A stretch of DNA of 64,000 bases, taken from positions 2,679,501 through 2,743,500 of the forward strand of contig NZ_UGOX01000001.1 in NCBI RefSeq assembly GCF_900461555.1, written 5' to 3'. The stretch's first letter is position 1. Every line of letters begins with the position of its first letter. This DNA is from Legionella quinlivanii (GTDB taxonomy: Bacteria > Pseudomonadota > Gammaproteobacteria > Legionellales > Legionellaceae). Below are positions 1-64,000 of the stretch, piece by piece. Under the pieces are notes generated by a model. The model saw only the letters and a program-made list of their open reading frames with translations. It did no database searches and was not told the origin of the DNA. The position numbers were made by a program, and so were the translations under genes.

Positions 1-100
1 ACAGGCTGCAATTTAATGCCTGGTCTCGAATAATTAAAACCATTTGAATGATATCCAAGATTGGGTAAACTACCAGTTTTTGCGTCTTATAGGAAGTCAA

Positions 101-1552
101 ATGAACTACGGATTAATCCAATCATTGCAGGATGCCTCACATGAATGTCTGGTGCTGGGACTGTTTTCAGAATCCAGAGCCGATGAATTTTCAACAATCG
201 ATGATGCCGAGCTGGTTGCTTTACTGCCGCGGCTCATGGCTAAAATTAACGAAGCAGGCGACAGTGTCTGGCAAAGCGATATCAATGGCCGCTCCCTATT
301 GCTGCTGCATTGCGGTAAGCAGTCTGAGTTTAAAGCCTCATCCCTGCGAAAACGTGTTGAAGAAATCACAATGGCACTGTTAAAGCAGAAAATCAAAAAA
401 GCCTGTATAGCCCTGCCTGCAATTAACAAACAGGATGCTGACTGGCAGCTGACCCAGATGCTGCTTGCAGTGGACAGCCTTTGTTATCAGTTAACTGATT
501 ATAAAACCCGGCAAAAAAAGCCACATAGCCTGGAGGCGATTGATTTTTACCTGCCAAACACCAGCGATACTGCATTGTCGACTGCGCAATCGATTGCAGA
601 AGGCATCCGGTTAACCCGGCGTCTGGCCGACTTGCCTGCCAATCACTGCACTCCCAGTTTTCTTGCAGAACAGGCTCAGAAACTGGCCGAAGACTTTTCG
701 CAAATAAAAACCCGTGTTCTTGGTATTCCCGAAATGACTGAGTTGGGCATGGGTGCTTTGCTGGCTGTCAGCAAGGGAAGCCTTGAAGAGCCTCGCCTTA
801 TTGAACTGGCTTATAATGGCAATGGCAGTCAGGCCCCTGTTGTTCTGGTCGGCAAGGGAATTACTTTCGATTCTGGCGGATTGTCAATTAAACCTGCCAA
901 TGCGATGGACGAAATGAAATACGATATGGCGGGAGCAGCCAGCGTACTTGGCACTCTCAAAGCCTGTGCAATGCTTAAACTGCCGATTAATGTGATTGGT
1001 TTAATTGCAAGTGCGGAAAATATGCCAAGCGGGAGTGCTGTCAAGCCCGGCGATATTGTGACCAGCATGTCCGGGCAAACTGTGGAGATTTTAAATACTG
1101 ATGCCGAAGGCCGTTTGGTGCTGGCAGATGCCCTCACCTACGCTGAACAGTTTAATCCCGAACTGGTCATTGACATCGCCACATTAACTGGTGCGATGGT
1201 TGTTGCATTAGGCACGATCACTACCGGATTTATGACTTCTGATGAGGCATTGGCAGAACAAATCACTGCCGCTTCATTAAAAAGCGGCGACAAATGCTGG
1301 CGCCTGCCTCTTGATGAGGAATATCAGGATGCTCTCGATAGCCCGCTGGCGGATATGATCAACGCATCATTTGACCGAAGCGCGGGAGGCATCACCGCAG
1401 CCTGCTTTCTCTCCCGTTTCACTAAAAAATACCGCTGGGCGCATCTGGATATCGCAGGTACAGCCTGGGTTTCAGGCAAAAAGCGCATCGCAACCGGCCG
1501 GCCCGTTCCTTTATTAATTCAGTTCTTACGCCATGCCGCCAGTTCGCGTTGA
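101..1552 (+). CDS. pepA: Leucyl aminopeptidase (M17 family, PepA)
   Basis: Cytosolic di-metal aminopeptidase that removes N-terminal residues from peptides. The C-terminal catalytic half holds the M17 signatures: [11 protein letters not shown] with the metal-binding Asp, KYDMAGAA, and the [14 protein letters not shown] box that carries metal and catalytic residues. The N-terminal half is the less conserved M17 N domain. The frame is open from a TTG at 44, but ATG 101 has a good Shine-Dalgarno (AGGAAG) about 4 nt upstream and gives an M17-like N-terminus, so 101 is preferred (483 aa). The 3' end overlaps holC by 20 nt, so the two are translationally coupled. A second M17 paralogue lies at 60880-62250. 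Family assignment is firm; peptide specificity cannot be read. Confidence 0.95.
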
Positions 1553-1964
1553 TTTTTATTTATTAGGCAGCAGTGACAAGCAAACCGCTTTGCAGTTCGC
1601 TTGTCGTCTGTTAGAAAAAGCCTATTTACGAGGCCATCAGGTGTTTGTTTTTTGCAATGACCGGCAAGAAGCAGAAAGCCTTGACGAGTTGCTGTGGACT
1701 TTTAAGGATGACAGCTTCATTCCTCACAATCTACAGGGTGAAGGTCCTGAGCCTCCACCGGTCATTCAAATTGGCTATCAGCAGGAGCCGCGGGGGTTTC
1801 ATGATATTTTGCTGAATCTGTCCGATGAAATTCCAGCCTTCTTCACAAAATTCAAACGCGTGATTGAATTGGTTGTTGATGAGGAACAAGCTAAAACACT
1901 AAGCCGTTCTCATTTTCGGCAGTATCGCAGCGCAAATTGCGAAATAAACACCCACAATGTATAG
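1533..1964 (+). CDS. holC: DNA polymerase III chi subunit
   Basis: Probable chi subunit of the DNA polymerase III clamp loader, which links the clamp-loader psi subunit to single-strand binding protein. The 143-aa length is typical. The N-terminus ([10 protein letters not shown]) and the segment [20 protein letters not shown] followed by SFIPHNL match the chi family, where this region contains the conserved D..LW.f....FiPH pattern. The start lies inside the end of pepA; the pepA-holC order is common in gammaproteobacteria, which supports the call. No separate promoter is visible. Confidence 0.9.
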
Positions 1965-1982
1965 AGGAAGCGAGGGGCTTCC

Positions 1983-2255
1983 TCAGATATATTCATTATT
2001 CAATACAATTTGTAAGCCAGCGGCCGTCAGCGATAAGAATTTATAGCCTGGATCAATAGTGGTCCGCTCAAGCCATTCATTGGCTATACAGGCATCCGCC
2101 AGCTTTTGCATCGCTTCTACTGATACGGGCGTTCCAAGTTTGTCACTCAATCTGCTGGCAGCCTCTTCTTCAAGGTCGAGAAATACCTGTTCGCGAGTGA
2201 CCCCTCTGGCAACCATTTCGTCGTAAAACATTTTTAAAATATCCACTTCGTTCAT
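1983..2255 (-). CDS. Hypothetical protein, winged-helix-like
   Basis: A 90-aa protein of unknown function, convergent with holC and divergent from the gene at 2392. The sequence is predicted helical, and its C-terminal part (NEWLERTTIDPGYKFLSLT) reads like the recognition helix and wing of a small winged-helix fold, ending in a hydrophobic helix. This is a visual impression, not a motif match. No membrane segment or signal peptide is present. It could be a small DNA-binding or adaptor protein. Confidence 0.6.
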   Translation of the reverse strand: MNEVDILKMFYDEMVARGVTREQVFLDLEEEAASRLSDKLGTPVSVEAMQKLADACIANEWLERTTIDPGYKFLSLTAAGLQIVLNNEYI

Positions 2256-2391
2256 GATTGTTTTTCCTGTCTTTTTGTTAATTGTAAACCAATTTTCAGA
2301 AAACAGCCGGCCGAGTACAATTCAGGACTTGTCAGTCCTTTTATAATGGTCCAAACTGAGAAGTTGAACATAATAGAATAAGGTAGATCAG

Positions 2392-2721
2392 ATGAAAAAG
2401 GACAGTCTTGCTGATGTACGTAATACTCAGTCCAGCCGCGGATTTTTCGGACAAGCCGATAACCGCCAGGCTTCTTTGGAAATCAAAATCAGCGATGAAT
2501 ATCGAGCAGTGATCAAACAATATTATCAGGCCACCCATTATGTAACGAAAAATTTTATTCTCAGTCAGCTTTCACATTTGCGCTTACAGCACGAGCAAGA
2601 AGCCCAAGCCTATCTTGAGTGGTTTGAAAACAACCTGGAAAATCTGACAGTCAGCGACCTGGGAAAATTCGAACTGTTTGAACAGGCAAAGACCATGGAA
2701 AAAAACAGCTTAAGCTCGTGA
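2392..2721 (+). CDS. Hypothetical protein, 109 aa
   Basis: Soluble, charged 109-aa protein of unknown function. The central part (residues about 25-60) is mixed, and the C-terminal half is helical and Glu/Gln-rich (HLRLQHEQEAQAYLEWFENN). ATG 2392 is preceded by a purine-rich stretch (AATAAGGT) that can act as ribosome binding site. A TATAAT hexamer at 2341-2346 sits about 45 nt upstream, but no matching -35 at normal spacing is clear. Probably monocistronic. Confidence 0.6.
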   Translation: MKKDSLADVRNTQSSRGFFGQADNRQASLEIKISDEYRAVIKQYYQATHYVTKNFILSQLSHLRLQHEQEAQAYLEWFENNLENLTVSDLGKFELFEQAKTMEKNSLSS

Positions 2722-2869
2722 ATTTTTGAGTGCAATCAGAGCAAACCAGACCCATATAGGCTCACAGCCCAATCTGGTTTGTGTCAAAACTTGTAAAAAC
2801 AAGGCTCCTTGTTGAAAAAAATCATTTTATAGTCAACCATTAAGTTATAGCGCCCCAGAGTAAAACCTT

Positions 2870-4531
2870 ATGAGTGAGTCTCGATTGGTTTATATTTTAA
2901 AACGGCTTCGATATTTTATTTCCCCGCCTACCGATATCTACGCACCAAAAACTCCCATGATTATTGAAAAAGACGTGAAAATACGTCTGCGAGACGGGAT
3001 TTTGCTCAGTGTCAATGTGTATCGGCCTGATGACAGTTTAAAGCATCCGGTAGTGATTTGTTTTCACCCCTATGACAAAGACCAGTTACCCAAAAAATCA
3101 TTATTTGGGCGTTATAAGCCTTTAAAGGCCTATCGATTCATACGTCAGCTAAGCCCTTCGCATTTCTCCTCTTTAACTGGTTGGGAGGCCCCTGATCCCG
3201 ATTTCTGGGTCAGAAATGGGTATGCGGTCATTAACGGAGATATGCGAGGTGCCGGAAAATCTGAGGGAAAACTTGATTTGCTAAGCGATACCGAAGCGCA
3301 GGATTATTATGAGCTTATCGAATGGGCCGCAGAGCAACCCTGGTCCAATCAAAAAATAGGCTTAAACGGCGTTTCCTATCTGGCATTGAGTCAGTATCGG
3401 GTTGCAGCCTTACACCCTCCTCACTTGGCCGCGATTTGCCCCTGGGAAGGATTCAGTGATGTCTATAAAGACCTGGCACGCCCTGGCGGAATTCGTGAAG
3501 ATGGCTTTTATGCGTTCTGGACGCACATGATAAACCCTGAACTACGCACCCAGCAAATGCAACGTATTACAAGAGATAGCTGGTGGCAAGCCAGGGTACC
3601 TGATCTAAAGGCGATTGAAGTGCCTGCGCTCATCTGCGGAAGCTTTTCAGACCAATGTCTGCATACTAATGGCTCGTTTCGTGTGTATGAACAGATTCAG
3701 TCAAAACATAAATGGCTGTATACACACCGAGGGGGTAAATGGTCCAGTTATTACAGTGAGGAAGCACTTAAAACGCAACTGGATTTTTTTGACTTTTTTC
3801 TTAAAGACAAGTCAAACAACTGGCTATCAACCCCAGGTGTTCGACTGGAAGTCCGTGAAAGCCGTGATCAGATTCATAGTACCAGCTACCACAATACCTG
3901 GCCTTTGCCTGACACTCAATGGCTTACTTTGTATTTGCATCCAGAAGCCCAGACCTTAAGTGAAAAAAATCACTCGGATAAAAAGAATCATCGGGATTTC
4001 TCTCTACCTGAGAATAACTTGCAACTCACTTTTACCTGCCCTTTTGATTTGCAGATTGTTGGCCCGATGAAACTTAAGCTGTGGCTAGAGCTGGCCGATA
4101 CTCAGGATATGAACCTTTTTGCAGGAATCCGCAAGTTTCATCAGGATGAAGAAGTTTACTTTGAAGGAAGTTATGGATTTGGCTTTGATATTGTGAGTAA
4201 AGGCTGGCAAAAAATATCCTTGCGTAAAATTGACGAAGCAGAAAGTGTTTTCTGGAAACCGGAGCATCGCTTTGAGGAGCAACAGTTTCTAAAATCAGGA
4301 GAGATTGCCTTGGTAGAACTATCACTGCTTCCCTCTGCCACTTTCTTTAAACAGGGTGATCAATTGCGGCTGGAACTGCGAGGAAAGTGGTTTTTCTCCC
4401 GGAACATTTTCTTATCGCAACTGAGCAAATATGAACCGAGTCAAACAGGCTTATGCCGCATTTATGGCGGAGGAGACTATGACAGCCATTTACTGGTTCC
4501 CATGCTTAAACCGTTTAATTCCAATTCATAG
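2870..4531 (+). CDS. CocE/NonD-family hydrolase (Xaa-Pro dipeptidyl-peptidase S15 fold)
   Basis: Serine hydrolase of the CocE/NonD group, enzymes that cleave acyl esters or N-acylated peptides. The N-terminal part has the family beta-strands (VKIRLRDGILLSVNVYRPDD) and the oxyanion-region motif NGDMRGAGKSEG. The nucleophile is in NGVSYLALS at Ser169. CGSFSDQCLHTNGSF and the following YTHRGGKW should carry the acid and the His. After about residue 320 comes the C-terminal jelly-roll domain typical of the family (PFDLQIVGPMKLKLWLEL). Length 553 aa fits. The downstream membrane protein begins 12 nt after the stop, so they form an operon. The substrate is not predictable. Confidence 0.85.
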   Translation: MSESRLVYILKRLRYFISPPTDIYAPKTPMIIEKDVKIRLRDGILLSVNVYRPDDSLKHPVVICFHPYDKDQLPKKSLFGRYKPLKAYRFIRQLSPSHFSSLTGWEAPDPDFWVRNGYAVINGDMRGAGKSEGKLDLLSDTEAQDYYELIEWAAEQPWSNQKIGLNGVSYLALSQYRVAALHPPHLAAICPWEGFSDVYKDLARPGGIREDGFYAFWTHMINPELRTQQMQRITRDSWWQARVPDLKAIEVPALICGSFSDQCLHTNGSFRVYEQIQSKHKWLYTHRGGKWSSYYSEEALKTQLDFFDFFLKDKSNNWLSTPGVRLEVRESRDQIHSTSYHNTWPLPDTQWLTLYLHPEAQTLSEKNHSDKKNHRDFSLPENNLQLTFTCPFDLQIVGPMKLKLWLELADTQDMNLFAGIRKFHQDEEVYFEGSYGFGFDIVSKGWQKISLRKIDEAESVFWKPEHRFEEQQFLKSGEIALVELSLLPSATFFKQGDQLRLELRGKWFFSRNIFLSQLSKYEPSQTGLCRIYGGGDYDSHLLVPMLKPFNSNS

Positions 4532-4543
4532 TGGAGAACGCTT

Positions 4544-5413
4544 ATGTCTTACGCACCACGTTTTCATGCGGGCTGGCAATTTTTGGTATCCTGCTTTCGT
4601 TTTCTAATGAAAAATCCGGCCTTGCTTATTTTGCCCATTCTCAGCATGCTGGCGGTAATTATTGCGGTTGCGGGTTTGTTTGTGGGTTCATTTTTTGAAT
4701 TTAACCATATTATGCACCTCTATCAGCACCAAAAACCTATCTTCTTTATAGTCATCCTCGCTTTTTATTTTGTACTGGCTTTCATCACCATATTTTTTAA
4801 TGCCTCTTTAATTACCTGTGTGATTCACCGCCTGCAAGGTCAGAAGATGAATATTTTCCAGGCAATGGCCAGCACATTGAAAAAAACGGTCCCCTTGCTG
4901 GGCTGGACTTTAATCAGCGCTACCATCGCCAGCTTTTTCCACTACCTTGAACGAAGCCATAGTACGGTTGCTGATATACTCAGTGCGATTTTCGGATTCT
5001 CCTGGTCAGTGATAACCTATTTTGTCATGCCGGTGATGGTTGCTGAAAATGTCGGTCCGATTACAGCAATCAAGCAATCGGTCAGAATGCTCGGCAAAGG
5101 ATGGCGCAAGCTCCTGATTGTTAATTTCATTCTTTTTCTGATTATCGCCGCTGTTGTGGCCGTCTTTTGCCTGATTGCTAACCTGCTTAAGCCACAGCTC
5201 CAGTCAGTAGCTAACGAGTATAGTATGGCCTTTGTTCTGGTCTTTATTGGATTATGGCTGATTGTTAATACGACTTTTAACGCCATTTTTAACAGTGCCT
5301 TATATCTTTATATTAAAGGGGATCATCCTCCTGAGTTTGATAGCCAGGTGATAAGGGATCTTATCGTTAACAAAAAAAATATTGAACTGCCTGATAATTT
5401 GAAGAATAGATAA
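4544..5413 (+). CDS. Polytopic membrane protein (DUF6159-like)
   Basis: A 289-aa inner-membrane protein with about six hydrophobic segments: near residues 27-52, 66-92, 115-135, 145-165, 185-215 and 225-250. The motif MPVMVAENVGPITAIKQSVRMLGKGW resembles the amphipathic region conserved in the DUF6159/glycerophosphodiester-phosphodiesterase-like membrane domain family. ATG 4544 has GGAG about 8 nt upstream and follows the hydrolase stop by 12 nt, so the two are cotranscribed. Function unknown. Confidence 0.75.
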   Translation: MSYAPRFHAGWQFLVSCFRFLMKNPALLILPILSMLAVIIAVAGLFVGSFFEFNHIMHLYQHQKPIFFIVILAFYFVLAFITIFFNASLITCVIHRLQGQKMNIFQAMASTLKKTVPLLGWTLISATIASFFHYLERSHSTVADILSAIFGFSWSVITYFVMPVMVAENVGPITAIKQSVRMLGKGWRKLLIVNFILFLIIAAVVAVFCLIANLLKPQLQSVANEYSMAFVLVFIGLWLIVNTTFNAIFNSALYLYIKGDHPPEFDSQVIRDLIVNKKNIELPDNLKNR

Positions 5414-5490
5414 TGTCTGTTTTTGAACGTTCCTGGATTATGCGGTTAAACCCTGAGAAATGGTCACAAAATTTAACCATTCTATAAGAG

Positions 5491-5603
5491 CCTACGTACC
5501 CCGCTTTATGCGGGGTATCCATAATAATGGTAGTGAGTTTTAAAATGCGTTTGCCTATCAGACGCATTGCCTGGATCCCTCGGACACAAGCCGAGGGACG
5601 TAG
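5491..5603. repeat. Dispersed palindromic element, copy 1 (mixed arms)
   Basis: Intergenic element of about 113 bp. The left arm carries TACCCCGCTTTATGCGGGGT (type 1 arm). The right arm carries ATCCCTCGG...CCGAGGGACGTA (type 2 arm). The core, from about 5521 to 5570, is nearly identical to the core of the copy at 53971-54079. The whole 5414-5681 gap contains only this element and the leader of the next gene. Confidence 0.8.
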
Positions 5604-5681
5604 AAGCCAGGGGACTCCACATAATATTCTCTTAAGTTTTTTACTGTAAATTGGCCTGCTGTTTATTAAAGTCCCAAAAGA

Positions 5682-7592
5682 ATGTCTAAATTTATTGCCA
5701 TTTTTGCTCAATGCCTAAGTCCTACCGCTTCAGGTGACTACATGCTGGCGATACAAATTGCTAAAAGCCTGCATCAAACCCTGGTAAGTAATAACCCGGA
5801 AAACATCCAGCTGGTTTTGACCACAACTCGCGAAAGCATGCATCACTACCAAGCGCTTTGCGGTTCTCACTTAACTGAGTTGGGTATATCCGTTATTGCT
5901 CTCGAAGACTTGACTGATGAGCAAAACTCAATGCTTGCATTTATTGATGCAAACCGTTGTAAACCGGCAGATGGTAATCTGATGCTCGCAGCATTCTCTC
6001 CTGAGACCAAGTACATTTTTGCAGGAGCACCCAATGCACCCGATTTCTCCGAAGACTGGATGACGCAAGAGATAGATTTTCAGAATTATTTAGACCAGCC
6101 TGAATTGTTTTTCTATCTTCCACCTTCGCAAAAAATCTTCAGCTCGACAGGCCTTGGTCCGGACCGACTAGGTATCACCGCAATAACCCCGCTTAATCAG
6201 TTACCTCTTTTAAATGAGGAACAAGCGGCTTTAATTCCCAACAGGGCTTATAGTTTTGCCTACGTAAATAATCATAATTTTAACGCAAGCTGGAAAGCAA
6301 TAACGAATTACACCGAAATCACAGGCCAGCATCAGTTAATGCTGCTCGGTGATTTTTCAACGCAGGAGATTGATTTTCTGCGAGGGAAAATGAACGAAAT
6401 TTTATTGGCCCAGGGTAATATTGAACCGGCCGTAATCCATCATCATGCAATAGTGGAAAATAAACTGATGAGACAATTGATGTCTCACTCTTCCGGCGAT
6501 TTGATCGTTACAACGGGCACTCAAAGCACTCTGGAAGCATTCGTAGATCAAAAGTTGCCATTTTATCAATACACAGAGCACAATGCTGATTTTGTTGACT
6601 CTTATCTTGAAACACTTAGATCGCTTCTACTATTAAGGATGAGCGATTCGCCACAAACAAGGAAAATAGTGATTCTGTTTGCTGAGCTATTATTTGCAGC
6701 AAAACCTCTTGAAAATGCAGACAGCGAATACCTCAAATCATGTTTAGGCAAGAACTTGCTCTGTCAAATTATGAAAACAGCGAATGCTGAAATTGTAGCA
6801 ACAGCCCAGGGACGACTAGGTCCGCGATTACTTGGTTTTATCAATCAGAACAATCCGTCTGCGCTTCAAGAGCTGGAAGAAAAGTACCTTCGAGTTTGTG
6901 TTACCCTGCTGAAACGGGGAGAATCAGAGTATCCCGATCTGGACGAAGCCTTACGCCGCGCCGCTTCAAAAGGGATGGTTTTTGAATTAAAAGTATTGCT
7001 CCAGAGGATAAAAACTCACAATGAGGAATTGGATGAACCCGATGAACGCTTTGGGCGCTCGGCTCTGCTCTGGGCTGTAATTAAAAAGCAAGCCACCTGT
7101 ATGCGTCTTTTATTGAAAGCAGGCTCTGATGTGAATTTTCAGGATGATATGGGAGAAACAGCTGCTCATTATGCTGTCCGGCTTAAGCGAAAAGATTTAC
7201 TGGAAATCTGTATTCGTGAAGGCGCCGATCTTTCTGTCAGAGACAAGAAACACATGACAGTATTACATCATGCCTCGCGCCTGGGTCTGGATGATATCGT
7301 TGCGTTTCTGATTACCTCAGGAGCATCAGTGGATGTTATGAATAAACAGAGAAATACTCCACTCCATCTCGCTTTGCAGGGGAGAAATAAAACAGAAGTT
7401 ATCAGACATTTAGTGGATGCGGGAGCTAATCCCAGAATTCGTAATCATTCGGGCAGAAAAGCCTGTGATAATCCTGTATTCATACAATTCATGAAAACTC
7501 AGAACTCTAAAGAGAAAAACAAGGAGGAAGCAGCTCACGTAGCGCTGAATGAATCCTTCCCCATTTCCTGCACTCATGCGATGTCCTGCTAG
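5682..7592 (+). CDS. Ankyrin-repeat protein with glycosyltransferase-like N-terminal half; effector candidate
   Basis: A 636-aa protein with two parts. The N-terminal ~390 residues begin with an alternating strand/helix pattern (FIAIFAQCLSPTASGDYMLA) and contain GDLIVTTGTQSTLEAFVDQ. This resembles the donor-binding loop of GT-B glycosyltransferases, but no definite family is recognised. Residues about 420-600 hold five ankyrin repeats with clear consensus pieces such as NTPLHLALQGR and LLLKAGSDVNFQDD. The C-terminus has a Glu/Lys-rich block (KEKNKEEAAH) followed by a hydrophobic Ser/Cys-containing tail, compatible with a Dot/Icm secretion signal. No signal peptide. Ankyrin proteins of this architecture are typical translocated effectors in Legionella; secretion is inference. 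Confidence 0.75.
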   Translation: MSKFIAIFAQCLSPTASGDYMLAIQIAKSLHQTLVSNNPENIQLVLTTTRESMHHYQALCGSHLTELGISVIALEDLTDEQNSMLAFIDANRCKPADGNLMLAAFSPETKYIFAGAPNAPDFSEDWMTQEIDFQNYLDQPELFFYLPPSQKIFSSTGLGPDRLGITAITPLNQLPLLNEEQAALIPNRAYSFAYVNNHNFNASWKAITNYTEITGQHQLMLLGDFSTQEIDFLRGKMNEILLAQGNIEPAVIHHHAIVENKLMRQLMSHSSGDLIVTTGTQSTLEAFVDQKLPFYQYTEHNADFVDSYLETLRSLLLLRMSDSPQTRKIVILFAELLFAAKPLENADSEYLKSCLGKNLLCQIMKTANAEIVATAQGRLGPRLLGFINQNNPSALQELEEKYLRVCVTLLKRGESEYPDLDEALRRAASKGMVFELKVLLQRIKTHNEELDEPDERFGRSALLWAVIKKQATCMRLLLKAGSDVNFQDDMGETAAHYAVRLKRKDLLEICIREGADLSVRDKKHMTVLHHASRLGLDDIVAFLITSGASVDVMNKQRNTPLHLALQGRNKTEVIRHLVDAGANPRIRNHSGRKACDNPVFIQFMKTQNSKEKNKEEAAHVALNESFPISCTHAMSC

Positions 7593-7620
7593 GTTACGGA
7601 ACATTCTGTCATTACCGCGA

Positions 7621-7778
7621 GGCATTGTTGCGTAAATAGAACCAGGCAACAAACATGTCTTTGCGAACAAAGTGAAGCAATCCAGATCGAAACCTGAACA
7701 AAGCCAGGATCTGGATTGCTTCGCTAATGCTCGCAAAGACGGTTTTTTTTACGCCTATCTTCATTTACCAACAACGCC
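7621..7778. repeat. MITE-like element, copy 1
   Basis: About 158 bp bounded by imperfect terminal inverted repeats GGCATTGTTG and CAACAACGCC. Inside, GTCTTTGCGAACAAAGTGAA and its inverted partner ending CGCTCGCAAAGAC make a second, nested inverted repeat around AGCAATCCAG / CTGGATTGCT. A second copy of the same layout is at 26889-27050. It has no coding capacity and fills most of the 7593-7814 gap. Confidence 0.85.
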
Positions 7779-7814
7779 TTCTCGCGAATGCGGGAATCCA
7801 TTCTTCAGTTGGCG

Positions 7815-8261
7815 TTAGCTCAGAGATGAGATTCCCGCATTCGATAAATCCTTGCGTAAATAATAGCGATCATGCTTTAGCAGATAGGCTTTAATCTCGG
7901 CCACTAATTGAAACCCCTGTTTTAAATAAAAATCCAAAGCCTGAAAGTCAAAGGTATCAACAAATAAGGCGGACAGATTTTGTTTTCTGGCATAATCGTC
8001 AACTACCTTCATGATTGCAGAGCCGATACGCTGCTGGCGAAACGCCTCCTCAACCCACAAAATATCGATATAAGCCGCGTCGCTATGTACCCAAAGAGTT
8101 GCCCCTCCAATAATCTTTTCATTCTCATCACGCGCAAACACACTGCAGTTAGACGCTTTTTCTCCCAGATGAGCCACATTAAAATCAATGATTCCGCGTC
8201 TAAGGATACCGTTATTCTGTTCAGAGGGCTCAAGATCCAAAACAATATTAATATTCGTCAT
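7815..8261 (-). CDS. GNAT-family N-acetyltransferase
   Basis: A 148-aa single-domain acetyltransferase using acetyl-CoA. Motif A is readable as ILWVEEAFRQQRIGSAIMK, with the Q-x-x-I-G-S pyrophosphate-binding loop. The C-terminal part has the motif B pattern LDFYLKQGFQLV. The central ADAPTOR-like strand GGATLWVHSDAAYID precedes motif A. The acceptor is unknown. Divergent from the Smr gene at 8363, with about 100 nt of shared upstream DNA. Confidence 0.85.
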   Translation of the reverse strand: MTNINIVLDLEPSEQNNGILRRGIIDFNVAHLGEKASNCSVFARDENEKIIGGATLWVHSDAAYIDILWVEEAFRQQRIGSAIMKVVDDYARKQNLSALFVDTFDFQALDFYLKQGFQLVAEIKAYLLKHDRYYLRKDLSNAGISSLS

Positions 8262-8362
8262 ATAAACCCTGTATAATTAAATAGATGTGTTTAAGAATAC
8301 TCTTGGTCGCATTTACATAGCAAGCGCGCTGATTTCCAGAGTAATATTAAGAGGCTTAATGT

Positions 8363-8914
8363 ATGGCTGAAGACAATTTATCCGATGAAGATAAAGCATT
8401 ATTTAGAAATGCAATGCAATCGGTCAAACCGCTTCGGCAATCGAATAAAATAGTCGAACAGTCTGCAAAGCCCCTACCGCTTCCTTCCAAAAAGACAACC
8501 TTTGCAGAGCGTCCTCTACCCACTGTTTTTTTATCTGATACCTATCGTGACGAATTGCATAGCGATTCTGTTTTATCCTGGACGTCTCACCCAATTCCAT
8601 CCAAAAGAATGCGTGAGTTAAAAACCGGCCTCATCCACATTCAGGCAAGACTTGATTTACATGGCAAGACCCCGGATTCAGCCCGTGAAGCGCTTATTCA
8701 TTTTATCAGCAAAGAAACCTTAGCCGGTCATCGTTGTGTATTGATTATCCATGGAAAAGGCGGGTTACGAGGAGAAAAACCTATATTGAAAAATCTGGTT
8801 AATTACTGGCTGCCACAACTATCTCAAGTCCTTGCTTTTCATAGTGCTTTAGCGAGAGATGGGGGCAATGGCGCAGTGTATGTTTTGTTGAAAAAAATCA
8901 AAACTGAGCTATGA
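8363..8914 (+). CDS. Smr/MutS2-domain protein (SmrA-like)
   Basis: A 183-aa protein with a C-terminal Smr domain. RLDLHGKTPDSAREAL is the conserved LDLHG motif, followed by the IIHGKGG loop. Smr domains nick DNA or cleave RNA, often during ribosome rescue or repair. The N-terminal ~90 residues are charged and low in structure, as in stand-alone proteobacterial Smr proteins of this size. ATG 8363 follows TAAGAGG, a good ribosome binding site. Confidence 0.88.
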   Translation: MAEDNLSDEDKALFRNAMQSVKPLRQSNKIVEQSAKPLPLPSKKTTFAERPLPTVFLSDTYRDELHSDSVLSWTSHPIPSKRMRELKTGLIHIQARLDLHGKTPDSAREALIHFISKETLAGHRCVLIIHGKGGLRGEKPILKNLVNYWLPQLSQVLAFHSALARDGGNGAVYVLLKKIKTEL

Positions 8915-9009
8915 GTCCTCAAAATTAATACACTAATTTCAAGCTATAAACATTGAATTTCAATTGATAAACGCTTACCATCAGGCCCAAAGTTATAAAG
9001 CCTGACATC

Positions 9010-9645
9010 ATGAGTAAACAACCCATTATTATTGGCATTTCCGGGCCTTCGGCTTCCGGTAAAAGCCTGCTTGCAAATACTATTGTTAACGAACTCGGTT
9101 CTCAGCAAGTTGTCGTCATTTCCGAAGACGCCTATTACAAAGATAATAGCCATCTTCCTTTTGCCGAACGTGAAAAAATCAATTACGACCATCCGGACGC
9201 TTTTGATCATGCCTTGCTTTGTGAACATTTGAAACTGTTGCGTCGCGGCGAATCAGTCAATATTCCCATTTATTCACACTCCAAACATCTCCGTTTACCG
9301 GAAACCCGCTCAGTCGGCCGGCATGCCATTATAGTTCTGGAAGGAATATTATTATTCTCCGATAAAGCACTGCGCGAAATTATGGATATTCGTATCTTTA
9401 TGTCGACGCCTCTTGACGTTTGCCTGACTCGCCGGCTAAAACGTGATGTGGTTGAGCGTCATCGCTCTTTTGAGTCTGTGGTGCATCAATACGAAACCAC
9501 CGTGCGGCCAATGTATCTGCAGTTTATTGAACCATCAAGCCGCTATGCCGATATTATTGTTCCTCGTGGCGGTGAAAATCGAATTGCGATTGATATGATT
9601 CAGGCAAAAATGCGTGAGCTTCTGGCCATGCATAACAATGAATAA
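9010..9645 (+). CDS. udk: Uridine kinase
   Basis: Phosphorylates uridine and cytidine in pyrimidine salvage. The P-loop GPSASGKS lies at residues 11-18. The family motifs [22 protein letters not shown] (substrate-binding region) and [10 protein letters not shown] follow, and the [14 protein letters not shown] lid region comes next. Length 211 aa is standard. It is followed 11 nt later by fabI, whose ribosome binding site (AAAGGAG) overlaps the end of udk, so they are probably cotranscribed. Confidence 0.96.
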
Positions 9646-9656
9646 AGGAGAGTCTT

Positions 9657-10445
9657 ATGGGTTTCTTAAACGGCAAAAAAGCATTAATCGTTGGTCTTGC
9701 CAGTAATCGCTCCATAGCTTATGGAATTGCCAAGTCATTCCATGAACAAGGCGCGGAACTTGCCTTTACGTACCAAAGTGAAAAACTGCAAGGTCGTGTG
9801 GAATCAATGGCGGCTGAATTTAACTCACAACTTACTTTTCCTTGCGACGTTGCTGATGATATGCAGGTGAATGCAGTATTTGAACAATTGGGTACTCACT
9901 GGGATAAACTCGATATTCTGGTTCATTCTGTAGCCTTTGCACCAGCCGATCAGATAAGCGGTGATTTTATTGAGTCCTGCAACCGTGAAGGTTTTCATAT
10001 TGCCCACGATATCAGTGCCTATAGTCTGATTGGTCTTGCCAAAGCGGCTCTGCCAATGATGGAGGGTACAGAAGGCTCTGTGATCACACTTAGCTATTAC
10101 GGCGCTGAAAAAGCAGTACCGAATTACAATGTCATGGGTATAGCCAAAGCAAGCCTTGAAGCCTCTGTACGCTATCTCGCAGCAAGCCTGGGTCGCCGCG
10201 GTTTACGAGTGAATGCGATTTCTGCCGGGCCCATCAAAACGCTGGCAGCAGCAGGCATTAAGGATTTCCGTAAAATGCAGAATGCCTATGCGAATACAAC
10301 GCCTTTAAAGCGGAATGTGACCGCAGAGGAAGTAGGGAATACCGCAGCATTTCTAGCGTCTTCCCTTTCCTCAGGTATTACAGGTGAGGTTATTCATGTG
10401 GATGCGGGTTATCATGCCGTTTCCATGTCGAATCTCGAAGAGTAA
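9657..10445 (+). CDS. fabI: Enoyl-[acyl-carrier-protein] reductase (NADH), FabI
   Basis: Last reductive step of each fatty-acid elongation cycle. A short-chain dehydrogenase fold with the FabI-type nucleotide site [14 protein letters not shown] and the catalytic pair Tyr-x6-Lys in [12 protein letters not shown]. Also present are [13 protein letters not shown] (substrate-loop region) and the C-terminal [11 protein letters not shown]. The 262-aa length is typical. ATG 9657 has AAAGGAG 7 nt upstream. It may be expressed with udk. Confidence 0.96.
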
Positions 10446-10477
10446 TTGTATTAATTGTAGTTTCCCTCTTGCCAGGT

Positions 10478-10496
10478 GCTGTGCATTATGCACAGC
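10478..10496 (+). terminator. Hairpin after fabI, possible terminator
   Basis: Perfect inverted repeat GCTGTGCAT / ATGCACAGC with one central base (about a 7-8 bp stem in practice), 32 nt after the fabI stop. The downstream T-run is weak (ATTCTGACAATTT), so termination may be partial. Confidence 0.45.
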
Positions 10497-10554
10497 ATTC
10501 TGACAATTTAAAATAAATGTTGTATTTAATTCCATATTGTGTAAAATTACACCG

Positions 10555-11880
10555 ATGAAAAGAAAAGTAGTTTACATAATTCTCGCAACCATTTGCATTT
10601 TTAGTAGCGCGCTGGGTTTTTTACCCCAGAGAAAGTTCCAGGCTCCATCGCAGAATGCCTTGGTAAGCGTAATCCCATCCATACCATACACTAAGAGCTC
10701 TGGGCATTTACCCCTTATCAAAGCTCCTTTGGCCAAAGCGATGGTTAATCAAAAACCTGCTGCCCCGATGGTAGTTAATCAGCTGACACTGAAACAAATC
10801 CCCTATTACAAGCTGCCCGGCTGGCAGGAAGCAGATGTCAAGAAGTCCTTGTCTGCTTTCAGAAAATCCTGCGAAACATTTCTGAAAAAAGATCCTGATC
10901 ATCCAGTGGGTTCAAAGCAAATTAATTTAAAAGCTGAAGACTGGCAGCCGGCGTGTAAAGCCGCCCTATCCATGAATAATGTCTATGAGGAAGAAGCCAG
11001 ACAATTTTTTGAAAAATGGTTTTATCCTATTGAATTCGGCAAAAAAAAGCCCAGCAAAGGAGTTTTTACCGGTTATTACACCCCGCTGGTTAAAGGCAGC
11101 CTGACTCGCTCTAAAGTCTACAATACCCCTATTTATGGAATGCCGGCCAAGCGAAGCGCTTCGTATACCCGTGAACAGATTGATAAAGGGGTTTTAAACC
11201 ATAAAGCTCCTGTAATTGCCTGGATCAACAGCCCTGTAGATCGCTTATTTCTGGAAATAGAGGGAGCTGCTGTTGTCAGACTAAAGAACGGTAAAGATCT
11301 CTACCTTAGCTATGCAGGGGAAAATGGCGCACCTTATACGTCAATTGGCAGCGTTCTAATCAAAAAAGGCATTATGAATAAAGATAATGCGTCCAAGACA
11401 GCTATTAAGCACTATCTGTCAAATAATCCCGGAAAAGTAAACCCCATTCTTCACCAGAACAAATCCTTTGTTTTTTTCCAGAATCTGAAAAAACCGGCGG
11501 CACTGGGTGCCCAGGGAATGGCTTTAACACCGGGTTATTCCCTGGCAATCGATCGTCAATGGATTCCGCTAGGCGCTCCCCTCTGGCTGGTTACCAAAGT
11601 TCCTGTACCAAATGAGCCACAGAAGCAATTTAAACGTCTGATGATTGCTCAGGATACGGGAGGCGCTATTCGTGGATTAGTACGAGGCGATATCTACTGG
11701 GGAGCCAGTGAGAAAGCAGCTTATCTTGGTGAACACATGAAAAATCAAGGCCGCTATTGGCTTTTATTACCTAAACATGCCATTCATAAAATTCAATACA
11801 ATTATTTCTCACCCAAAATAAAACAGGTTATTCAGGCAGTCAAGCGCTGGCCTTCATGGATTAGACATTCGATAGGCTAG
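10555..11880 (+). CDS. mltA: Membrane-bound lytic murein transglycosylase A (MltA, 3D domain)
   Basis: Cleaves peptidoglycan glycan strands to 1,6-anhydromuropeptides. An N-terminal hydrophobic segment (VYIILATICIFSSALGFL) exports the protein; no convincing lipobox is seen, so anchoring may be by this segment. The MltA domain contains GVFTGYYTPLVKGS. The C-terminal 3D (three-Asp) barrel contains LMIAQDTGGAIRGLVRGDIYWG, including the catalytic Asp region. The frame is open from a TTG at 10537, but ATG 10555 starts directly at the basic MKRK of the signal segment and is preferred (441 aa). Confidence 0.9.
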   Translation: MKRKVVYIILATICIFSSALGFLPQRKFQAPSQNALVSVIPSIPYTKSSGHLPLIKAPLAKAMVNQKPAAPMVVNQLTLKQIPYYKLPGWQEADVKKSLSAFRKSCETFLKKDPDHPVGSKQINLKAEDWQPACKAALSMNNVYEEEARQFFEKWFYPIEFGKKKPSKGVFTGYYTPLVKGSLTRSKVYNTPIYGMPAKRSASYTREQIDKGVLNHKAPVIAWINSPVDRLFLEIEGAAVVRLKNGKDLYLSYAGENGAPYTSIGSVLIKKGIMNKDNASKTAIKHYLSNNPGKVNPILHQNKSFVFFQNLKKPAALGAQGMALTPGYSLAIDRQWIPLGAPLWLVTKVPVPNEPQKQFKRLMIAQDTGGAIRGLVRGDIYWGASEKAAYLGEHMKNQGRYWLLLPKHAIHKIQYNYFSPKIKQVIQAVKRWPSWIRHSIG

Positions 11881-11911
11881 AGTCTTCGAGGAAAAAAAAC
11901 CTCTCTCTAAC

Positions 11912-11936
11912 CCTCTCCCCTGAGGGGCGAGAGGAC
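11912..11936. terminator. GC-rich hairpin after mltA
   Basis: Imperfect inverted repeat of the form CCTCTC-CCC-tga-GGGG-CGAGAGG about 30 nt after the mltA stop. It lacks a clean T-run. It could be a terminator or a degenerate dispersed repeat. Confidence 0.35.
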
Positions 11937-11996
11937 TTTCCTTACGATTTCTTCAAGAAAAATAATATCCCCACTTCTATACTTACACCAGCTTAC

Positions 11997-12018
11997 TTAG
12001 TTACCAAATGGTAACTAA
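11997..12018. promoter_or_regulatory. 22-bp perfect palindrome, candidate HxlR-type operator
   Basis: Arms TTAGTTACCA (11997-12006) and TGGTAACTAA (12009-12018) flank a 2-nt centre. It abuts the -35 box of the promoter upstream of the small peptide gene, the expected place for a repressor site. GTTAC/GTAAC half-sites fit the MarR/HxlR winged-helix group, and an HxlR gene lies at the other end of this locus. Binding is inference. Confidence 0.7.
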
Positions 12019-12045
12019 TTGACTGATTAATAGGACTTTTATAAT
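12019..12045 (+). promoter_or_regulatory. Sigma70-like promoter of the small peptide gene
   Basis: -35 TTGACT at 12019-12024 and perfect -10 TATAAT at 12040-12045, separated by 15 nt, slightly short of optimum. The start codon of the peptide gene is 34 nt beyond the -10. The palindrome at 11997-12018 ends at the base before the -35. Confidence 0.65.
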
Positions 12046-12078
12046 CTCAATGACGATTTCAACAAACCGGAGAGTTCC

Positions 12079-12168
12079 ATGAAGGAAGCTATTATCAACA
12101 AAATTGTCCAGGCGAAACTTGCAAATATTAGTAAAGGATGGTGTGGTCCTGGCACCTGTGCTGGCTAG
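12079..12168 (+). CDS. 29-aa Cys-containing peptide, candidate RiPP precursor
   Basis: Short ORF (29 codons, TAG stop) with ribosome binding site CGGAGAG 4-5 nt before ATG 12079. The first ~19 residues (MKEAIINKIVQAKLANISK) form a possible amphipathic leader helix. The tail GWCGPGTCAG has two Cys four residues apart and is rich in Gly, like the core of a ribosomally made, modified peptide. It is followed by a 10-bp hairpin and then a gene for a putative metal-binding small protein. No homologue or known RiPP class is recognised. Alternatives are a regulatory upstream ORF or a metal/redox-binding micropeptide. Confidence 0.6.
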   Translation: MKEAIINKIVQAKLANISKGWCGPGTCAG

Positions 12169-12175
12169 GAATAGC

Positions 12176-12205
12176 GCATGCACCACGTTAAAAAATGGTG
12201 CATGC
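12176..12205 (+). promoter_or_regulatory. Perfect 10-bp hairpin between peptide gene and downstream gene
   Basis: Arms GCATGCACCA (12176-12185) and TGGTGCATGC (12196-12205), 10-nt A-rich loop. It starts 8 nt after the peptide stop and ends about 10 nt before the next ribosome binding site, with no T-run. This placement is typical of processing or attenuating hairpins that keep a precursor peptide in excess of the next gene product. The ATG at 12178 inside the stem is therefore unlikely to be a start codon. Confidence 0.65.
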
Positions 12206-12225
12206 AAAAATTAAGGAAGAGTATT

Positions 12226-12660
12226 ATGTGTGTGCCAAAACTGGATGTACTGATTAATTATAAAAATAATAAACTTATCTCTCGATACGCCAGAGACTAT
12301 CCTGAAGCAAGTTTACAAGCAGAAGATGCCTTGAAAGAATTGATGAAATATATCTGGTTATGCCAGAAACACAAAGCAGAAAAGCAGAAAAATCCAAACA
12401 ATGATTTATTAAATTTTTCCTGTGTCATTCATTCGGAAATGTCGGAAATTGATAATATGTGGCACACTTTCCTTTTGTTCACCAAAGATTATCAGCATTT
12501 CTGCAATGAATACCTAAACGGCGATTTCTTTCACCATGAACCAATCATTGCAGAAGACCATTTGCCCAGCGACAATTATGAGCGCGAGCTTTCAGATTAT
12601 TTATCTTATATCTATGATAATTTGGGTGAAGAGACATTGCTTAAATGGTTTAAACAATAG
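12226..12660 (+). CDS. Glycine-rich-domain-like (GRDP/DUF1399-type) small protein
   Basis: A 144-aa protein. The segment EIDNMWHTFLLFTKDYQHFC followed by FFHHEP matches the hallmark WH.h.fT.dY..FC......HH pattern of the core of plant glycine-rich-domain proteins and their bacterial relatives. Asp76, His80, Cys93, His103 and His104 could form a metal site. ATG 12226 has AAGGAAGAG 5 nt upstream and is preferred over ATG 12178, which sits inside a hairpin. The gene directly follows the 29-aa peptide gene and abuts the convergent HxlR gene with no gap. It may process, bind or transport the peptide; function is unknown. Confidence 0.75.
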   Translation: MCVPKLDVLINYKNNKLISRYARDYPEASLQAEDALKELMKYIWLCQKHKAEKQKNPNNDLLNFSCVIHSEMSEIDNMWHTFLLFTKDYQHFCNEYLNGDFFHHEPIIAEDHLPSDNYERELSDYLSYIYDNLGEETLLKWFKQ

Positions 12661-13035
12661 CTAGGGCTTTCTTGTTTCATCAAACTGACTGCTGGAAAGC
12701 ATTATTGCCTCCATATTAGACTCAGTCCATTCCCTTAAAGTTCCAAGAATTTTACCTAATTCATTACCCAGGGAGGTTAATGAATACTCCACTTTTAAAG
12801 GTAAAACAGGAAAGGATCGTCTGACTACAAAGCCAAGGCGCTCCAACTTAATTAATGTCTGAGTGAGCATTTTTGGGGAAATCCCCTCAAGTTTCCGTTT
12901 CAGTTCCCCGAACCGACAAGTTCCATCCAGTAGACAATTAATTACCAAAATTGACCATTTGTCACTGATTTTCTCAAAGACATTTCTTGATGGGCATTGT
13001 TCACTATAGATTGAGAACTTTTGCTGCAGAGACAT
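12661..13035 (-). CDS. HxlR-family transcriptional regulator
   Basis: A 124-aa winged-helix regulator. The N-terminus has the family Cys-Pro (SEQCPSRNVFEKISDKWSIL; Cys14 is the usual redox/electrophile-sensing Cys). The DNA-binding part includes FGELKRKLEGISPKMLTQTL and the wing follows. HxlR proteins are mostly repressors or activators that respond to quinones, aldehydes or hypochlorite. The gene converges on the GRDP-like gene, with stop codons abutting. It is likely to control the peptide locus through the palindrome at 11997-12018; a second palindromic sequence (AACTG/CAGTT) is at 13057-13068 in its own leader. Confidence 0.88.
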   Translation of the reverse strand: MSLQQKFSIYSEQCPSRNVFEKISDKWSILVINCLLDGTCRFGELKRKLEGISPKMLTQTLIKLERLGFVVRRSFPVLPLKVEYSLTSLGNELGKILGTLREWTESNMEAIMLSSSQFDETRKP

Positions 13036-13056
13036 AGCGGCTAACTTCCTTTATCG

Positions 13057-13068
13057 AACTGGTCAGTT
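13057..13068. promoter_or_regulatory. Short palindrome upstream of HxlR gene
   Basis: AACTG and CAGTT arms with a 2-nt centre, about 22 nt before the HxlR start codon. Possible autoregulatory site. Its half-site differs from the 22-bp palindrome upstream of the peptide gene. Confidence 0.3.
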
Positions 13069-13079
13069 GGGCATAAAGC

Positions 13080-13228
13080 CTAATGGCGCTGCCTTAACAT
13101 ATTTATCTGCGTCCCTCGGCTTGTCCGGGTGAGCCAGAGATCCAATCCTGGCATGAGATTCCTGGATCCCTCGGACAAGCCGAGGGACGTAGGGAGTATG
13201 GGTTTAAGCCTTAGGGCAGCGCCATTAG
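13080..13228. repeat. Dispersed palindromic element, copy 2, complete with terminal inverted repeats
   Basis: 149 bp with perfect 14-bp ends CTAATGGCGCTGCC (13080-13093) and GGCAGCGCCATTAG (13215-13228). Inner arms are of the CCCTCGG...CCGAGGG type. The central 32 bp (13134-13165) is the exact reverse complement of the centre of the copy at 56773-56894. No clear target-site duplication is visible. Confidence 0.85.
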
Positions 13229-13255
13229 ACAAAAAGCCCAACCAACAGCTAAGTT

Positions 13256-14914
13256 TTACTTCTGAGGAACTTCCATTGGCGGTGCCGAAGGTGCGACCCC
13301 TCCATATAGATTAGGATACAAAGCAGAAGAGGGATTATAAGCATAAAGCGTTGGCTCATTCGAAGCTGCCAAACCCGATTGAGGGGCTTGTTGCTGACCA
13401 CCGAAGAAACCAGCTCCACCCGCGTGCTGATGCTGATATTGATTGGTATATTCAGCGTATTGCTGCGACGGATAGCCATAGTAGCTGCCGGGATGACTGT
13501 GCATTCGAGGATACTCCAGAGTATAAATGACCCCATCCAGCTCAAACACCCGGTCTACTCCATTGCGTAAACGGCTTATTTTTTCGAGGAAAATATCCTG
13601 ATCACGCAAATAATTGTCATGAGTCGGTTTGGCGTAATGGAGAGTGTCATCACGAAACGCTGCGATACGCTTCTCAATTTGTGTAAACACATGCTTTAAA
13701 GCATTTTCAACTGAATCAGGGTTTAATCCTTTCCTAACTAAATCCAGTTTTTCTTCATCAGTCAGACCATACAGATGCATGAGATTTCTGATTTTATCGT
13801 CGCCTATTTTCACATAAATCAAGCGTCCCTCGCGTAAATCTCGAATAGTATTCAACAGCGCGTCACTTTCACGACCTGCTTCAGTAAACCATCGGGCCCA
13901 GATTGAAGGAATTTTTTTATGGTTTGATCCGGAATGTTTCTTATCCAGGGCTGCCATTTCATGCCGTACTGCGATAATAGCCTGAGTCACTTCAAAAGGG
14001 TCGATACCCTTTAAAAGCAATTTACCAGTCTCTTCTTCGGTTAATTCAGCACGAATCCGAAATGGATCAGCGCGGTCAGCGGCATGCGGATTGTTTTTAT
14101 TGATATAATATTCCTGAATCGCGTTGCTTATAAATGCAACCCCAGCAGCCCCCAGAATAGTCATGACAACGATTCCGGTGATTGCTATCCCAATAGGATT
14201 GCTGATTCCTGCGGTAAACGCCAGCCACATTAGAGGAGTAGATAACAAAAAAGTACCTACAACAGCACCAACCGCCGCACCAGCGAGCATGCTGGCCAAA
14301 GAAATAGTCGCTTGCAGCCATCCTTCATTAAAAAGCAGACGCTCAACATTACTGCATATTTTTTGCAACAAATAATATAAAGCTATAAAAGTCAATACTG
14401 CAGCAATGACTGCCAATAATATCAAAAGAAGCATTGCCCAGGCTTCACCATTATTTTCATGGTCGTGATTATGGCCACAGCAACCATCTACACCCCCGTG
14501 ATGATTGTGATGATTTAACATGGCGTCCCACATTAACCAGGTAAACAGAAAATCATTATGGCGTGCATAATAACAATCGTAGGGATGGTGGCGATCATAG
14601 ACCTTGATTTGCAGAAATACCGGGTAGGCTGCATAGTTAAAATAATGCCTGCGATAGTCATCGTCTAACTTGGCAAATTGAGGGAGAGAATTACAAAATG
14701 AATATAGAACGCGATAAACTTTATTTTTTTCCTCTTCAGGAAGGGTATACCAGGGGCTGTTTGGTGCATTCACAGCTTGATGAACACGCGCGGCCAAGGT
14801 AGAGAAAATTTCCTGCTGGGTCTTTCGCGGATAACTGTGATTTTTAAGTTGCTCGTAATCTCCTGATAAATTCAAATACAACTTCGCCATATCATTATTG
14901 GTAAATACCGCCAT
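13256..14914 (-). CDS. Large orphan membrane protein, effector candidate
   Basis: A 552-aa protein of no recognised family. A soluble N-terminal part is followed by a His/Cys cluster (residues 135-152, NHHNHHGGVDGCCGHNHDH). Then come hydrophobic segments at about 158-183 and two or three more between about 197 and 265. A helical charged domain follows with two related motifs, LTEEETGKLLLKGIDPFEV and LTDEEKLDLVRKGLNPDSV. The C-terminal ~90 residues are rich in Tyr, Gln, Gly and Pro and end with a PSAP tetrapeptide (542-545). Orphan proteins of this build are common among translocated proteins in Legionella, but secretion is speculative. Monocistronic. Confidence 0.6.
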   Translation of the reverse strand: MAVFTNNDMAKLYLNLSGDYEQLKNHSYPRKTQQEIFSTLAARVHQAVNAPNSPWYTLPEEEKNKVYRVLYSFCNSLPQFAKLDDDYRRHYFNYAAYPVFLQIKVYDRHHPYDCYYARHNDFLFTWLMWDAMLNHHNHHGGVDGCCGHNHDHENNGEAWAMLLLILLAVIAAVLTFIALYYLLQKICSNVERLLFNEGWLQATISLASMLAGAAVGAVVGTFLLSTPLMWLAFTAGISNPIGIAITGIVVMTILGAAGVAFISNAIQEYYINKNNPHAADRADPFRIRAELTEEETGKLLLKGIDPFEVTQAIIAVRHEMAALDKKHSGSNHKKIPSIWARWFTEAGRESDALLNTIRDLREGRLIYVKIGDDKIRNLMHLYGLTDEEKLDLVRKGLNPDSVENALKHVFTQIEKRIAAFRDDTLHYAKPTHDNYLRDQDIFLEKISRLRNGVDRVFELDGVIYTLEYPRMHSHPGSYYGYPSQQYAEYTNQYQHQHAGGAGFFGGQQQAPQSGLAASNEPTLYAYNPSSALYPNLYGGVAPSAPPMEVPQK

Positions 14915-14997
14915 AAACTTACCTCACATTGCGAGTAAACTTTAGCCTAAGATAAAATACTCCTCCCTGGTTTCGTATCTCGGGTATTGTTTATAGG

Positions 14998-16875
14998 TTA
15001 ATGTTTGTCAACCTTGGCTTTGGCAACCAGTTGATTGACATAAAGATCGTAATCCATTAATCCATAATTTGCTTCTATTTGCTGCGCCAAACTGGCTTGT
15101 TGTTCTTTATCCAAATTTTTTAGTTTTCCATCAGAAATCTTTTTTAATCGAACGATTACAAAATCGCCATTCATTAATTTTCTGCCGTCGACACTGTTTG
15201 GCTTGGCCAGGCTGAAAGCAAGATCGTTAATCATTGCTTCGGCTTTGTCAGTATCACGAGTAGCATTGTCAACCTCTTGCCATTTTAACTGATTCGCTAC
15301 AATCAGCTTCTCATCCTCTGATGAGTCCAGTTTGGTAGATAAAAGGTTAGTACCCAATGCTTTGGCCTTATTCGCCGCATTTTCCAAAGCGAGACGTTCG
15401 ATTATTTCATCGCGAACCGCATTCAGAGGTTTTTCACTGGCGGCTGTATGTTTTTTAACGCGCAATACAATCACACTATCACTATCTAACTGGATCGGTT
15501 CGCTATTATTCCCCAATTCCATCACATCATGGCTAAACGCTGTATTGACGATCTGTTTATTCTTGCCAATCTCGGTATCATCTCCGCCCCGTGTTAATGG
15601 CTCAGATTTCTCAATAGTCAATTTTAATTCATCAGCCACGGGTGATAAGGAATCAGGGCTTTGATAACTTAAGTCCGTCAATTGTTCCAGTAATTGCGCA
15701 TAACGGGCTTGCGATAACTCGGTCATCAGTTGATCGGCTATCTGCGCTTTGACTTGTTCAAAAGGTTTTAATTGCGCAGGTTTGTAATCAATTAATTTGA
15801 AAATTTCATAACCGTTTCCGCTACGAAAGGGAGCAGAGATCTGTCCTGGAGTCGTTAAATCAGAAAGGGCTTTATCAAACTGGGTATGCCCTGCAACTAT
15901 CCAGGGTAATACGCCATCATTATTAATTGATAACTTGTCGGCAGACATTGTCTTAACCCATTGTGAAAACTGTGCGGGATTATTTTGCAGTGCCTGGTAA
16001 GCTTCCTCTGCATTTTGTTTAACCTGCTCAGCCGCTTCATCAGAGGAATCCGCGGGGATGGCAAACAGAATATGAGCCACCTTCCACTGGGCGGGGGTCA
16101 GAAAGTTATTCTGGTTTTCTTCGTAGTAACGTTTGACCTCTTCATCATTAATTTTCAGGTTTTTACGGACATCCTGCATTGAAAGACGAACAAAGTTAAT
16201 AACTACTTTTTCTGGTGCGATAAATTCTTTTTTATGACTGTTATAATAAGTTTCTATCTGATCATTGGTAATTTGAGATTTATCCATGAACAGCCTGGTA
16301 GAAATTTGCAGGTAATCGTAATCCCTGGTTTGCATATATAGCTTCACAAAACGCTTCACTTCGCTGGGCAATGCAAATGCCGTACCGATAAAAGCAAAAC
16401 GTTGCTGATTGAGCAGCATCCCCTGACGGACTTCCTTTTGGAAAGATTCCGGGGTAAACATGGCTCCGCTCAAAGCCTGCTGGTAGCGCTCAGCTGAAAA
16501 ATGACCGTCCTGCTGAAACTGTGGGATACTTTGAATTGCAGCATTCGCCTGCTCAATACTGACTCCAAAGCCAGCGGCCTGTGCGGCTTGTACTGTAACT
16601 TCATTCATCACCATCCCGTCGAGTACTTCTTTTTTCAATGCCACATCACTTTCAGTAGACATTTCGGACGGATCACGCTGCTGACGAGCACGCCGATAAT
16701 TGATTTCAAAGGCTTGTTTGCTAATGGGCTGATCATTCACCGTCACTTCTGCGTCGGAAGCCTGGTGTGATTGCATATAGTAGTCGACCCCGAATAATGT
16801 AAATGTTACGGCAATCAGAATTATAACTATCCAGGCCACAAGGCCTTGTATACGTTCGTTCAGCTTCTGCAACAT
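14998..16875 (-). CDS. ppiD: Periplasmic folding chaperone / peptidyl-prolyl isomerase D
   Basis: Inner-membrane-anchored chaperone facing the periplasm that assists outer-membrane and secreted proteins. A short cytoplasmic N-terminus (MLQKLNERIQGL) and one membrane segment (residues ~12-32) are followed by a SurA-like N domain. A parvulin domain follows at about residues 260-365 (WKVAHILFAIPAD...GYEIFKLIDYKPAQLKPFEQVK). The 625-aa length is typical. It lies downstream of hupB and the two tRNA genes, the standard gammaproteobacterial order. Confidence 0.92.
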   Translation of the reverse strand: MLQKLNERIQGLVAWIVIILIAVTFTLFGVDYYMQSHQASDAEVTVNDQPISKQAFEINYRRARQQRDPSEMSTESDVALKKEVLDGMVMNEVTVQAAQAAGFGVSIEQANAAIQSIPQFQQDGHFSAERYQQALSGAMFTPESFQKEVRQGMLLNQQRFAFIGTAFALPSEVKRFVKLYMQTRDYDYLQISTRLFMDKSQITNDQIETYYNSHKKEFIAPEKVVINFVRLSMQDVRKNLKINDEEVKRYYEENQNNFLTPAQWKVAHILFAIPADSSDEAAEQVKQNAEEAYQALQNNPAQFSQWVKTMSADKLSINNDGVLPWIVAGHTQFDKALSDLTTPGQISAPFRSGNGYEIFKLIDYKPAQLKPFEQVKAQIADQLMTELSQARYAQLLEQLTDLSYQSPDSLSPVADELKLTIEKSEPLTRGGDDTEIGKNKQIVNTAFSHDVMELGNNSEPIQLDSDSVIVLRVKKHTAASEKPLNAVRDEIIERLALENAANKAKALGTNLLSTKLDSSEDEKLIVANQLKWQEVDNATRDTDKAEAMINDLAFSLAKPNSVDGRKLMNGDFVIVRLKKISDGKLKNLDKEQQASLAQQIEANYGLMDYDLYVNQLVAKAKVDKH

Positions 16876-16931
16876 TATTGGAGTTCCATTTTTGATAGTT
16901 TACAAGAAATTTAATACGCTAAAAAACAGAT

Positions 16932-16957
16932 AAAAAAAACGCGCCATACGGCGCGTT
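16932..16957 (-). terminator. Rho-independent terminator of the hupB-tRNA operon
   Basis: Perfect 8-bp stem AACGCGCC/GGCGCGTT with a 4-nt loop, followed on the minus strand by eight T. It lies just after tRNA-Asp and before ppiD. Confidence 0.85.
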
Positions 16958-16961
16958 AATT

Positions 16962-17038
16962 TGGCGGAGTGGACGGGGCTCGAACCCGCGACCCCCGGCG
17001 TGACAGGCCGGTATTCTGACCAACTGAACTACCACTCC
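16962..17038 (-). tRNA. tRNA-Asp (GTC)
   Basis: 77 nt including encoded CCA. Acceptor stem GGAGTGG/CCACTCC, anticodon loop CTGTCAC with anticodon GTC, T-arm GGGTTCGAGCCCC. It lies 6 nt downstream of tRNA-Val on the same strand and just before a strong terminator. Confidence 0.95.
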
Positions 17039-17044
17039 AATTCT

Positions 17045-17120
17045 TGGTGGGTGCTGCAGGGATCGAACCTGCGACCCTCGCCTTGTAAGGGCGATGCTCT
17101 CCCAGCTGAGCTAAGCACCC
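17045..17120 (-). tRNA. tRNA-Val (TAC)
   Basis: 76 nt including encoded CCA. Acceptor GGGTGCT/AGCACCC, anticodon loop CTTACAA with anticodon TAC, T-arm CAGGTTCGATCCCTG. It starts 6 nt after the hupB stop, so it is probably cut from a shared hupB transcript. Confidence 0.95.
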
Positions 17121-17126
17121 GAAAAC

Positions 17127-17405
17127 TTACGCTTCTTGTACAGCCTCTTTAAGAGATTTGCCTGCTTTGAACTTGGCAACTCTTGACGCTTTAATCTCAA
17201 TTTGTTCGCCAGTTTGTGGATTTCTTCCAACACGGGCAGAACGGTTACCAGTTGAAAAAGATCCGAATCCTGGTAAAACCACCTGATCACCACTTTTCAG
17301 TGCATCAATAATGGTAGACATAAACACTTCAAGAACTCGTCCAGCGTCGGCTTTAGTAACACCAGAACCGCTTGCAATTGCTTCTACCAATTCAGTTTTG
17401 TTCAT
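17127..17405 (-). CDS. hupB: DNA-binding protein HU-beta
   Basis: 92-aa histone-like protein that bends and compacts DNA. The start MNKTELVEAIASGSGVTK, the core VVLPGFGSFSTGNRSARVGRNPQTGE (beta-arm with the conserved RxGRNPxTG tip) and the helical C-terminus are all typical of HU. It lies directly after lon in the transcription direction, and the tRNA-Val and tRNA-Asp genes follow. Confidence 0.96.
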   Translation of the reverse strand: MNKTELVEAIASGSGVTKADAGRVLEVFMSTIIDALKSGDQVVLPGFGSFSTGNRSARVGRNPQTGEQIEIKASRVAKFKAGKSLKEAVQEA

Positions 17406-17531
17406 CTTTTCCCCTATCAGTTATTCATCCTTCCATGAGGCGAATTTAATCAGATTCTTTAGCCTCAGTCAAGCAGTCACTTCCTTGGGTTGCCCGCCAG
17501 TAGCGGACAACGGAGTGAACTATACTCGGTA

Positions 17532-19985
17532 TTAATGGGTATGTAAATCCTTATTTTCATTTTTTTTTGCAGTTTTTTCAGAAACCACTTCTTTTGCTTC
17601 TGAATTCTCAGAATCTGGTGCTGCAGCAAGAGGACTACGCTGCAAAGCCAGCTCTAAAACCTGCTCTATAGTCTTTACAGGATGAATGCTTAACTTCTTT
17701 AGGACATTATCAGGGATTTCTTCAAGATCCTTTCGATTCTCCTCAGGGATAATGACATGCTTGATACCCCCGCGATGAGCTGCCAGGAGCTTCTCTTTCA
17801 ATCCGCCGATTGGAAGCACTTGCCCCCGCAGGGTAATCTCTCCGGTCATGGCGACATCAGCCCGGACAGGAATATGAGTAACCACCGAGACCAGGGCCGT
17901 ACACATTCCAATACCTGCGCTGGGTCCATCTTTTGGCGTAGCCCCTTCTGGTACATGCACATGAAAATCATTCTTGTCATAAAAGTCATCGGGAACGCCA
18001 AACGATTTAGCCCTGCTTCTGACTACCGTCATTGCGGCATGAATCGACTCCTGCATCACCTCGCCCAACTGACCGGTATGAGTTGTTTTTCCCTTACCAG
18101 GCATCATAGATGCTTCAATTGTCAGCAGTTCTCCACCCACACTGGTCCAGGCCAGGCCAGTTACCTGTCCGACCTGATCAAACTCCTCAGCAAGTCCATA
18201 ACGGAACTTCTTAACCCCAAGGTATTTTTCAATATTGGTTTTTGAAACCGTTATTTTTTTTGTTTTCTTATTGCTGAGAATATCTTTAACTACCTTGCGG
18301 CAAATACTGGCGATATCGCGCTCCAGATTACGCACCCCTGCTTCTCGAGTATAGTGACGGATTATCTCGCGCACTGCACCTTCATTAATAGTTAACTCAC
18401 TTTCTTTAAGACCGTTAAGAATAGTCTGTTTGGGGACAAGATAGGTTTCAGCAATATTTATCTTTTCATCCTCGGTATAACCGGCAAGGCGAATCACCTC
18501 CATCCGATCAAGTAAGGGTGCTGGTATTTCCAATGAGTTAGCTGTGGCGATAAACATAACATCACTCAAATCATAATCCACTTCCAGATAATGATCGCTA
18601 AATGTATGATTCTGTTCTGGATCCAGTACTTCCAGCAAGGCGGAAGCGGGATCACCACGAAAATCCATTGCCATTTTATCGACTTCATCGAGCATGATAA
18701 GCGGATTTTTGACGCCTGCCTTACATAGCTTCTGAATGATTTTTCCGGGCATGGAACCTATATAGGTACGACGATGCCCTCTGATTTCAGCTTCATCCCG
18801 AACACCCCCCAGGGCGATACGGATAAATGTTCTTCCTGTCGCATTCGCTATCGATTGTCCAAGTGAAGTTTTACCGACCCCTGGAGGTCCAACCAGACAG
18901 AGGATAGGCCCTTTCATTCGTTTTACCCGCTGTTGTACTGCCAGGTATTCAATGATCCGCTCTTTGACCTTCTCAAGACCATAATGTTCTTTATTCAATA
19001 AATTTTCCGCTTTGCGCAGGTCAAATTGAATTTTGTTTTTACGTTTCCAGGGAACGCTTAGCATCCAGTCCAGATAGTTGCGAATGACGGTTGCTTCAGC
19101 AGACATAGGCGACATCATTTTTAACTTGTGCAATTCTGATAGGGATTTTTCTTTGGCTTCTTTGGGCATTCCGGCTTTCTTAATAGAGTTTTCAAGCTGC
19201 TCTATTTCGCTTCCTTCCTCGCCCATTTCGCCCAATTCTTTTTGTATCGCCTTCATCTGCTCATTGAGATAATATTCTCTTTGGCTTTTTTCCATCTGGC
19301 GTTTCACGCGGCCGCGAACTCGTTTCTCAACCTGCAGCAAATCAATTTCGCCTTCGATTGCCCCCATTAAGCGCTCAAGCCGTGTGCCAATCTCCAGTGT
19401 TTCTAAAAGATCCTGTTTATCATCGACTTTTAAGCTTAAATGAGCAGCAATGGTGTCTGCCAGGCGTCCCGGCTCTTCAATCCCAGCCAGAGAACTAAGT
19501 ACTTCCGGCGGTATCTTTTTATTTAACTTGATATATTGCTCGAATTGAGACATCAATGAGCGCATTAATATTTCAATTTCCTGGGGATTAATTTCACCTG
19601 CGACTTCCTCAACCTCTTCAAGCTGAGCTTCAAGAAACCCCTGTTCTTGTTTATATTCTTTGACACGTGAACGCTTCTCGCCTTCTACGAGAACTTTCAC
19701 AGTACCATCGGGTAGTTTAAGAAGCTGTAAGACACTCGCAACGGTCCCAATGTTATAAACATCGGCCGGTGACGGGTCATCGTTGGAAGATTTGCGCTGG
19801 GCTACCAGAAAAATCTGTTTGTTATCAACCATTGCAGCTTCCAATGCCTTGATTGATTTTTCCCGCCCGACAAATAATGGAATCACCATATGGGGATACA
19901 CTACGACATCTCTAAGAGGCAGGACTGGCAGAAAAGAGAACTCATCATTCTCCGGGGATGGCATCAGTTCGTTTTCACTTGACAT
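17532..19985 (-). CDS. lon: ATP-dependent protease Lon
   Basis: Cytosolic AAA+ serine protease that degrades misfolded and regulatory proteins. N-terminal substrate domain ([21 protein letters not shown]), Walker [10 protein letters not shown], Walker [10 protein letters not shown], and proteolytic domain with KDGPSAGIG (Ser689) and Lys732 in [11 protein letters not shown]. 817 aa, with a C-terminal Lys/Glu-rich tail slightly longer than the Escherichia coli enzyme. It sits between clpX (upstream) and hupB (downstream). The 257-nt gap to clpX carries a large stem-loop, so expression is probably from its own promoter; no clear heat-shock promoter could be read. Confidence 0.97.
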
Positions 19986-20153
19986 AATAAGCCCTTATTC
20001 AGACTACAATCCGTTTATTTCCCTGGGCTGCATGATTTGCAAACCGCTGGAAATACAATTTAAATCTTCTGAATCCAATACTAACATTCTATGCAGGCTA
20101 GCAGATAGCTTTTGAAACATCAGGTCGTATTTACCCGCCTGGTTCGTAATTGA

Positions 20154-20195
20154 TTAAGCAAGTTAAAGCATGAACCATGCCATCAACTTGCTTAA
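20154..20195. promoter_or_regulatory. Two-part stem-loop in the clpX-lon gap
   Basis: Perfect 11-bp outer arms TTAAGCAAGTT (20154-20164) and AACTTGCTTAA (20185-20195), with an inner GCATG/CATGC stem around a 3-nt loop. It is next to a second inverted repeat at 20204-20236 (GTATGGAG/CTCCATAC). It could be a clpX terminator or a regulatory structure in the lon leader; no T-run follows. Confidence 0.5.
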
Positions 20196-20242
20196 TTGAC
20201 AAGTATGGAGCTGGGCATTTTGTCAACTCCATACTAAGGGAA

Positions 20243-21517
20243 TTAATCTCCCCCACCAGCAACTGAGTGCTTACCGTCTCTCTCTTCAAAAATCATAATC
20301 GGCTTATTCGTGTTGCTGACTACACTCTCGTCTACAACAACCTTTTTGATTCCCTCGAGTGACGGTAATTCATACATGGTGTCTAAAAGAAGATTTTCAA
20401 GGATCGTTCTTAAGCCACGAGCACCAATTTTTCGTTCCAGTGCTTTTTTCGCGATTTGGCGTAAAGCATCATCACGAAACTCAAGTTCAACTGACTCCAT
20501 TTTGAACAAAGCTTGAAACTGCTTGGTTAAAGCATTTTTTGGACGAGTCAGGATATCAACCAGGGCATCTTCATCCAGTTCATGTAGTGTTGTTACTACA
20601 GGAAGACGACCAACGAACTCTGGTATTAAACCATATTTCACTAAATCTTCTGACTCAAGTCCATCCAGTATTTTCTCATTGACTTTGCTATCCTTGGAGT
20701 TTTTGAGCTGCGCGGCAAAGCCGATACCTGACTTGTCGCTTCGATCACGAATTACTTTTTCAAGGCCGGCGAAAGCGCCTCCGCAAATGAACAATATGTT
20801 GGAGGTATCAACCTGCAAGAACTCCTGTTGCGGATGTTTACGTCCACCCTGAGGCGGTACTGAAGCGATTGTACCTTCAATCAACTTAAGCAATGCTTGC
20901 TGTACCCCTTCACCAGAGACATCCCGGGTGATCGATGGATTATCTGATTTACGGGAAATCTTATCAATTTCGTCAATGTAAACTATACCTTGCTGCGCTT
21001 TATCCACGTCGTAATCGCATTTTTGCAATAACTTCTGGATAATATTCTCAACATCCTCACCCACATAGCCTGCTTCAGTCAGAGTAGTAGCATCTGCTAT
21101 GGTAAATGGAACATTGAGTAATCGGGCAAGTGTTTGAGCAAGCAAGGTTTTTCCGCTGCCTGTTGGCCCTATCAGCAGAATATTACTTTTACCGAGCTCC
21201 ACACCATCCTGCGGCTTGTGCTGCAAACGCTTGTAATGGTTGTATACAGCAACAGACAGCACTTTTTTGGCATGAGGCTGTCCTATAACATATTCATCAA
21301 GAAACTTTGAAATTTCCTTGGGTGTCGGCAAATGGGTTTCGGTATCCTCAATCGTCTCCTGCGTTTCTTCACGAATGATATCATTACACAATTCAACGCA
21401 TTCATCGCATACAAAAACCGAAGGACCTGCGATTAATTTTTTTACCTCATGCTGGCTTTTGCCGCAAAATGAGCAATATAAAACTTTTTCACCATCACCT
21501 TTACCGGTTTTACTCAT
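20243..21517 (-). CDS. clpX: ATP-dependent Clp protease ATP-binding subunit ClpX
   Basis: AAA+ unfoldase that feeds substrates to ClpP. N-terminal zinc finger with CSFCGKS and CDEC, Walker [10 protein letters not shown], Walker [10 protein letters not shown], the pore loop GYVGEDVE, and the ClpP-binding loop region. Start chosen at ATG 21517 (MSKTGKG, 424 aa), which has AGAGGG upstream; two in-frame TTG codons before it are unlikely starts. Downstream of clpP with a 254-nt gap that holds a 10-bp hairpin. Confidence 0.97.
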
Positions 21518-21723
21518 CAACAAACCCTCTCGTGCCGATTCCTCATAAGGAATGCAATTTTAAATTTATAGGAATTGACTTCAAAACAATTTTTGCTGCC
21601 AAACTCTCTTATCTATATCCTTTATAATGCTCCGCATGACTATCCTCAACTTTGCCTGTGACATGATAATTGACAGAACCTAGTAAAATTTTAGACAATC
21701 AATAAAAATAAGCCAAGTGGATT

Positions 21724-21746
21724 ATGGCCTCTTTTTAAGAGGCCAT
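21724..21746. terminator. 10-bp hairpin between clpP and clpX
   Basis: Perfect arms ATGGCCTCTT (21724-21733) and AAGAGGCCAT (21737-21746), 3-nt loop, about 25 nt beyond the clpP stop. No T-run on the minus strand, so it may be a partial terminator or an RNA-stabilising hairpin. Confidence 0.5.
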
Positions 21747-21771
21747 TGAGTCAAGAGTCCTGAACTCTGAA

Positions 21772-22410
21772 TTATTCTGCAGTTGTAAATGCATTACGAT
21801 CGTAAAGCACTTTGTCTATTAATCCATATTCTTTGGCTTGAGACGCACTCATGAAGTTATCCCTTTCCGTATCACGCATGATTTGATCAGGCGTTTTGCC
21901 GGTATGCTTTGCCATGATGCTGTTTAAGCGCTCACGTACAGCCAGCGTTTCGCGGGCATGAATTTCAATATCAGTTGCCTGGCCACGGTATCCGCCTAAT
22001 GGCTGATGTATCATTACCCTTGAATTGGGCAAGCAGAAGCGCTTGCCGTCAGCGCCGGCACAAAGCAATAAAGCAGCTGCACTGGCAGCCTGGCCAATAC
22101 AGAGAGTGCTTACATCCGGTTTAATAAACTGCATTGTGTCATAAATTGCCAAGCCAGCTGTAACAACGCCTCCAGGCGAATTGATATACAGATAAATATC
22201 TTTATCTGGATTCTCTGATTCAAGAAAGAGGAGCTGCGCCACTACCAGGTTAGCCATATGGTCTTCAACTTCACCTAATAGAAAAATAATGCGATCTTTC
22301 AAAAGTCTTGAGTAAATATCATAGGAGCGCTCTCCTCTTGACGTTTGCTCAATAACCATAGGAACCAGGCCGCTGGCATTTCTAATCAGGTTATCGGGAT
22401 GACCTGCCAT
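21772..22410 (-). CDS. clpP: ATP-dependent Clp protease proteolytic subunit
   Basis: Serine peptidase that forms tetradecameric barrels with ClpX or ClpA. The catalytic triad is readable: Ser110 in [11 protein letters not shown], His135 in MIHQPLGG, Asp184 in TERDNFMSA. 212 aa with a short N-terminal propeptide, as in other gammaproteobacteria. The start codon lies 3 nt after the tig stop, so tig-clpP form an operon. Confidence 0.97.
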
Positions 22411-22413
22411 TTA

Positions 22414-23745
22414 TCACTCTCCTTTCTCTGTGTTTTCCTTTTTGGGATTCATGACTTCATCGTAGCTCATTGATTTTTCGATGAGTTTAGCATTCTCACT
22501 GATTTTTTCTGCAACTATTTCTTCCATAACAAGGGCTTCAACCTCAGCAGTACGTTCCTTGCTATTTCGGTACCAGTTACGTAACTCGTCCGGGTTCTCG
22601 TAAGCACTGGCAAATTTTTCAATCATCGCGTCAACACGATCTTTATCCGCTTTTAATTCATGTGCCTTGACGTATTCGGAGAATAAAAGCCCCAAATGAA
22701 CGCGGCGTTTGGCTTGCTCTTCAAATAACTCTCTGGGGAAGTCAGGGATTTTTTCATTCTCATGATGCGCATGCCCAAAAAGGCGATGATACATATCATG
22801 TTTAAGATGTTCAATTTCCTGATCAATCAGAGCTGCAGGTAAATCGAAGCTATTAACAGACATCAATTGATTGAAAATACGCTCGCGATTAGTAGCGCTG
22901 ACGCGACGTTCCAGTTCACGGGTCATATTTTCCCGAATGTCTTTTTTGAGTGCATCGACGCCGCCTTCCTTAATGCCAAACTTTTCAGCAAAAGCATCGT
23001 CCAATGCAGGTTGCTCACCTTCCCACACATTATGGATGGTGATTTGAAATACGGCATCTTTGCCGGCTAATTCTTTGTGGCCGTAGTCTTCGGGGAAGGT
23101 AACCTTAATATCAAAGGATTTGCCAATTTCGCCCCCGATAATTCCTTGTTCAAAACCAGGAATCATAGAACCGGAACCAAGAACAATTTCATATTTCTCA
23201 GCACTGCCGCCTTCAAAAGGCTGATCATCAATGAAGCCTTTGAAATCGATGCTGACTTTGTCTCCCTCTGCAGCAGCACGGGAAACATCTTTCCAAACCT
23301 TGTTTTGATCCCGTAACTTGCTAATCATTTCATCAACATCAGCATCACTGATCACTGATTTAATAATTTCAATTTCCTGGCCGTTCAGCTCAGTAATTTT
23401 GATTTCAGGAAATACTTCAAAAGTTGCCGTGAATTTAAAGTCTTTACCTTCTTCGAGCTCTTCTGGCTCAACATAGGGAGAACCGGCCGGAACCAACTCA
23501 TTGTTTTTCAACGCTTCATATAGAGTTGACTGTACCATCTCACGGGCAACTTCTTCACGAACACCCTTTGAGAAACGGCTCTTGACTACATCCATAGGCA
23601 CTTTTCCTGGTCGAAAACCGGCAACTTTGGCTTTACGGGCAAGATCACGCAAACGCGATTTGACCTCATCTTCAACTTTTTCGGTAGGTACGCTAACGGT
23701 AATCTTACGCTCCAGACCATTCAGGGCTTCAACAGAAATTTGCAT
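22414..23745 (-). CDS. tig: Trigger factor
   Basis: Ribosome-bound chaperone and prolyl isomerase for nascent chains. The ribosome-binding signature [16 protein letters not shown] is at about residues 44-59. The FKBP-type isomerase domain lies around residues 160-245 ([32 protein letters not shown] in part). The C-terminal helical cradle follows. 443 aa, with a His-containing acidic insertion in the C-domain ([14 protein letters not shown]). Confidence 0.96.
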
Positions 23746-23777
23746 CTAGTCACCTCTTGGATATTTTTGTCATGTAA

Positions 23778-23862
23778 TGGTGCGAAAGGAGAGACTCGAA
23801 CTCTCACGGGTTACCCCACTGGAACCTAAATCCAGCGCGTCTACCAGTTCCGCCACTTTCGC
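23778..23862 (-). tRNA. tRNA-Leu (TAG)
   Basis: 85 nt including encoded CCA. Acceptor GCGAAAG/CTTTCGC, class II with a long variable arm, anticodon loop centred on TAG (GGATTTAGGTTCC), T-arm GAGTTCGAGTCTC. Last gene of the Pro-Arg-His-Leu cluster, upstream of tig. Confidence 0.94.
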
Positions 23863-24028
23863 AAAACAGGGTGGAATTATCGAACAGTATGACTTGGTTG
23901 TAAAGACTCGAGATGCGAATCTTTAGACTTTGGATTCTGAATATAGCCAAAAAATTGTTTCGACTATATATTATAGCCGTTTTTCAGCATAATCTACTTA
24001 ACCAACTCAGACTCATTGATGTTTTAAA

Positions 24029-24105
24029 TGGGGTGAACGATGGGACTCGAACCCACGACAACCGGGATCACAACCCGGGGCTCTACCAACTGAGCTACGC
24101 TCACC
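24029..24105 (-). tRNA. tRNA-His (GTG)
   Basis: 77 nt including CCA and the extra 5' G typical of tRNA-His. Anticodon stem-loop GGGTTGTGATCCC gives GTG; T-arm GGGTTCGAGTCCC. The gap 23863-24028 to tRNA-Leu is AT-rich and holds no recognisable gene. Confidence 0.94.
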
Positions 24106-24128
24106 ATATCGGAATACTGCACAAAGGC

Positions 24129-24205
24129 TGGCACGCCCGGCAGGATTCGAACCTGCTACCCTCGGCTTAGAAGGCCGATGCTCTATCCAGATGAGCTACG
24201 GGCGC
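24129..24205 (-). tRNA. tRNA-Arg (TCT)
   Basis: 77 nt including CCA. Acceptor GCGCCCG/CGGGCGT (one G-U pair), anticodon loop CTTCTAA with TCT, T-arm CAGGTTCGAATCCTG. Eight nucleotides downstream of tRNA-Pro. Confidence 0.94.
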
Positions 24206-24213
24206 AAATATAT

Positions 24214-24290
24214 TGGTCGGGGTGGAGGGATTCGAACCCCCGACATTCTGCTCCCAAAGCAGACGCGCTACCAGACTGCGCTACACCCCG
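24214..24290 (-). tRNA. tRNA-Pro (TGG)
   Basis: 77 nt including CCA. Acceptor CGGGGTG/CACCCCG, anticodon loop TTTGGGA with TGG, T-arm GGGGTTCGAATCCCT. First gene of the tRNA cluster. The integrase gene lies 264 nt from its 5' end, not its 3' end. Confidence 0.95.
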
Positions 24291-24316
24291 CAAACCCGTC
24301 CTAGGACAGAGCGCAG

Positions 24317-24345
24317 ATAATACCGCTTGCTTTTCCTAAGGTCAA
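24317..24345 (-). promoter_or_regulatory. Promoter of the tRNA-Pro-Arg-His-Leu cluster
   Basis: On the minus strand: -35 TTGACC (24345-24340), 17-nt spacer, -10 TATTAT (24322-24317). A GC-rich discriminator (TCTGCGCTC) follows, typical of stringently controlled stable-RNA promoters. Nothing else recognisable is in the 264-nt gap 24291-24554. Confidence 0.8.
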
Positions 24346-24554
24346 TATATTCGAGAACTAATTTTTTATTGATTGAAAAATCCATAGATTAAGTGAACCA
24401 ATTCAACCCAAACTGTATTTGATTCAAATATATAGATCATTTTTAGATCCCGCGCTCAATTCCTGATAAACAGGGAATGGGAACTCATAAATTCAAATTG
24501 CCAGCCGACTGACGCTAAGTTAACATAAATCAGGAATGCTTTCGGGTTTAAGTC

Positions 24555-25775
24555 ATGAAAAAACTGTTGTTGCCGCTGTTCGATAGTCTGGATCAATTAA
24601 GTAAGAATTCAGATCATGTCATACTGCCTTCTCCAGACTGTTATGCCGATTTCATCCATGTATTGAATTTTTTAAGAAGTTATGGCGGCAGCCTGGGCAC
24701 ATTTAATAGTTATCGAAGAGAAGCCGAGCGTCTTTTGCAATGGTGCTGGTTAGTCCGGGAATGCCGCTTGCCGCAATTAAAACGAGAAGACATTGAAGCC
24801 TTTATACGGTTTTGCCAGCATCCCCCTTCAAGCTGGATTAGTCTGAAAAAAGTTCCCCGGTTCATTGAAAAAGATGGTAAACGACAGCCCAATCAGGAAT
24901 GGCGCCCATTTGTGGCAACGGTCAGTAAGCTGGCTCGTAAGCAGGGACATGAGCCTTCTGTCAATGACTTCTCATTATCTCAGGGTGCCATTCAGGAAGT
25001 TTTCGCAATTTTAAGTACTTTATTTAATTTCTTAATCGCAGAAGAGTACTTGTTTTCCAATCCAGTTGCCTTAATCCGTCAGAAAAGCAAATTTATCCGC
25101 AAAAGACAGCAAAATGCGCCGGTTAGAAGACTTAGTCTCTTGCAGTGGCAGGCGGTACTGGATGCTGCCGAGACTTTAGCCGCAGATAATCCTGAAAAAC
25201 ATGAACGCACTCGCTTTATTCTGAGTATGCTTTTTGGAATGTATTTGCGTATTTCAGAGCTTGCCGCAAGTGATCGCTGGGTTCCCAGCATGAATGATTT
25301 CAGCAAGGACAGTAATGGATTCTGGTGGTTTACAACCATTGGTAAGGGTAATAAAGAACGTCAGGTGGCGGTAAGTGATGCAATGCTGGATAGTCTGAGT
25401 CGCTGGAGGCGATTTTTAGGTTTAAGCAATCTACCCACTCCCGCCGATAATACGCCTCTGATCCCAAAAATACGAGGTAATGGTCCTATGACTGACACTG
25501 CTCCGCTTCGCCGTCTCGTCCAGACTTGTTTTGATCTCGCTGCTGAAAAGCTGCGCCGCGATCATTTTATAGAAGAGGCCGATGGCCTGGGAGCTGCCAC
25601 AGTGCATTGGTTGCGGCACACCGGTATTTCTGAAGATGTTAAGATTCGACCACGAGAACATGTACGGGACGATGCCGGACACAGTTCAAGTGCAACAACC
25701 GACCGCTATATCGATATTGAAAAGGCAGAACGTTATCGGTCAGCCAAGAAGAAACTTATTGAACCCTGTGATTAA
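24555..25775 (+). CDS. Tyrosine-type site-specific recombinase / integrase
   Basis: 406-aa intact tyrosine recombinase. The N-terminal SAM-like core-binding domain contains TFNSYRREAERLLQWC. The catalytic domain shows Arg232 (GMYLRISELAASD), His351 and Arg354 (HWLRHTG), His376 (DDAGHSS) and nucleophile Tyr385 (TTDRYID). It lies between the tRNA cluster and the T6SS block and may have mobilised the region, but no att duplication was found, so it could also be a fixed chromosomal recombinase. Neighbour on the right is convergent (PAAR-like). Confidence 0.92.
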   Translation: MKKLLLPLFDSLDQLSKNSDHVILPSPDCYADFIHVLNFLRSYGGSLGTFNSYRREAERLLQWCWLVRECRLPQLKREDIEAFIRFCQHPPSSWISLKKVPRFIEKDGKRQPNQEWRPFVATVSKLARKQGHEPSVNDFSLSQGAIQEVFAILSTLFNFLIAEEYLFSNPVALIRQKSKFIRKRQQNAPVRRLSLLQWQAVLDAAETLAADNPEKHERTRFILSMLFGMYLRISELAASDRWVPSMNDFSKDSNGFWWFTTIGKGNKERQVAVSDAMLDSLSRWRRFLGLSNLPTPADNTPLIPKIRGNGPMTDTAPLRRLVQTCFDLAAEKLRRDHFIEEADGLGAATVHWLRHTGISEDVKIRPREHVRDDAGHSSSATTDRYIDIEKAERYRSAKKKLIEPCD

Positions 25776-25845
25776 TCCCTAAAAATTCTTGTCTCAGAGG
25801 TAAGAATTTGTTGAAGTTTGGCCTCCTTCCAAATTGACGCCTGAC

Positions 25846-26235
25846 CTATGCCGCAACCACTACAGTTTGTGATGGTACGGTATAAATAGATGTGGTGTTA
25901 GTTGTATTTGACGTACCATTTGTTATGCCAACATTGCAGGCAGGAAATCCATTCAGTAGCACATTCGGCAGGCCTGTGAGCGGCTGAAACACGCCCTGCG
26001 TGGTACCTGACTTTACCCCGCCCTCCTTACCAGGCTCATCACCAGTTGAGATACTGATAGAGGTAAGGATATTGCAACTGGGCGCCATAGTGATCAATAT
26101 TTCAGGTACGAAACCTATACTGTTTATCCAGGTCGCCATATTGGGGAAAGGGGTTGGTACCTCAGGCGGAACAAGACAAACATCCGTATTTCCCGTTGTT
26201 GTAACGGTACCGCCTAACATACATGCCATAGTCAT
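25846..26235 (-). CDS. DUF4150 PAAR-like T6SS tip protein
   Basis: 129-aa PAAR-like protein predicted to cap the VgrG spike. It has the DUF4150 pattern: an N-terminal VCLVPPEVPTPFPNMA, a central SISTGDEPGKEGGVKSGTT, and a C-terminal LNGFPACNVG region. No C-terminal toxin domain is attached. It is the last gene of the T6SS operon, 5 nt after the DUF3540 gene. Genes of the DUF4150/DUF3540/DUF2169/pentapeptide group are regularly found together next to T6SS loci; the exact role of each is not settled. Confidence 0.85.
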   Translation of the reverse strand: MTMACMLGGTVTTTGNTDVCLVPPEVPTPFPNMATWINSIGFVPEILITMAPSCNILTSISISTGDEPGKEGGVKSGTTQGVFQPLTGLPNVLLNGFPACNVGITNGTSNTTNTTSIYTVPSQTVVVAA

Positions 26236-26240
26236 ACTAT

Positions 26241-26843
26241 TTACCCTAAATGAATTTGCTTAGCTTTTATTTTTGCGTCGTCTTCTGTAATAATTGTGAG
26301 TTCGCCGCAATCCAGTCGATAGTTCTTTTTGACCCTGCTTCGTAAACGGCCCAACACCTGATGCTCCAAATCCTCTACCCATTGGAACAGACGAATAGTC
26401 TGCAGGTTCAATGTGTCGCAGATTTTTTCAATGGTTTTGGCAATGAATTTCAGCTTCTCGAAATGAAAACTGCATTCTTGCCCCTCAAGCCGGCTATGTT
26501 GCAAATTCAGACAGGCTTTTTCAGAATTTATTTTCAGCTCAATGGAATTTAAACTTATTGAAGGCGCGTTAACTTCAAGCGCATGCTGCATATTAATACA
26601 TGCATTATTTTCACTTCTACGATTCAAAATCGCTAACACATAAACCTCTTCCTCCCCCAGATAAGCCATGATTTCATCATCAGCCAGGGGCTCCAACAGA
26701 CAAGAAAACGCTTTTTTTGCTTTGATCGTGGAATTGCTGAATGAAAATTTTAAATGAAAATTATCACCTTCGATGAATTTTATCGTAGCGGGATAGCATC
26801 CACCGGTACCGGCCAATCGCATTATTTCATTTTCTTTTAACAT
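26241..26843 (-). CDS. DUF3540-family T6SS accessory protein
   Basis: 200-aa protein with the DUF3540 layout. The N-terminal half contains AKKAFSCLLEPLADDEIMAYLGEEEVYVLAIL. The C-terminal half is a repetitive beta region followed by the RSRVKKNYRLDCGEL segment. Start chosen at 26843 (MLKENEIM), which has GAGGAG about 6 nt upstream; the longer frame from 26912 runs into a repeat element and is not credible. Between the pentapeptide gene and the PAAR-like gene. Probably helps load or fold spike/cargo proteins; this is inference from context. Confidence 0.75.
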   Translation of the reverse strand: MLKENEIMRLAGTGGCYPATIKFIEGDNFHLKFSFSNSTIKAKKAFSCLLEPLADDEIMAYLGEEEVYVLAILNRRSENNACINMQHALEVNAPSISLNSIELKINSEKACLNLQHSRLEGQECSFHFEKLKFIAKTIEKICDTLNLQTIRLFQWVEDLEHQVLGRLRSRVKKNYRLDCGELTIITEDDAKIKAKQIHLG

Positions 26844-26888
26844 AGTGCTCTCCTCGTCAGCTTTTAGCCTGCATTCGGCCATTTTCCA

Positions 26889-27050
26889 GGCGTTGTTGCA
26901 AAAATAGAACAAAGCAACGAAAATCTGTCGTCTTTGCGAACGAAGTGAAGCAATCCAGATTGCAACTTAAACAACGTTAAAAACTGGATTGCTTCGCTAA
27001 CGCTCGCAAAGACAGGTTTTCCGCGTACCTGTTTTCATCCAGGCAACGCC
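26889..27050. repeat. MITE-like element, copy 2, inside the T6SS operon
   Basis: About 162 bp bounded by GGCGTTGTTGC and GGCAACGCC, with the same nested internal inverted repeat (GTCTTTGCGAAC...GCTCGCAAAGAC) as the copy at 7621-7778. It occupies the only large gap in the T6SS operon (26844-27113), separating DUF3540 and DUF4150 from the upstream genes. Confidence 0.85.
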
Positions 27051-27113
27051 GCTTCACCCACAGAATCCAAATATCTTGCCAGGCCTTGATTTCCTCTGGG
27101 AAGCAGGAACCTT

Positions 27114-28166
27114 TTATGTGCTCCACTGCTCTGCTCTTAATAAATCCGGATCTGTTTTTTTCATATATTCGCCGCTTTTAATATTCCAGATCACCTGATG
27201 CTCCCTGGTGTCATGTAAGGACGCGCTGTTCATTTCTGATTGTGAAAAATCACAATGACTAAGCTGACTATAATTAAACCTGGCAGCGTTTAAGGAGCTG
27301 TGCTGAAAATCACAGTCCTTAATAATCGTAGATTCAAAGTTAGCATTGTTTAATTGGCAGCGATTAAAAAGGCAATCGTCTATTGTCGCACTAATAAAAT
27401 TGGCCGTACTTAATTGGGCCTGGCTAAAATCGACAGCGGTCAGTTTCGCTTCCTGAAAAACAGCAGCAAAAAAAGTCAATTTTTCCAATGAGAGCTGGTT
27501 AAGACTCGCTTGCAGGCAATTGATATGCCGGATATCTACAGGATCCTGAAAAGCGACTTTATCAATTTTAGCTTTAATCAGCAGGCAGTGAAAAAAATTG
27601 CATTGTTTAAAGTGTACACCGGAAAACCTGCTACCGGTAAAGTTACAGGCGGTCATATCAACCTTTGAAAAATTTCCACGTTCAAACCACGCCTCAGTTG
27701 CAGTTGAGCGCGACCATTGTATATTTTGCATTTGTACAGCAATTAATCGGGATTGTGAAAAACTGCTTTGACTTAAATCACTATTCAGGAATTGACAGTT
27801 CTCCAATACCTCTTCCTTGAAATCACTTAGCGCGAGATTTGAATCACTGATAATTAGTCCATCAATCTTGTTCTGGTTGAATACGGCGCTTTTCCAATCA
27901 CTATGTACAACATGGACCTTGTTGAATGTGCAGGCAGTGAATGTATTGATAGTCATCTCGACTTTCTCAAAATACACCTCATCAAAGCGGCAATTCTCAA
28001 AAATAGCAGCCTTAAATTTCATATTTTTAAAAACGCATTTCTTGAAATGACTGTTTAAAAAGATAGGTCTGAATATATCCAGTTCCGTAATTAAAGTACC
28101 GTCAAAGTTCTCTCCTTCAATTACTTTTCGTTCTGACAATGCGTTTTTTAACTGAGCTAAATCCAT
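27114..28166 (-). CDS. Pentapeptide-repeat protein, T6SS-associated
   Basis: 350-aa protein made almost wholly of pentapeptide repeats (A/C/S-x-L/F-x-x), for example FSQAQLSTANFISATIDDCLF. These fold as a right-handed quadrilateral beta-helix. No signal peptide or membrane segment. It starts 3 nt after the stop of the DUF2169 gene, so the two are translationally linked. Likely a partner or cargo of the VgrG/PAAR-like tip; not a gyrase-protection protein by context. Confidence 0.85.
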   Translation of the reverse strand: MDLAQLKNALSERKVIEGENFDGTLITELDIFRPIFLNSHFKKCVFKNMKFKAAIFENCRFDEVYFEKVEMTINTFTACTFNKVHVVHSDWKSAVFNQNKIDGLIISDSNLALSDFKEEVLENCQFLNSDLSQSSFSQSRLIAVQMQNIQWSRSTATEAWFERGNFSKVDMTACNFTGSRFSGVHFKQCNFFHCLLIKAKIDKVAFQDPVDIRHINCLQASLNQLSLEKLTFFAAVFQEAKLTAVDFSQAQLSTANFISATIDDCLFNRCQLNNANFESTIIKDCDFQHSSLNAARFNYSQLSHCDFSQSEMNSASLHDTREHQVIWNIKSGEYMKKTDPDLLRAEQWST

Positions 28167-28168
28167 TG

Positions 28169-30778
28169 CTAGCCTTCCTTTTTGTCAAAATAACTTTGCT
28201 GTTCAAGACAATTCAGTTTTTGAGTATCAATTAATGTACAACTATTAAAAGTTGTTCCAAATAAATTAGAATGACTAAATTCGGACTCAATAAAACGACT
28301 TTGATCAAAAGTTGCCTGAAGCAGATTGGTCTTTTTAAAATCAACCCTCTTCATTTCACTGCCTGAAACTCGTAATTTCCTGGCGTTGCACTGAGTGAGC
28401 TCCGAATTAACCCAAATATTATCAGTGACTTGCATCGCTTCCATGCTACAGGCTAACCAGGAAATATTATCAAAATTGCCGCCAAGCAAAGCCGACTCTT
28501 TCAAATCTGTATTAATAAATTTCGTTTTGCTAACTATTGTATCAGCATTGGTGCGCCAGTTTTTCATATTGGAGTGGGCAATTCGGCTATTGATTATCGT
28601 GGTACCAGCAAAGGTTGCCTTCTCCAAATTACAATGTAAGAATCTGCTTTTCTCGAAATGGGAATTAGTCAGCTCCGAAGAGGTTAATTCGCAATAATCA
28701 AAGAGACAATTAGTCAGGTTACAATGTCTTATCACCGTTAGTTTGGCTTTCAATCGATTGATACTAATGCCTTTAAATTGGCTATGCCGACAATCTGTGT
28801 AAGACCAATCAGCCTCTGATAGCTCAATATGGTCAAAAATGCAGCGTTCTAAATGACTGTATTTCAAAATGGATTGATTTAAATCGCTGGATTTTAATGA
28901 ACTCTCAGTCATTATCAAACCCTCAGCGTTTAAGCGAGTTAATTTACACTGTTCAAAACTGGATTCGCTAATTTTTGCATAATAAAAATTGGCTTGTGGG
29001 AAGTTGCAGTTTTCAAGCTTGCAATCGGCCAATTCAGCTTTTGAAAAATTTGCAAGCCTTCCTTCCACATTGCAGAATAAGCTATCTTTGATATAAGCAG
29101 AAGTCAGATTTGCTTCCAGCAAAGCTGATTTGTCCAGTCGAGTGCCGATTAAAGTGACCTGCCCAAGATTAGCCTTATTTAATTTGGTATTGACTAATAA
29201 ACAATGGCTCAAATTACAGCCCGTCAAGTCAATTCCTGACAAATCCAGGTCAGATAGGTCAATACCGGCCAAATTTTCATATTTAAGATCTGTTTTTTCC
29301 TGATAAGCCCTGATAACATCGTCTCGCGTGTACATTGAAGGACTAGCTGTTTCAAGACGATATTGCGCCATTTTCCCAGTGGAATCGAGCATGCTGAGCC
29401 TTTTTTCCAGTATGACCGCTTCATCTAATAGTTGCTGTTTCTCCTTACTGGAGTGATTCCCATCAGCAATTTCTTCTTTATATTTGGAAATATACTCAAA
29501 TAATTGTCTGGTCGCATGAGGAGATGGCTGCGCTTTATTCAATGTGGAATCTTTAGGAATCTGACTCGAAAACGCTTTCGCAGCAGTCATTTTGGCCCCT
29601 GGAGATAATCCGCTCAAAAGAGTATTTAGCTGCACGCGAAGCTTTGTTGTTTCAGGATCCTCCTCTTTCTGAATACGTATCTTTTTTAATTGTTCTCCGA
29701 GCTCATCCGCAATACCCGGCTGTGGAGGTCTTATTTCTTTAGGTGGAGAGGCATGAACAGGAAGTTCGATAGCCGGATTTTTTAATCGACTGAAATAAAA
29801 ATCAGGCGTTTTTTTCGGTTCATCAAGTGCTTCGTGAACACTATGAAGGAAGCTAGGCTTTTTACCCTGAATCAAATCAATCTGCCCATGCCAGATTAAA
29901 ATTCCTTTCTCGAACTCGGGTATAAACCATACCGTATCGAGATTAAGAGAAATTTCCTCAAGTTTAGCTTCTGGATTTTGATATTGGTAAAAACAGCGGA
30001 TACGCATACCGGGCAGATTGCCAGTCAGCAATTTTTTACCTGGATGCATATTTTTTATCATGAAGCTTTCATTCCCTTTGAAATACCCCTCACGCTGCTG
30101 ATCGGGAAGCGCACGATTAAAATAAGTCCAGTCGATATTCTTGGGATAAAACGGCCGGTCGTTTTCATACCAATCCCGATCAAAGGTTCCCAACTTTGAA
30201 TTATTGATCTTTGAATCAGGTGAATACGGTAGAAGCAAAGCCGGTAACGGCTTGTCTGCCTCATCTAAAAGCTGGGTATCAGGCATTTCTATATTGGGTA
30301 ATTCATTGGACTTTTCAGCGTTAGGGGAACTCCTGTCCCCTTTCCCTCTGGGGTTGTAAATGTTGCCTTCCCCACCAAATGCATTTTCGTAGGATAAGGG
30401 CATCGTTTGAAATACAGCGGGTTGTGATGCTTGCTTAACCAAGCCATTGATGATCCAGTAACGATCACCAAAAATTAGTAACTTCTTCTCAAAAGAGTCG
30501 AGAATCACTTCTACTTCAGAACGACGTGTCTCAGGATTATAAGCAAAGCAACTGCCCTTCACAAAATACTCGGCCCTAAGCTTTGGAAGATAGAAATCGA
30601 GCATTTCATTGTCTGAAAAATTCTTTTTAACAATGGTCCAGAACTCCTGAAAGCTCAGGAATACTTTGGGTTGGCTGAAAGAAAACATAGCCATCAGAGT
30701 CACAGCCAGCTTATCTTTATTCTCACGACGATAAAAAACAGGGATTAATGTGTGAGTTGGATCACGTAGTATTTGCAT
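28169..30778 (-). CDS. DUF2169 domain protein fused to pentapeptide repeats
   Basis: 869 aa. The N-terminal ~340 residues match DUF2169, a T6SS accessory domain proposed to act as an effector adaptor. Typical pieces are PLSYENAFGGEGN..NPRGKG, GTFDRDWYENDRPFYPKNIDW and LTGNLPGMRIRCF. A charged linker at about 345-480 precedes a long run of pentapeptide repeats from about 500 to the end (NLAGIDLSDLDLSGIDLTG). Ten nucleotides after tssA. The fusion of adaptor and beta-helix suggests that it sits at or near the spike; function not proven. Confidence 0.88.
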   Translation of the reverse strand: MQILRDPTHTLIPVFYRRENKDKLAVTLMAMFSFSQPKVFLSFQEFWTIVKKNFSDNEMLDFYLPKLRAEYFVKGSCFAYNPETRRSEVEVILDSFEKKLLIFGDRYWIINGLVKQASQPAVFQTMPLSYENAFGGEGNIYNPRGKGDRSSPNAEKSNELPNIEMPDTQLLDEADKPLPALLLPYSPDSKINNSKLGTFDRDWYENDRPFYPKNIDWTYFNRALPDQQREGYFKGNESFMIKNMHPGKKLLTGNLPGMRIRCFYQYQNPEAKLEEISLNLDTVWFIPEFEKGILIWHGQIDLIQGKKPSFLHSVHEALDEPKKTPDFYFSRLKNPAIELPVHASPPKEIRPPQPGIADELGEQLKKIRIQKEEDPETTKLRVQLNTLLSGLSPGAKMTAAKAFSSQIPKDSTLNKAQPSPHATRQLFEYISKYKEEIADGNHSSKEKQQLLDEAVILEKRLSMLDSTGKMAQYRLETASPSMYTRDDVIRAYQEKTDLKYENLAGIDLSDLDLSGIDLTGCNLSHCLLVNTKLNKANLGQVTLIGTRLDKSALLEANLTSAYIKDSLFCNVEGRLANFSKAELADCKLENCNFPQANFYYAKISESSFEQCKLTRLNAEGLIMTESSLKSSDLNQSILKYSHLERCIFDHIELSEADWSYTDCRHSQFKGISINRLKAKLTVIRHCNLTNCLFDYCELTSSELTNSHFEKSRFLHCNLEKATFAGTTIINSRIAHSNMKNWRTNADTIVSKTKFINTDLKESALLGGNFDNISWLACSMEAMQVTDNIWVNSELTQCNARKLRVSGSEMKRVDFKKTNLLQATFDQSRFIESEFSHSNLFGTTFNSCTLIDTQKLNCLEQQSYFDKKEG

Positions 30779-30787
30779 TGCACTCTT

Positions 30788-32308
30788 TTAAAGTTTACTT
30801 AATTCCAATACCATTTTTGAGTCAATTCGAGCGACTCTATGAATAACCTGTTCAAATAAATCATCACTGATTTTATTTCTTATAGACTTCATTCCCCGAT
30901 ATACCAGACTCAGGGCATCCAATGTTAAAACAGAATCCCATGTTCCCAACTGATGTTTGTCGATAATTTCAAGAATGAATAATAAATAAGGTCTGATAAT
31001 TGTTCGATTTCCTGCTTTTAGTAACTCTTCGCAGATTGCCATATAAGCAGTCAACCGCACACGCTCGGAAACCGCTTGCTTGTTTATCTGTTCCAGCTGA
31101 ACAATTTCGAGTTCTATATTTTTTCTGCTGAATGCTTTACTAAGACTTTTAATTTCATCGATTTGTTGTTGTTCAGCCAATGACAAATGACTCATTCGAT
31201 CAGTAAAACTCATGGAGCTCGTTGTTCTTAACTCATTTAGCTGATCTTGCGCCCAATCACTGAGAAAGGCGCTGTTATTATTGAATTTTAATTTCTCAAT
31301 GCCAGGAAAGCGCTGGAGAAACTGAATGAACTCACGTTTAACCACCGCGAATGCCTCTTCGTAACGCTCGCCAAGCTTTTTCAACATATCAAGACTAAGA
31401 ATTTGCAGATCAAGCCAGAACGGCTCATCAGGAATAATTTCTTCGACCAATCTTAAAACTTCGAGAGGGTCATGCCCATCCTGAATCGTATTAATTCTTT
31501 TTACACTAAAAAAATCGGGGGGTGAAATGCCGGTTACACCGTCTTCAACGTCTGGAAGTACGGCAATACTTCCCCAGGCAGCGAGCCGATTTAAATAATA
31601 GGGATAAGGGAGGGTCAAATCCGCTTTCATCAAATCGCGGGCTCCCCGAGTCAAGGTCAGAAAGCCTTGCTCAAGCGGCAAATTCTCATCTTGCTGAATG
31701 GTTTTGACGCTATCTTCCAACTTGACAGGTTTTTCCTCTTTTTGAGGTGCAACCATTTTAAAATCCAATTGGCGAAGGTACTCATTCAGCGTAGCTATCA
31801 GATTGTTGAACGCCTCAAACTCAAGTTCCCGATCTTTCAGAAAGTCTCTGATTTCATTAAAATATTTGACCGATTGCTGAATGTCCTTAACGTTGTCGAC
31901 AGGCTTAATATATTGAATGTAATTAAAACACTGGGAAGCATACCAGTTTAAGAAATTAACCTTAACACGAGGTCGGTCCTGAGGATGGGAACTATCCCAA
32001 TATCGCTCCAGCATATTGGTCAGAACATTCGCTCCAACTTTAAGACCTGGATATTGGTACTGATGAAAAAGAGCATAGGCAAGGTAACATGCAACCTGAA
32101 AATCCTTGGATTTTTCAATCAGCAAATAAAGTGAATTGTTGCTGACCGTATTCCACTCAATGCCGCTGGACTGGCCTGCTCGTGATAGTTTTTGCATTTC
32201 ATTACGCAGGCTGATGTATTTGTCATCGTCCTGGCAGTTTGCCCCGGCAGGTTCACTATCTGTGATAGGCTTGGCAACTAATCCAGCGATTTGATCAAGT
32301 TCAAGCAT
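30788..32308 (-). CDS. tssA: T6SS protein TssA (ImpA family)
   Basis: 506-aa cap/priming protein that coordinates tail assembly. The N-terminal ImpA domain is clear (EPAGANCQDDDKYISLRNEM, then WNTVSNNSLYLLIEKSKDFQ and the conserved VACYLAYAL). The C-terminal part is an alpha-helical extension without a hydrophobic anchor. ATG 32308 lies 1 nt beyond the tssM stop. The C-terminal ~250 residues are less conserved and set the TssA subtype, which I cannot assign. Confidence 0.9.
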   Translation of the reverse strand: MLELDQIAGLVAKPITDSEPAGANCQDDDKYISLRNEMQKLSRAGQSSGIEWNTVSNNSLYLLIEKSKDFQVACYLAYALFHQYQYPGLKVGANVLTNMLERYWDSSHPQDRPRVKVNFLNWYASQCFNYIQYIKPVDNVKDIQQSVKYFNEIRDFLKDRELEFEAFNNLIATLNEYLRQLDFKMVAPQKEEKPVKLEDSVKTIQQDENLPLEQGFLTLTRGARDLMKADLTLPYPYYLNRLAAWGSIAVLPDVEDGVTGISPPDFFSVKRINTIQDGHDPLEVLRLVEEIIPDEPFWLDLQILSLDMLKKLGERYEEAFAVVKREFIQFLQRFPGIEKLKFNNNSAFLSDWAQDQLNELRTTSSMSFTDRMSHLSLAEQQQIDEIKSLSKAFSRKNIELEIVQLEQINKQAVSERVRLTAYMAICEELLKAGNRTIIRPYLLFILEIIDKHQLGTWDSVLTLDALSLVYRGMKSIRNKISDDLFEQVIHRVARIDSKMVLELSKL

Positions 32309-32309
32309 A

Positions 32310-35300
32310 TTATGACTCTTGTTCCCAACAATCAGTAATTACACGCGGCACTTTCACCACTTGATCCAACTTCACCTTATCAACCTTGATTTGTTTCAGG
32401 GCGGCCAAATATTGTCCAATTTGCCAGGTGACGTCGTCTGCTCCGCTTAAACTGTAGTAAACATGTATGGCATTGATCCGATTAGCCCTCAAATATTTCG
32501 CCTGATCCGGAAATAAGCTTACAGGATAAGTTACTATGCCTTTACTATAATCCTGCAAAAATCTAAGGAAACCGTCATTACCCGCGTATTGAATAGTTAA
32601 GGTTGCCGCAGGGAAATAGATATCGATTTCAACCGGTCCACAAGACTCCAAAGTCCATTTGCGAATTGTTCTTTGGGATGGATAGTTGAAGTTTTCCAGA
32701 GAAACCATATCATCATTGCATTTGACATTCAGTACTGTTTTATAAGGTAAAGCGGTTGATCCCAGTTGTAAATTAACTGGTTTGGCTCTGATGGTAATAT
32801 CAGTGGGCAGTTTCGCATCCAGCTCTTTCTTGATTTTAACCAGGCTGTTATCACCCGTATCGAGATTTAATCCTGACTTCAGGAATTGGTAGTACTCCAC
32901 TGAGAGAGGAAACTTATGTTTTAATACATAAATGGGTACGAAGTTGTTGCCTACCTGCTTGATAAACGGTTTAGTGTATTTTTCATGGAAGGCATAGACT
33001 ACACCGGCTTTACCAAACAGCAGATCGTTTAAGTCTTCCCCCTCAATTGTGGCTGTTCGCAAATAGACTTCATCCAGCCATTTTTGCTGAATATAACATG
33101 ACGCATAGCGATTGGTATAATCAATATAAAAATCAAGAGGGCCACGCATCAATACCCAGAACGCATTGGTTTCATCCAGCTGATCATAATGATCGAGGGT
33201 ACGACGAATGCCAAGTAATGCTTGATAAGCCTGAATTACATTAGAAGTATCCCGGCTGAGACTCGATTGGCTTTCATATAAACTCTTGGCGCTTGCATAG
33301 GCTTTAACCGATTGCACAAAAGGTTTGGCATACAATCTTCTCAATAAGCCACGGTAGGTAAGGAAGGCTTTGGCAGCATCAACCTGATTGTCAAAACTCA
33401 ACTTGTTACTGACTGCTTTAATTTCATCAGGCGAAGCATCGCTGGACACTGGCTGACTGGTCTGAGTTGTTTTTATTGTCTGCACAGGCTGATTGATTTG
33501 CGAAGGCCGTGCATTAAGTACCTCACCCCATTTTGCCAAGGTGTTAGACAGCTCTTTAAGCTGTACGCCTTCAGTGCTTTCATATTGGTAATTCAGCAAC
33601 CCCGCAAATTGATGAATCATCTCAATCCATCGCGGATTTTTAATGGACAACTTATGAGAAAATTCATTATTAATACGGTCCATCAAACTGAAATAAACTC
33701 CATTGGGAGTCATCATATTATCGAAGGTTTGATCCCATTCAAACTGATAAGCCAGGGTTCTCTGCCCTTTTGAAAAATCAAAGGAGAACTGTTCCCATTT
33801 ATTAACGCGATTTTCTTCATACCAGACTTTGAAATTACTTTCCTGACGAGAAATGTCAATATAAACAGGCAGTGCATATTCGATTTGCTCCAGCAATTGC
33901 TGAATTGCCAGATCACCCTGAATGGTGAAGGCAGGCTGAATATCATACTCCCGGATGCTAATACTTCCAGGCCAGAAATCATTAAGACCAATACTGTAAG
34001 CTCCTGGACGGGTATTCCCCCATTCCACCAGCCAGTGTAAATTGGAATTTAAATAACGGGAATCTTCCAGCCAGCGCAATAACTTTATCGATTCAAGGCG
34101 TAATCCCTCTGTATTTGAGTTCCAGTAAATATAATCTTTATATAAAACGCCAAACGCGTTTTGTATGTCTTCAGAAATATTGCTATAACCCAGATACCTG
34201 ATTTCAGGATTGGGCATACTCATCAGTGCCTGTCGATCAGAACCGCCCAATTTAGCCTGAACAGCATTTACCCGGGTTACCATATTTTGCACCAGATAAG
34301 CTTTCTGGCGATCTGTAACCGCATCGCCCTGACGCAGCAAGTTCAGAATTTTGCCATCCAGTATATCCAGGGCATGCGATTTAAATTGGGTGACGTATAG
34401 ATCACCAAAAAAATCATAAAGCCTGTCCAGCCCGCCTCGATATGGAAGAATTTTAATTTGCCACTGATTTTTAAAGCGATCTACGGCATTCATTAAAATA
34501 TGGAACTCATTGAATTCGACCAGATTTGCCTCGAGACTGGTTCCATAGACCTCTTCCGCAGGTAACAACTGAACCAAATCAAGCAAGCGTTTGGAGGTTT
34601 GAGTGTACACATAATACAAATAACCCGCCAACCCGAAACAGAGTAAATACCATAACCCAAGTCTTACATATTCACGACGTTGTTGTCTGGCCAGCTCATT
34701 CTTCAGCGGCATCATCGGGCACATTAGCCGCGTCTGAATTTTGTCAATTAAGTCATAGGCAAACGCCTGGTCTTCAATTCCTTTATTGACTATTGTTCCT
34801 GTCATGTAAACACCCAATAACACCGGGGATTCACTGTAGGAGGTTGCTGAAAAAAATATTTCGCTAAAGATGGTATACTGTTCTCTTAAGTCGGCAATAG
34901 ACAGCGGAAACCGATATACTTTGGAATCAAATTGTTTCTCGCGGTTAAACAGGATGATATCAATCACATCTTGTGCGCGCTCACTTAAATATTGGATAGG
35001 TTTGCTGGAAGAAGAATTGCGCATCGGATCATCGACCACATACCCCATTGCCTGATTAAGCATATTTTCAGGAACAATCTGCACATAGGAGTCAAATCCT
35101 TCCAGATGCTGGCATTCTGTAATAATAAAGAGAATTTGTTGACGATATCCGGTGATATTACTGACCTGGTTAATTCGGTCCCTTAGTGAGCGAGCATAAA
35201 AAGATAACTCCCCCTTATTACCCCCTGTTAAAAGAGAAGCAGGTATCTCCACTACGATTTGCTGGACAGCGGGTTGTTTCTTTTTACCCTTTCGGATTGT

Positions 35301-35831
35301 TTCAAGAAATGATTGCCATTGACGCTCAATTTTTCTGGGTGTATTGGTCTGAAGCAAAGTGTCATCTACATACCAAATGACATAATCTTCCAGGACTACT
35401 GCTTTGTTTCTTTGTAATTCGATATCATCGGTATCCCCCACACTAAAATGAGTATGGAGTTTGAAGACATTCATTTGTGAGGCTTTGGGACTGCCAAAAA
35501 ACAGAACCCAGGGCATATGCCAAAAACGCTTGACTCCTCCAGCCACTGAATTTTGATGAATATAGTTAACCGCGTTCTGCAGAGTCAGGCTTAATCCGCC
35601 AGTCTCCACCTTTTCACCTATGGCCTTTTGTTTCTCATTTTTACGATTTCTCCACCACTTCTCCAAGCCATAACTCATCGAGGTAAGCAGATAAAAAAGC
35701 AGTGATATCCCTATAAAAATCAGGGGGCCCATCCAGATTGGAAGATCATGCCCTACAACTAAAAGTGTAGATAAAAATCCAAAGACGAGGAGCGTAACCA
35801 TCCAGAATATTGTTTGCCCGATTAACCTCAT
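32310..35831 (-). CDS. tssM: T6SS membrane-complex protein TssM (IcmF)
   Basis: 1173-aa inner-membrane protein of the TssJLM complex. Two N-terminal membrane segments (about residues 7-27 and 32-53) are followed by a cytoplasmic domain. A third membrane segment at about 387-405 precedes the large periplasmic part that contacts TssJ. The site where the Walker A motif usually lies reads PWVLFFGSPKASQM (residues 107-120), with no Gly-Lys-Thr, so NTP binding there is probably lost. Between tssL and tssA. Confidence 0.93.
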   Translation of the reverse strand: MRLIGQTIFWMVTLLVFGFLSTLLVVGHDLPIWMGPLIFIGISLLFYLLTSMSYGLEKWWRNRKNEKQKAIGEKVETGGLSLTLQNAVNYIHQNSVAGGVKRFWHMPWVLFFGSPKASQMNVFKLHTHFSVGDTDDIELQRNKAVVLEDYVIWYVDDTLLQTNTPRKIERQWQSFLETIRKGKKKQPAVQQIVVEIPASLLTGGNKGELSFYARSLRDRINQVSNITGYRQQILFIITECQHLEGFDSYVQIVPENMLNQAMGYVVDDPMRNSSSSKPIQYLSERAQDVIDIILFNREKQFDSKVYRFPLSIADLREQYTIFSEIFFSATSYSESPVLLGVYMTGTIVNKGIEDQAFAYDLIDKIQTRLMCPMMPLKNELARQQRREYVRLGLWYLLCFGLAGYLYYVYTQTSKRLLDLVQLLPAEEVYGTSLEANLVEFNEFHILMNAVDRFKNQWQIKILPYRGGLDRLYDFFGDLYVTQFKSHALDILDGKILNLLRQGDAVTDRQKAYLVQNMVTRVNAVQAKLGGSDRQALMSMPNPEIRYLGYSNISEDIQNAFGVLYKDYIYWNSNTEGLRLESIKLLRWLEDSRYLNSNLHWLVEWGNTRPGAYSIGLNDFWPGSISIREYDIQPAFTIQGDLAIQQLLEQIEYALPVYIDISRQESNFKVWYEENRVNKWEQFSFDFSKGQRTLAYQFEWDQTFDNMMTPNGVYFSLMDRINNEFSHKLSIKNPRWIEMIHQFAGLLNYQYESTEGVQLKELSNTLAKWGEVLNARPSQINQPVQTIKTTQTSQPVSSDASPDEIKAVSNKLSFDNQVDAAKAFLTYRGLLRRLYAKPFVQSVKAYASAKSLYESQSSLSRDTSNVIQAYQALLGIRRTLDHYDQLDETNAFWVLMRGPLDFYIDYTNRYASCYIQQKWLDEVYLRTATIEGEDLNDLLFGKAGVVYAFHEKYTKPFIKQVGNNFVPIYVLKHKFPLSVEYYQFLKSGLNLDTGDNSLVKIKKELDAKLPTDITIRAKPVNLQLGSTALPYKTVLNVKCNDDMVSLENFNYPSQRTIRKWTLESCGPVEIDIYFPAATLTIQYAGNDGFLRFLQDYSKGIVTYPVSLFPDQAKYLRANRINAIHVYYSLSGADDVTWQIGQYLAALKQIKVDKVKLDQVVKVPRVITDCWEQES

Positions 35832-35843
35832 TTAATCTCTCGG

Positions 35844-36503
35844 TTATTTGATCATTTGTAAATAATTATCAACAGTGTTGTTGATAACAAAATAGAAAAA
35901 GAAATAAATCAACAGCAAGACAGGAATGGGTATCAGCCATAAGAACCATCGTTTCCAGGGCGAACGGCCCATTTGCATTTTTCCACCAACCTTGCATTCA
36001 TATCCATCAGGAAAGGCGATAAAGTGCTCTACGTTATCCACCATTTCATGATCCGGAGTAATATGTTCCAGCGCGTAGGCCTTGTATTTAATTAAATCCG
36101 GTTTATCCAGAGGACTGTGATATTCTCCTCTGAAGCCCAAGGTCAGACAGCGGTAAAAAATCCGGAACAGATCGACTTGTTTTGGCGGAATTTTAGATAA
36201 ATAAATAAAGAATTCCTTTCCTGCATCCGTTGTATTAAAAAACTCAGTTTGTAAAAAACGATGCTGCCACTCTTTTTTTCCTTCCCACATGGAGTTCTGG
36301 ACTAACTCATCAATCCATGCGACTACAGCAAATAAAGCCGTATTCACCTGATCTTTATCCAGTGAGCCACTACGATTTCGGATCTCCTTGATGCGGATAA
36401 GGACCTCCTCCCTAAACTCGTTAAAGCTTACCGTAGAGAACTCGCTGTCTTTTAATTCGCTCACATAGTGAAACAAATCATAAAATAATGATTGGAGATT
36501 CAA
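35844..36503 (-). CDS. tssL: T6SS membrane-complex protein TssL (DotU/IcmH)
   Basis: Inner-membrane partner of TssM. A cytoplasmic helical DotU domain with VVAWIDELVQNS, KEWQHRFLQTEFFNT and GEEF-like GKEFFIYLSK leads to FRCLTLGFRGEY. A single C-terminal membrane segment (WFLWLIPIPVLLLIYFFFYFV) follows. No peptidoglycan-binding OmpA domain. A TTG at 36503, one nt after the tssK stop with GGGAG 7 nt upstream, gives 219 aa and the family N-terminus MNLQSLF; the frame is also open to a TTG at 36521. Confidence 0.9.
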   Translation of the reverse strand: MNLQSLFYDLFHYVSELKDSEFSTVSFNEFREEVLIRIKEIRNRSGSLDKDQVNTALFAVVAWIDELVQNSMWEGKKEWQHRFLQTEFFNTTDAGKEFFIYLSKIPPKQVDLFRIFYRCLTLGFRGEYHSPLDKPDLIKYKAYALEHITPDHEMVDNVEHFIAFPDGYECKVGGKMQMGRSPWKRWFLWLIPIPVLLLIYFFFYFVINNTVDNYLQMIK

Positions 36504-36504
36504 T

Positions 36505-37893
36505 TTATGCTCCCACAGCAACTATATCAATGACAACATCGATTGGCGCTTTACCCATGTATAAGGCCACTTTTAATTCACGCTCTATCTTCAGCCACAT
36601 TGAAGACTGGTTATCAATTTTGTAATACAGACAGCTTGCGCCGCGAGGTATACCTTCAGGTGCAGCGCTCAATTTGGTAATGGGAACGCCGGGCAAAGCA
36701 TATTCAATATAAGTAACAATATCTGAGTAGGCGCAGAGTTTACTTGAATCTTTAACGACGTTCGCAACTTCTTCCTGATTATTTTCTGCATAAATAACCA
36801 GATAATATCTTCTCTCTGGTCGTATAAAATAAGGGCCCAAATCGGCATAATAATAGTTATGCTCTTTAGTCATCCTGTGAATTCGACCTGGATCAGCTAC
36901 GATCGTAATAATTAATTTTTGTAACAGAGTTCGTACCGCAGCAAAACATGCCGTTAGATTCTGGTGATTGTAATCGGGTAAAATGGTCGTATTTTGCTCG
37001 CTGCTGCTAAACAGATTGACCTCTGTACTAAAATAACTTAATTCACAGGCGATAGTTTCCAGCAAGGTAAATAAATGCCAGGGGTGCACATTACCCGTTT
37101 TTACATATTGCTTTAATACCGGCACACTCCGAAGCAGGGATCGCAAAGAAAACAAACGCCCAAAATTGGCCTTATCAATATGACTGGCATACCAGTCAAT
37201 TGGCAACTTAAACTTTTCAAGCTGACTGAGAACGCCCATCAGATTTTCAAGCATCGCTCTCATGCCGACAAACAGATTTTCTGCTGCGGCGATATTAACG
37301 CAGGAAGGAATGTACACCGGATTATTTTTAATTTCGTTATCAATACGTTTCAATTCAGCAATTTGTATTAATGTATAATTATGGGTATTTTCCAGTTCAA
37401 ATTCCCAGAATAACTTAACGACGAATTGTAAGGTTTTAAGCTGTGCCTGGGATTCCTGATGATAAAAATCGGCTGTTTCAACACCAGAAGCATAGCTGAT
37501 ATATCGGGTTGTGACTCCGGTCAGGTCTTCCAACTGATTAACAGGGGTCACATTCTTTTTGGACAAAGACAAATCCTTCACTCCCACATAGACTTTCATG
37601 GAGTCAGAATTGGCAGGCCAGTCTTTCAAAAATGAGCGCGGTAAAAAAACCGCGTTAGAATCCACCTCAACATATTCACCACCTGGAAGGAATAAGGCCA
37701 TTTTATCCACTTCAAAACGGCCATTCTTCAAGGCCTGATGGTTCAGTTTTAACTCGGCAAATCCCCAGAAATAAGGAGTTACATAGCGCATTACCTGATT
37801 TAATAAAAACTGTTGATGTAACTCAGAACATTGAAAATGTTGTGGTTGTAAAAAAAGTCCATGTTCCCAATCAACTGCTGTTTTCCAAACCAT
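36505..37893 (-). CDS. tssK: T6SS baseplate protein TssK
   Basis: 462-aa connector between baseplate and membrane complex. The N-terminus VDWEHGLFLQPQHFQ is the hallmark (W..G.fL.PqHFQ) of the TssK shell domain. The C-terminal part, with YYLVIYAENNQEEV and the RGASCLYYKID motif, is the TssL/M-binding head. It lies 12 nt after tssJ and is followed closely by tssL. Confidence 0.95.
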   Translation of the reverse strand: MVWKTAVDWEHGLFLQPQHFQCSELHQQFLLNQVMRYVTPYFWGFAELKLNHQALKNGRFEVDKMALFLPGGEYVEVDSNAVFLPRSFLKDWPANSDSMKVYVGVKDLSLSKKNVTPVNQLEDLTGVTTRYISYASGVETADFYHQESQAQLKTLQFVVKLFWEFELENTHNYTLIQIAELKRIDNEIKNNPVYIPSCVNIAAAENLFVGMRAMLENLMGVLSQLEKFKLPIDWYASHIDKANFGRLFSLRSLLRSVPVLKQYVKTGNVHPWHLFTLLETIACELSYFSTEVNLFSSSEQNTTILPDYNHQNLTACFAAVRTLLQKLIITIVADPGRIHRMTKEHNYYYADLGPYFIRPERRYYLVIYAENNQEEVANVVKDSSKLCAYSDIVTYIEYALPGVPITKLSAAPEGIPRGASCLYYKIDNQSSMWLKIERELKVALYMGKAPIDVVIDIVAVGA

Positions 37894-37905
37894 TTTTGGA
37901 TTATC

Positions 37906-38499
37906 CTATTTCAAAGATTCAGTGGTCGTTTCTTTTGAAGTGCTGTCGGTAAAATTAATTCCTTTCGCTCCAAGCATCAAACAGATTGCTATACGCCCCA
38001 TTTTACGATTCATTTCCCAGAAGGTTACGGGCTTCCAGTTTTCAAATACAGGGATTTCAAATACTCGCACCACCTGGTTCGGCACCAGATCATAATAACC
38101 GGCAACGACAATGATTCGTCTTGCACCAGCCAAACGGGGGAAGGTATATACTTTCTTGCTGCCAGGCGTTATAAACAGGGTATGCATATAGACTTGTTTG
38201 TCCCCTGCCTTGTTCTTGGAGTCTTCAGAATCATCAGCGCTGTCAAGCAGTTTGGCAATGGAATCAGAAGACATCAGCTGCTTTTGAACATCTTCAACCT
38301 TTTCTACCTGAATGATTACAAGCTTCAAGGTATGTTTCTGATCATTGTATAGATTAAGATCTTTACTAGCCTCAATACGCATGAGAATAGCATTGTCCTG
38401 ATAAGTATCTGCCAATTGGGGTTGTTTCGTATTGCCGCCCATTGTGCAGGCAGTTAGCAATACCACAGAGAGTAAACATATTTTCTTAAACACCGACAT
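37906..38499 (-). CDS. tssJ: T6SS outer-membrane lipoprotein TssJ
   Basis: 197-aa lipoprotein that anchors the TssLM complex to the outer membrane. Signal peptide with lipobox LLTAC, lipidated Cys18. The transthyretin-like beta domain has IRIEASKDLNLYNDQ-type strands and the family pieces HTLKLVIIQV and KKVYTFPRLAGARRIIVVAGYYDL. It also carries an acidic loop insert (residues ~85-105). It lies 91 nt downstream of clpV, the second largest gap of the cluster core. Confidence 0.9.
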   Translation of the reverse strand: MSVFKKICLLSVVLLTACTMGGNTKQPQLADTYQDNAILMRIEASKDLNLYNDQKHTLKLVIIQVEKVEDVQKQLMSSDSIAKLLDSADDSEDSKNKAGDKQVYMHTLFITPGSKKVYTFPRLAGARRIIVVAGYYDLVPNQVVRVFEIPVFENWKPVTFWEMNRKMGRIAICLMLGAKGINFTDSTSKETTTESLK

Positions 38500-38590
38500 T
38501 CCCTTTCTTATTATAATTATTTGCAGGTAATGCTAGACAACTCAATGATATCAATAGAATATCTGAAATAGCAAGCAACTTGCCTCCAGG

Positions 38591-41179
38591 CTATTCCCTT
38601 ATCACTATCTCATTGTCCACAATTTCAAGATGTAAGGCATCCAATTCCCTGTTATTTGTCATTGCCTCAAGAATATATTTCGCCAAGCCAGGCATTATTA
38701 GAGCATGCAGACTTAATTCAATCTCTCTTGCCCCCAGCTCAGGTTCATTATAACGCTCTACCAGATAATCAATGATTTCCTCTTTAAACTGGAGCTTAAT
38801 GGCATGGGTGCGGACCAGTTGCATTTTAAACGCCTCAAGTTTCTGGCGAGTGATGTCTTTTAGCGTTGCCTGCGACAAGGCACGATAAACGACGACAGTC
38901 ATTCTGGCAAGCAATGCAGGCTGAAAATGCGCCGATAAAATAGGCCAGATCAATTTTGTTAATTGCTCATGGGACAAATTATCAGACCGAAGAATCAAAT
39001 CGCTGCCTAAATTGCTGGTCAGAAAAATGACTGTATTTTTAAAATTGACCTCTTCACCTTCTCCATCCGTCAGACTGCCTTTATCAAAAACCTGATAAAA
39101 CAGATTCATGACATCCAGTGACGCTTTTTCGACTTCATCCAGGAGAACTACTGAATACGGGCGCTGGCGCACTGCCTCTGTTAACATACCCCCTTCACCA
39201 AATCCCACATAGCCCGGGGGTGATCCTATCAGGCGGCTCACAGAATGTTTTTCCTGAAATTCAGACATATTGATAGTGGTTAAATACTGACGACCTCCAA
39301 ACACGCGCTCTGCGATGGTCAATGCAGTTTCAGTTTTACCAACGCCGCTTGGCCCCACTAGTAGAAAAACACCGGAAGGCTTGTCGACAGAGCTTAAACC
39401 AGTTTTCGAAGCTTTCAACTGTTGTGAAATTACCTCGATCGCTTCATGCTGACCTCTGATTTGCTCTTCAAGACTTTGCTCAAGCGTAAGCAAAGCGGAA
39501 TATTCGTTCTTCAGCAACTTACCTAAAGGCACGCCTGTCCAGTCTGAAACTACTTTTGCGATAACTTCTGGTGAAACCTCATGATCAATTAACGAGATGT
39601 TCCGTTCACCCATGGTATTGAGCAGCTCCTGTTGCCTTTTCTGTAAGCTGCTGCTTTTTTTTGATTTTTTTGAAATCTCTTCACGTATAGCCAGTAGTTC
39701 ACTGATTAAAGCACTCTCCTCTTCCCAATCGCTCTGAATTGCATCAAGCCTTGCTTTGTTCTCTTTAATTTCCTGCTTCAATGCCTTGAGTTTTTTAGGA
39801 TCAATGGATTGGCCTTGTTCTTTATCTTTGCTCAGACTGCCCAGCTCCTGCTCAAGTGCCGCAATTTGATTTTCCATAGCACTGGCCTCGGCCGGTTTTG
39901 CACTCAGATTAATCTTTACTCTCGCTGCCGCCGTATCTATCAAATCAATCGCTTTATCAGGCTGCTGTCGTCCGGAAATATAGCGGGTAGACAGTTCTGC
40001 CGCTGCTTCCAAGGCGTCAGAACGAACGCTGATACCATGCGCTTTTTCATATATTGGCTGCAATCCTCGTAAAATACGAATGGTGTCCTCGATGTCTGGC
40101 TGCTGTAATTTAATCAGCTGAAATCGTCTGGCCAGGGCGGCGTCTTTTTCAAAATACTTCTTGTATTCATGCCAGGTTGTTGCGGCGATAATACACAATT
40201 CACCGCGCACAAGAGCCGGTTTCAGAATATTGGCAGCATCCAGTCCACCCTGCTGTTGCCCTGAACCAATTAGAGTATGCGCTTCGTCAATAAACAAGAT
40301 TATCGGAAATTTGGCGGCGGCTACTTCTTTCAACACCGCTTTCAAACGTCTTTCATACTCGCCCTTTACACTCGCACCCGCTTCCAGTAAGCCTAAATCC
40401 AAAGCAAGAATACTGGTGTTTTTTAGAAAGTCAGGGACATTCCCCTTGCTGATTTCCAAGGCAAGCCCTTCAGCCAGTGCCGTTTTTCCCACGCCAGGGT
40501 CACCTACTAGTATTGGATTATTTTTACGTCTCCGCCCCAGAATATCAATCATTTGCTGGATTTCCGGCCCTCGGCCAAACACTGGATCTATTTGTCCGCT
40601 TCGTGCTTTTTCTGTTAAATTGATACAAAACTGCTGTAGAGACTCCCCAAGACGGGATTGATTCTCAGGAGACTCTGCGTTTGAACCTAACTGCGAGATA
40701 TCCCGTTCGACTGACTCGATCGTATCCGTCTGCCAATGACTCATTAGGCTTTCCAAAGGCAGAAGCTCAAAAATTTCATTTCCAATATGGGTGGGATAAT
40801 GATTGTGTTTTTTAATCAGAGCAAACAACAAAGAGCTTGAACGTATTTTCTCTACTTTTTGCTCTAGAGTCGCGATGAGCCAGGCGTCCTGCATCCAGTC
40901 AAAAAGAGAAACCGAGAAACTGGGTTTTCCCCTGTGCCCCTGTTTTAATTTATCAATACCGGCATGAATATCAAAGCGAATGCTGTCTGGCACCAAGGCC
41001 TGTTGCTCAAGAATTAAACTAATATCGCTTCGAGGATTAGATAGCAATTCACTCAACCAATGATCAATAGTCACTTCCCGATGCGTTTTCTGCATACATA
41101 AATTAACTGACTGCTCGAGTGTCAGAGCGGTATAGTCATTCAGACGCTCCAGTAAAGCTTTCAAATTGACGGTTAACAT
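38591..41179 (-). CDS. tssH: T6SS sheath-recycling ATPase ClpV (TssH)
   Basis: 862-aa AAA+ unfoldase that disassembles contracted TssBC sheaths. The N-domain (residues 1-~150) belongs to the ClpV/ClpB type. The first ATPase domain has Walker A GDPGVGKTA, the second GPSGVGKTET with sensor motif FLTSNLGSD. A coiled-coil M domain (~410-520) lies between them. The placement within tss genes and the divergent N-domain indicate ClpV rather than ClpB. Confidence 0.95.
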   Translation of the reverse strand: MLTVNLKALLERLNDYTALTLEQSVNLCMQKTHREVTIDHWLSELLSNPRSDISLILEQQALVPDSIRFDIHAGIDKLKQGHRGKPSFSVSLFDWMQDAWLIATLEQKVEKIRSSSLLFALIKKHNHYPTHIGNEIFELLPLESLMSHWQTDTIESVERDISQLGSNAESPENQSRLGESLQQFCINLTEKARSGQIDPVFGRGPEIQQMIDILGRRRKNNPILVGDPGVGKTALAEGLALEISKGNVPDFLKNTSILALDLGLLEAGASVKGEYERRLKAVLKEVAAAKFPIILFIDEAHTLIGSGQQQGGLDAANILKPALVRGELCIIAATTWHEYKKYFEKDAALARRFQLIKLQQPDIEDTIRILRGLQPIYEKAHGISVRSDALEAAAELSTRYISGRQQPDKAIDLIDTAAARVKINLSAKPAEASAMENQIAALEQELGSLSKDKEQGQSIDPKKLKALKQEIKENKARLDAIQSDWEEESALISELLAIREEISKKSKKSSSLQKRQQELLNTMGERNISLIDHEVSPEVIAKVVSDWTGVPLGKLLKNEYSALLTLEQSLEEQIRGQHEAIEVISQQLKASKTGLSSVDKPSGVFLLVGPSGVGKTETALTIAERVFGGRQYLTTINMSEFQEKHSVSRLIGSPPGYVGFGEGGMLTEAVRQRPYSVVLLDEVEKASLDVMNLFYQVFDKGSLTDGEGEEVNFKNTVIFLTSNLGSDLILRSDNLSHEQLTKLIWPILSAHFQPALLARMTVVVYRALSQATLKDITRQKLEAFKMQLVRTHAIKLQFKEEIIDYLVERYNEPELGAREIELSLHALIMPGLAKYILEAMTNNRELDALHLEIVDNEIVIRE

Positions 41180-41228
41180 GATTTCCTGCCGCTGTTATCA
41201 GAACGATTGAACCAAGACTGGCATTTCC

Positions 41229-42221
41229 TCATGACAGTCTGCTATTAAGCCAATACCTAACCGTGAAGGATTCAATTTCTTTCTCCGGAGCAAGCCAGCT
41301 GGCTACCCCTAAAGGATACATACCTGATGATAATTGCATTCCCTGGAGTGAGCCTCGGTCAAGAATCACTTCCATCATGTAATTGAAAGGCTCAAGAACA
41401 TACAGTTTAAGTAATAATTTCATTAAGTTAATATTGGGACTATCGATTAAAAAAGTAGGGAATACTGAAGCATTCAATGGACCAATCCGAATCAGCACAT
41501 TATTACTGCTGGCTCTAATCCTGCTGCCAAGATAAGCAGTACGATTTAACTGATTATTACTATGCCCAATATGACAGCGCTGATCATAGGGAATCGATTG
41601 CATGGCAAGAAAAAAGGATTTCACCTCAATGGGAACCTTGAAAAAATCAGTCAGAAAATTTCTTAAACCAATCAAACTGCGATGAGTATTAATCCAATGC
41701 CCGGAATATTTTAACAGGCGCAGATAATGAGGAATTTTTTCCCGAACCTCTGTAAGCGCCAAACCAATCAGACCAAAAAGTGCATCCTCTACTTGCCGAT
41801 TATGATGTTCAACAAACTGCTCAATTATCCTGTTTTTAGACCAGACGCCATACATCAACTCGTATAATCGCTTGTGAATAATGTTCAGCAAATATTTCAC
41901 CTCGCCTATTTCATAAAATTCATCCTGAATAAGCTGCTCTGTATAGAAGGTGGGCAGTGGAGAGGTGGTACCAAATAAACTTAAAAAGGTTGCGGTTAAA
42001 ACATATTTATTCTGATTTTTTTTTATGTCTTCAATATCGGTTTCAGGAAAAGCAAGACTTAGCCAGGGAACGATATCAAGGCTTGCGGGAATTCCTTGCA
42101 GCCTTTCCTGTTCGATTTCGTGACTGAGTAAACGGATAGCCTGATAAAAATTAAAAGATTTCGGCTGGGCTAAAAGCTTTTTAACTATCTCTGGTGAGGA
42201 TTGTTCAATCTTGGTGTCCAT
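41229..42221 (-). CDS. tssG: T6SS baseplate protein TssG
   Basis: 330-aa wedge component that binds TssF. The family start AQPKSFNFYQAIRLLS is clear, followed by FPETDIEDI and FLSLFGTTSPLPTFYTEQL (the conserved GLfG..spLP..yte motif, with the first G replaced). The start overlaps the end of tssF by 37 nt, so translation is coupled. Confidence 0.92.
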   Translation of the reverse strand: MDTKIEQSSPEIVKKLLAQPKSFNFYQAIRLLSHEIEQERLQGIPASLDIVPWLSLAFPETDIEDIKKNQNKYVLTATFLSLFGTTSPLPTFYTEQLIQDEFYEIGEVKYLLNIIHKRLYELMYGVWSKNRIIEQFVEHHNRQVEDALFGLIGLALTEVREKIPHYLRLLKYSGHWINTHRSLIGLRNFLTDFFKVPIEVKSFFLAMQSIPYDQRCHIGHSNNQLNRTAYLGSRIRASSNNVLIRIGPLNASVFPTFLIDSPNINLMKLLLKLYVLEPFNYMMEVILDRGSLQGMQLSSGMYPLGVASWLAPEKEIESFTVRYWLNSRLS

Positions 42222-43906
42222 TTCCAGGTCTCTTTAGTACGTGAATTTTTTAAACTCAGTTGAGTGAACGTATTCATCGGTGAGTTCTGTGAAAAATAAA
42301 TATCCAGGATACAGCCAAACAAATACATATCCCCAATACTTTTGAAATGATCGGGTTCACATACTAATGTAATGTTTACGCCAGCAATCATTTCAGCCAG
42401 ATACAAACGCCTGCTCTTTTCAACCAGAATATCTTCAACGCCCTGAATTCTGCTCATGTTCAGATGATAATTTTCACCCTTTTCATAGAGATAAAGATTA
42501 ACAATTTGTTTTAAATAACTTTTATCCAGTATTTGAATAAAATTTAAGACCAGTAAGGACTGGAAATTCCAGATCAAGGCCTGATTATGAACCGGTGGAA
42601 TGTTGGATGAGGGCGGTATAATATTGGTGAAACTCAGATTTTCAGGCGAACTGTCAGTAAAACGGGTGATATCCCCTTCATCCAGGAGAGTGGTTAGATC
42701 CCCATTTGTACAGGTTAAAGTCACTGAAAGGGTTTCGTCAACCGGATACTCTTGGCCAAAATTGTAAAAGAAGCCTATATAAATATCTCGCCCGTTGCCG
42801 CTTATCGAGGGGCGATTATGAATCGTATATTTTTTGTTTAAATCCAGCTCATCATTAAAATTTAAGACGTGATCATACACTATCTGTCTTTTTTCGCGTT
42901 GGCGATATCCAATCACCTGCTTTACTTCATAAATCTGAAAGTGTTGATCGGCATTATCACTGGGGATAACGCGATACTCCGGCTTTTTATGATCGAGCTG
43001 AATAGGCTCGGCATGGTGCTCAAACAGATTAATAATCGGAACAGTATGCAAAACCAGATTGCCTGTTTCTGGAGGAGAAAACCAGACAGGGATGTCTTTA
43101 AACTCAAGCGAAATCCTGAAATTCGTGGCATCCGTTTCTCTTATCCATTTGTCAAATCCCTTTAATTTAAAGAACAGAAATTTATAAGGCTGGTTAATGT
43201 ATTGATGCAGAATGCAATGCGTATTGTCGTCTTTAAATGCCAGAGGATATAAGGGGTCATCTGACTCCAAAGCGCAGGCAACCAGATTTTCAAGCGGCAG
43301 AATGTACTCTTTTTCATTGTCGGCACGCAGAATAATCCGTTTTACATAGCGCTGAAGCATATAAAATGTATTGCAGGCTTCTTCCCAGGGCTGTTTTATA
43401 AAAAAGCGTAGTTCTTTGCCTTTCCAGTTTTGTAAGGTAACACCGCAAAGCTGGCAATTGATTTCCAGAAGACTATCCCCCTGGAGTGACTCTTTAAATA
43501 TGATTTGTTCAATTAAGACAGGTTCAACCTCAACATCCACTACGGTACGAAACAGACACTGCGTACCATTTACGGGAATCGAAGCCAGTTCCGTTCCCTT
43601 TTTAACGTAGATTGCTTCTCCCAGATTGGGTTTGGGAATAAATTGAATAATGGAAGTACTGGGCAAGGCTCTGGAATACTGGGAAAAAAATAGCTGGGTT
43701 AAATCATCTACCATATCCGGTAAATTATCATCGAGCAGAATCTGAATCTGGCTGGTTAAAAATGCAACCCCTTCAAGAAGCCTTTCAATATCGGGATCAG
43801 TGCTCTGCTCTCTTAGCATCGGTGCAATAGCAGGATAGGCGGACGCAAATTCCTTGGCCAGTTTTTTTATCTTGCTCAGTTCAGATTGGTAGTAATCGAG
43901 AATCAT
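42185..43906 (-). CDS. tssF: T6SS baseplate protein TssF
   Basis: 573-aa wedge protein. The N-terminus YYQSELSKIKKLAKEFASAYP is the typical TssF opening, and DPDIERLLEGVAFLTSQIQ follows. The central part contains the family strand pattern and ARALPSTSIIQFIPKPN-like residues. The C-terminal region has NMSRIQGVEDI. It lies 47 nt after tssE. Confidence 0.93.
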   Translation of the reverse strand: MILDYYQSELSKIKKLAKEFASAYPAIAPMLREQSTDPDIERLLEGVAFLTSQIQILLDDNLPDMVDDLTQLFFSQYSRALPSTSIIQFIPKPNLGEAIYVKKGTELASIPVNGTQCLFRTVVDVEVEPVLIEQIIFKESLQGDSLLEINCQLCGVTLQNWKGKELRFFIKQPWEEACNTFYMLQRYVKRIILRADNEKEYILPLENLVACALESDDPLYPLAFKDDNTHCILHQYINQPYKFLFFKLKGFDKWIRETDATNFRISLEFKDIPVWFSPPETGNLVLHTVPIINLFEHHAEPIQLDHKKPEYRVIPSDNADQHFQIYEVKQVIGYRQREKRQIVYDHVLNFNDELDLNKKYTIHNRPSISGNGRDIYIGFFYNFGQEYPVDETLSVTLTCTNGDLTTLLDEGDITRFTDSSPENLSFTNIIPPSSNIPPVHNQALIWNFQSLLVLNFIQILDKSYLKQIVNLYLYEKGENYHLNMSRIQGVEDILVEKSRRLYLAEMIAGVNITLVCEPDHFKSIGDMYLFGCILDIYFSQNSPMNTFTQLSLKNSRTKETWKWTPRLNNPHQR

Positions 43907-43953
43907 GGCTTATCCTTCAGCATGTAAAACCCGGAAATAATCAATTTCAGGCA

Positions 43954-44373
43954 CTATAGTCTCACTATTACTCTACCATGACTTGTCAGAATCGTGGTGA
44001 AATAAACCGATATTTCTTCAAAAGGTTTTTTTAAGGTTCCATCAATATGGCAAGTGATTAACTGTTTATCAGGATTAATGATTAGATTGCTTATTCTAAC
44101 CTGGGCCACTCTGGGCTCGTAGGTTTTAATCAGATGACTTAAATGCTCTGCCAGTTCTTCTTTGCGAGCCAGAGAATAATCTTCTACCAGCGCAGGTGAC
44201 TGAGATAAGCCATAATTCTCATCAATCGGCGCATTACCCTGGCGGGTCGACAGAATCTGCTCGATATGTTTTCTTATGGACTCGACTAATATTTCAGGCT
44301 CGGACTGATCCAGAGACTTCGAATCCTTTCTGGCCCATCGTCTTAATCGCTCGGTTAAACGCTCCCCTCTCAC
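43954..44373 (-). CDS. tssE: T6SS baseplate protein TssE (gp25-like)
   Basis: gp25/lysozyme-like wedge that initiates sheath polymerisation. The characteristic segment YGLSQSPALVEDYS is followed by IKTYEPRVAQVRISN (the EPR core motif is present). The frame is open to TTG 44394, but GTG 44373 has AAGGAG 6 nt upstream and avoids starting right beside a terminator-like hairpin, so the 139-aa form is preferred. Confidence 0.9.
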   Translation of the reverse strand: MRGERLTERLRRWARKDSKSLDQSEPEILVESIRKHIEQILSTRQGNAPIDENYGLSQSPALVEDYSLARKEELAEHLSHLIKTYEPRVAQVRISNLIINPDKQLITCHIDGTLKKPFEEISVYFTTILTSHGRVIVRL

Positions 44374-44395
44374 AAGGCTCTCCTTAAAAAGCAAT

Positions 44396-44416
44396 CCCGG
44401 CTGCAGGGCAGCCGGG
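44396..44416 (-). promoter_or_regulatory. Terminator-like hairpin between hcp and tssE
   Basis: Perfect 9-bp GC-rich stem CCCGGCTGC/GCAGCCGGG with a 3-nt loop, followed on the minus strand by ATTGCTTTTT. It lies 44 nt after the hcp stop and just before the tssE ribosome binding site. It would reduce read-through and protect the hcp message, giving more Hcp than baseplate proteins. Confidence 0.7.
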
Positions 44417-44459
44417 TCACAGTGATTTAAGTATGGATCAGCTAATCAAGCCGCAGCCT

Positions 44460-44996
44460 TTAAGCTTCTCGGGACAATCGGCTTAAGTTCCAGCTAAATT
44501 CATAACGATTGAGATTGTCAACTATCTTAAATGATACCGGATGCAAATCAACAATCACCAAAGGACCTGCCACATGAGAGTAAACATAATCCACCTCAAG
44601 GACCTTCGCCTGACTCAGAGTAATCAGTACAGCAGGTTGTACTTCTCCCTGAGGCCCTGAACGCAGGCAGTGAATATCACAAGTTGTTACATCTTCCCCT
44701 GTGAAAATACTTTGCGTTAAAGGCACAATACCACCGCCATCCCAGAGAGTAGTCAGTCGGAAAAATTTAGCATCAGGCACACCGATCAGCTGATCCTGGG
44801 CATCAAAATTCCTGACAGTTGATGTTTTAAAATCCACCGCTTGTACCCATTGCTCATAGCCTTTAACGGAGCTGTTGCCCTTGATAACGCCAGCCGCAGT
44901 CGTTGTTATTCTTGCCATCAGCTTATACTGGGTGCGTACCACTTCGCCTTCCGGCAGCAAGGGTACGACATTAAGTTCCGGTTGTTGCATAGCCAT
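44460..44996 (-). CDS. tssD: T6SS inner-tube protein Hcp (TssD)
   Basis: 178-aa tube protein. It shows the two-sheet Hcp pattern with IKGNSSVKGYEQWVQAVDF, corresponding to the family's ikGes...h.g.ie..s..f start. The C-terminal part contains VYSHVAGPLVIVDLHPVSFKIV. The body diverges from commonly described Hcp proteins, but the position between tssC and tssE and the size fit well. No extended C-terminal toxin domain. Seven nt after tssC. Confidence 0.85.
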   Translation of the reverse strand: MAMQQPELNVVPLLPEGEVVRTQYKLMARITTTAAGVIKGNSSVKGYEQWVQAVDFKTSTVRNFDAQDQLIGVPDAKFFRLTTLWDGGGIVPLTQSIFTGEDVTTCDIHCLRSGPQGEVQPAVLITLSQAKVLEVDYVYSHVAGPLVIVDLHPVSFKIVDNLNRYEFSWNLSRLSREA

Positions 44997-45003
44997 TTTC
45001 TCC

Positions 45004-46482
45004 TTAAGCGGCGGTTTCTAAATTACCTACTAACTGTAGAGTAATATAGGAGCCCATATATTTAAAATGAGGTCTGACAATTAAAGTGGATTTATACCAT
45101 CCTGGTTCCCCGGCAACATCTTCCACTGTGACTTTGGCAAAACGCAGCGGTTTTTTTGCTCTTACTTCGGCAACTGGATTTTCCATATCCACTACATAAC
45201 TGCCAATCCACTCATTCAGCTCGCGCTCCATGTCCACTCTTTCTTTATGCATACCCAGTTTTTCACGCTGCATAACTTTTAAATAGTGAGCCAGGCGGCA
45301 AATGATAAACATATAAGGGAATTGAGTTCCCAGTTTATAATTGGCTTCCGCTTCCTTGTTCCCGCTGACATCGACAAAAGTTTTTGGCTTCTGGATGGAA
45401 TTAGCAGAGAAAAACGCGGCATTGTTACTGTTTTTTCGCATGGTTAATGGAATAAACCCTTGTTCAGACAACTCAAATTCACGTCGCTCTGATATTAACA
45501 GCTCGGTGGGAATCTTGCTTTGCACTTCTTTCATAGCATCAAAGAAATAGCAGGGCAGATTATCAACTGTACCACCGCCTTCAGGACCAATAATGTTCAC
45601 ACACCAACGGTATCTGGCAAAACTGTCGGCTAAACGTCCTGCGAAGGCGAAGGCCGCATTACCCCATAGAAAGCTTCCATCATCACCATGGCTGACATCC
45701 TCTTTGTAATTGAACGTGCGAAGATTATAACTTCTGTCATCATAGGGCATGCGCAGCATGAATCGCGGCAGCGTTAAGCCGATATAGCGCGCATCTTCAG
45801 ACTCACGCAAACCATTCCACTCCGCATAAACAGGGCTTTCAAAGATGGCCGCAATATCATTCAGTGTAGGCAGATCAGTCATCGATTTAATATTGAAAAA
45901 TTCAGGACCTGCTGCTGCAATAAAGGGAGCATGCGCCATTGCGCTGACTGCGGCAATATTACGAAGCAGGGCTACATCTTTATGTGACGGTCCAAAGGTA
46001 TAATTTCCAATAATAGCGGCATAAGGTTTACCACCAAACTGGCCATATTCTGAACTATACGCCTGTTTGAACAAGCCTGATTTCACAATTTCAGGGGAGT
46101 CCAGAAAATCTTCAAACAGCTCTTCTTTGGTCACATTAATAAAGTCAACCTGACTATTTTCCCGAAAGTTGGTTTGATCAACCAGGAATTTTAATGACCG
46201 CCAGGCTGATTCCAGTTTTTGAAATTCCGGGTTATGCAGAATTTCATCCATTTGCACAGACAGCTGGGCATCGATGTCGGCAATCACATCATCAACCATC
46301 GCCGAAGTCACCGCTTCATCAGTTCGATGTTCTTCAACAATACGATCGATGAATGCGCGAATTCCAGTTTTTGTTACCTCATACCGCTCTTCTTCCGGGG
46401 AAATTTCAATCCCTGACAACAAATCATGAACTAATGATTTATCCTGGCCCTTGCCCGGATTTTCTTTCATATCAGCCATCAT
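45004..46482 (-). CDS. tssC: T6SS sheath large subunit TssC (VipB)
   Basis: 492-aa sheath protein. Clear pieces are WRSLKFLVDQTNFRENSQVDF, PYAAIIGNYTFGPSHKDVALL, FNIKSMTDLPTL and ARYIGLTLPRFMLRMPYDD, all standard TssC blocks. The RLAHYLKVMQREKLG segment and the C-terminal handshake strand follow. Two tandem ATG codons at 46482 and 46479 follow GAGGAG; the second has the better spacing. Confidence 0.96.
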   Translation of the reverse strand: MMADMKENPGKGQDKSLVHDLLSGIEISPEEERYEVTKTGIRAFIDRIVEEHRTDEAVTSAMVDDVIADIDAQLSVQMDEILHNPEFQKLESAWRSLKFLVDQTNFRENSQVDFINVTKEELFEDFLDSPEIVKSGLFKQAYSSEYGQFGGKPYAAIIGNYTFGPSHKDVALLRNIAAVSAMAHAPFIAAAGPEFFNIKSMTDLPTLNDIAAIFESPVYAEWNGLRESEDARYIGLTLPRFMLRMPYDDRSYNLRTFNYKEDVSHGDDGSFLWGNAAFAFAGRLADSFARYRWCVNIIGPEGGGTVDNLPCYFFDAMKEVQSKIPTELLISERREFELSEQGFIPLTMRKNSNNAAFFSANSIQKPKTFVDVSGNKEAEANYKLGTQFPYMFIICRLAHYLKVMQREKLGMHKERVDMERELNEWIGSYVVDMENPVAEVRAKKPLRFAKVTVEDVAGEPGWYKSTLIVRPHFKYMGSYITLQLVGNLETAA

Positions 46483-46507
46483 TATCTCCTCAAAAATGGG
46501 TTATTGA

Positions 46508-47017
46508 TTAGTGATCTTTTGAATCTTTTTTCTCTTCAATACCCAAATCTTTTAATAGTTTATCTCGCAAGCCTGGATCTTTAACAATGGCATCCAGCTT
46601 TCTTCTGAATTCCGGAGTGTTACCCAACGGGCCTTTCAGGGATTTGAGAGCATTTCGCAATTCCATTAGTTTTCTTAACTCTGGAACTTGTTTGACTAGA
46701 TGATCAGGTTCAAAATCATGCAAAGACTGAATTTTCAGGTCCAGTGGAATAAAATCATTCTTATCATTGCTTAAACGGTTGGGCACTCTTGTTGTTATTC
46801 TGATATCATGAAGCTTTAAAATCTGATTGAAGTTGTCTTTGTTGATACTGACGGTCTGTCTTTTTTCCAGAGGAAGTTTGGACGGTTTATTAGTAAATTC
46901 ACCTAACACCAGCTGTCGCAGGGGAAGCTCAACTATTTCCTCCGCCCCCTCGATGCTGGGCTTGTACACAATATTGACCCGTTCTTTTGGGGCCACAGAC
47001 TGATCTTTGCGTGCCAT
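46508..47017 (-). CDS. tssB: T6SS sheath small subunit TssB (VipA)
   Basis: 169-aa sheath protein that pairs with TssC. Start at ATG 47017 (MARKDQSVAPKERVNIVYKP), preceded by GGAGAGG; a longer frame to 47050 is unlikely. The middle contains ITTRVPNRLSNDK and LKIQSLHDFEPDHLVKQVPELRKLMELR, the conserved TssB core. First gene of the minus-strand operon. A 14-bp palindrome-like sequence lies about 28-41 nt upstream. Confidence 0.95.
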   Translation of the reverse strand: MARKDQSVAPKERVNIVYKPSIEGAEEIVELPLRQLVLGEFTNKPSKLPLEKRQTVSINKDNFNQILKLHDIRITTRVPNRLSNDKNDFIPLDLKIQSLHDFEPDHLVKQVPELRKLMELRNALKSLKGPLGNTPEFRRKLDAIVKDPGLRDKLLKDLGIEEKKDSKDH

Positions 47018-47044
47018 TTTCCTCTCCATTGTTCCAAAAAGAAT

Positions 47045-47058
47045 GTCCACTGGTGGAC
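47045..47058. promoter_or_regulatory. Palindrome upstream of tssB
   Basis: GTCCAC and GTGGAC arms with a 2-nt centre, in the leader of the T6SS operon. Possible operator or RNA hairpin. No convincing sigma54 or sigma70 promoter could be placed next to it. Confidence 0.3.
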
Positions 47059-47212
47059 TTATAAGTTAACCATAGCACAAATTATTAATTTTTCTGCCAA
47101 TTCAGAATCTTTTCAAAAATTTAACACCAGCAAACGAGATTTTTGCAGCACAGGTCGTGTGTCTTCTCTCACAGGTCTCTACACATCTATGTAAAACAGT
47201 CTGCACCAAGCA

Positions 47213-47577
47213 TGTACGTCTCTCGGCTTGTTCGAGGGATTCAGAAAACTCAAAAGAGAAACACTGGATTCCCCGCATAAAGCGGGGAACGTAGGGGCAT
47301 AAAGCGGGGAACTTAGGGGCATAAAGCGGGGAACGTAGCGGGCATAAAGTGGGGAACGTAGCGAGCATAAATCCGGGAACGTACCGGGCATAAAGCGGGG
47401 GAACGTAGCGAGCATAAAGCGGGGAACTTAGGGGCATAAAGTGGGGATCGTAGCGGGCATAAAGCGGGGAACGTAGTGAGCATAAAGCGGGGAACTTAGG
47501 GGCATAAGCGGAGAGCGTAGTGGTGTGAGGGAATGCCTTAGGGAGTAGGGGTTAAAGTCTAAAAGCAGCGCCGTTAG
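47213..47577. repeat. Dispersed palindromic element, copy 3, expanded by tandem repeats
   Basis: Left arm of the CTCGGCTTG...CGAGGG type and right end AGCAGCGCCGTTAG like the other copies, but the interior is enlarged by a tandem array (listed separately). The gap 47059-47632 between tssB and vgrG holds this element and the vgrG promoter; no gene. Confidence 0.8.
47275..47523. repeat. Tandem array of ~11 units of 22-23 bp
   Basis: Unit GCATAAAGCGGGGAACGTAG plus 2-3 variable bases, repeated about eleven times with scattered substitutions (CGTA/CTTA, AGCGG/AGTGG). The last unit is degenerate. The unit is the arm of the dispersed palindrome repeated head to tail. Both-strand ORFs inside it are low-complexity artefacts. 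Confidence 0.9.
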
Positions 47578-47588
47578 CCTCTGGCCAG

Positions 47589-47617
47589 TTGACAGCTTAT
47601 AACTCAATAGCTATTGT
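47589..47617 (+). promoter_or_regulatory. Sigma70-like promoter of vgrG
   Basis: -35 TTGACA (47589-47594), 17-nt spacer, -10 TATTGT (47612-47617), 27 nt before the chosen vgrG start. It begins 12 nt beyond the repeat element. Confidence 0.6.
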
Positions 47618-47644
47618 TGTTAATGACGTATTATGGAGAATTGC

Positions 47645-50221
47645 ATGCAAAATCAGATTCTTATGCCCAAAATGCACGGCCCGCATTTTGAAGGCAGCGA
47701 CACCGAAATATTGCAGTTTGAAGGAACGATGGGGGTATCAGAACTTTATGAGTTTCGTGTCGAGCTTGCATCCAAACGTCTCATTCACGGTAATGAAATT
47801 ATTAATCATCCTGCCAAGATGACTTTTACGACCAAAGCGGGAACCGAGAGCCCTCTGCACGGCCGCGTCAATTACTTCAGTCATACAGACAGTCTCGATG
47901 AATACTATGTATACCAGATGATTATTCAACCCGAAGTGACTCGCCTGCAAAAAACCAGACGGACCCATGTTTATCTCGAAAAAAGAATTGAGGAAATTCT
48001 GTGGCATGTCTTTCAGAGAAATAATATTAATCATGTCCGATTTGATCTTGTAAATTCTCATCCTGTGCGCGAATTCGTATTCCAGTACAATGAACTCGAC
48101 TGGCAGTTTGTGACTCGCTGGATGGAACACGAAGGCCTATTCTATTTTTTTGAGCACACTGCTGATAATGAAGTTCTGGTTATCACCGACAGTAACTCCA
48201 CATTACAACTGAATAAGGACATCAATCGACTATTCTATCACGGCTATACAACGGATAGTGAATTCGACCCCATGGCCAATCTGATTTATGATTTTGAGTT
48301 TTCCACCAGCTCACAACCGGCCGAAGTCAAAGTTAAATCCTACAATTATCAACAATCCTCCAAATCCTACAATTCCACTGCGGTCATTGATCCGCAAGGA
48401 GTTGGAGAAATTGTTTACTGGGCTGAAAACGTTCATAGTCAGGAAGAAAATCAGCGCATCGCCAATCAGATTGCCGAGAGCTTCAAGTGGCAAAAAGAGA
48501 TTTTTAATGGCACCGCCAGTGCGGCATTGATTAATCCCGGCAGTTTTATACAACACCAGCATTTTAAGCTCGGTCATTTAAATAAGCCGATGCTGATCAT
48601 CCACGCCAAATATAGCGGTTCGCAGAAGAAATCGTTTTTTTCCTATCATTCAGTGGCTATTGACGCACCAGAGGATCATTTTTCCTGCGACTACCGTTCA
48701 ATCGATAAGGCAATCCCCTTTCGATCCGTCCTTCAGACCCCGTTGCCGCGTATCAGCGGCGTTCTTCCTGGCTTCGTTGATCATGAGGGAGGCGAAGATA
48801 CCGTTCAAATCAACGACAAAGGACATTACAAGTTTCGCATTGCCATCAGCGATGATGGTCCGGGAAAAGGTTCTCGCTGGGTTCGCAAACTGGAAAGTTA
48901 TATTGGCGACAAATACGCTTTCAGCCTGCCTATGCGCAAGGGAATGGAAGTCGCTATCGGCTTTCATTTTGGTAATCCGGATTTACCCATTCTGTTAGGT
49001 GCTATCGATAATTCGACGCATCGAAACCTGATTGCCAGTGATAATCAGCAATACATGGGGCTGCAAACCAAAGAGAAGAATGTTTTCTTTATCAATGAAC
49101 AGAAAGGAAAAACCCAGGGAATAAAGCTGCGTACTCCTCACAATAATACCACCATAGTTCTGGGAACGGATGATATTTTTCAATCCCAACAGGATATGGG
49201 CTACTATTTGAGTACCCTGAGTCACTCCAACTCCTATATTGGAAAAGATGCCAATATTACTATCAAACAAAGTAAAAACCTCAGTGTTGACAAAGATTAC
49301 ACTCGTTTTGTCAAAGGCAACGCCACAATGGTTTGCCATCAGGACACAAATTATCAGGTCAAAGGCAATGAAACCGTACAGATCAATCAGAGCCAATACA
49401 ACTATATCGATCAGAATCTGATGAACTCCATAGGAAATGCCATGATTACCGAAGTGAATGGTAATTGTGCTTGGCATGTCCTGGGAACCCATATTACCTC
49501 GGTAAAAGGTTTCACCGGTAGTTATCATTTGGGAGCTACCATTAAAAGTTATACTGGCGCCTATATTACAGATACCACAGGAATTGATATTAAATCAGTA
49601 CTGGGAGGGTCCGTTCAGTACCTGGGTCCTTTTTCAGTGCAAGTAACTCAGGGATTCAAATACGTAGACGACTCGGCAATAAGCCTGCATACATCGCCAG
49701 TCATCATTCAGCAGGCCCTTGGCATGATTTTGCTTCAGTCAGGAGGTTCTTCGATTATCATCGATGATGCAGGCATTCAAATTATAGCGCCTACTTTAAC
49801 AATCAGTTGTCCTGCAGTTAATGTGCTCTCAGCTGCTACCAATTTCGCCAGTGCAGAGTTTGGAGTAACAGGCAATGTCACAATCGGCGGTGCACTGGTA
49901 AGTCTTGGGATCCCAAGTCCGGGAGCCGCAGCAGCCAGTGCTGCAGGAGCCGGGGCTGCGACAGCCGTCAGCTCTGCGGCGGCAACAGCCGGAGCAACTG
50001 GGGCTGCAGCAGGTGCAGCTTCCTCTGCTGCCAGTACTACCACAGGAATTATTGGTGCGACCATGGGCGCTATTGCAGGAGGAAAGTTGGTTGTTGGCGC
50101 CACTGTTTTTGCTACGGACGTGATATCGGATCTCGCAGGCAGTTCCCCCCCCTCGGCACCAGCACCCGCATCTGCGCCTACTGAAGTCCCTCCGGCGCCA
50201 GACGATGGAGTGCCCACTTAA
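47645..50221 (+). CDS. tssI: T6SS spike protein VgrG (TssI) with Ala-rich C-terminal extension
   Basis: 858-aa spike. The gp27-like part contains KMHGPHFEGSDTEILQFEGT and YQMIIQPEVTRL. The gp5 OB-fold contains VQINDKGHYKFRI and GDKYAFSLPMRKGMEVAIGF. The beta-helix needle follows (VKGNATMVCHQDTNYQVKGN). After the needle comes a ~115-residue Ala/Gly/Ser-rich tail with a hydrophobic stretch (GGKLVVGATVFATDVI) and a Pro-rich end. ATG 47645 has GGAG 7 nt upstream and is preferred over ATG 47633. Divergent from the rest of the T6SS operon and under its own promoter. Confidence 0.94.
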   Translation: MQNQILMPKMHGPHFEGSDTEILQFEGTMGVSELYEFRVELASKRLIHGNEIINHPAKMTFTTKAGTESPLHGRVNYFSHTDSLDEYYVYQMIIQPEVTRLQKTRRTHVYLEKRIEEILWHVFQRNNINHVRFDLVNSHPVREFVFQYNELDWQFVTRWMEHEGLFYFFEHTADNEVLVITDSNSTLQLNKDINRLFYHGYTTDSEFDPMANLIYDFEFSTSSQPAEVKVKSYNYQQSSKSYNSTAVIDPQGVGEIVYWAENVHSQEENQRIANQIAESFKWQKEIFNGTASAALINPGSFIQHQHFKLGHLNKPMLIIHAKYSGSQKKSFFSYHSVAIDAPEDHFSCDYRSIDKAIPFRSVLQTPLPRISGVLPGFVDHEGGEDTVQINDKGHYKFRIAISDDGPGKGSRWVRKLESYIGDKYAFSLPMRKGMEVAIGFHFGNPDLPILLGAIDNSTHRNLIASDNQQYMGLQTKEKNVFFINEQKGKTQGIKLRTPHNNTTIVLGTDDIFQSQQDMGYYLSTLSHSNSYIGKDANITIKQSKNLSVDKDYTRFVKGNATMVCHQDTNYQVKGNETVQINQSQYNYIDQNLMNSIGNAMITEVNGNCAWHVLGTHITSVKGFTGSYHLGATIKSYTGAYITDTTGIDIKSVLGGSVQYLGPFSVQVTQGFKYVDDSAISLHTSPVIIQQALGMILLQSGGSSIIIDDAGIQIIAPTLTISCPAVNVLSAATNFASAEFGVTGNVTIGGALVSLGIPSPGAAAASAAGAGAATAVSSAAATAGATGAAAGAASSAASTTTGIIGATMGAIAGGKLVVGATVFATDVISDLAGSSPPSAPAPASAPTEVPPAPDDGVPT

Positions 50222-50262
50222 CTGGCAATTTATCCTCTGGAAAACAGAGGATTAGCTTTATA

Positions 50263-52272
50263 CTATCCAAAACTAAAAGAAGAGAACCATCCCGAAGGTT
50301 TTGCCGTATCTTCAAGCAAATGAATCTGCTTTATATTACTAATGCGAAAATCTTGATCCCACCGTTCTTTATCCCAATCCAGCCAGTCAAGAACTTCGAA
50401 TCCCAAATCTTTAAGCTTTTTAATACCCCTATCCCTGTAAGTTTCCTGCTTAACAACCAACCTTTCGTAATAGCGTAAATTATAAAAAGGATTAAGCGGT
50501 ACGGTATCCACTGCTTTTCTAAAATATTGCAGATTATTTTCATTTAAATCAAAAAAGTAATTGATATCACCCAAAAGAAAATAGGCTTTTCCCAGTATTA
50601 ATTTCTGTTCCCGCTCCTTTGCTCCCTCTAATAAAGTCACTATTTCCTTTAAGGACTCCAGGATCCGTTTAAAATTTTTTGTATGCTCTGCAAGGTGTTC
50701 TTTCCGAACATCCAAATTCGCCGAGTAGGTTGCCGGCACGCGAATTAGCTCACAAAAATAATCAACTTTTCTCATCAGGGCTTTAACCAGGGCCTTTTGA
50801 TGATATTGCTTTTCAATGCTATCCGTCGGCTGACAGGATTTGAGCAGTTTAATCGCATAGAGAATATGGGCAATTTTGCATTTTGAAATATCAGTGTTTT
50901 CAGCCTCATCCGCATCGATGAGAATTTGAGCATAGAATCGTTTTGAACTGGAATAATGCTCGTTTCGGTCATTGCATGGACTGAGTTCATAAGCCTGTCT
51001 GCTGGCAGTCAGGGCTTGCGAATAATGGGAAGCGGCCTTTTCCCAGTCGGCAGTTCCTCTAAAATCCCGACCGATTTTTAATTTCTTTTCCGACTCCTGA
51101 TGAAAATAGACTGAAGCCTGTGAGCAACAGGTTTTATCGAAATCACGCTTTTCGGATGTTCCCTGATATAGGGTATAAGCCTCTTCAAATTCTTCATTAG
51201 CCACCAGCACACGAAACACCATTGCCGGCTCTCTTTTCTCTAACCCCGGATCAAGCCTCATGGCCATACGGATGTTTTCAATATTTTTTGAATCCCTAAG
51301 ATAATGTTTAGTCAATTCGATTGCCAAAGGACTGCTTTTTTCAACGATACCCAGGTGTTGAGCAGCATTAAAGTGTTTAATTAAATAAGCACAAGCCTTT
51401 GTGAGATCTTTCAATTGTAGAATCAGATTAGAAGCACTTGAAACGTCTTTCTTCTCAAGAAAATAGTCAATATAAATTTCTATATCCTGCAAGTATATTA
51501 GAGAGTCATAATATAAAGCACGTCCCAGATTTCTCTGCGTTTTAACCTGTGGATTCTCTATGAACAAATTAATTGGAGAAAAACCATAAAACATGCTTTT
51601 CTTATCTTCTTTCGCTTTCGCCAGATAATAATTTGCTACGGCCCTGGCATAATGACTGCCATTTAAAAAAGAGTAGCGCTGATAAAGATCAGGCTCAAGG
51701 TTCTCTCTTGTTTGAGTAATAAGATGACTATCCTGAGGGTCAAGGCAGGGAATTAAATCCCATAAACTTAAAGCAGCAAAACTGCTTCCATAGTAAGATG
51801 GCGGCGATATTCCCCTTCCAGATCCGAATTGCGGAAAACAAGAGGACTGATTTCGATAGTAATTGAGCAAATTTCTCTGTAATTCGGCAGAAATTTCAGA
51901 GCTGTAATTTTGGTTAACCAGCTGTTGAAAACGCTGAGGCAAAGGGTGTTTCAGTATTGTTTCGCGAGTTCTATACCCTTTTAAATAGCCATAATAAGCA
52001 AACTTACGCAGTGACAGTTGCACCAGATGTTCATCGCAATGATTAGTAAATCCAAACCAGCCCTTCAACGACTCAAAATAGTAACGCCATCGTCCCGCAG
52101 AACGTAGTTTATAACCCTCTGTATAGATGTAATCTGCTCTTGCTAATTGCTGCCACTTGCTTTCAAATTGATTCTGATTGCATTCATAAAGAATGAGATC
52201 AGGATAGTAACCCATCACACTGCGATACGCTTTGGGGATCCGGCCCATCGCAATCTTATTGATAATGCTCAC
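50263..52272 (-). CDS. 669-aa helical orphan protein, convergent with vgrG
   Basis: No recognised family. It is almost wholly alpha-helical and soluble, with TPR-like helical pairs in the second half (WEKAASHYSQALTASRQAYE; KLILGKAYFLLGDINYFF). No signal peptide or membrane segment. The tail LLEDTAKPSGWFSSFSFG has a small hydrophobic C-terminus after acidic residues, as in Dot/Icm substrates. Position beside vgrG makes it a candidate T6SS effector, adaptor or immunity partner, but it is transcribed toward vgrG. Confidence is high that it is a gene, low for function. Confidence 0.65.
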   Translation of the reverse strand: MSIINKIAMGRIPKAYRSVMGYYPDLILYECNQNQFESKWQQLARADYIYTEGYKLRSAGRWRYYFESLKGWFGFTNHCDEHLVQLSLRKFAYYGYLKGYRTRETILKHPLPQRFQQLVNQNYSSEISAELQRNLLNYYRNQSSCFPQFGSGRGISPPSYYGSSFAALSLWDLIPCLDPQDSHLITQTRENLEPDLYQRYSFLNGSHYARAVANYYLAKAKEDKKSMFYGFSPINLFIENPQVKTQRNLGRALYYDSLIYLQDIEIYIDYFLEKKDVSSASNLILQLKDLTKACAYLIKHFNAAQHLGIVEKSSPLAIELTKHYLRDSKNIENIRMAMRLDPGLEKREPAMVFRVLVANEEFEEAYTLYQGTSEKRDFDKTCCSQASVYFHQESEKKLKIGRDFRGTADWEKAASHYSQALTASRQAYELSPCNDRNEHYSSSKRFYAQILIDADEAENTDISKCKIAHILYAIKLLKSCQPTDSIEKQYHQKALVKALMRKVDYFCELIRVPATYSANLDVRKEHLAEHTKNFKRILESLKEIVTLLEGAKEREQKLILGKAYFLLGDINYFFDLNENNLQYFRKAVDTVPLNPFYNLRYYERLVVKQETYRDRGIKKLKDLGFEVLDWLDWDKERWDQDFRISNIKQIHLLEDTAKPSGWFSSFSFG

Positions 52273-52336
52273 CGACTACCCAATAAATAAATCTATCAAT
52301 GAGCGCAATAATATAACATTTTTAATATTAGATGAA

Positions 52337-52519
52337 CTATTTCTGTCTGAGATCATCGCCAACAGCAGCCTGAACTGAATGCACATGTTCCTCATCTTTT
52401 ATATTTTTGCTGCTTTCCTGGCCAACCCTGGACATTTCCCTGCGGGTGGTTTCCGTCGTTGTGCAGGCAAAAATTGAAAACCAGAACGCAATAATCATTG
52501 TAGATATCAATGTTTTCAT
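52337..52519 (-). CDS. Small lipoprotein (60 aa)
   Basis: Signal peptide with lipobox SIFAC (Cys19) followed by a Thr-rich, then charged 40-residue tail. Start MKTLIST has GGAGCAG upstream. Function unknown; small lipoproteins of this type are often lysis, entericidin-like or envelope-stress proteins. Confidence 0.65.
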   Translation of the reverse strand: MKTLISTMIIAFWFSIFACTTTETTRREMSRVGQESSKNIKDEEHVHSVQAAVGDDLRQK

Positions 52520-52652
52520 TATCTGCTCCTTCCTGGAAGAGATAAAACGACTGAGTCCAATTACTGCTATGGCTTCTGTCTATCCTATAATTAAAGAAAA
52601 CTATTTAAAGATAGACGACGCTTTGGAAATTAACAAGGGAAGGAATTTTGCC

Positions 52653-52811
52653 ATGAATCAACCTAAAGACTCTCCCGATAAAAGCAGCGAAACTGAAGAA
52701 CCGACCGCGGTCGAGTCAGCCGATGACAAAAAACTGGATACCGAACAGGACGAAGGACGTCTTGATAACAAAGAGCGAGATCCCAGAACCGGAGATTTTC
52801 GCAGCTCATGA
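52653..52811 (+). CDS. Small acidic hydrophilic protein (52 aa)
   Basis: Disordered, Asp/Glu/Ser/Lys-rich peptide (NQPKDSPDKSSETEEPTAVE). ATG 52653 has AAGGAA about 9 nt upstream. The frame continues open to 52407, but the upstream part lacks a good start and overlaps the lipoprotein gene on the other strand. It may be a stress-related intrinsically disordered protein; weakly supported. Confidence 0.5.
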   Translation: MNQPKDSPDKSSETEEPTAVESADDKKLDTEQDEGRLDNKERDPRTGDFRSS

Positions 52812-52814
52812 CGC

Positions 52815-53369
52815 CTATTTTCTTGAAACAAAAGGATTGTCCTTGATGTAAAAGCGTAGTAATTCGTTTGCCCACTCCTTAGCGTAATTAACGCCAATTC
52901 TTGGTGTTTTAACAATCGAAAATGGGGTCTGACCAGGCTCATCCTGTAGAAGATAAAAGTGATCGCTTAAGAGATCCTGTCCATAATGCTCTTTAGTGAT
53001 CCCCATTGCTTTTGATAACAAGCCAGGACCTTGAGTACGCTCTGAGATATTTTGGATGGGCTCGAGTGCTCGTAACAAAACGCCACAGCCCTTCCCCTCC
53101 GTTTCAGTTACAATATTGGTGCAGTAATGCATCCCATAAATCAGATATACATAGGCATGGCCTGCGGGTCCAAACATAACACGTGTTCTTGGAGTAAGGC
53201 CTTTTGAAGAGTGCGCGGCGAGATCATGCTGTCCCAAATAAGCCTCTACTTCAACAATACGTCCTATTTTCTGTTCATTGCCAATGTGACGAACCAGATA
53301 TTTTCCTAATAAATCCTGGGCCACAATAGTCGTATCCCGGGCGTAAAATTCGCGTTCAATTTTTTTCAT
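52815..53369 (-). CDS. 3-methyladenine DNA glycosylase (AAG/Mpg family)
   Basis: Excises alkylated purines in base-excision repair. The AAG family motifs are present: FYARDTTIVAQDLLGKYLVR, GRIVEVEAYLGQHDLAAHS (catalytic Glu region), and RTRVMFGPAGHAYVYLIYGMHYC. GVLLRALEP and QGPGLLSKAMGI follow. Start at ATG 53369 (MKKIEREFY, 184 aa) rather than 53378. Confidence 0.93.
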   Translation of the reverse strand: MKKIEREFYARDTTIVAQDLLGKYLVRHIGNEQKIGRIVEVEAYLGQHDLAAHSSKGLTPRTRVMFGPAGHAYVYLIYGMHYCTNIVTETEGKGCGVLLRALEPIQNISERTQGPGLLSKAMGITKEHYGQDLLSDHFYLLQDEPGQTPFSIVKTPRIGVNYAKEWANELLRFYIKDNPFVSRK

Positions 53370-53436
53370 ATAAGACAAATACCGAAAATTCTATTAGTAT
53401 GTTAATTCCAATTACAGTCATAGACAGGGAGCTGTT

Positions 53437-53916
53437 ATGAGTTCTAGCGTTAATTATAAACCAAATGATTACAATCACATCACCCCTTATCTCATTGCCA
53501 ACGAGGCGCGTAAAGCCTTGGAATTCTATAAAAAAGTCCTTGGCGCAGAGGTTGTCATGTGTATGGAGGGTCCTGATAACCGCATTATGCACTCTGAGCT
53601 TCGTATCGGTGATTCCAAATTTATGCTTGCTGACGAATGCGAAGAAGCCCATTCCAAAAGCCCGGCAAGTTATGGCGGCTCGCCAGTCGGCTTATACGTC
53701 TATGTCCCAAACGTGGATGAAGTGGCTAAACTCGCAGAAAAAGAAGGGGCCACGATTACTCGTCCTTTAGAAAATCAGTTCTATGGGGATCGTACCTGCA
53801 CTTTCACTGATCCTTTCGGGCACATCTGGTCCATTGGCACTCATATCGAGGACGTTTCAGAAGAAGAAACTCAGCGGCGAATGGAAAAAATGATGAAAGA
53901 ACAGGGCAAAAAATAA
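53437..53916 (+). CDS. VOC-superfamily protein (PhnB-like)
   Basis: 159-aa glyoxalase/bleomycin-resistance-fold protein of the PhnB-like group. ITPYLIANEARKALEFYKKVLGAE gives the first beta-alpha-beta module, and DRTCTFTDPFGHIWSIGTH the second. It has a His in GHIW and a Glu-rich C-terminal helix. The substrate is unknown. ATG 53437 has GGGAGC upstream. Divergent from the glycosylase gene. Confidence 0.88.
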   Translation: MSSSVNYKPNDYNHITPYLIANEARKALEFYKKVLGAEVVMCMEGPDNRIMHSELRIGDSKFMLADECEEAHSKSPASYGGSPVGLYVYVPNVDEVAKLAEKEGATITRPLENQFYGDRTCTFTDPFGHIWSIGTHIEDVSEEETQRRMEKMMKEQGKK

Positions 53917-53950
53917 ATATTCCTGCCAGCAGCACTGCCTTAAGACTTTA

Positions 53951-54100
53951 CCTACGTCCCTCGTAAGCGCCTACGTACCCCGCTTTATGCGGGGTATCCA
54001 TAACAATGGTAGTGAGTTTTAAAATGCTTTTGCCAATCAGACGCATTGCCTGGATACCCCGCATAAACCGGGGTACGTAAGCTCTTAGGGGGACGTAGGA
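53951..54100. repeat. Dispersed palindromic element, copy 4 (mixed arms)
   Basis: Starts with a broken type 2 arm (CCTACGTCCCTCG) immediately followed by a type 1 arm (CTACGTACCCCGCTTTATGC). It then has the same ~50-bp core as copy 1 and ends with another type 1 arm. The gap 53917-54192 contains this element and no gene. Confidence 0.8.
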
Positions 54101-54192
54101 GTAGGAGTTAAAGCCTTATGAAGTGACAAGAGCCCAACCTATGCAATTACATAGTTTCCTTAACTTAATGGCAGCACCTGCAGTAATCACTT

Positions 54193-56712
54193 CTAACAGC
54201 AACTCATTCCCTTCGCAGCAGCCGCGCTGATTTTCTCTTCCGGCTGTTTGCCTTTGCATGAATGAAATCTGAGGCTTCCGCTTTCTGGTTCGACCAACTC
54301 TTCCAACCCCAAATCATTGGGTTTAAATACTTGCTGCAAATCAACATAGGAATCGCGGCCATTCTGATTCTCAAACTGCGCATCGCAAGACTCCAAATGC
54401 GGTATCGGCTGTTTTTTGAAACGCCAAAGATTACAGAAAACCAAACCCATCTGCAAAATCATCAGGCTGGCTCCTATTCCAGGATTGAGAACAAAACCTG
54501 CAGCAATCAATAGAGTGCTGGCAAGCAACACCGCAAACAGATTATAACCCAGAGTAAAATACAGATTCTGCGTTATATTACTCATCGTTTGCCGAGCGAC
54601 AGTAAAAATAGTTGCAATGGGTAAAAGCGAACCGCTTTGGATAATAGCGCCCGCTTTTTTCAAAGTCAGCACATGAGAGGATTGCGATTGCACACCCACG
54701 CCAAAATCAGCATCAGTTACCGCTACTGAATCATTCGCCGCATCACCCACCATTGCCACGACATAGCCCAGGTCCTTTAACTCTCTGATTAACTGAGATT
54801 TAGAATGGTCCTGATCCTTTCCGGCTAAGGCAACTCTGCCTGCCCTGATATTGGAAGATGGAATCTTAAGACGTTTACCGTAACGGTTTGCAGTTTCTTC
54901 ACAGGCACCAGTGCTTATGAATACTTCGATACCATTGGCTCTCATAATTTCCAGAGTGCGGAATGCATCTTCTCTCAAAGGGTCGACCAGTTTAAAATAA
55001 ACCTGCAGCTTTCCGTTAATGGCGACATAGGCTACAGAATCCGCATCATCGAGAACACTCGAATCAATATCGATAGCAATCTGATGTTTTCGCATAAAAT
55101 CTTCATTACCAATACAGATCTCAAAGCCGTCAATGAGCCCGCTGACTCCTGAGTGATCCTTGTTATTAAAATCTTCAATCTGCAAAGACTTATACTCGTC
55201 TCCAAAAGCCGCTGTGTGCTCAAACAAGGCTTCACCTATAAAATGCTTCGCCTTTTTTTCCAGGGCAGCAATGTAAGTAAATATGCGTTTCTGATTTAGA
55301 ACAGGATCTAAAAACTGTACTTTTTCTACTACAGGAATGCCGGTGGTTAAAGTGCCATGAAGATCAAAAACGACCGCAGTGACTTTTGCGGCGGTTTCGA
55401 GGGCCTCGGGGCTGCTGAACTGAACCCCATGTTGGGCTGCTTTATGGATTCCAATTTTCATGGCCGTGGGTACGACTAAACCCAGGATGCAGGGGCAAGC
55501 TGAAACTAGCACTGAAACTGCGCATTGAATAGCAAAAACCGGAGGAAAAAAAAGACCAATAATAAGACCGGTCACTGCTGCAATGGCAAACACTGAGGGT
55601 ATGAAATACTGCATAAGTCTGTCGGTTGTATGCTGAATAGGTGCTTTTGAAATCTCTGCAATCTTTAAAGCATGATCCATATGTGCCAGATGCGATTCAG
55701 CTTTTGTATGACTGACCCGCATCATTAAGGGAGCAGAGTATTCTGTCAGACGCAATCCTGAAAGTAACTCCGTTCCCTGTTTGAGTTTCTTAGGCACGGG
55801 ATAGCCGTTGATTTCGTTTGTATAAAATTCGCAGCCTTCGGTCAGGCAGATTCCATTCACAGGGATTATCTCTCCTGGAAAAATACAAAGGATCTCCCCC
55901 TTCTCAATCTCTTCCAGGGGTTTATCTGTCAATTGCTCATTTTCATAGACTTGAACAAACTCAGGCAGATCCTCTTCAAAGGCTTGCGCAGTAATCAACT
56001 GTCTGGTCAGGGAGTTTTTAATCGCCTGGCCAATATGGCGGAATCCAAGAATCAATAAAGCCGCTTCAAACATCATTGAAAACCAGGGAACAAAAAATGA
56101 GGCCAGGGAAACCACTAAAACCACCAGAGTACTTATTGCAAATAAAGTATCCATACTCAATTTTTTTGATTTGAAAATATCCAGATAAGCCTGTTTGAAT
56201 GTAGAAAATCCTATCAGAAATGTCAGTAAACTGCTGATTCCCCCTATTGCCATCATGGCTGCCAAAGGGAGTCCGCCTGAAAACATACATAGAATCATCA
56301 GTGCAAATCCGGCAGTAACCCCCACACCGCCCTGAAACCAGTGTGAAAGTAGGCCATTCTTTAACTGCATCCAGAACGTGCTCTGACCTTCTTCCTCGAT
56401 ATTTGATTCCGGTGAAGGCAATGAGGGGTTCGCGGCCGTTCCGGTTTTGGGTAATGTTTGAAAACTAAGAGAATAACTTTCCATAAACCTGCAGTTAACA
56501 CACATTTCCTCATCTAGAAAACCGCAAATCTTGCCGCTCAATTCGACATCTGCTTCATTATGCTCCCAGACAATCACTTTAAGCGTTTTACTTGCCGGAT
56601 CGGCATAATATTCATAACTGGGGTTAAAATCCGCTTTAAGGCGGTTTTCGATTGGCTTGGTGCAGGCACTACAGGTTACATCAGGAATTGAAAATTGATA
56701 AATAATGGTCAT
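54193..56712 (-). CDS. Copper-type P1B ATPase-like protein with altered catalytic motifs
   Basis: 839-aa heavy-metal ATPase by architecture. An N-terminal HMA-like domain has CSAC (residues 11-14 region), followed by membrane segments, the CPC metal-binding motif of Cu-pumps (Cys406, Cys408) and a large catalytic loop. The catalytic signatures deviate: DKTGT is DLHGT (Asp450 kept), the TGE of the actuator domain is NGY (302-304), the HP of the nucleotide domain is HF (490-491), and GDGxND is GDAAND (656-661). The C-terminus ends in CC after a Lys/Glu-rich tail. It may be an inefficient pump, a sensor or a decaying paralogue. ATG 56712 follows AAAGGGCAA. Confidence 0.85.
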   Translation of the reverse strand: MTIIYQFSIPDVTCSACTKPIENRLKADFNPSYEYYADPASKTLKVIVWEHNEADVELSGKICGFLDEEMCVNCRFMESYSLSFQTLPKTGTAANPSLPSPESNIEEEGQSTFWMQLKNGLLSHWFQGGVGVTAGFALMILCMFSGGLPLAAMMAIGGISSLLTFLIGFSTFKQAYLDIFKSKKLSMDTLFAISTLVVLVVSLASFFVPWFSMMFEAALLILGFRHIGQAIKNSLTRQLITAQAFEEDLPEFVQVYENEQLTDKPLEEIEKGEILCIFPGEIIPVNGICLTEGCEFYTNEINGYPVPKKLKQGTELLSGLRLTEYSAPLMMRVSHTKAESHLAHMDHALKIAEISKAPIQHTTDRLMQYFIPSVFAIAAVTGLIIGLFFPPVFAIQCAVSVLVSACPCILGLVVPTAMKIGIHKAAQHGVQFSSPEALETAAKVTAVVFDLHGTLTTGIPVVEKVQFLDPVLNQKRIFTYIAALEKKAKHFIGEALFEHTAAFGDEYKSLQIEDFNNKDHSGVSGLIDGFEICIGNEDFMRKHQIAIDIDSSVLDDADSVAYVAINGKLQVYFKLVDPLREDAFRTLEIMRANGIEVFISTGACEETANRYGKRLKIPSSNIRAGRVALAGKDQDHSKSQLIRELKDLGYVVAMVGDAANDSVAVTDADFGVGVQSQSSHVLTLKKAGAIIQSGSLLPIATIFTVARQTMSNITQNLYFTLGYNLFAVLLASTLLIAAGFVLNPGIGASLMILQMGLVFCNLWRFKKQPIPHLESCDAQFENQNGRDSYVDLQQVFKPNDLGLEELVEPESGSLRFHSCKGKQPEEKISAAAAKGMSCC

Positions 56713-56772
56713 GAATTGCCCTTTGTAGATAGGTATCTACACATCTCTGAAAACAGAGTCTGCTTTTATCTT

Positions 56773-56894
56773 CTACGTCCCTCGGCTTGTCCGAGGGATC
56801 CAGGAATCTCATGCCAGGATTGGATCTCTGGATCCCTCGGACAAGCCGAGGGACGTAGGGAGTAGTGGTTAAGGCCTAAAGGCAGCGCCATTAG
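56773..56894. repeat. Dispersed palindromic element, copy 5
   Basis: Type 2 arms on both sides around a 32-bp core (56800-56831). The right end GGCAGCGCCATTAG is identical to copy 2, but the left 14-bp terminus is not found, so this copy is truncated. The core is in opposite orientation to copy 2. Confidence 0.85.
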
Positions 56895-56901
56895 TTTTAA
56901 C

Positions 56902-57615
56902 CTACGCATCCATTTTGCGAATCATTCCTTTCATATGCTCGCTGCGAGCCACATCGGCCTGCGCTTTCTCTGCCAGCGCTTTAGAACGATAAGGACCAAG
57001 AAGCACCCGATACCAAGTAACCTGTCCCTGTGGAGCAGAAGTTATCATTACATCAAAACCCTTTAACACCAGATTCGCTTTTACTTGTTCAGCGTCAGGG
57101 CGTCGATTGAAGGAAGCAATTTGTACCAGGTAATACTCTTTTGTATTTTTAGCCGCTGGAGCTGCCACGGGTTTGCTTTCTGCTACAGTCACTGTTTGTG
57201 GTGCTGCCGGGACTGGAGTTTTAGCGGTAGCGGCCGGTGCTGTCGATACGCGGGCTACTTGAGAAGACTGTTGGGCCGCTTGTTGTGCGGTTAGGGTATT
57301 TGTAGAGGGAATAGCGCGGGGTGTGCCGGCTCCTGGACGATTAGCCAACACCTGGGGGCTGGAATCTTTTGCCAACAGGGTATAAAACTCAAATTTTGGT
57401 TTCGGGGCCTCGGCCTTTTTAGCAGGTACGGTTGCCTCGGGATGAATTTCCTGAGCAGCAAGCACATGTTTATTCAGCCATGCGCTTAAGCTGGTAAAAT
57501 CGAAAATCGTAGCGGTAAGATAACCCCCCAAAAAAGAGGCCAGCAACAATAGCAATTGCCGTGGGGCATTGCTTCGTTGTCTTGACTGTCGCTTTCTTAC
57601 GTAATCCTTTGCCAT
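56902..57615 (-). CDS. SPOR-domain cell-division/envelope protein (FtsN-like)
   Basis: 237-aa protein. A short basic cytoplasmic N-terminus ([16 protein letters not shown]), one membrane segment (LLLLLASFLGGYLTATIF) and an Ala/Pro-rich periplasmic linker are followed by a C-terminal SPOR domain. The SPOR part (YYLVQIASFNRRPDAEQVKA, RVLLGPYRSKALAE) binds denuded glycan at the septum. ATG 57615 overlaps the argS stop by one base (TGATG), so translation is coupled; a longer frame to 57693 lies in argS. The argS-SPOR order is common. Confidence 0.9.
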   Translation of the reverse strand: MAKDYVRKRQSRQRSNAPRQLLLLLASFLGGYLTATIFDFTSLSAWLNKHVLAAQEIHPEATVPAKKAEAPKPKFEFYTLLAKDSSPQVLANRPGAGTPRAIPSTNTLTAQQAAQQSSQVARVSTAPAATAKTPVPAAPQTVTVAESKPVAAPAAKNTKEYYLVQIASFNRRPDAEQVKANLVLKGFDVMITSAPQGQVTWYRVLLGPYRSKALAEKAQADVARSEHMKGMIRKMDA

Positions 57616-59375
57616 CACATGCTCTCTGGGCATGATACGCCCAATAATTGTAAACCATTCCTTAAAACCTGCCTTACAGCAGTTAGTAAACACAATCTTG
57701 CAGAGCGTAGAGTATCTTGTTCACACAATAAAGTCACTGCATTGTAATAACTATGAAGGCCGTTTGCGAGTTCACGCAGATAATAGGCGATCTGATGCGG
57801 TTCACAAACAGCAGCTGCTGAAGCGATCACTTCGGGATAACGACTGATTAAGGTCATCAAAGCCAGTTCATGAGGTTCAGTCAGTTTAGAAATATTCGCC
57901 ATGCCTGTTTCCTGGCTCCAGCTTAAGCCTCTTTCCTTTAATTGCCTTAACACGCTGCTAATGCGCGCATGAGCATACTGAATGTAATAGACTGGATTAT
58001 CATTAGACTGCGATTTGGCCAAATCCAAATCAAAGTCCATATGCTGCTCGGGTTTGCGCATCACATAAAAAAAGCGCGCCGCATCCTTACCCACTTCTTC
58101 CCGCAACTCACGCAGAGTCACAAAAGAGCCGCTTCGGGTGGACATCTGAACACGATGCCCGCCACGGTATAAAATGGCAAACTGTACCAGTAACACATCC
58201 AGTGCATTGTCATCATGGCCCAAAGCATTAACCGCTGCGCGGATTCGAGAAATATAACCGTGGTGATCGGCGCCAAAAATATCAACCACACGGTCAAAAC
58301 CGCGATCATATTTATTCCAGTGGTATGCAACATCTGAAGCAAAATAAGTAGTTTGGCCATTAGCACGGACTAACACCCTGTCCTTCTCATCATCAAAATC
58401 GGTCGCCTTAAACCATAGCGCGCCTTCTTTGATATAGGTGTGCCCAGCCTCTTTTAAAGCCTGGATCCCCTTTTCAATCGAACCGTCTTCCAGCAAATGC
58501 TGTTCTGAGAACCAGCAATCAAAGTGAACACCAAAGTCTTCCAGGTCATCTTTAATATCATCCAAAACAGAATCAAGCGCTGCCTTATGAAAATATTTAA
58601 ACCCATCCAGACCCAGTAATTGCTTGCAGCGTTCGATAACCGCATCAATATAAAGTTCCTTGTCGCCTCCTTCAGGCTCATCGGCAGGCAGGTTTTCCCT
58701 GATTAAAGTCCAGGCTTTCTTATATTCATCGCCATGTTCTTCAAATACCGCCGCAGCGATATCATTAACATATTCCCCGCGATAACCGTTGGCCGGAAAT
58801 GTAATTGTCTCGCCGGTCAGGGTCAAATACCTTAGCCAGACACTAACAGCCAGAATGTTCATTTGTCTTCCGGCGTCATTCACATAATATTCGCGGCTCA
58901 CTTTATAACCCGCAGCGCTCAGCAAATTTGCAAGCGTCGCGCCAAAGGCGGCACCACGGCCATGGCCTACATGCAGAGGCCCGGTGGGATTGGCCGATAC
59001 GAACTCAATTAAAACAGACTGCTGCTTGCCGAGATCACTGTGACCATACTGTTCCTGCTGCTCCAAAACAGTCGCAATCACCTGTGACAAGCTGTCTTTT
59101 TGCATAAAAAAATTGATAAACCCAGGGCCGGCAATTTCAATTTTTGCAATGCTTTCAGGTTGGCCTATTGCTTTAATCAATAACTCGGCTAACTGACGAG
59201 GAGCCTGGCGGCAGGGCTTGGCTAATATCAAGGCCAGATTGCTGGCAAAATCGCCATGTGAAGTGTCTTTACTGCGTTCTACTTTAATCTCGACCTCAAC
59301 CTCCTGAGGGATAATGTTAGAGGCTTTCAAGGAGTGAATCGCATCAGTAAGCAAATTTTCGACAGTCAGTTTCAT
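57615..59375 (-). CDS. argS: Arginyl-tRNA synthetase
   Basis: 586-aa class I aminoacyl-tRNA synthetase. An N-terminal Add-1 domain is followed by [19 protein letters not shown] (HIGH box as HVGH). The KMSKS-like loop reads QMSTRSG. ArgRS motifs [20 protein letters not shown] and [22 protein letters not shown] are followed by a C-terminal anticodon-binding helical domain. Its stop overlaps the start of the SPOR gene by one base. Confidence 0.97.
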
Positions 59376-59505
59376 TGGCTTATTTCATTTCGTCAAAAAC
59401 CAACTATTATGCGCTTTTTCACGTCAGATGCAAACTATTATCGAGGCTGGACGACAATGTCCAGCCATAAGCGACAAAGTTCTAAGAGCATTTGGGTCCT
59501 GCGGC

Positions 59506-60786
59506 TTAAAACATTCTCCATAAGGACTCTTTGGATTTTGTCATTTTAAAATTGCGGTAAAAATAACAGGCAGGATACATGAGCATCAAACCAATTAGCC
59601 AGAAGCCCAGGAGTCCACCTGCCGAGCTTAGTTTAGCGGGTAACAGGATGGAAATTATATAATAGAGATACCAATGGCAAATGAAAAAGAACAAGGCGCA
59701 TTGGCCAAAGGTTTTCAAGGGCTGCAGAACAAAGGGTATGTGTCCGATACGGTTTTCCAATTTTAACCACAGCAGAATTCCTGTCAGATTAATGCCCCAG
59801 GCAAAAAGAAAATAGGAAAGACTGGGAGGATATTTACTGGAGCAGAAATACGAGCGCCAATCCAAATGTTCACCAGGTACCAGTAACTTATAATCACCCC
59901 AGGAAAATATTCCTTGCAGATAAGCAGTTTTTAGCAAAAACCAGCTTGCCAGTAAAGCCAATGCTATCCACTGCAAAAGTTTAATGCTTCTCGCATCTCG
60001 ACGTGAAATGATTTTGCCGATAATGAGTCCAAAGGCGACAGCGGGGAACCAGGGAAGGGGCATAAAATCAAAATCCACATGAATCCCATGAATGTTATAG
60101 CCTCCTCCTAGCAACAACAGGATTTTGCCCAAGGTTGGCGAAATATCCGAGGCCTGAGTCTGGAACACCAGTAACTGGTTGATAATTATTATGCCGGCGC
60201 CAATCATTAACGGCAGCCAATAATCGATAGCAGAATGTGCTCTACCCCAGGCAGTTTGTTTTATGGCTTCAAGTAATCGTAAACAACACGCCGCCAACAT
60301 CATGCATATGCCTAAAGCATAGAGAACACCCACATATAAATAAAAATGCTCGGAGGAAATAGTTTCAAAAAAAGCCATGATAGTAAACTGGACGGTTACC
60401 ATCACTGCCCCACGAGTTAGCAAGTATCGCCAAACTTCATTGGCGTGGTAACCTTCCTTCAGGCGGGAATGCCATAAGAAGTAGATCCCTATCCCCATCA
60501 TCATAAAGAAACCGCCAGCGACAATGGAGGATACACCCACTTGCTGAAAAAAATCGACCCAAAAATCACCCTTCCATGCTGGAGAAGCATCCATGTGATA
60601 GTTGGAATAGCTATCCGCCCCCATGTATTCGCGTCCGTGAGAAAAAGCCATCATCATCATGATCATGCCGCGCTGTATATCTAATGCACTAAAACGGGTT
60701 GCCTTACCACTGGCTCTGCTTTTAGTTTCTTCATTCAGAAATGAGGCCTGCGAAATTGCTGACTGATTTTCTTGCAAGATATTCAA
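59506..60786 (-). CDS. DUF1624/heparan-alpha-glucosaminide acetyltransferase-like membrane protein
   Basis: About 426-aa polytopic membrane protein with roughly ten hydrophobic segments. The N-terminal RFSALDIQRGMIMMMMAFSHGREYMG matches the family's RffsLDilRGl.mmlm...H opening with its conserved Asp, Arg, Gly and His. Members are predicted acyltransferases acting on sugars or lipids at the membrane. TTG 60786 has AAGGAT upstream and is a likely start; the frame is open to TTG 60816. Monocistronic. Confidence 0.8.
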   Translation of the reverse strand: MNILQENQSAISQASFLNEETKSRASGKATRFSALDIQRGMIMMMMAFSHGREYMGADSYSNYHMDASPAWKGDFWVDFFQQVGVSSIVAGGFFMMMGIGIYFLWHSRLKEGYHANEVWRYLLTRGAVMVTVQFTIMAFFETISSEHFYLYVGVLYALGICMMLAACCLRLLEAIKQTAWGRAHSAIDYWLPLMIGAGIIIINQLLVFQTQASDISPTLGKILLLLGGGYNIHGIHVDFDFMPLPWFPAVAFGLIIGKIISRRDARSIKLLQWIALALLASWFLLKTAYLQGIFSWGDYKLLVPGEHLDWRSYFCSSKYPPSLSYFLFAWGINLTGILLWLKLENRIGHIPFVLQPLKTFGQCALFFFICHWYLYYIISILLPAKLSSAGGLLGFWLIGLMLMYPACYFYRNFKMTKSKESLWRMF

Positions 60787-60879
60787 GATTAATATCCTTA
60801 TCGTTGAATGGTCCAAATAAGTGATGAACAGTATTGCATGTTCATCGCGAACCTATCTTTGCAATTTACAAGCGCTTAA

Positions 60880-62250
60880 TCAAGAGCTTCTGAATCGTCC
60901 AAGCAGATATTCACCTACTGCCCGAATTCCCATCGCTTCCCCGCCTTCGGGTTTGCCCGGTTTGGAAGAAGTATTCCATGCCATCACATCAAAATGGAGC
61001 CAGGGAGTATCTGCGGGAATGAAGCGTTGTAAAAATAAAGCGGCAACAATTGCCCCAGCATAAGGGGCCGCGGAGCAATTGGACAAATCCGCAATTGAAG
61101 AATCCAGCAAAGGCGCGTAAGGTGCATAAAGCGGCAAACGCCATACAGGATCATTGACCCTCACTGATGTATCGTATAGCTCATTCGCCAATGCATCATC
61201 ATTACAGAATAAGGCTGAAATTTCGGTACCAACCGCCGTTCTAGCAGCCCCGGTTAAGGTTGCAAAATCAATGATGAGCTCTGGTTTCTCCTCGCCCGCC
61301 AGGGCAAGCGCATCAGCAAGGACTAATCGCCCTTCCGCATCGGTGTTATCCACTTCAACCGTGAGGCCATTTCTCATCGTCAATACGTCGCCAGGACGAT
61401 AAGCGTCCGGACCAATAGCATTTTCTACAGCGGGGATTAGCACTTGCAGTCTGACCGGGAGTTGCTTGTCCATAATCCATTGAGCCAGTCCCAGCACTTG
61501 CGCGGCTCCACCCATATCTTTTTTCATAAGACGCATGAAGTTTGAGGGTTTAATATCCAGGCCGCCACTGTCAAAACAGACTCCTTTTCCAACCAGGCAA
61601 ACTTTGGGATGATCTTCATTTCCCCAGTTTAAGTTTAACAGGCGCGGCTGATGAACAGAGGCTCTTCCCACAGCATGAATAGCAGGGAAATTGGCCGTTA
61701 AAAGCTCATCACCAACCCATTCCTGAAAACTGGCTCCATAACGAGTGGCCATCGCTTTTACAACATCCGCCAAATCCTCAGGTCCCATACAGTTAGTGGG
61801 AGCATTAATCAGGTCTCGGACCAAGAATGCGGCATCGACATCCTGAATAATATCTTGCAGATTCTCGTTAAGTATGAGAACCCGAGGTTGTATTTCCTGC
61901 TTTTTATAACGATCATAGCAGTATTGAGCCAGGCCCCAGAAGATAATATCCGCATTGCTCAAATCCTGCTGCAGCTGATAATTCCCTTCCGGCAGGCGGG
62001 AAGCAGCGATAGCCAGCGACAGCGAGTAACTGTTGGACTCACCCGCCCCCAGATACACTTTCTGACATTTTCCATTGTCGCCGCTAATGATGCAAATATC
62101 CCCCGCATTTCCCTTGAAACGCTGGGTAAAAAACTGATTACGCTCAGAGGCAATCAGCTCGGGCATTCCTGAATCCCAATCCTGTTTAGCAAGCAGAAAA
62201 ACAGGAACAATATCCTGACCTTGATTTTTATAAAATAATTCTGCCTGCAT
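60880..62250 (-). CDS. M17-family aminopeptidase, second paralogue
   Basis: 456-aa cytosolic peptidase. M17 motifs are intact: VGKGVCFDSGGLDIKPS, MKKDMGGAAQVLG and the signature [16 protein letters not shown]. The N-domain differs from pepA at 101-1552, and the C-terminal part has PYAGAIVAALFLQRF. It is probably a YbhD/PepB-like or general peptide-turnover enzyme. It starts 4 nt after murJ, so both are cotranscribed. Confidence 0.92.
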   Translation of the reverse strand: MQAELFYKNQGQDIVPVFLLAKQDWDSGMPELIASERNQFFTQRFKGNAGDICIISGDNGKCQKVYLGAGESNSYSLSLAIAASRLPEGNYQLQQDLSNADIIFWGLAQYCYDRYKKQEIQPRVLILNENLQDIIQDVDAAFLVRDLINAPTNCMGPEDLADVVKAMATRYGASFQEWVGDELLTANFPAIHAVGRASVHQPRLLNLNWGNEDHPKVCLVGKGVCFDSGGLDIKPSNFMRLMKKDMGGAAQVLGLAQWIMDKQLPVRLQVLIPAVENAIGPDAYRPGDVLTMRNGLTVEVDNTDAEGRLVLADALALAGEEKPELIIDFATLTGAARTAVGTEISALFCNDDALANELYDTSVRVNDPVWRLPLYAPYAPLLDSSIADLSNCSAAPYAGAIVAALFLQRFIPADTPWLHFDVMAWNTSSKPGKPEGGEAMGIRAVGEYLLGRFRSS

Positions 62251-62253
62251 AGC

Positions 62254-63825
62254 TTACTCCTTAATTAATCCGCGAAATTGCCGGGGTCTTACACCAGTTA
62301 AATACAGTGCTGAAAAATAAATAAGAATTGCCGCACCCACATGAGCGAACAGCAGCATGAGCCTCATAACCGATGAAAGATGCAACCACGTTTCGACATC
62401 ACCACTGGCATAATAGAGATAAACAGCAATTAATGTATTGGCAAACAACAACTGCATTATAAATTTTAGCCAAGCTTTTGCCGGATGATAAATTTTTTTA
62501 CGCAAAAGAAGGAAAATAAGCAATCCACAGTTCACATAACCGGCAAGGGTTGAAGAAAGCGCAAGGCCTGCATGGGCCAGGGGCCAGATTAATACCGCAC
62601 AAAAAATACTGTTAACCACCATTGCGATGGCCCCGATTTTTACCGGCGTTTTAATATCCTGACGGGCATAAAATCCTGAGGCGAGCACTTTAATCATCAT
62701 AAAAGCAGGCACACCGCTGCCCAATGCAATCAGGCTTTTTTGAGTTTGCAGAAGATCATTCAAGTTAAATTTCCCATAGGAAAAACAACAGGCAATCATG
62801 GGCATGGAAAAAACAGCCAGACCAATCCCTGCCGGCAAGCCAATTAATAAAATGAGTCTTAATCCCCAATCCAGTGCCCGTGAATAGCGCTCATTGTTTT
62901 GCTCGGCATGCCGGCGTGACAAATGTGGCAAAATAACTGTGGCAATTGCCACACCAAAAACACCCAGAGGAAAATCAGTTAAGCGATCAGTGTAATAAAG
63001 CCAGGAAACAGAGCCTATCTTTAAAAAAGAGGCAAAAATCGAGTCGACCATTAAATTTAACTGTGCGATTGAAACGCCAAAGAGAGCGGGAATCATCAAT
63101 TTCATCACCCGCTTAACCCCTTCGTCCTTTCGCGCTAGACGGGGTCTGACCAATAAGGTTCTTTTATAAAGAAAAGGCAGCTGAAACAGAAACTGGGCGA
63201 CACCGGCAATAAATACCCCCCAGGCCAGTGCGACTACCGGCTGAGGCAACATGGGGCTTAGATACCAGGCCGCCAGGATCATACTCAGATTTAACATGAC
63301 AGGGGTTATCGCTGGAATGGCAAAATAGCCATAGGTGTTTAACACAGCACCCGCCATTGCGGTTAGCGAAACCAACATCAGATAGGGAAACGTAATACGC
63401 AGCATTTCTGTGGCCAGAAGACTTCGCGGACTCCCCTCTCCAAAACCGGGAGCAAAAATTAAAATAATCAGCGGCGTTGCCAGAATGCCGATTAAAGTGA
63501 CCACCGAAAGCACTGCGGATAATTGGCCCGAAACGCGCGCGATAAACAGCCGCACATCCTCAACGGACTGCGTTTGCTGATATTCAGCCAAAACCGGAAC
63601 AAACGCTTGTGAGAATGCGCCTTCGGCAAATAAGCGCCGCATAAAATTGGGGATCCGAAACGCTACAAAAAAGGCGTCCATTCCAGCCCCGGCACCAAAA
63701 AGCTGAGCGATGACCACATCGCGGGCAAAACCGGTCATTCTTGAAATGAATGTCATCACGGAAACCAGTGTGGTTGAGCGCAGCAGACTTTGTTGTTTTG
63801 GAAGCATTATCTCAGTCGCAGACAT
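62254..63825 (-). CDS. murJ: Lipid II flippase MurJ (MviN)
   Basis: 523-aa MOP-superfamily exporter with about 14 membrane segments. MTFISRMTGFARDVVIAQLFGAG is the conserved MurJ start with the Arg and Asp of the first helix. AFFVAFRIPNFMRRLFAEGAFSQAFVP in part is the hallmark second region with the functional Arg residues. The C-terminal helices are typical. Essential for peptidoglycan synthesis. Upstream DNA (63826-64000) carries a repeat at its end. Confidence 0.97.
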   Translation of the reverse strand: MSATEIMLPKQQSLLRSTTLVSVMTFISRMTGFARDVVIAQLFGAGAGMDAFFVAFRIPNFMRRLFAEGAFSQAFVPVLAEYQQTQSVEDVRLFIARVSGQLSAVLSVVTLIGILATPLIILIFAPGFGEGSPRSLLATEMLRITFPYLMLVSLTAMAGAVLNTYGYFAIPAITPVMLNLSMILAAWYLSPMLPQPVVALAWGVFIAGVAQFLFQLPFLYKRTLLVRPRLARKDEGVKRVMKLMIPALFGVSIAQLNLMVDSIFASFLKIGSVSWLYYTDRLTDFPLGVFGVAIATVILPHLSRRHAEQNNERYSRALDWGLRLILLIGLPAGIGLAVFSMPMIACCFSYGKFNLNDLLQTQKSLIALGSGVPAFMMIKVLASGFYARQDIKTPVKIGAIAMVVNSIFCAVLIWPLAHAGLALSSTLAGYVNCGLLIFLLLRKKIYHPAKAWLKFIMQLLFANTLIAVYLYYASGDVETWLHLSSVMRLMLLFAHVGAAILIYFSALYLTGVRPRQFRGLIKE

Positions 63826-63968
63826 GATTATTCAGATTTTAAAGAAAGAATGATTATCCCATTAATTACCAACTGAGTCTAACGCTCACTACCATTAGCT
63901 TAAGGAAATTTTGCAATTAGACGCAGGTTGGGCCCTGGTCTAATGACACTTACTTATGACCCTAAGCC

Positions 63969-63999
63969 CTACGTCCCTCGGACAAGCCGAGGGACGTAG
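63969..63999. repeat. Dispersed palindrome, minimal copy 6
   Basis: Perfect 13-bp inverted repeat CTACGTCCCTCGG / CCGAGGGACGTAG around ACAAG, the type 2 arm of the other copies alone. It may continue past the window end. Confidence 0.8.
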
Positions 64000-64000
64000 A

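What the first reader, a model, noticed from the sequence alone, without database searches (positions are those of the whole stretch)
11997..13035. Compact candidate peptide natural-product locus under an HxlR-type switch
Within 1 kb lie a 22-bp perfect palindrome, an adjoining sigma70-like promoter, a 29-codon gene whose tail is GWCGPGTCAG, a 10-bp hairpin, a small protein with a WH/C/HH metal-site pattern, and a convergent HxlR regulator with Cys14. The peptide is absent from ordinary ORF lists because it is so short. The layout (leader, Cys-Gly core, attenuating hairpin, adjacent dedicated enzyme-like gene, adjacent redox regulator) fits an inducible modified peptide or a metal/thiol-reactive micropeptide. 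I know of no described RiPP class that pairs such a core with a GRDP-like protein. What is seen: ORF, RBS, palindrome, hairpin. What is inferred: modification and regulation.
Basis: partly seen in the sequence, partly recalled or inferred. Interest (0 to 1): 0.85.

Follow-up and report, generated by a model that had tools for sequence, protein, structure and literature searches.

The report
Cysteine-tailed mini-peptide with partner protein
A 29-amino-acid gene, easily overlooked because it is so short, forms a unit with a helical partner protein that recurs in Legionella and in other bacteria and is related to a protein needed to make E. coli microcin 1229, so it probably makes a small cysteine-based peptide product of a type not described before.

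Summary
The 29-codon gene is real: pN/pS is 0.26 in frame against 1.24 and 1.42 in the other frames. It is half of a two-gene unit: a short peptide (amphipathic leader, Cys-containing tail) and an all-helical WH...HH protein with the GRDP-like fold. In Legionellaceae, 97 of 106 inspected partner genes have such a peptide upstream. Leaders are alike, tails differ (WCGPGTC, CKCCR, CCG/CCR and others); one non-Legionella genome has six precursors in tandem. The window's subtype has its own operator (25 sites in 143 genomes, each 55-63 bp before this peptide or a close variant) and an HxlR regulator with invariant Cys14.

Outside Legionella similar pairs recur, some beside TonB-dependent receptors. 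The E. coli homologue is MctA of microcin 1229 (imported via CirA/TonB, chemistry unknown), with its Cys tail in cis. Best reading: a RiPP-like precursor and partner, the split form of the MctA type, probably induced by thiol-reactive stress. Modification, chemistry and regulation are inferred. MNIO enzymes are not required (three carriers have no match). The paper searches made here listed no description of the pairing.

The parts
11997..12018 (.). Operator-like inverted repeat TTAGTTACCA-AA-TGGTAACTAA, probable HxlR site
   Evidence: one place in the genome; 25 of 25 operator-promoter matches in 143 genomes lie before this peptide or a close variant; HxlR gene in 21 of 24 loci with it and 0 of 42 without. 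Binding is inferred.
12019..12045 (+). sigma70-like promoter: TTGACT 12019-12024, TATAAT 12040-12045 (15-bp spacer)
   Evidence: block aligned in 25 loci including two orphan peptide loci
12069..12074 (+). Shine-Dalgarno-like GGAGAG of the peptide gene
   Evidence: sequence
12079..12168 (+). 29-codon precursor-like peptide; leader codons 1-19 (12079-12135), core GWCGPGTCAG codons 20-29 (12136-12165), stop 12166-12168 (leader/core border is my choice)
   Evidence: pN/pS 0.26 in frame against 1.24 and 1.42 out of frame
12176..12205 (+). Hairpin between peptide and partner gene (10-bp arms)
   Evidence: z -3.7 here; z <= -2 in 20 of 23 loci
12226..12660 (+). WH...HH (GRDP-fold) partner protein, 144 aa; D76, W79, H80, F82, L84, Y89, F92, H103, H104 invariant in the 65-row alignment
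   Evidence: model pLDDT 90.8; fold match to a GRDP-like protein, TM 0.62; homologous to MctA
12661..13035 (-). HxlR (DUF24) regulator, convergent with the partner gene; N-terminal Cys14 (CPS motif)
   Evidence: PF01638, 88.7 bits; this Cys kept in 21 of 21 linked HxlR proteins aligned

Best explanation
The locus makes a RiPP-like (ribosomally made) Cys-based peptide. SHOWN by sequence: a 29-aa gene under purifying selection; its steady pairing in Legionellaceae with a WH...HH protein of GRDP-like fold; similar leaders with differing Cys-containing tails; and, in this subtype, a private operator plus an HxlR regulator with a conserved Cys. INFERRED: (1) the WH...HH protein recognises the amphipathic leader (LI-x-x-IV-x-x-K) and acts as maturase or carrier of the Cys core, perhaps through its invariant His residues as a metal site; (2) when Cys14 of HxlR is hit by electrophile or disulfide stress, the TTGACT/TATAAT promoter fires, and the hairpin keeps peptide mRNA in excess over partner mRNA; (3) the product is a short Cys peptide that handles metal or thiols. 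MctA of E. coli microcin 1229 holds both modules in one chain (domain plus Cys tail), so the Legionella unit is the split form of that type. The microcin 1229 activity is secreted and enters target cells through CirA and TonB. In the Legionella loci examined no exporter or tailoring gene is fixed beside the pair.
For: Pairing: 58 of 66 plus 39 of 40 inspected Legionellaceae partner genes have a Cys-tailed short ORF upstream. Selection on the peptide. Repeated precursors: six before one partner gene in L164, two in L209, two in L089, two in L195 about 1.2 kb upstream. Outside records named Legionella, upstream short ORFs with >=2 Cys in the tail: 17 of 47 partner genes against 11 of 221 other genes, P 4.8e-8. 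A profile of 35 Legionellaceae leaders scores >=5 bits on 10 of 74 short Cys-tailed ORFs near partner genes and on 1 of 225 elsewhere in the same loci, P 5e-6; that one is the L195 peptide. TonB-dependent receptor and/or TonB genes near four such loci, L159-L162, and a TonB-dependent receptor near the Aureibacter partner gene. MctA of p0.1229_3 is a homologue: 97% of the query, 27% identity, E 5e-9, 88.5 bits to the profile; mctA, mctB and mctC are required for the microcin (PMC8853679). Operator and HxlR. AhpC-family and AhpD-family genes beside 8 of 11 core-type loci.
Against: No modified product, enzyme activity or HxlR binding is shown. No solved structure resembles the fold, so catalysis cannot be read from relatives. 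Nine of the 106 inspected Legionellaceae partner genes have no adjacent peptide: six with enough sequence (L092, L093, L100, L102, L105, L106), L263, and two at contig ends, L056 and L099. Two peptides have no adjacent partner (L116, L118). Leader likeness fades with distance: the peptides of Nostocales (2.5 bits), Ca. Uabimicrobium (3.3) and Pseudoalteromonas (1.4-5.0) are not clearly above background, whose best non-peptide score is 3.4. Many of the 67 loci printed show no such ORF. The window lacks the ABC exporter and cupin of the mct operon.
Confidence: 0.6

Rival explanations
1. Unmodified thiol/metal micropeptide: the peptide itself (CxxxxC, CKCC, CC tails) binds metal or cycles as a thiol, and the WH...HH protein is a chaperone, metal donor or scaffold rather than a modifying enzyme.
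For: Cys is the shared core feature; redox neighbours (HxlR, AhpC/AhpD); no tailoring enzyme fixed at the Legionella loci examined; orphan peptides exist.
Against: Leader kept apart from the core, repeated precursors, and an mct operon whose cupin-domain gene is required (PMC8853679) point to maturation.
Confidence: 0.22
2. Regulatory leader peptide: a Cys-codon attenuator that controls the downstream gene through the hairpin.
For: Cys codons near the stop; hairpin between the genes; core-type peptides end close to or at the downstream start.
Against: Amino-acid-level selection in leader and core; peptides with the operator but no partner downstream; six tandem copies; peptide after the partner gene in Pseudoalteromonas; Cys tail fused to the same domain in MctA; no T run after the window's hairpin.
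Confidence: 0.05
3. MNIO-modified precursor (bufferin or methanobactin type): the peptide is a substrate of MNIO enzymes encoded elsewhere in the genome.
For: 83 of 143 Legionellaceae genomes have PF05114; the window genome has three. L149, a WH...HH homologue, also carries TIGR04222, whose members are proposed MNIO substrates.
Against: G001, G003 and G005 carry the pair but no PF05114 match, at 100% estimated completeness. The three MNIO genes of the window genome lie more than 200 kb from both partner genes. No Sec signal is evident by eye.
Confidence: 0.05
4. Toxin-antitoxin or bacteriocin-immunity pair with the short amphipathic peptide as toxin and the WH...HH protein as neutraliser.
For: Short cationic amphipathic peptide; the MctA relative is part of an antibacterial system (PMC8853679).
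Against: In the mct system immunity maps to mctDE, and mctA is needed for activity (PMC8853679); peptide loci without an adjacent partner exist.
Confidence: 0.06

Closest known systems
Microcin 1229 (MctA of the mct cluster, plasmid p0.1229_3, PMC8853679)
   Same: The N-terminal domain of MctA is homologous to the window protein; Cys-rich C-terminal tail; TonB-dependent uptake, and distant members of the family lie by TonB-receptor genes.
   Different: Tail and domain are one chain in MctA, two genes here; mct has ABC exporter, cupin and immunity genes and evidence of Fur control; here an HxlR gene and none of those adjacent.
GRDP-like family (Pfam PF07173)
   Same: Same WH...HH motif; best viral-library fold match is a GRDP-like protein; relatives L136 and L140 pass the Pfam cut-off.
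   Different: The window protein and its 17 companions in A1 give no PF07173 match. I know of no link of the plant members to short peptides (recalled).
MNIO/TIGR04222 and bufferin systems (PMC12452194)
   Same: Cys-rich tails; L149 combines a WH...HH domain, TIGR04222 and a Cys tail.
   Different: MNIO not required; no Sec signal by eye; no DUF2063-type partner found in the five window ORFs scanned.
Methanobactin (MbnA)
   Same: Roughly 30-aa leader-core precursor with two Cys in the core (recalled).
   Different: No MbnB-type (MNIO) gene within 200 kb of the pair in the window genome; different partner fold.
HxlR/DUF24 redox regulators (HypR, YodB, CatR; PMC6943732)
   Same: HxlR domain with an N-terminal Cys; HypR Cys14 is the residue modified by allicin.
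   Different: The gene beside it encodes a peptide system, not an oxidoreductase; sensing by this regulator is untested.

Membership tests
RiPP | Genetically encoded precursor under protein-level selection | tested here: met
   pN/pS 0.26 in frame, 1.24 and 1.42 out of frame, 12 independent pairs
RiPP | Similar leader, variable core, partner gene beside it | tested here: met
   within Legionellaceae; leader score test outside: weak for the most distant members
RiPP | Post-translational modification of the core | not testable with these tools
   needs mass spectrometry
RiPP | Known RiPP-modifying enzyme at the locus | tested here: not met
   none among five window ORFs scanned; a methyltransferase gene lies divergently in 13 of 24 operator loci, not in the window's
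Microcin 1229 / MctA type | Homology to the MctA N-terminal domain | tested here: met
Microcin 1229 / MctA type | Cys-rich tail on the same chain, with ABC exporter and cupin next door | tested here: not met
   separate peptide gene; flanking genes scanned are HxlR, an MltA-domain protein and an unmatched 552-aa protein
GRDP-like PF07173 | Match over the Pfam gathering score | tested here: not met
   0 of 18 members of A1; relatives L136 26.5 and L140 25.4 bits are over the 22.7 cut-off
GRDP-like PF07173 | Same fold | tested here: met
   BFVD best hit is named GRDP-like, probability 1.00, TM 0.62/0.64, E 0.062
MNIO-modified RiPP | MNIO (PF05114) in the genome of every carrier | tested here: not met
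   G001, G003, G005
HxlR (PF01638) | Domain over cut-off | tested here: met
   88.7 against 20.8 bits
Redox-sensing HxlR/DUF24 | Conserved N-terminal Cys | tested here: met
   21 of 21 linked regulators aligned
Redox-sensing HxlR/DUF24 | Response to thiol-reactive compounds | not testable with these tools
   no experiment
Cys attenuator leader peptide | Only Cys codons, not the amino-acid sequence, conserved; terminator-type hairpin | tested here: not met
   selection over the whole peptide; window hairpin without T run

The most novel reading that the evidence does not exclude
The GRDP-fold domain is the maturase or carrier module of an unrecognised, many-phylum class of ribosomal Cys peptides. 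It occurs split (short precursor gene plus partner, as here), with precursor arrays, or fused to its own Cys tail, and microcin 1229 is a member with known activity. Plant and viral GRDP-like proteins would then share a fold that bacteria use to make Cys-based metal or redox peptides.
Probability: 0.4. Interest if true: 0.95.

Novelty: new variant of a known kind. Interest (0 to 1): 0.82.

Why it matters
It gives a predicted role to a widespread domain of unknown function and a testable parentage to microcin 1229, whose chemical identity was reported unknown. It shows that many genomes hold short precursor genes which gene finders can miss. If the partner is a maturase, it is a fold new to peptide modification. 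In Legionella, subtypes of the unit lie beside an HxlR gene, a LysR gene or AhpC/AhpD genes, which suggests a thiol-stress role open to direct test.

Tried and rejected
Pfam, NCBIfam and PDB sequence searches with the window protein or its close homologues gave no relative, nor did Foldseek against the PDB (36 matches, none below E 1). MNIO as the modifying enzyme is rejected as a requirement, the Cys attenuator as the main function. The weak peptide-like matches G000:C1:43536 and G006:C16:217838 were set aside: the frames do not begin with a start codon, and the partner searches list no match near them. A gene fixed beside the pair in all Legionella subtypes was sought in about 3 kb each side and not found. 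The ABC-2 exporter beside L162 and L167 comes from two genomes of one GTDB genus; the permease model it matches is YadH-like as I recall, so I give it little weight.

Counts that needed care. One search's first regex counted 6 of 40 core-type peptides because it was too narrow; one search counted 37, and reading its output adds L274 and L276, giving 39 of 40. The 58 of 66 is a count by reading; a few calls are less certain (L050, L096, L104), and in L050, L081 and L082 the peptide ends 226-283 bp before the partner. In one search the stricter count (leader pattern plus Cys, upstream only) was 8 of 47 against 8 of 221, which by itself is weak; seven of the eight control hits are peptides that lie beside a partner gene (L199, L227, L228, L230, L231, L233, L234). 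The 47 are records not named Legionella, but L194 and L201 are contigs of genomes in the same GTDB family, and L227-L234 are near relatives. Phylum labels of metagenome bins (L187, L195, L209 and others) may be wrong; isolates with a peptide are Pseudoalteromonas, Ca. Uabimicrobium and a Nostocales strain.

Rows dropped: of 70 profile matches two duplicate starts (29, 55), one broken gene (53, L103) and one 54-aa fragment (69, L029); 66 remain. The second batch of 40 are part, not all, of the remaining matches. The genome-contig scan kept 80 of 127 relatives; one search printed 67 of the 80 (L184-L250).

Full report
WHAT IS THERE. The window lies in a 3.61-Mb Legionellaceae genome. Its closest named relative in the scan is L. 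quinlivanii (90% identity for the partner protein; the window's own record may be left out there). On the + strand come an inverted repeat (11997-12018), a promoter (12019-12045), a 29-codon gene (12079-12168), a hairpin (12176-12205) and a 144-aa gene (12226-12660). An HxlR gene (12661-13035, - strand) converges on them.

IT IS REAL. Within the genus (11 genomes) the peptide and a closely related partner gene stand together in 7; in G001 the peptide has another core. All 11 carry a more distant ('core-type') partner gene, and in four it is the only one. In 143 family genomes, 25 peptide matches with E <= 2.7e-5 lie in 24 genomes. A pattern for operator plus -35 box, searched independently, gave 25 sites in 24 genomes and none in its reversed control; each site lies 55-63 bp before one of the 25 peptides. 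The core palindrome is at one place in the window's genome. Over 12 independent peptide pairs pN/pS is 0.26 in frame (leader 0.29, core 0.23) and 1.24 and 1.42 in the two other frames; for the central part of the partner it is 0.19.

A TWO-GENE UNIT WITH A VARIABLE CORE. I examined 66 Legionellaceae partner genes. By reading, 58 have a short Cys-tailed ORF upstream, mostly within 200 bp. Of the 8 without, 2 are at contig ends (L056, L099) and 6 are not (L092, L093, L100, L102, L105, L106). Of a further 40 core-type genes 39 have one. Leaders resemble each other (MKxxIIxKIVxxKL; in the core-type MxKEEMICRIVRxIT), while tails differ: GWCGPGTCxG, GWCRPCTSIG, CKCCRGxG, CKCCRYS, NLCCW, CPGKCGA, ACGICGMCN, CCG/CCR. 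Two peptides with the operator have no partner gene beside them (L116, L118), so the partner may act in trans, or the peptide may do something on its own.

BEYOND LEGIONELLA. A profile of 65 partner proteins matched 32 of 369 genomes sampled across the class, three of them Legionellaceae. The named scan returned Bdellovibrionales, Bacteroidota, Nostocales, Pseudoalteromonas, Ca. Uabimicrobium, Sericytochromatia and others; labels of metagenome bins may be wrong. Several have a nearby peptide of similar build, for example MNKKALIAQLLKNNVVNACICCHVPV (L244) and, after the gene, MNKSKIINSLVNKNLERNKGARFCGCVICLVDRKPGVGPKNK in Pseudoalteromonas. One genome (G432) has six precursors in tandem before the partner gene, four of them identical. 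Upstream ORFs with at least two Cys in the tail: 17 of 47 partner genes against 11 of 221 other genes, P = 4.8e-8; the loci are not all independent and a stricter leader-plus-Cys count is weak (8 of 47 against 8 of 221; seven of the eight controls are peptides beside a partner gene on its other side). A profile of 35 Legionellaceae leaders scored at least 5 bits on 10 of 74 short Cys-tailed ORFs near partner genes and on 1 of 225 elsewhere in the same loci (P = 5e-6). That one is a peptide 1.2 kb upstream of the partner gene in L195. The Nostocales, Ca. Uabimicrobium and most Pseudoalteromonas peptides score 1.4-3.8 bits, not clearly above background, so a common leader across phyla is suggested, not proven. 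Ten larger homologues (L126, L127, L129-L134, L149, L150) carry Cys-rich, mostly Gly-rich, C-terminal tails of their own.

WHAT THE PARTNER IS. The AlphaFold2 model is confident (pLDDT 90.8, pTM 0.88) and all-helical. Foldseek finds nothing below E 1 in the PDB; the best viral-library match is a GRDP-like protein, probability 1.00, TM 0.62, E 0.062. Relatives L136 and L140 pass the Pfam GRDP-like cut-off; the window protein and 17 homologues do not match. Invariant in 65 sequences: D76, W79, H80, F82, L84, Y89, F92, H103, H104. A metal site built from the His residues is my inference; I had no coordinates to measure.

THE LINK TO A KNOWN ACTIVITY. A tblastn of the window protein against plasmids found 31 records, 25 of them E. 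coli. One is p0.1229_3 itself (NZ_CP028323.1): the hit, 3142-3564, lies in the annotated 'hypothetical protein' 3094-3792, which is mctA, since the paper's mctA deletion is 3084-3792 (PMC8853679). MctA scores 88.5 bits against the profile and ends in ...CGCSGKGCGAGCSCNSR. PMC8853679 (outline and abstract, passages, sections 7 and 13 seen) reports that mctA, mctB (ABC transporter) and mctC (cupin) are required, that CirA and TonB are needed for entry, that expression rises without Fur, that the mctDE region gives immunity, and that the chemical identity is not known. Independently, some distant peptide-plus-partner loci lie beside TonB-dependent receptor and TonB genes (L160, L161; receptor in L162; TonB in L159), and the Aureibacter partner gene, which has no evident short peptide, lies by a TonB-dependent receptor. 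L163 shows no TonB-dependent receptor by eye. Rhizobium and Agrobacterium members have Cys tails in cis and a glycosyltransferase gene next door. TIGR04222 proteins, proposed as MNIO substrates (PMC12452194, passages seen), can include the same domain (L149).

REGULATION. Of 66 Legionellaceae loci, 24 have the operator and 21 of these an HxlR gene within the fetched sequence (L114 and L183 have none; L179 ends 457 bp downstream); 0 of the other 42 have either. Some of the 42 have short flanks. The N-terminal Cys is kept in 21 of 21. In Bacillus, HypR, YodB and CatR sense HOCl, quinones and diamide through N-terminal Cys residues, and HypR Cys14 was found modified by allicin (PMC6943732, passages seen). 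The CKCC subtype has a LysR gene in the matching place in 10 of 12 loci, and the core-type has AhpC-family and AhpD-family genes divergently upstream in 8 of 11 (families confirmed on two LysR proteins and one each of AhpC and AhpD). A thiol-stress theme is therefore likely in Legionella, but no regulation was measured.

MECHANISM AND CONFIDENCE. I commit to a precursor plus a leader-binding maturase or carrier, giving a Cys-based peptide for metal or thiol handling (0.6). That the two genes are one functional unit I hold at about 0.95; that the core is chemically modified at about 0.5. MNIO enzymes are not needed: G001, G003 and G005 have the pair and no PF05114 match.

NOVELTY. Searches of the open-access library for GRDP with RiPP, precursor peptide, microcin or metallophore terms, for Legionella RiPPs and short ORFs, for TIGR04222, and for microcin 1229 listed no paper on this pairing in the rows shown; several searches matched more papers than were listed, and subscription papers and preprints are largely outside that library. 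I file it as a new variant of a known kind because microcin 1229 is a functionally studied relative. If the partner proves to be a maturase, it would be a new class.

Noticed in passing
G000:C1:1188121-1188498 (outside the window; L027): The same genome carries the core-type partner gene with its own peptide (M)MTKQEKICRIVTAITNNKDWRKSCCRFR upstream and AhpC- and AhpD-family genes divergently upstream.
   Followed up: partly
L164 (G432:C1:1706700-1719100), 6488-7203: Array of six short precursors (four identical) before one WH...HH gene.
   Followed up: partly
L195, about 1.2 kb before the partner gene: Two further precursor-like peptides, MKSKQNLIATIVKKKSKKISLANCRSTCW and MKAKRALIAKLVKIKSKHSTAERCNWCRAE.
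   Followed up: no
L116 (G102) and L118 (G077): Peptide plus operator without an adjacent partner gene; no HxlR was seen by L118.
   Followed up: partly
operator loci such as L047, L174-L176: A methyltransferase-domain gene starts beside the operator, divergent from the peptide, in 13 of 24 operator loci (start at -522 in one of them); not in the window.
   Followed up: partly
L258 (Agrobacterium pAtCFBP6625a) 3821-8166: Two WH...HH proteins with Cys tails followed by a glycosyltransferase and an ABC transporter.
   Followed up: no
L257 (Rhizobium gallicum pRgalIE4872c): A Cys-tailed WH...HH gene with a glycosyltransferase gene lies among nif and fix genes.
   Followed up: no
window 13084-13220: Inverted-repeat element by eye (TAATGGCGCTGCC...GGCAGCGCCATTA with inner CCTCGGCTTGTCC arms) next to the HxlR gene; may be a mobile repeat.
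   Followed up: no
window 13256-14914: 552-aa protein with no Pfam match over cut-off and no NCBIfam match.
   Followed up: no
G000:C1:604022, 743774, 2954305: Three MNIO (PF05114) genes in the window's genome.
   Followed up: no
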